From the NCBI RefSeq assembly GCF_000003605.2, contig NW_003152255.1, positions 29,136 through 51,130 of the forward strand: a stretch of 21,995 bases of DNA, given 5' to 3'. The position numbers were made by a program, and so were the translations under genes. A model generated the notes under the pieces. That model saw only the letters and a list, made by a program, of their open reading frames with translations, ran no database searches and was not told where the DNA came from. This stretch comes from Saccoglossus kowalevskii (taxonomy: Eukaryota > Hemichordata > Enteropneusta > Harrimaniidae). Of the stretch, positions 1 to 21,995 are shown piece by piece (the stretch's first letter is position 1; each line of letters starts with the position of its first letter).

Positions 1-272
1 TTTTGACATTTTTGGTAAAAAATGATATTTTCGACTTCTTGTTAAAAACTGCAAGTCCAATTGCTCTGATAATACATATATAGGTACTACATGTGGACCT
101 TTTTCAGATTTGTTCATTTTGTAATGATATCTTCAATTCTCTAATTTTGGTGAATATTTTTGTCATTTTTGGTAGAAAGTGATATTTTCGACTTGTTAAA
201 AACTGCAAGTCCGATTGCTTTGATACTCTACATATTGTTCATTTTCTAATGATGTCTTCAGTTCTTTAATTG
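1..272 (+). repeat. two-copy tandem repeat, unit about 157 bp
   Basis: Positions 1-148 recur at 157-272. Shared blocks include gatattttcgac (24 and 181), taaaaactgcaagtcc and cattttNtaatgat (115 and 239). The second copy lacks about 32 bases present in the first. The array may continue left of the window. It is intronic to the KMT2E/SETD5-like gene. Confidence 0.8.
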
Positions 273-926
273 AAATGTGCATTGCTATCAGCGGAGCTAT
301 CTCAGCCGATAGGCTGCTTGTTTTGTTTTATGTAGACATTATAAAATTCTGTCATGCATTGATATTTTTAATTATTCGGGCGCTCACTATTCATCGCACA
401 CTCTGAAAATGTTTGACGTCTGGTTGGTAAGACGAATTACATAAACTAGATGAGTATAGCAAAATGGCGATGAATGGCTACAAATCAAGAGTCAGGTGTG
501 CATCACTGTCCAAATCCTAAAAGGATTCTTTAATTTGTCAATTAGAAAATCATGTGTATATATTGGTCACTTAATTGACACCACAAGATGGTAAAAACCA
601 GAAGACACTGGGCACATAATCAACATATTCAATGACCTCATTATCAATGCATCACTATCATATCTGAAACACTATATAGATGTTCAACCTGTGCTTGTAA
701 TATAGGTACCAGGGGATCTGTCATCTGTAATGGCTTGCTTGTTTCACATGTCAAGAGGCTGTCATTGAAACACAATACAGTTTTAATATATGCTGCACTT
801 CATTTTCATAATACTAACCTAAATACTTTTCTTTAGACCTTCATTAACAGTAAAGCAAGGATTATATTTGTATTTCACACTTAGTTATAATTCTCACAGT
901 TTGCTTGTATTTTCTTTTATTTCCAG
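273..926 (+). other. intron remainder upstream of exon a
   Basis: No coding exon is recognisable. AT-rich sequence ends in a pyrimidine-rich acceptor (tattttcttttatttccag). Confidence 0.5.
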
Positions 927-1089
927 CGCTGGTTGCGACAAGCAATGAGTGAAACCTCTTCGGATTCACCCAATAAATCAGTTCCTGACTGTATATCACC
1001 AGTGTGTTTCAATGGTGCACTGAGTCCTACTGCCATTAGTAATCCTGCATACAGTCCTGCCATGTCACCCAATAGTTCATCAGCTGTTG
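927..1089 (+). CDS. KMT2E/SETD5-like exon a (first exon in window)
   Basis: Acceptor tttatttccag at 916-926, donor gtaagt from 1090. Starts in phase 0 with CGC TGG TTG CGA (RWLRQAMSETSSDS) and ends after one base of a codon. The Arg-Trp-Leu-Arg block resembles the stretch that follows the SET region in KMT2E/SETD5. The rest is Ser/Pro/Asn-rich (SPTAISNPAYSPAMSPNSSS). Confidence 0.8.
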
Positions 1090-4000
1090 GTAAGTTGTGT
1101 GTTTACTCATGGGTACTTTTACTGTTCTTCGTATAGTTTTGATACTGTAATCAGTGTGGTTCATCTCCAGCACTGCTAACTGACCTGTAGTTTACACTGA
1201 ACTGCCATTTGCTTTACCCTAGACTTGGTTAGTGAACAGCACACTGATTGGACATAAGTATTCACGGGGAGGAGTGTGGCGGCCTGTATGAGTTACAGCA
1301 AGTCAGTGATCAAACTTTAGACTAACTCTTTTATTCCTTGTGTAGATTTCATGACTCCTTTGAAGAAAAGGCGGCTCCGAGCATCTATCGCTGCAGAAGA
1401 AGTTGTCACAACAACCATCACATCAGCACCACTGACACCAACAGCAACACCCCCAGCATCTTCTACACCCCCAGCATCTTCTACACCCCCACCTCCTTTG
1501 GTTTCTTCAAGTGATTCATATTCTCACATCCTGCGAACACCTTCTCCTAAGTCCATGATGTCAACTGAGGATAAAAGGAATGGATATAAACCATTGCTAT
1601 CACCAATAACCCCTGTCACACCTGTGTCTCAAGTACGCTATGAGGTGAGTCTTTTGACTATAATTGGCATGTTCAGCTGTATGTTGTCACTCATTCTGTA
1701 TATAAGTGAGTAATCAACCTATACTGTGTCCATCAATCTGCATGATAATCGATATCATGCCAAAGTATTGACCTTTGTGTGTCTTTTTTTTTTTTTCCGT
1801 CTTTTGTGTGTAGCCAATTTCCTCTCCTGATACCACGCCAGAGGTCAACAAGTACCAATCACCATTTCCATTCCCTCCTCCTTTCAAGAAGGTTAGCTGC
1901 TTTATTTTTTTCACTTTCTTTGGCTCGACATCACAGTAAGAGCTAATCAGTTCTTCAATGCATGGTGTTGTGGGTTTTCCACTGGGTACTTGAACAGTAC
2001 TCCTAGTGTAGCATTCATTTCAGCTTACATTGTTAGGGATTGGCTTATAAAAGATAAGGTGGTGGGTTTTTTTAGGCTAGTTTCAAACCTGGTGCACGCA
2101 TGTTTTCTCTCTCACATTGCATCTTCCATTCCTAATGCCCTTTGACATTTCTGTCTTTCTTTCCCTCTTTTTCAATTCTGTTATCTCAGCTATGCACTTT
2201 TCACTTTTCTATAGTAGCAAAGAATAAAGCCGCCATTCATGAGTAACTTTCCATTCTGGTGTTGGTGAAGGAGACTCTATATCAAATTGCCCACATGAGG
2301 TCTTGGTATTAACACTTTTGTTGTGTTTCAGGAATTAGCCAAGCAGATATCGGCTGACAGTGGATTCTCTGGCACACCGACAGACTGCACGCTATCACCA
2401 GCCACACCTCTTGTTACACCAAGGAAATCTTTTGACTGTACAGACTCTTCAAAAACTGAAATATCAGCACTGACTGAAACTAGAGATAGAGACTCTGCAA
2501 GTAATATTTTTAATGTAAACTCTAATGTTGATGATAACGATATCCATGTGGGGTATGTAATGACTACTCCCAGGACTAGTAACATAGAGAGTAATGTCTC
2601 TACGTCAACTGAACATGTGGAAATGACCATATTTAATTCAGAGCCAAAGGTTTTGGACTCGAGTATAAAATCTAGTGTAGTAGCGGTGCCCAATGAGGGG
2701 GCTATACAACTAGACCAAGTTGACCAAACGGAAAGGGTTGAACAGGAAAAGAAAGGGAATGTGATTTCTTCACTGTCAGACCCTAGGACGTCATTACTAA
2801 GAGCACGGAACTTATCCACGGCACTGATTAGCAGTGCCAGTGAACCAGATTTGCAAAAGTCAGTGCAAAGCATTGTGAACTTTAAGCAGTCTGATTCCAC
2901 AGTTGATGTGGAACGCGATAGTGGTAAGATGACATCAGCTGCAGCTGTGGTGGTACCACACAACAGTATATCAAGAAATGAAGGGGTTACATTGCAACCC
3001 AAAGGAGCAAATTTTTCAACAAGGACAAACTTTTATCCACGGCATATGGATCGGTTCTCGAACTCGTACAGGTCTCGTCGGAACTCTGGTCCCGCCGACA
3101 GTAGGACAGGAGATTTTGGCATGTGGTCATCGTCTCATAATCCATTTGCCGAGGATCATGTGAAATTCAGTGAATCTGGGCTGTACACTTCATTTACATC
3201 ACCTCCTAAACTCTACATACCGGCAGCTCGAAATGCTCGCACATTTGATTTCAGTAAAATTCCATCCAAGACCAACTTCTATGTTACAGAATCACCTGTG
3301 ATAAGTTCATCAACAAATATTGTGTGCAAGCCGGCAAGGAATGTTGAGACCCCAGATTGCAAGAGTAATGTAGACACGGAGGATACAACTAAAAACCATA
3401 TTGATGTTGTTGATGATACATCCGTTATGAGCACCAGTAGTTTGATATCAAGCTCTTCTTCAAGTAGTGTGAGCAGCAGCCCAATTGTGACGTTCTCTTC
3501 ATCGAGTGTCGCGAGTAGCCCTGTAACCTGCTCTCCATCGACGAGTAGCCCTGTTACGGAATCACGGAATGTGAATACCAGTCCTGTGATCAGTATGCCG
3601 ATAGCTGTTGTATCAAGTGGCCAAAGTAACGCCCTTCCTCCAAGTGCTGGAGTCGAAAGTTCTGTTCGATTGCCATCTTCGGAAGCAACTGAAAACCAAC
3701 AACCTGATAGCAGGCTTGTTGTCCCTAGTACAACAGCAAATGTTAACGATACTCAGTCATTTTGTGGTCCCGTAGCTGACAGTCCTGTTAGAGTTGTGTC
3801 CTCTGTTTGTGCGCCCAGTAGCTCGCCAACAACTAGTGTGTCGAGCAGTACATCTAGCGATGGTTTTCCACCATCTGGAACATTGCCGTTGATTGTGTCA
3901 CCATCTGAAAGGCCAGCAGTGACAAGCACACCACCATCTACACCTCCTGTTAAGCGAAAGGTTCGTCAGACGAATTCATTGTCTATTAGTAGTAGTAGTT

Positions 4001-7000
4001 CCAAAGTTGTCAAATTCCTGTGTGTCGGTTTTGGTGATACTCAGGGCCAATGCTTTGGTATATTAACAGATTAATTCTTCAACATTGGTGAAATATTTGT
4101 TATCACTGATGTAGTCAGTAACAATCAACATAATATGCCTGTGTCTGATAACTAAAATTCTATAAAACCCTTGATAGAAAGTCCAAATCTGTTTTTGTTT
4201 TCAATAAAACTTTTCGTTACCGATCACAGGCCATAACTTTCAGGAATGGTTTGCCAAAAAAAAGCTCTCCTGAACGCAGTATGAGAGCTCTGCTATTAAA
4301 ATTTTTCAAATTGAGAATTGTGGAGATTGATTTGAGCAAGTGATTAGACGAAATGTTTGAGGTGTTGTTTCGATACTAATTCGCTGAACTGTTCTCTTAA
4401 ACAGGTTTCCCTGCTTGAGTATAGGAAGCGACGAAAAGAACGCTCGACTGCAACCAGTACATCTGTAACACCCAGTAGTAAATCTTGTGATGTCACACCG
4501 ACTCAAAGCCAAGCTAAGCCAATTCCCAGCCTGGCCACTCTGCCGCTGTTTGTTGGCTCAACTGATGATAGGAAGACACCACCTCCAGGAATACTGGTTA
4601 ATAAGATACACACTTCCTCTATTCTGAAGTGTAAAGAGAAGATAAGTGAACAGGACGTGCAATGGTAAGTAAATCTTTTCAAAATATCTTGTCTCTCTTC
4701 CTTATTATAACAGGCCATTTCTCTGTTCACTGCGAGATCCCACATTATGTGTGAAATCCAACGTAAACACAGGACATACAAGTCAAAGGTATTTTGGTGC
4801 ATTTCCACCTAATACTCATTTAATGACAGTGAATTTTGATGAAGGCCATATTCCCTTTGAAAGATGGGCATTTCTAAAGCAACTCATTAAATTTTTTGTG
4901 GCAGCCATTCGATTCACCCCTTTTCATGCATTGGCAGTGAACAAAAATAAAAGTTTTTTTTTTTTTATATTTTACTCCAAAATTCTGTGTACATAGCACA
5001 ATGTATATCATCAAATTATTCAATAACAATTGTCAACAGTGATTTGGTTACAATGGTTAGCTACAATACTGCAAAGAAAGTCGGTAAAGCATGAAATAAG
5101 AGTGCTGTCACTGACATTATGTTAATGAATGAAAGAGACAGTTCCTCATTGTATAGGATGGTTATTGCAGGAAATCGCCGGTACTGGAGAAACTCAAAGA
5201 GGATCCGTTAGACAGATTGCGGAGAGATCTTGATGATAGAAATGTTAAGGAACAAGAAAGAAGGGATTCCAATGGAGGAAAGCACAAGGAAGAGACTGGA
5301 AGATCTCCTTTGAAAAGGTCGACTTCTCCGTTGCCTCCACCTCCGCCACCTTTGAAAATAAAGAAAGCCAAGTCTGGATTGAAGCTTCAAATGCCCCCTC
5401 CACCACCACCTAAACAAGGAGTTCTTGGTATGTTACATTTCTATCAAACAAAATTATATCAAGCTGTGCAGCAGCACCTTATTGCTGAGAAACAAAACTA
5501 TAATTTTACAATTCTTGCACATCTGTTGAAATCAATTCAAGTTTTTGGTGATGATGAGAGAAGTGTCTGTAAGGTTATTGTTTTCGGGGCATTTCCCAAT
5601 TATTACAGTTCAGTTGAATTGCCATGAAAAGCTTTTTGTGGTCAATCTAATACAATATAAGACAAAGTAAAAACAATCTAATTTAATTCTCATTTGCAGT
5701 GTTTTACTAAGAAAAGTAGCATGAATGTTAATTTGCATAATTACTTCATGTTAATCACCTCTATTGTATTCATTGGCCTTCAAAGTGGGCTCTATTGTTT
5801 ATCACAAATCATGGAGTTGTTGTCCTGAATTTATGTCTTGGACGTTACCACTATTTATTTAAATACTCGACTGAAAATAACAGTGACAACATTTTTTTTG
5901 GTGGCAGTTCCAAAGCCGTCAAATTCCTGTGTGTCTGTTTAGGTGATACTCAGGGCCAATGCTTTGGTATATTAAAAGATTGATTCCTTGATGACGGTGG
6001 ACTACTATAAATTATTCACACCAACTCAGATGGTGACAATCTTACATAACAGCATCATTTATGAAAACTTTCCCAAAACTTGTTATTTTATGAAATCCCA
6101 CCTTTTACTGTTACATTTACGTTACATTTTTTTTCCCCCAGCAGGAGATGTCAAAGAAATCATCCCAAACGTAAAACCCAGTGTAATAAGAGGAGCACAT
6201 TTCACCCAGGTTAGTAGTTATAATATTATGTTATAATTAGCAGTCGAGCTGTGGTCAGGGAAAAAATTTGAAGGACATCACCTACCATTCCCACCTCCAA
6301 AGTTTTATTTGGAGTAGTCCATTCTACCTTGGCCGTCAAAGGTCTTGGTGAAAGACTTGTCTTGACTACATGACAATGTCTCTTTTGCCTTGACATTGTT
6401 TAACTTGGATTTTTATCCATATCTATTGCCAAACTATCTGTTTTGGCTGTTTCTGCCATCTTCTCGCTCTTTCTAACAAGTAATCATTGTTTTGTTTTTC
6501 ACATCATCACCAACAGCCACAGCCGCCACCACCACCTCCTCAGCAAGTACAAATACATTCACAAGTTCAACAGTCTGTGCCGCAACAGCAGTTCACTCCA
6601 CCTTTCCAGCAGCCTGTTCAATCAACGCAACAATCACAACCATACCAATTTCAACAGCAGTATCAGTACCAGCAGCAACCACCCCCTCAATCACAGCAGC
6701 AACAGTTGCCAGTGCAGCAGCAACAGTTGCCAGCACAGCAGCAACCACAATTACCAATCCAGCAGGAACCATACCCTCAGCAACAGTATAGTTACAATGG
6801 TTATGGGCAGGGGTTTACTGAACAAAAATATCAACCACAACCGCAACCCCAGTATTACCAACAACAACCACAGGCACAGCAATACCAGCAGTCTACTACG
6901 GCTACTGCATCAGCTCCATACCAACAACAATATTCGCAGCAGCCAACAGTACAGCCGACTCAACCAGTGGTGCAGCAACATCAGCAGCCTGTGTATCAAC

Positions 7001-7119
7001 AATCTTATCAAGGGTACGGACAACAACAACAACAACAGCAGCAGCAGCAGCAACAACAACAACAACAACAACCTTATACTGGCTACACTCAGAACAGCAG
7101 CTACTACAACCAACCATAG
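927..7119 (+). CDS. KMT2E/SETD5-like (MLL5/upSET family) chromatin regulator, C-terminal part, 8 exons
   Basis: Eight exons (927-1089, 1346-1644, 1814-1891, 2332-3960, 4405-4664, 5171-5427, 6145-6209, 6517-7119) join without a frame break into about 1,117 residues ending at TAG 7117-7119; the gene enters from the left. Recognition rests on RWLRQAMSE at the start of the first exon, TPLKKRRLR in the second and VSLLEYRKRRKERS in the fifth, which resemble conserved blocks of vertebrate KMT2E and SETD5. Those proteins carry a PHD finger (KMT2E) and SET domain near the N-terminus and bind chromatin; both domains must lie upstream of this window. What is here is mostly disordered: Ser/Thr/Pro-rich, two polyproline runs and a Gln-rich tail. 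Vertebrates have two paralogues; an invertebrate usually has one, so I do not choose between the symbols. Family call is firm; exon 4's donor and exon 7's acceptor are the least certain borders. Confidence 0.83.
1346..1644 (+). CDS. KMT2E/SETD5-like exon b
   Basis: Acceptor ccttgtgtag ends at 1345, donor gtgagt from 1645. Phase 1 in, phase 0 out; the joining codon gives Asp, so the protein reads DFMTPLKKRRLRASIAAEE. The basic TPLKKRRLR block is typical of this family and could serve as a nuclear localisation signal (inference). A small in-frame tandem duplication encodes PPASST twice in about 1450-1490, followed by a short proline run. The exon ends SQVRYE. Confidence 0.82.
1814..1891 (+). 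CDS. KMT2E/SETD5-like exon c (26 codons)
   Basis: Acceptor ttttgtgtgtag ends at 1813, preceded by a T-rich tract; donor gttagc from 1892. Phase 0 on both sides, so it could be skipped without a frameshift. It encodes PISSPDTTPEVNKYQSPFPF followed by PPPFKK. The short length and open reading make it easy to miss, but both splice sites and the phase fit its neighbours. Confidence 0.75.
2332..3960 (+). CDS. KMT2E/SETD5-like exon d (large, 543 codons, Ser-rich)
   Basis: Acceptor ttttgttgtgtttcag ends at 2331. It encodes ELAKQISADSGFSG onward. The middle contains more complex sequence (RTNFYPRHMDRFSNSYRSRR; FTSPPKLYIPAARNARTFDF), and about exon residues 365-400 are almost pure Ser with Val and Pro. 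I end the exon after PPVKRK at 3960 because the next exon opens with VSLLEYRKRRK in phase 0, and KRK-VSLLEYRKR matches the family. The donor gttcgt is weak. The reading frame stays open past it to a TAA at 4072-4074, giving a possible read-through end. Phase 0 both sides. Confidence 0.78.
3997..4080 (+). repeat. 84-bp dispersed repeat, copy A
   Basis: About 90% identical (8 differences in 84) to 5906-5989, with an identical core from ggtgatactcagg through the following 21 bases. It lies just after the predicted end of the large exon and, in the exon's frame, reads SSKVVKFLCVGFGDTQGQCF and then GILTD before a stop. No terminal inverted repeats or poly-A tail are visible. Confidence 0.75.
4203..4208 (+). 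terminator. intronic poly(A) signal AATAAA
   Basis: AATAAA about 130 bases after the read-through stop at 4072-4074 and inside the predicted intron 3961-4404. Together they could give a truncated isoform lacking VSLLEYRKRRK and everything after it. Confidence 0.35.
4405..4664 (+). CDS. KMT2E/SETD5-like exon e, VSLLEYRKRRK block
   Basis: Acceptor gttctcttaaacag ends at 4404, donor gtaagt from 4665. Phase 0 in, phase 2 out. The first residues, VSLLEYRKRRKERS, are the most diagnostic part of the window for the KMT2E/SETD5 family. Thr/Ser/Pro-rich sequence follows (SVTPSSKSCDVTPTQSQAKP), then TPPPGILVNKIHTSSILKCK, which is more complex and probably conserved. Confidence 0.85.
5171..5427 (+). CDS. 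KMT2E/SETD5-like exon f, charged segment plus polyproline
   Basis: Acceptor ggttattgcag ends at 5170, donor gtatgt from 5428. Phase 2 in (the split codon gives Trp: VQW-KSPVLEKLKEDP), phase 1 out. A highly charged, probably helical segment (LDRLRRDLDDRNVKEQERR) is followed by two polyproline runs, PLPPPPPPLKIKK and MPPPPPPKQG, of the kind bound by SH3, WW or EVH1 domains (inference). Confidence 0.8.
5906..5989 (+). repeat. 84-bp dispersed repeat, copy B
   Basis: Second copy, same strand, in the intron between exons f and g. The same-frame translation reads SSKAVKFLCVCLGDTQGQCF and then GILKD before a stop at the same place as copy A. It is preceded by an acceptor-like tract, tttttttggtggcag. 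Similarity stops abruptly upstream and fades downstream. Confidence 0.75.
6145..6209 (+). CDS. KMT2E/SETD5-like exon g (short, tandem acceptor)
   Basis: A T/C-rich tract ending cccccagcag precedes the exon. Two AGs three bases apart (ending 6141 and 6144) make a NAGNAG acceptor, so the product may carry one extra Ala or not. Phase 1 in, phase 0 out at donor gttagt (6210). Encodes GDVKEIIPNVKPSVIRGAHF then TQ. Confidence 0.72.
6517..7119 (+). CDS. KMT2E/SETD5-like terminal coding exon, Gln/Pro-rich tail
   Basis: Acceptor ccaacag ends at 6516. The exon opens with PQPPPPPPQQVQIHSQVQQS and continues for 200 residues dominated by Gln, Pro and Tyr (for example QYQYQQQPPPQSQQQQ). It ends SSYYNQP before TAG at 7117-7119. 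A run of 17 Gln is encoded by 7021-7071 with mixed CAA and CAG codons. Such tails are typical of prion-like, phase-separating segments in nuclear proteins (inference). The other forward frames are also open only because the CAR repeats are low-complexity. Confidence 0.82.
   Translation, partial: PQPPPPPPQQVQIHSQVQQSVPQQQFTPPFQQPVQSTQQSQPYQFQQQYQYQQQPPPQSQQQQLPVQQQQLPAQQQPQLPIQQEPYPQQQYSYNGYGQGFTEQKYQPQPQPQYYQQQPQAQQYQQSTTATASAPYQQQYSQQPTVQPTQPVVQQHQQPVYQQSYQGYGQQQQQQQQQQQQQQQQQPYTGYTQNSSYYNQP
7021..7071 (+). repeat. (CAR)17 codon repeat encoding polyglutamine
   Basis: Five CAA, five CAG and seven CAA codons in a row. The interruption pattern suggests expansion of two motifs. It lies inside the terminal exon's Gln-rich tail and is likely to vary in length between individuals. 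Confidence 0.9.
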
Positions 7120-7482
7120 CTAGTACTGCATAAATCAGCAAGGTGGCAACATTTAAAAAAAACTAATGTGTACTGGAAAGAAGTGATTATTCTCTGATTA
7201 TTATATTGTATCAGAAAACTTGTATATTTGCTGTAAATGTGATGCTTTATGTGCTTTTTTTTTTAATTTGTGCTTTTTTTTGAGATTATATACGTAGAGC
7301 TATGTTTATATAACTATGATATCTATCCACAGCTGTATTATAAAAAGAGATTTATATTGGAATAGTTTGTCTGCATATTATAATGGTAATTGTACGTATT
7401 AGAAAGTAGACGATAGTTATAATTTCTTTTAATGGTTATCTACATTTTGTTAGTATATTTAGTATGCCATTGAGAATTCACC

Positions 7483-7490
7483 TGTATATA
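7483..7490 (+). promoter_or_regulatory. candidate Pumilio response element
   Basis: TGTATATA fits the UGUANAUA consensus bound by PUF proteins and lies in the 3' UTR. In AT-rich sequence such 8-mers occur by chance, so this is only a candidate. Confidence 0.25.
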
Positions 7491-8786
7491 TTGTCACTCA
7501 CTTTGCTGTATCATACTACTTTCTCATTTTGTATTGGGAAGTTGTTTGTATTGTCCCGTTAGAAAACGTACAAGAAAAAAAAAGTAATACTTGTTTAAAT
7601 GTGATCTTTGTATGTGTTGTCTTGAAATCCTAAATTTGTGAATTCCGTTTTCTAACTGTTTTACTTGATTCAATTTAAGCTGTACTGTTTATGGTTTAAC
7701 TCCCACCTCCCATCTTCAAACTTTTCTTCATCTCTTCTTTTCTGTCGAGTACATTGACTTTCTTGTCATGCACCAATTTGATGTTCCCTTTGGATAAGTT
7801 ACCTGTATGTCGAGTCTTGTTTTCTGAAAGTAAGGCGACTATTTTCACTCCTACTCTAACCCATCTAATGGCGACAACGCCTCCTCAATTTGGCATGGCT
7901 GGCATGTTTCAAAATTTAGTGGACGTTTTCCTTATATATAGAATATATATATATATTAGATGTATTCAGTCTGGCCGTGCAGTATTGAGGAGTAGTCTCT
8001 CCATGCCGAGTTTTACTTCGTCTGTCACTTCTGGAGAGTTACGGTAACCGAAAAATCTGTTTTCATAAAAATTTATTCATGCGTGTTAATGCTTGTGTAC
8101 AGTTATATATGATGGAGATAAAAATAACTTCATCATTGTTTTTACCATTTGAAAAAAAAGTGTATATTGTATGGACTATATAGTTCTATTCATTGCTTGC
8201 TTCCTTACAAAGAGCTACTTCCTTTAAAAACTGGTTACATCTTTACTCTATTTTCCATCTTTGGGATGATACTAAAGGTGTTTTCTTCTGGTTCTGTAGC
8301 AAAAAAAAAACTTTACTTGTTTTGTCCTTTAATCTTGAGTAAAAAAAGTTCTAGAGATCTAATTTTTGATAACATAACCTAATTGCCAGGCACGCTCTGC
8401 CACTCAAAGCGTAAGATCATTTATTCGTTTTGTTTTGTGTTCACGTTTTAATAATAGTTCATGCCGTTATGAACTGTTTGTTTCTCCCTAACTTCTAATT
8501 TTTGTTTTAATTTCATCTCATTTTGGTTTTTATTTTCCCCTCCCTCCCTCCCCCTCTGTAATAGTTGTACAGAAACATCAGGAACACCCACTTATGTTGT
8601 TGTTCGTTAATCCTTAGTGTAGAAGTGTTTGTCATTTCAGTGAAGGTTTGTTGCCTAGTACGTGTTCACAGTGGCACTGTTGAAGGGTTAGTGTTCTGCG
8701 CTCCTTGGCTCGTAACAAGAACCACTACTTGTTTTATTAGTTATATACCGCCTGACTAATACAGTGCAGATGCTATTTTGTGTACA

Positions 8787-8792
8787 AATAAA
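8787..8792 (+). terminator. poly(A) signal AATAAA, KMT2E/SETD5-like gene
   Basis: Canonical AATAAA followed within about 45-65 bases by a GT/T-rich stretch (tgttgtctgtgttttttttt at 8836-8855), the usual layout of an animal cleavage site. It is the first such combination after the stop codon. Confidence 0.6.
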
Positions 8793-8810
8793 CAAAACAA
8801 AAAATCAGAT

Positions 8811-9366
8811 GAAGATTGAGAGACTGGCAATACATGTTGTCTGTGTTTTTTTTTTACCTCCCCTCTTTTTCTGGTCCTGTTCAATACTGAGAAGACTATG
8901 TTCAAGAGTGAATCCACACTCTCATGTGAAGGAGGTTTGACATTCATTATATTGCTAACTTATGCCAAGTTAATGCCTCTATTGTCAAAAATTTCTATTT
9001 TGGATAGTTGGGACAATGATTATCAAATACCGGTACTGCCTACTATGTATTGTATACAGTTGAGGTAATGCATGGAGAGTCTGATGCGTCTATGACCCCG
9101 ATCTTTGGACAATGACATGCCAAGCTGAAACGTAAATCAGACTTAACCCACCAGACTATATGAAGAACAGATTGTAATTTTAATTTGTAATCTTTCACAT
9201 AATCTGTGCCGAATAAGTTCAATGCCGACAAATTACTTGGTTATTTACAGTATGTTTACCGATGAAAGTTCATGACCAGAACAGTAAAAAAGCTGACAGT
9301 GTCGCTCGTCGATTTTGTTTCAAAATGTAGCAACATTATTTTGGATAACCGTTATTTTCCATACAT
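8811..9366. other. intergenic spacer, nothing recognised
   Basis: No gene, repeat or RNA is recognisable. The short open frames on the - strand (8756-8947 and 9043-9231) show no domain-like composition. Confidence 0.4.
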
Positions 9367-9650
9367 CCGTAATCCTTCTATCAATTCGATCATGAAAAAA
9401 TTATTATTTTTGGGAGTGGCCAATTTATAAGAAAAACAGAAATTATTTGTTGGAGTGGTCGAATTATAAGGGTATAAATTCCAGTAACTGAACTGCAGGA
9501 TTGAGAACAAAAAAGAAACTACCACTTCATGAAGTGCCCCATTTCCTGTGAGTGGCCGAACTAAGAGAAAAAAACAAAAAATATTTTTGCAGACAAAATT
9601 AGGTGGTCCAACTAATAGAGGGGTCGATTTGATAGAAGGATTATTACGGT
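9367..9650. mobile_element. MITE-like element with about 25-bp terminal inverted repeats
   Basis: The left end, ccgtaatccttctatcaatt plus cgatc (9367-9391), is the near-complement of the right end, ggtcgatttgatagaagga plus ttattacgg (9622-9650). The right end carries a 3-base insertion and one or two substitutions. Inside, a motif like gagtggccgaattataag recurs about four times (near 9414, 9454, 9551 and 9602), so the element has internal subrepeats. It is about 284 bp with no open frame, so it is non-autonomous. No clear target duplication was found. Confidence 0.6.
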
Positions 9651-9745
9651 AGATGTGCGAAGTAGAAGATTCATTTGCAAGTAAGCATGTGATTATAAAT
9701 CCCACTGAAAACCATGCAAACAAAACATCGGATACTGACGTCCTG

Positions 9746-9838
9746 GTGGGTGCGCTTCTATTAAAACCAAAATAAACAACAAAATCGGCTTGTATGCGCT
9801 TCTATTGGAGATGCGCTTCCAATAGAGCAAATACGGTA
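9746..9838. repeat. small array of gcgcttctatt motifs
   Basis: tgcgcttctatt occurs at 9751, again at about 9795 and in variant form gcgcttccaatag at about 9813. The tail gagcaaatacggtac resembles, in reverse complement, the gtaccgtatttgctc ends of repeats common in marine invertebrate genomes (from memory, not checked). It is probably a relative or partner of the element at 9367-9650. Confidence 0.45.
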
Positions 9839-9999
9839 CTTGTGTTCTTTAATGATGAATATTCAAAGGGATTTCTGAAAATGACACATTGAAATATTAT
9901 GTGAAGCACACTATTTAGCTAGACCCAAATGTACATCCTGATAGATGAGATCTTTTGCCTTTCAGTGACCATCCTCCAGTTAGCCAGATTGGAAGAGGT

Positions 10000-12900
10000 A
10001 CTTAAACACCAGCACCTGAAGGCTGCTTTTACTATGCCAAACTGAGGGAGCAACCAGGAACATTTTTGTGCTTCAGACTTGGCTGTAATGTTGTCATCTG
10101 GCTTCTTGTCAGTGAGAAGGTTTTCTTCTTCATTCAGAGCAATAATGATAGTCAGTCAAGCTACTTGGATGAAATAGTCTTTGGAAATAGTTTCATCATT
10201 TGGGTGTCCAAACAACCAGGTTTGGTTGAACTGCTTTGCTATCTCCCCTGGTCCCGATGAATATCCACATGGCTGCCTGACAGAAACGCAATGTTTGGCC
10301 AATAGTTTGTGTGTGGTGAACCTCGTGTCCGGGGTCAACCTAAAAAAGCTTTGACCAGCTAAGAGGTATCCCTGAGTTAACTGGCAGAGGCATCACCAAT
10401 GAACATCAGGATAACTTTCATCCTGTGGTTGTGGACATTGAGGTTCCAAAATGTGTCACTCGTATCTCAAGATTGATGTTGGAGATGTAGCTAGCAGCCG
10501 CAGCAGCATCATCAACTGGCTTTGATCCCATGACCAATGTCGTCAAACATCAGCTCATACTTGAGACGATCCCCAAGTTTGCTCTGGAAGAAGGGCTCCT
10601 GCAACAAAAGGAGTTCAAAGTCTACTTGGATGTGGAGGTGGGTAATATAGGCATTGGGTCACAGTGCTGTTGCCATTCCCTGTGCCAATACCTAGTTTGG
10701 TAGTATACTTGAGAGTTATGCTGTCAATGTCTATTGTTACTGGGCAGTCCTTGGCTTGGTTGGTTTCAGCAGTGGTAGTCAAAGTCATTGATGCTCATTG
10801 CCACAGATCTTCATTATGGTCTTCTTTATCATGGCACACCCCAGGATTTGCACCACAGTCAAATTGTCGTCAGTGGACTCCAGGCTGATTGAAAACGACA
10901 AATGGGCAGTCCCTTGAGCAATGACATCATATTCCCCAGAAGGAAAACCAAAGTATCTGCTGGTTCTTGTAAATAAAGCTTGAGTTACTCGTAACAGTGT
11001 TTGATTGGCACACACATTTTGCCCAAGGGTTAGAGTTAGTCTTGTGACCATACTCAGTCATAGTATTGAACATTGGTCATTTCTCTAATTATACCTCCTA
11101 TATTCAATAATTTTTTTCTTTTGTCATCCCACCCACAAACCCGATGTCATTGAGATTGTGATGGTGAAGAGGCCTTTGATGTCTACTCTACCAGGCCAGA
11201 TAGTAAGGTTGAGAAAAATAGTACCATGACTGGCCAGAGCATGCAGGCACATTGCCTCCAGAGTTGGCCATGCAAGAGTTCCTGAATACAGATGTTGAGT
11301 TTTTTCAATGTCATGATCAGAAAATGTCAAATACTGCTCTACCACGAGTAACCAATTAAACGAGTATTAACAGCTTACCCTGGTTTCAGTCTAGTTAAAA
11401 GGTGATGGCAAACCTCTGGAGCTGACAACAATAGCCTCTCAACCAGGTGAGGGAAAGGCAGTCTAAGAAAAGTTTGGGTTTGCTGATTGGGCCATCATGA
11501 AAGCCGCGTCCTTTAAAGTAATTGCTGATCTAGGGAAACTTTAGGCTCAAAGTTGCTTGAGCAAGACTTTGGGGCTGTCACAGATGTTATTGTGAAGGTG
11601 GTGGACACCCCCACAATGAGATTCTCGGACTTGATTCTCCACTAAACCTCTGTGAGCTTCAAAGGATGGACAAAACCATGCAGCACTAGTGGTTGTAGTT
11701 TATTGCTCATGTGCTCCTTCAGTTTGAGTTTCGGTTATTGTTGTTTGCATTAAACTCATTTCCTACCATTCACTGATGTTTACCTGGCATAGTGACAGTG
11801 ATGAGTCAAACTTCTTTGCTCAAATTGACACCAAAGAGGTTTAGTAATCCATCTCATTAGTCATTGCTGAACTCGCTTTTACTTTAGTGGTAGGAAGTTG
11901 AGTTTCCAGTAGTCAAGTTTAATAAACTGCATTTCATGGCATACAATGTGCGTACATCACATCATTTGAAAACATGCTGCCATTATCTACAAGACATCTC
12001 ATATCATAATTTTTCTACATTTCTCAATGGAAACTCATAATTGACTTCACTTCACTGACGATGGGAAAGCTATATCAGAGCAGAAATAGCTTACAGCCCA
12101 ACAAATGATGCACCTTGTGTCAATTAGGTCAAATTTATTGGCTATTTATTGGCCTGTTATTTTGTGTAGTACTAATATAATGGCCTCTGCGTCCATACCA
12201 TCAATCTGGCAAGCTATCAGATTACATTATGGTTTCCAAACTTCAGATTCACTTTTCCTAGACTTTAATAATATTGAATTACAAGTCGTCAAATGTGTAA
12301 GGATCTTTACCAGCACCTAGTTTCATTCACAGAAGATAATTTATTACACTGAGATCGATATAAACATCAAAGAGAAACGACAACCATTGATGAAGAACTC
12401 ACACCCTCATATCTACATGGTTACATCTCTGCATCCAGAACTTCCTAATTTAGTCAAACAGCAATATTGTGCAGAGTTATGCTCAAAAACTCATTAAAGC
12501 TAGACTCTAGACTCGTGACTCGTTTATGCATGAAGGTCACTCTACAGCCAGCTGTTGCAAAGCTTCTACAGTCAGTTCCAAAACAGTGTTTTAGTTCCAT
12601 AATACAAAAGCAGCTGGTTGTTCTAAATACCAAATTTTTCTGAGCACCTGCAAATTCCTACTCAATGAACACCAATCATAACTGGTCAAACTTGCTATGT
12701 AGAAGACCAAGATCACAGTGATGAGTGGGACCCCAACTAATGTGACAATCCTGATCAATTAAATAACACAATTGTCAACACTAAGTTAAAGCTTTGTTCA
12801 GCACCACTCCATAAACGCAGGAGTTAAAAGTAACATGGTTAAGGCATCAGCTGCAAAGTATGCTGGAGCAACTAAAGCAAATCAACCAAAAGTACTTCCC

Positions 12901-13380
12901 AGAAAGCTTTGCAGGCACTACTACATTGGTGAAACCCATATCACATTGTTCAGAAATGATCTTGATCTTAAACTTGATGAACTCGTTGAACTATATGTTG
13001 ATGTGTTGGCTGGTCACCACAATTCATGAATATCATTGATAGAGCACACTTGCGACCATTTTGCAATCTCCTCCAACATCCTCTGTTATTTGGCCTGGTG
13101 TGTCTCTCAAAAGGATGGCAACTTGAGCTATCAATTTCATGCTGCAATCAAGCTCTTGACAAGTTTGAAGCCACAGTCAATATGGGCCCAATTGAACCTG
13201 CTACAGAGAAAGGGCTGCGTATCATAGTAATTCTCACGATAAGCTCATTAAGCTACAAGGAAAGTTTGACTTGTCCAGTGTATTCATGTTCAGCACTTGA
13301 TTACTTTCAAAAAGGTCGTGTCACAAAACGTGCTTCTACAAAATTGGGAAAAGATTATCCAAGCTTTGACAAAATCTGAC
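10000..13380 (+). pseudogene. long decayed coding-looking tract, identity unknown
   Basis: The + strand shows many stretches of 30-70 codons with complex, globular-looking composition, switching frame and clearly broken many times (well over ten breaks). Examples are TGRGITNEHQDNFHPVVVDI, KFALEEGLLQQKEFKVYLDV, DVIEIVMVKRPLMSTLPGQI and KASAAKYAGATKANQPKVLP. None matches a family I can name. The extent, lack of intron borders and breakage fit an old fossil of a large mobile or virus-derived element, or a dead host gene. GC content here is a little higher than in the flanking spacers. I cannot say which. Confidence 0.35.
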
Positions 13381-13457
13381 CTCCACTTTTCAGCTCCTAA
13401 AATCTGCCCAAACCTAAGTTAATTCTAGGTGGATTTGGATGGAACATTACCTATCTG

Positions 13458-13458
<1 letters not shown>

Positions 13459-13492
<34 letters not shown>
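13459..13492. repeat. (TA)17 microsatellite
   Basis: Seventeen uninterrupted TA dinucleotides just beyond the first part of the decayed tract. Confidence 0.95.
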
Positions 13493-13494
<2 letters not shown>

Positions 13495-13499
13495 TCCTC

Positions 13500-14150
13500 A
13501 TTGCATCCTTGTCGAAATGTCCACCTCCTCACACTGTTCATAGATTAAGGTCATTTATTGGTGCTTATAAAGAATTTGTCACCTTGTCGAACATGCAACT
13601 CTACCCCTCCCCCTTGATTCAGCGATTTCTGGTTGGGTGCATTACTTCAAATCAGCTCAAACATCACTTTCTAATTACAAAATACATTATTCCCCCTCGC
13701 ATAAAAGACATCCTCTGGATTGTAAGGGATGTCTGCATTAGTCTGGCCTTTGACACTGCACACTTGAACTCTCACATGTGTAGTCATGGTCTCTCTGAGT
13801 GAGAAATGTAGATAAAATGTGACCAATTCACTAACAGGTGGATCCAACTCACGAATCAAGAACTCATCCACAATGAACAAGAACAGTATACTACCAACAT
13901 CCATTCAGCCAAAAATCAAAGGCTAGTACATGTACTACATGTATACTATACTAGGTGATCATGTTTATCTGCATTCAGATATCAACACACTAACTCCCAT
14001 GCACACAGTGCATTTCTTGTTGACAGCATTGGCTGAGAATGATGCTTGATCAGAAAATTCTCGGTTCTATGTGCTACTTCCTTCAATGTTAAGTGCAATG
14101 AATGCTATAAGGTACATAAACACCTGTTTATGAGCAATACACAAAAAACC
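13500..14150. other. spacer with weak open frames
   Basis: A 97-codon + frame (13509-13802) and an overlapping - frame exist, but neither has recognisable motifs. The segment may be more of the decayed tract. A tagtacatgtactacatgta palindrome-rich stretch lies at about 13924-13950. Confidence 0.3.
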
Positions 14151-14173
14151 ATGGCTCAAAAACATCAATAGTA

Positions 14174-14830
14174 TTGTTAATCAGATTCTGTGGCCCATTC
14201 CTTCATTTTTGTATGTCAAAACGTAATCAAAGACCACCTAAATACTTGGAAGATTATGTAACACAGTTCATCTTTTCTGTTAGCAAGTTCACTGATCTTA
14301 CTTTGTTGATACTATTCATCATTTTTTTGTTCCTTATTGTTATGTTACCTGAGGTTTGGTCCGAGGTAGAAAGGACTGCATTGTTTTATCCAGTCATTTG
14401 GACAATGCACAAGAACATATCACTTGGAGCTATATATAACCCAAACCCAAAGTTCACTTTCACTGGCGAACTGTTGCACATCTTGTTATTCTTGAAATAG
14501 CTATGGGGCGTCTGTGGTGTCTTTCACATTACCAAGAAACTGTTTTGGAGATCCAAAAAAGTGTCAGTGTTGAAGATGCATGTCCTCATCTACGCAGACA
14601 ATTTTTACACCATAAAACACGGGATTCCAGTGCATGCAGAGGCTCTACCTACCACACCAAACTCACTGCACTAAAAATGCAATTCAAAATGACCTTTAGT
14701 GTACACTGTCCACAGCGTCTAGATGGTAATGCACATATTGAATATACAGTATATAGCTCTGTAGTCTGTTTGAATGAATTTGGGGGACATGTGTATCTAT
14801 CCACCCCATACATGAACTACAAATAAGTCA
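14174..14830 (+). pseudogene. decayed coding-looking segment, possible retroelement-like remnant
   Basis: A 108-codon frame contains SKRNQRPPKYLEDYV followed by a hydrophobic stretch (LTLLILFIIFLFLIVML). The basic-Pro-Pro-x-Tyr-x-x-Asp-Tyr pattern resembles the tails of some LTR retroelement polyproteins, but nothing else of such an element is visible, so this is a weak hint. Overlapping frames after 14500 also look coding, including VLIYADNFYTIKHGIPVHAE. The segment is old and broken. Family unproven. Confidence 0.25.
14660..14700 (+). repeat. left copy of a diverged direct repeat flanking the tRNA-like element
   Basis: actcactgcactaaaaatgc with its flank is similar to 14929-14966 (actcactgtgcctaaaaatgc). 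The similarity covers about 38 bases on the same strand. It may be a repeat-family end or an old duplication. Confidence 0.45.
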
Positions 14831-14861
14831 AATAAATAAATCGTACAGAAAAATATTAGAC

Positions 14862-14936
14862 AGGATTCGAACTCCCGTTTACGACAATCACATCGTCACT
14901 GCAGGCGAACTACCAGGCCTACCAGGCCAGACTCAC
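14862..14936 (-). repeat. tRNA-like SINE head (pol III A and B boxes)
   Basis: On the - strand a B-box-like AGTTCGAATCC (14863-14873) lies about 45 bases after an A-box-like TGGCCTGGTAGG (14918-14929), with an imperfect anticodon-like hairpin between them (ACGA/TCGT). The A-box motif CTGGTAGG is duplicated. A proper acceptor stem is not evident, so this is more likely a tRNA-derived SINE or tRNA pseudogene than a working tRNA. An A/T-rich tail with TTTATTTATTT follows on the - strand. Confidence 0.5.
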
Positions 14937-14966
14937 TGTGCCTAAAAATGCAGTTTGATATGAGAT
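14929..14966 (+). repeat. right copy of the diverged direct repeat
   Basis: Matches 14660-14700 with a few substitutions and a one-base length change. It abuts the A-box side of the tRNA-like element. Confidence 0.45.
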
Positions 14967-15104
14967 ATACAAGCCTTAGTTGAATCGTGGACATCATAAA
15001 CAACCTAGCTATGTAGACATAATTCAAGCATACAAATCAATAGCAATACCAGGAGTCATTTCCAGATTACAGCTCAGATTTCTGGTACATAGTACATAAC
15101 TGTT

Positions 15105-15686
15105 CCATTTAAAGACTATGATGCATCTGTGTGAATACAACGTAAAAAATGACATTATTATGATTACTCTCAAACATCTTGTCCTGATTGCTATAAAACT
15201 GAACTGTAAATCTCAGTTTGACTGACATTAAAGACATTGAACATGATGACATAGCAAAAAAAAAAGAACGATTGACCCCTGACAGTATTATTATACAATG
15301 ATGATGTTTCAACCAATGCCTGCCATTCATCTTCCACCCTTCACTGTCCTTGAATGAAAGCACACCTTTGACCATCTCAAACATCTACATGCACACTCGA
15401 GCAGTACTCGTGGTATGACGTCAATAAATTGGAGTATATAGTGAATGAGCCAGGAATCTTCCTTCTACAGCGCAATTTTCATGTCGTAGACGGGCATGGA
15501 GACAGTGCACACTTCAATATAGAGATCTATTTGAAAGAACAGAGAGGACCTCGCCAATCTCTCTATATAGAGCACCATGTAGAGGAGAAATTGATAGTAC
15601 CATCTTCAAATACAGCTGTCATCGCTAATGAATTTACTACTCTGGAGAAGGCAGTTGATGATCATCCTCGGAATTCAACACATTGA
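15105..15686 (+). pseudogene. decayed coding-looking segment, identity unknown
   Basis: Successive open stretches on the + strand have protein-like composition, for example SLTDIKDIEHDDIAKKKERL and NFHVVDGHGDSAHFNIEIYL. The last open frame (15429-15686, 85 codons) is the cleanest. No start context, splice border or known motif was recognised. Probably part of the same fossil tract as 10000-13380, but it could be an exon of an unrecognised gene. Confidence 0.3.
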
Positions 15687-15689
15687 TCA

Positions 15690-17880
15690 TTCTTACCCAG
15701 ACCTTTCATATCATGAAAGAACTTGAGAGCAGCATATTAGGGAACTTGTGCTGCATACCAATTTAGCAATAACATCGTCAAGCAAAGTAACACACCATTG
15801 TAACTGCTATGTTACCATCAGTTCCAAACGCTGTAGGCAGCAATGCTTATCCCAGGTATATTCACTGATATACTAGTAATTCAACTACCTGTGACTTAAA
15901 GTAAAACACATTTAGGTATGAATCTTAATTTAAGTATTAGAAGCAACTCTACGAGATATTGAGCTGTTATTGCTAAAGTTTAATGAAATCTGAAATGTTA
16001 TTTCCACATACTGTGTGTCAATACCCCCACTGCATTGTGACCTAATTAGATGCTGGTCTGGGAATTCTAATTGTGTAAACTCATAACAAATCTCCCACAA
16101 AATGTTGATTCGAAGTTCCTACCTCTTGTACAACTTGTATACATTCCATTTACTATGAGAATATCTCTGTCACATGTTTCAGTGAAATATTCTATTAATT
16201 GTGGAGTTCCAGGCCATTGATATGTACAGTTAAACTATCAGGTTGTCAGTGTTTGATTAGCTGGTTAATGTTACATTTGGGGTGACAGGAACGGACGAAA
16301 ACAGAAGAGGAGGGGGTATGAAAACTGTTTGTTTGAAGATTTGTGTATAAGAACTAGGTGGGGTTCTGGGAGGTTGGTGCCAAAAACCAATGCGAAGGTA
16401 CTTATAAGATTGTGTTTGATTGGGTACCTAACACTTAACAGATAAACCAATCATAGAGAAGCGTGTATTTCCAAGTATCAAATGATGTCTAGTATCAAAT
16501 CCAGGACATATGTTGAGATGTCCAGCTTAAGGTATTAGTTATTTGCAATCAATAGTCATGATTCAAGTTTTCACGTGTCACACCCTGCTTTCAGGCTTCA
16601 TTTTAGTGACCTTCATATAGTTTAACATAAGGTTTATGATTCAATATATGATTCACAAAATAGGCAATATATCCTTCAATCCCCGGAGATCGAAGTGTTG
16701 ATATACTGAGTGTAGTTTACAGCGAATATATATTAAAATTTCTTCATACGTCTTTTATTAAACACATCTAAGAACAACAGAATAGGGTAGAATATTAGTT
16801 ACGCATGTTGTTTCCCAGTCGATACTGATATTAATACTTGTTTTTCTTAATAGTCTTGAAATTCGACACGAGTTCGTTCACATAGCTACATCGTAAAACG
16901 TGTTTTAATAAATCTTATGAAATTACGTGGCGTTATTGGTTAAAAGTTCATTGCATGTCTAATCCAACAAAGCATGATAAACAAAACAGATGAGAATGCT
17001 CGAGTTTGATTACAAATGTTTAATAAAACCATTAAAATTCAAATTTGCTGACATTTTTCAAAGTTAAATTCTGAGATGAAAACGAGAGTGCACAGTTTAT
17101 TAACCAGGGGAGGATTACGAAATGTACCGATATTTATTTGGTTCTCAATTCATTACAGTACGTGATACATTAACAGTAAGAAATGAAAGTTCATATTCTA
17201 CGCATGCGCCAGAGTAACCAATGTGATACACATGGATGATACACTCCATATTGTTTTAGACAGTAATATAACATTAGACAATAAATCAACGTTTGTTTTG
17301 AACGAATCAATATGTCATGATTTATTGACTTACATGTACATATCCAAATAACTTATCGTCAGCTAAAATCTTTGTTTGGCCATTTTTTTCCAAGACGGAG
17401 AGGCAGTGTATATTGTTGTTCACAACTGGAAGGGGTGATACTGCGAGAAAGTGTCTTTTATTTTCATCTACTGTATAAGTCGGAGTTGGACAGCCATATT
17501 TTTCTGGCGAGAGCACTGCAACTTCAGAACAATATATCCACATTTGGAACATGTCAGTTTTCAAAGTCAGTTACAACCACTGTATGTTGAAGACTTTGTA
17601 CTAATATATTTGTAAGACCAGCTCTCAAGTGTAAGTTCGTGGACCTTTCTCAGAGTGATGATAGTAATTTCATTTACATTGTGACAACAGTGTGACCATT
17701 GGACGCTAAACCCTATGGCACATTCCTGGTCTGGCCTCTAGCTATGGACCCCCAGCTATCTGGTCTCATGTTAAAGGCATTCACGCTTTACCTGACAATA
17801 AGCGGCTGGGCATTGAAACTATTGGGGTAGAATGAAAAATAACACGTTAAAAACATAATTGATATTGATATTGGGGCATC
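15690..17880. other. intergenic spacer
   Basis: AT-rich, with no convincing gene. Overlapping frames on both strands around 17322-17590 look like chance openings. A palindromic NRF1-like site lies at about 17202-17209. Nothing else was recognised. Confidence 0.4.
17201..17210. promoter_or_regulatory. NRF1-like site (cgcatgcgcc)
   Basis: GCATGCGC is the core of the NRF1 consensus (GCGCATGCGC) and stands out in CpG-poor surroundings. It is about 770 bp upstream of the first CARD exon. Function is inferred only. Confidence 0.25.
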
Positions 17881-17889
17881 GGTTTTGGG

Positions 17890-17897
17890 TCACGTGA
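17890..17897. promoter_or_regulatory. E-box TCACGTGA upstream of the first CARD exon
   Basis: gTCACGTGAg is a palindromic bHLH-zip (MITF/TFE/USF type) site about 80 bp upstream of the ATG at 17978. Its distance fits a proximal promoter or 5' UTR position. Confidence 0.35.
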
Positions 17898-17977
17898 GGT
17901 CGCGAGTACATTGACCTCAGGACTGGCTCTCCATGATTACAAAAGGATGTCATACTTAGTATGATAATTTCATTATA

Positions 17978-18254
17978 ATGGAAGTCCGTCATAAGAAGGC
18001 CTTAAACTCGCAATTTGTGACACTTGCTGAGGAAATCAATCCCGAGTATATCTTTCCGTACCTGATCGAAGACGGCATTCTTACTCCGCATATGGCGCTT
18101 ATCATCAGCACCGGTGGGACTGTTTACGACAAGGCTAATCGTCTGTTAAGCGTACTTCCGTCTCGCGGGCCAGGTGCATTTGGTTCGTTTTTGAGAGCTC
18201 TTGGTGTGTATTATCCGTGGTTGAAAGACGGTCTTATTGCGGCTGTTAATACAG
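17978..18254 (+). CDS. CARD domain exon 1A of a CRADD/RAIDD-like adaptor
   Basis: ATG 17978 opens a 95-codon frame that is almost entirely one CARD. Helix-like segments follow the order seen in CRADD: MEVRHKKALNSQF at the start, INPEYIFPYLIEDGILT in the middle, and LLSVLPSRGPGAFGSFLRAL near the end. That last block is very close to human CRADD's [20 protein letters not shown]. Before the TGA at 18263-18265 an ACAG|gtgacg donor (18255) ends the exon in phase 1, exactly the phase needed by the Death-domain exon at 19837. Spliced, this gives 92 + 127 = 219 residues, CARD then Death, versus 199 in human CRADD. In vertebrates CRADD's CARD binds caspase-2. If unspliced, it makes a 95-residue CARD-only protein. 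Confidence 0.72.
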
Positions 18255-18265
18255 GTGACGTCTGA

Positions 18266-19230
18266 GGTTGGTAGAAATCGCAAACCACCATTAAACAGTG
18301 GACAGAATGATAGCTAAGTACAAAATACAAAATAAGCTAACTACGTACTAGACACGATCCAGGGTAACCTAATACCGACATTTATTGATTTAAATTTGAA
18401 ATCCTTTTAATTTGGTCAATTTTTTGATATGCTATTTTCGTGAAGAAATCGTTGAGCGGGGTAAGGCTACTAAAAATATCTTCTGTTCTACATAGTGCTG
18501 GTATATGCGTATAGGCGAGCTTTATATCGACAAGCAGCCATGTCAACTGAAGCCACAGTGAATACTACACAACAACATAGCAGTCCAAAAAAAGTTGCAC
18601 ATTATCTGAAATGTAATAAAACATTTGCATTACGGGCCTCCTAAAAATCCATAAGCTTGGCTATGTACTCATCAATCCCTCGAATTGTGACCCCAAATGT
18701 CCCTACGTAATAAAACCGCGCCCGGCCGCGTTCAAGTTAAAGTCGATCTCGAAGATTCGACCTGTTGTTTTACCTATTATGAAATATAATGTTTCGAAGT
18801 AAAATTGACCTTTTTGGAATTATTTCCATATGAATTAATTTTTGAAGGCATTATTTCATAAAAAAAATAATGCTCGATAAAATTTACCAATAATTCAGTA
18901 CAGCCACAATTACCCATCTTGTAACTGCATACAATTTGTTCGCCTCATGTATCCGAACATAATTTTTAGATGTGATACAACTTTCTTAAAGATCATTATT
19001 TTCATGGGTGTTAGACTTTAATATTTTTGTGCAAACAGAAGTTCGACTATATTTTTTTATCTCGATTTTATGAGCAACAGCTAAAAGTCAAGGAAATCTG
19101 GCGATAAGAAGCCAACTATTGCTAGTCAGGGAAATCGATAAAGTATTCAAGATAAAACAACAATAAACAAGCAAACCCGCGGGCGAGCAATACATAGAAA
19201 TCAGAGAGTTTTCTCAGAAATACGGCTATT
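18266..19230 (+). other. spacer or intron between the two CARD exons
   Basis: AT-rich with T/A runs; no coding frame. A GC-rich island, aaccgcgcccggccgcg (about 18715-18731), and the imperfect palindrome gtcgatctcgaagattcgac (about 18741-18760) are the only notable elements. It would be intronic if exon 1A is spliced to 19837. Confidence 0.4.
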
Positions 19231-19231
19231 T

Positions 19232-19297
19232 CTTCCGGGTGGAAGAACTATACGCGACTGTGCAACACTACTAAGCGTCACGGGTTCACATAGCAAC
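19232..19297. promoter_or_regulatory. candidate promoter elements upstream of CARD exon 1B
   Basis: CTTCCGGG (19232-19239) is an ETS-type site read on the - strand (CCCGGAAG). catagcaac (about 19289-19297) resembles an RFX X-box half-site. Both lie 80-145 bp upstream of the ATG at 19376 in a locally CpG-richer stretch, with no TATA box. This is consistent with an independent TATA-less promoter for the second CARD segment. Confidence 0.35.
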
Positions 19298-19375
19298 GAA
19301 GTAGTCAGTCAGCTTCGTTCCAGGACCAGATCGTATTTACTGGTAGTTCCCATGATTTTCAATCACAGGAGCACC

Positions 19376-19660
19376 ATGCAAGAAGAACACAGGAAGGCAC
19401 TGACCAGTGTACACTTACAACTTTTGGACAATCTAGACCCGACTTATATTTTACCGTACATGACACAGGACGAAACTTTTACCAAGCCAATGTCGGAAGA
19501 CATCATGTCGAGGTCGACACAACGCGACAGGGCGGACCGTTTTCTAGATATTTTGCCAACGAGAGGGCCAAACGCATTCAAATCCTTTCTCAATGCCTTG
19601 GGAAAAACGAATTCGTGGTTGAAATCGGTGAAAGGAAAAAAAAAACACATTTATGATTAG
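19376..19660 (+). CDS. second CARD segment (exon 1B or CARD-only gene)
   Basis: Open from ATG 19352; I prefer ATG 19376, which gives MQEEHRKALTSVHLQLLDNL, aligned with the start of the first CARD. The core LDNLDPTYILPYMTQDETF and FLDILPTRGPNAFKSFLNAL clearly make a CRADD/caspase-2-type CARD. The segment is paralogous to 17978-18254. A donor-like gtgaaa at 19628 would end it in phase 0, which does not match the good acceptor at 19837 (phase 1) but would match weak acceptors before 19857 or 19863. Unspliced, it stops at TAG 19658-19660 after a Lys-rich tail (KGKKKHIYD) encoded over a 10-A run. It could be a CARD-only regulator, an alternative first exon, or a decayed duplicate. Confidence 0.65.
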   Translation: MQEEHRKALTSVHLQLLDNLDPTYILPYMTQDETFTKPMSEDIMSRSTQRDRADRFLDILPTRGPNAFKSFLNALGKTNSWLKSVKGKKKHIYD

Positions 19661-19836
19661 TATATTTGAGACTTCAATGTAACTTTGAAAGTCTACATAA
19701 ACCAGAAACCTGATTGGCTTGTGGGTCAAAGGTTTGGGTCCAGCAGACAATCAGTATCAAAAATGTTGAAAAACGAATATTGACCAGAGTCTTTTATTGT
19801 TGGCCTTATTTTATTTCTACAATCATTGCATTTCAG

Positions 19837-20219
19837 ATAATACTCAACTGTACCAGCCTCAGCCAACACCAAAATCATCACAACCAACATCAAGCAATGC
19901 GCCATCAGCGGCTGGTATGACCACACAGATGGCCAGTCTGTCTGTATCTGTGCAGTCAGATAGCGAGAGAGTTACAGAACAACAGTTGATGTTTGTGGCT
20001 GAGAAAATGAACGGCGACTGGGAAAGTCAGGCAATAAGACTTGGTTTCCAAAGCGCGGACGTCGCTCGATTTAAAAACGACAACAATGGAATGATTATGC
20101 AGATACATGCAATGCTCCGTGCCTGGAGGACAAAAAAAGGACCGGATGCAACATGTGAACGTCTCAAACAAGAACTGAAAGATGCTGGAGTTGACTTGGA
20201 TGCTTATGGGCTCCTATGA
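19837..20219 (+). CDS. Death domain exon of the CRADD/RAIDD-like adaptor
   Basis: Acceptor aatcattgcatttcag ends at 19836; the phase is 1 in. A Pro/Ser/Gln/Thr-rich linker (YQPQPTPKSSQPTSS) leads to a Death domain of about 80 residues. It starts near VTEQQLMFVAEKMNGDWESQ, passes RLGFQSADVARFKNDN and MLRAWRTKKGPDATCERLKQ, and ends LKDAGVDLDAYGLL before TGA 20217-20219. Order and residues parallel the human CRADD Death domain ([40 protein letters not shown]), which binds PIDD1 in the PIDDosome. An internal ATG at 19917 could give a Death-only form. The CARD-then-Death order supports CRADD rather than a caspase or an NLR. Confidence 0.78.
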
Positions 20220-20445
20220 AATTGACAGACAAATGTAAATAATTAAACAAAATAACTTATACAGAATTGTGAAAGGTCATGCAACCGCGTGGGACCCTTA
20301 TTGATTGCAATGTGTCGTGACCACGAAGCTTTTTAATTTCACATGGACAAACCGAGTGTGTGACATCTTTGAATGAACATGTTGCAATTACCCGGTATGC
20401 GAAGAGTGACTCGACCCTTTATAAAAATAAAATAGTGAATTGAAT
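20220..20445 (+). other. 3' UTR of the CRADD-like gene
   Basis: Short AT-rich stretch after the TGA, ending shortly after the poly(A) signal at 20426. An ATTAAA variant lies at about 20241. Confidence 0.5.
20426..20431 (+). terminator. poly(A) signal AATAAA, CRADD-like gene
   Basis: AATAAA within aaaaataaaatag, about 207 bases after the stop codon, followed by a T-containing region. It is the first canonical signal downstream. Confidence 0.55.
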
Positions 20446-20522
20446 ATCATCTGTTCCCTTCACATTATAGACGTATTTTATTCAGTCAAATAAGTATGGT
20501 CACTAAAACTACTTTAGGCCAC

Positions 20523-20550
20523 ACACAGTCCCTGTGTTTAGGGACTGTGT
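20523..20550. repeat. perfect 10-bp stem hairpin
   Basis: acacagtccc, an 8-base loop tgtgttta, then gggactgtgt. The arms are perfect complements. It lies about 90 bases past the CRADD-like poly(A) signal. It may be a repeat-family fragment or a transcription pause element. No poly-T typical of pol III or bacterial termination follows. Confidence 0.6.
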
Positions 20551-20559
20551 TTAGGCACA

Positions 20560-21995
20560 AACAACAGTTTCAACTTTTGAATAGTCATTTTAGAGCAATT
20601 TTCCATTGGTTTCTATGGTAAAAGTGTTTTATTATATATATCAACGTTTTGTCCTCAATATAATACAAATTATTATATATCCATTACTGTAACCTACCCA
20701 GAATAATATAATTTCCGGTATTAGCAATTAATGTGCAAACCAGGAAGAAGAATCCAATTATTATGCAAATTTACAAGGTTATTGGATTCAGTTTGACTTC
20801 TTGACCTCATCAGCAATTCAATGTAACTTATGAAAATATATTTTCCTAAGTGAAAACAAAATAAAATAATGTTGATTCAAAACTCTATAATTTGACTCTG
20901 TCTTGTAACCTTGTATGAACAAGGAAATGTTGACTGTGGTTATCAACAAGGTCCGTTAATACAACCGTATTCCAATGCTGATCTTCAAAGCTGATCACTT
21001 CTCTCGGTCGCCACTACATGTAACCATGGACCTATTATGTACATTTAGTTGCGACATTACTTAACCTTACAAGTCTCTGACATTATCTTTGCTATATGAT
21101 GTACTGTGACACAAGTTCTGTTATTTTTATTAATAACTATAAAATAATATAGCTCCTATTTGAAAATGTTGATAATTAATATATATTTTTCCTGAAATAC
21201 ATGCTTTACAGAGCAAATCCTATGAAAAAATATTCCTTTATTATTCCCTTTCACACTTTTTTTTTCTTGGGTTGAAAAAACATAAGTTGATCACTTTTGC
21301 TCAAATCAATAATTATGAAATTCAATCCTATTTTATTGGTTGAACTACATGTAAACAACATTAAAATCCATTTCAGTCAGGAAAAATACCAAAAAATTGA
21401 TAATAATAACAACACACTGATGGCAAGAATCACTTTTGTAATCAATTGTTTTTATTTTCGTAATAATGTCATTTAAATAAATAAAAAACATAAACTCATA
21501 GACATAGGCAAGGTGTAAAATGTAATCTGCTATTATATTTGTCCGTAATTTGTACAAAGATCTTTTTTTTGTTGTGTAATTAGTACGCAATTTCCAATTT
21601 TGATTCATAAACACAAATTATCAAATATATTATAAAAATGTAATTAGGAATTTGCTTTATCTGTAAAGTGTAAAAACCTATTTTTACTGTAAATGGAACT
21701 TTTATTTTATTTCCTGTAAAAACGCAAAATGCTTTTTTTATTTCCTGTAACCTGTACCAGCTATCCTCTCTTGCCCCCCCCCTGTAATATTTAGACCAAA
21801 AACATGTGACACACATCAGAGTTCCCAATTAAAAAATATTTTCAACAATGATGAGATGAAGATCATAATAACAAACAGTTCATGCTAACCTTTAACAAAG
21901 TAAATATTTGAGTAAATTGGGGATACCTGCAACTGTAATTGTCTTGTCAGGCTGCTGGTACAACCGGTAATGGCTGGCCATATGGGTACTGATTT
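20560..21995. other. AT-rich spacer to the window end
   Basis: No gene recognised. Open frames on the - strand (21345-21614, 21580-21828) are AT-rich and low-complexity. Several TTTATT (AATAAA on the - strand) between about 21440 and 21740 could mark the 3' end of a convergent gene beyond the window, but no coding exon supports this. Confidence 0.4.

Follow-up and report, generated by a model that had tools for sequence, protein, structure and literature searches.

Two paralogous CARD frames, termed CARD1 and CARD2 here, precede a Death-domain exon on the forward strand of the window, i.e., the whole analysed stretch of 21,995 nucleotides of Saccoglossus kowalevskii DNA. The proposed gene would encode a bipartite CARD1-Death adaptor, and CARD2, nested in the intron of this gene, would be made as a CARD-only regulator; we hold this reading tentatively, with slightly less than even confidence. 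The layout itself had been described in an initial annotation as two paralogous CARD frames on one strand, about 1.1 kb apart and followed by a Death exon, and it was recovered as such. All three domains exceeded the curated Pfam cut-offs (Table 1), the gap between the CARDs was 1.11 kb, and CARD2 is a stand-alone frame with its own ATG and stop. Profile searches of the genome (572 Mb in 4830 contigs) at E 0.001 revealed at least 13 CARD places and at least 55 Death places, thus chance does not explain a pair of CARDs together with a Death domain inside 2.2 kb. The window is free of N runs, and the genome CARD search found CARD1 and CARD2 once each, hence no further copy of the locus came to light. 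A search of the window and 10 kb on each side for remains of a third CARD or of another Death exon yielded only short matches with E 0.48 or worse. In the same genome, COX1 on contig C4830 (17,037 nt) is read with TGA as Trp and contains eight ATA codons, several of them at positions of Ile in animals, as well as one AAA at a position of Lys; in a bilaterian, this combination of ATA for Ile and AAA for Lys suggests a hemichordate.

Table 1. Features of the locus, with positions counted from the first letter of the window and splice sites ranked among all GT or AG dinucleotides of the window
Feature	Position	Strand	Evidence
CARD1 open frame	17978..18265 (ATG to stop)	+	95 aa unspliced; Pfam CARD 44.7 bits, E 1.4e-11
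CARD1 coding exon, proposed	17978-18254	+	ends at donor 18255
CARD1 donor GT, phase 1, CAG/GTGACG	18255..18256	+	99.3rd percentile of 1333 GTs; best of 23 in frame
Dispersed repeat, part, between the CARDs	about 18800..19108	+	18 further genome matches, 68-82 % identity
Candidate acceptor AG, 7 nt 5' of CARD2 ATG, exon start 19369	19367..19368	+	98.4th percentile of 1239 AGs
CARD2 open frame	19376..19660 (ATG to stop)	+	94 aa; Pfam CARD 56.6 bits, E 2.6e-15
CARD2 weak candidate donor GT, phase 0, TCG/GTGAAA	19628..19629	+	88.1st percentile of 1333 GTs; best of 11 in frame
Death-exon acceptor AG, TTTCAG, phase 1, exon start 19837	19835..19836	+	88.5th percentile of 1239 AGs
Linker and Death-domain exon with stop codon	19837..20219	+	Pfam Death 41.4 bits, E 1.6e-10
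Two AGs, phase-0 exon starts 19857 and 19863	19855..19862	+	63.0 and 88.6 percentile; 20-26 nt inside Death exon
First AATAAA after CARD2 stop	20426..20431	+	motif list; ATTAAA earlier at 20242

Splice sites were scored with a consensus matrix applied to every GT (1333) and every AG (1239) of the window. Two further GTs inside CARD1 reached the 98.9 and 97.4 percentile, therefore the score of the donor at 18255 is a support and not a proof. In the 12 nt preceding the Death-exon acceptor a script detected no further AG. The suggestion that the phase-1 donor of CARD1 fits the phase-1 acceptor of the Death exon was borne out for both phases: joining 18254 to 19837 creates an open frame of 219 aa with the CARD, a proline- and serine-rich linker and a C-terminal Death domain (41.4 bits, cut-off 22.6). 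The phases and the open frame agree with a placement of CARD and Death domain in one transcript. An N-terminal RAIDD-type CARD, a linker, a C-terminal Death domain and a size of about 200 aa are features of CRADD/RAIDD, known from vertebrates and with homologues reported in molluscs; the human CRADD has a length of about 200 aa. CRADD/RAIDD genes carry one CARD, whereas here a second intact CARD is located between the CARD exon and the Death exon.

The affiliation to CRADD/RAIDD, also part of the initial annotation, was supported on the CARD side. CARD1 and CARD2 shared 44.6 % identity over residues 1-83 in an ungapped alignment (E about 1e-21). Among solved structures the best relative of both was RAIDD (3crd), with 43.2 bits for CARD1 and 32.5 bits for CARD2, the latter followed by caspase-9; caspase-1 was absent from the 33 solved-structure matches of CARD2 at E up to 1. 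In the reverse direction, the human RAIDD CARD found five places in the genome, led by CARD1 (41.1 bits) and CARD2 (30.7 bits) before three others (26.3, 24.2 and 22.1 bits). In a comparison of 12 CARDs, CARD1 and CARD2 were each other's best match. A tree of these 12 sequences, constructed without the partial CARDs of C1466 and C2449 and without the second CARD of C1644, joined CARD1 and CARD2 at 72/68, with no branch strongly supported. The simplest reading of these sequence relations is that an exon for a RAIDD-type CARD was duplicated long ago. A difference in surface charge was dropped as a distinguishing feature: the pI of the full CARD2 is 9.3, but without the last ten residues it is 6.7, equal to CARD1.

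On the Death side the affiliation was not specific. The best solved relatives of the Death exon were THOC1 (26.7 bits) and CRADD (25.0 bits). When the genome was searched with the human Death domains, this exon ranked 10th of 19 places for CRADD and 5th of 15 for THOC1, so that a CRADD-specific Death domain was not shown by reverse search; the divergence of Death domains is too great for these ranks to be decisive. One other CARD and Death pair, less than 0.5 kb apart on contig C1000, was considered as the real CRADD and rejected, since among solved chains its CARD was nearest to caspase-9 and its Death domain nearest to FADD. Thus, because of its CARDs, the present locus is still the best candidate for CRADD.

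If CARD2 were a relic, its sequence should resemble a neutrally decayed CARD. Over 83 aligned codons CARD1 and CARD2 differ at 41, 28 and 48 first, second and third codon positions, corresponding to a pS of 0.67 and a pN of 0.41. In a simulation CARD1 was decayed neutrally to 70, 63, 50 and 43 % identity in 300 runs each, and the descendants were scored with a profile of ten other CARDs, nine from the genome and the human RAIDD. CARD1 itself scored 55.1 and CARD2 63.1. None of the 300 descendants reached the score of CARD2 at any of the four divergences; the best scores were 52.1, 43.6, 33.8 and 22.6, and an intact frame was retained in 85, 55, 40 and 28 of 300 runs, respectively. The simulation had no indels and was hence lenient; it presupposes that part of the change occurred on the branch of CARD2 and is blind to a recent death. 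From sequence, CARD2 looks selected and probably remained a CARD through most of its past, as a maintained paralogue and not noise.

These results bear on three less probable readings. That CARD2 is a dead or dying exon copy in an ordinary single-CARD CRADD gene is very improbable. A dead copy private to the lineage was among the refuting cases named in the initial annotation. A long-dead copy is not supported, given the decay test, the intact frame of 94 codons and a CARD score above that of CARD1; the weak donor, the missing poly(A) motif before the Death exon and the repeat upstream would suit a dead copy, and a death of recent date would escape the test, the frame being still intact. CARD2 as an independent gene inside the adaptor gene, with another role and, e.g., another caspase or an NLR-like partner, is improbable. 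CARD frames are neighbours elsewhere: locus L022 on C1644 has two on one strand, at 4708 and 5328, the second starting 620 nt after the first, thus close CARD pairs occur elsewhere in this genome, and the sister grouping of CARD1 and CARD2 in the tree is weak. Its position between CARD1 and the Death exon on the same strand, the mutual best matches and the common proximity to RAIDD among solved chains speak against independence. Least probable of all is a Death exon that belongs to a different gene and is joined to neither CARD. The search ranks of the exon and the narrow lead of THOC1 over CRADD among its solved relatives would be expected then; these ranks are not decisive at such a divergence of Death domains, and the phase-matched donor and acceptor on the same strand, 1.6 kb apart, as well as an open frame of 219 aa with the domain order of CRADD, argue for one gene.

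More weight has to be given to the question whether CARD2 is made alone or in fusion with the Death domain. The frame of CARD2 contains only two phase-1 GTs, at 19407 (54.8 percentile) and 19539 (2.6 percentile), splicing at which would truncate the CARD at codon 10 or 54, respectively, hence CARD2 has no usable phase-1 donor. Joining 19627 to the main Death acceptor at 19837 shifts the frame and leads to a stop at 111 aa. Because of these two features the anatomy, as read from the sequence, fits a nested CARD-only product slightly better than an exchange of CARDs on the Death domain. CARD2 ends at its own in-frame stop, and the best splice signal nearby is an acceptor (98.4) and not a donor (88.1). 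This strong acceptor directly before the ATG suggests a 5' untranslated exon; another acceptor, with an exon start at 19324, reached the 98.2nd percentile. A structure of CARD2 predicted by AlphaFold2 from the single sequence (pLDDT 66.9) had helices between residues 4 and 87, with a pLDDT below 50 for residues 1-6 and 87-94. Foldseek searches with this model gave no match reaching E 0.001 (best E 0.029); the best 50 of 110 matches were mostly CARDs (NOD1, caspase-9, Apaf-1, ICEBERG, CARD8), with RAIDD at rank 26. The model agrees with a CARD fold and adds little to the Pfam result. The presence of ICEBERG, a CARD-only protein, in these weak matches is in line with a CARD-only product; the low pLDDT of the last 8 residues is a point against it. 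So is the loss of similarity to CARD1 after residue 83. The candidate donor follows residue 84, and a coding exon of CARD2 ending at this point would give such a pattern, but the CARD fold ends about there too. The motifs AATAAA (18615, 18709, 19162) and ATTAAA (18290) are present between the CARDs; neither was found between the stop of CARD2 at 19660 and the Death exon, therefore transcription of CARD2 would continue into the Death exon.

The same end of similarity near 19628, the same lack of poly(A) motifs and the retained high CARD score of CARD2 are consistent with alternative first coding exons. Transcripts spliced from 19627 to 19857 or 19863 would then begin at a second promoter or 5' exon, and one Death domain would be provided with two interchangeable caspase-binding heads. 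For these junctions, proposed in the initial annotation, the phase-0 agreement held and the frames of 204 and 202 aa, respectively, are open over the full length, while the signals proved weak (donor 88.1; acceptors 63.0 and 88.6). The donor differs in phase from that of CARD1, and the acceptor at 19837 must be bypassed for an AG 20 or 26 nt inside the exon. We consider such a CARD2-Death protein the principal alternative to the CARD-only product, possible but unlikely. Clustered alternative first exons are known from genes of the protocadherin or UGT1A type; duplicated 5' coding exons before a common 3' exon are the likeness, but here there are just two copies, whose donors do not fit one common acceptor in phase. 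Doubtful is also a wider version of the exchange, with two bipartite adaptors from one gene that have a common Death domain and different CARDs by alternative first exons, the same platform being wired to two caspases and CARD2-only forms acting as a further brake. A protein with both CARDs in tandem was rejected: splicing of CARD1 to 19369 enters the wrong frame and stops after 11 codons, leaving a CARD1-only form.

The intron and its surroundings contained several repeats. The upstream region that had been ascribed to CARD2 as its own consists partly of a dispersed repeat (Table 1), and the CpG content does not single out a promoter of CARD2. CpG observed/expected ratios in 300-nt windows starting at 17751 to 19501 were 0.75-1.74 versus 0.50 for the whole window, and a background of 14 loci had a mean of 0.74 per window and 0.99 pooled. 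As the undepleted stretch of about 17.8 to 19.8 kb spans CARD1, intron and CARD2 alike, the CpG profile was discarded as promoter evidence. A 25-nt inverted repeat (18593-18617 and 19825-19849, 84 %) overlaps the Death-exon acceptor; 21 of 25 positions matched and the best of 300 intron shuffles had 18. It was rejected as a splice switch, since 10 of 200 first-order Markov shuffles of the whole 1954-nt region contained an inverted repeat of equal or better quality and its position was noticed afterwards. Farther upstream an 81-nt segment, probably a small dispersed repeat, occurs twice in the window (3997-4077 and 5906-5986, 92.6 % identity); the copies end two open frames that have the peptide KFLCV..GDTQGQCFGIL in common. 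The start of the window has local repeats (1-79/158-235 and 110-146/235-271) with 86 % and 89 % identity. Two other open frames were observed, a Ser/Thr/Pro-rich one of 591 aa (2299-4074; 2344-4071 without Pfam match) and a very glutamine-rich one of 211 aa (6484-7119, without Pfam match) that is perhaps part of a nuclear protein gene.

CRADD/RAIDD adaptors have a caspase-2-like CARD and the Death domain of PIDD1 as partners. Caspase domains matched at 28 places of the genome. A CARD-bearing caspase was not identified: among the matches listed, the 28 caspase-domain matches and the CARD matches, the latter on 11 contigs, have no contig in common. Five caspase fragments gave nothing in 14 regions except one weak match in L020 (E 0.022). 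Two of the caspase-domain matches, C3005:324-947 and C1141:568-1191, lie near the contig starts in open frames of 464 and 462 aa, score similarly and are perhaps intronless copies. ZU5 and Death matches within 5 kb on the same strand were present on 11 contigs, and PIDD- or UNC5-like proteins are possible from these sequence matches. A PIDD1 orthologue was not identified in the genome; the PIDD S68 profile had no match, which carries no information since its control was silent as well. The 127-kb contig C303 has two CARD matches, one Death and one ZU5 match, possibly a cluster of death-fold genes.

The sequence of events may be envisaged as follows. In a CRADD/RAIDD-like adaptor gene, the exon of the caspase-recruiting CARD would have been duplicated long ago. 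CARD1, spliced from 18254 to 19837, would yield the bipartite adaptor of 219 aa that brings a caspase to a Death-domain platform protein, and CARD2 would have remained in the intron as an intact, selected CARD. A CARD2-only protein of 94 aa could arise either with a start of its own or through splicing of a transcript at 19369. Such a protein, having no Death domain, would act as a built-in brake by binding the caspase of the adaptor or by capping CARD1 assemblies.

The literature reports one CRADD gene listed for Aplysia (PMC9334734), components of the PIDDosome in oysters (PMC8917759), a mussel homologue of RAIDD (PMC7836458), a PIDDosome structure (PMC3344246), CARD docking (PMC11755718) and expansions of TRADD-N in marine animals, hemichordates included (PMC8195603). 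In the titles and abstract openings searched, with few subscription journals among them, no description of a CRADD gene with two CARDs was found. The closest described analogues are CARD16/COP, CARD17/INCA and CARD18/ICEBERG, which are described as products of duplication that resemble caspase-1 and are confined to higher primates (PMC3775265). Like CARD2 these are lone CARDs of about 90-100 aa with the potential to compete for a caspase-activating CARD; CARD2, however, is nearest to the adaptor RAIDD and is located inside a RAIDD-like gene, and caspase-1 is missing from its solved-structure matches at E up to 1. A fish iridovirus encodes a lone CARD reported as an inhibitor of apoptosis (PMC4457926), so that lone CARDs outside the primates are, by that description, already known. 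It has about the size of CARD2, but it is viral, whereas CARD2 belongs to the host and is flanked by other host exons.

A regulatory role of CARD2, as decoy or as exchangeable head, is plausible. Host CARD-only decoys have been described as a recent invention of higher primates with similarity to caspase-1 (PMC3775265). If the reading is true, an old CARD duplicate in an invertebrate RAIDD-like gene would mean that caspase-activating adaptors can hold their own brake or a switchable head, and the choice of the caspase by PIDDosome-like platforms would become directly testable.
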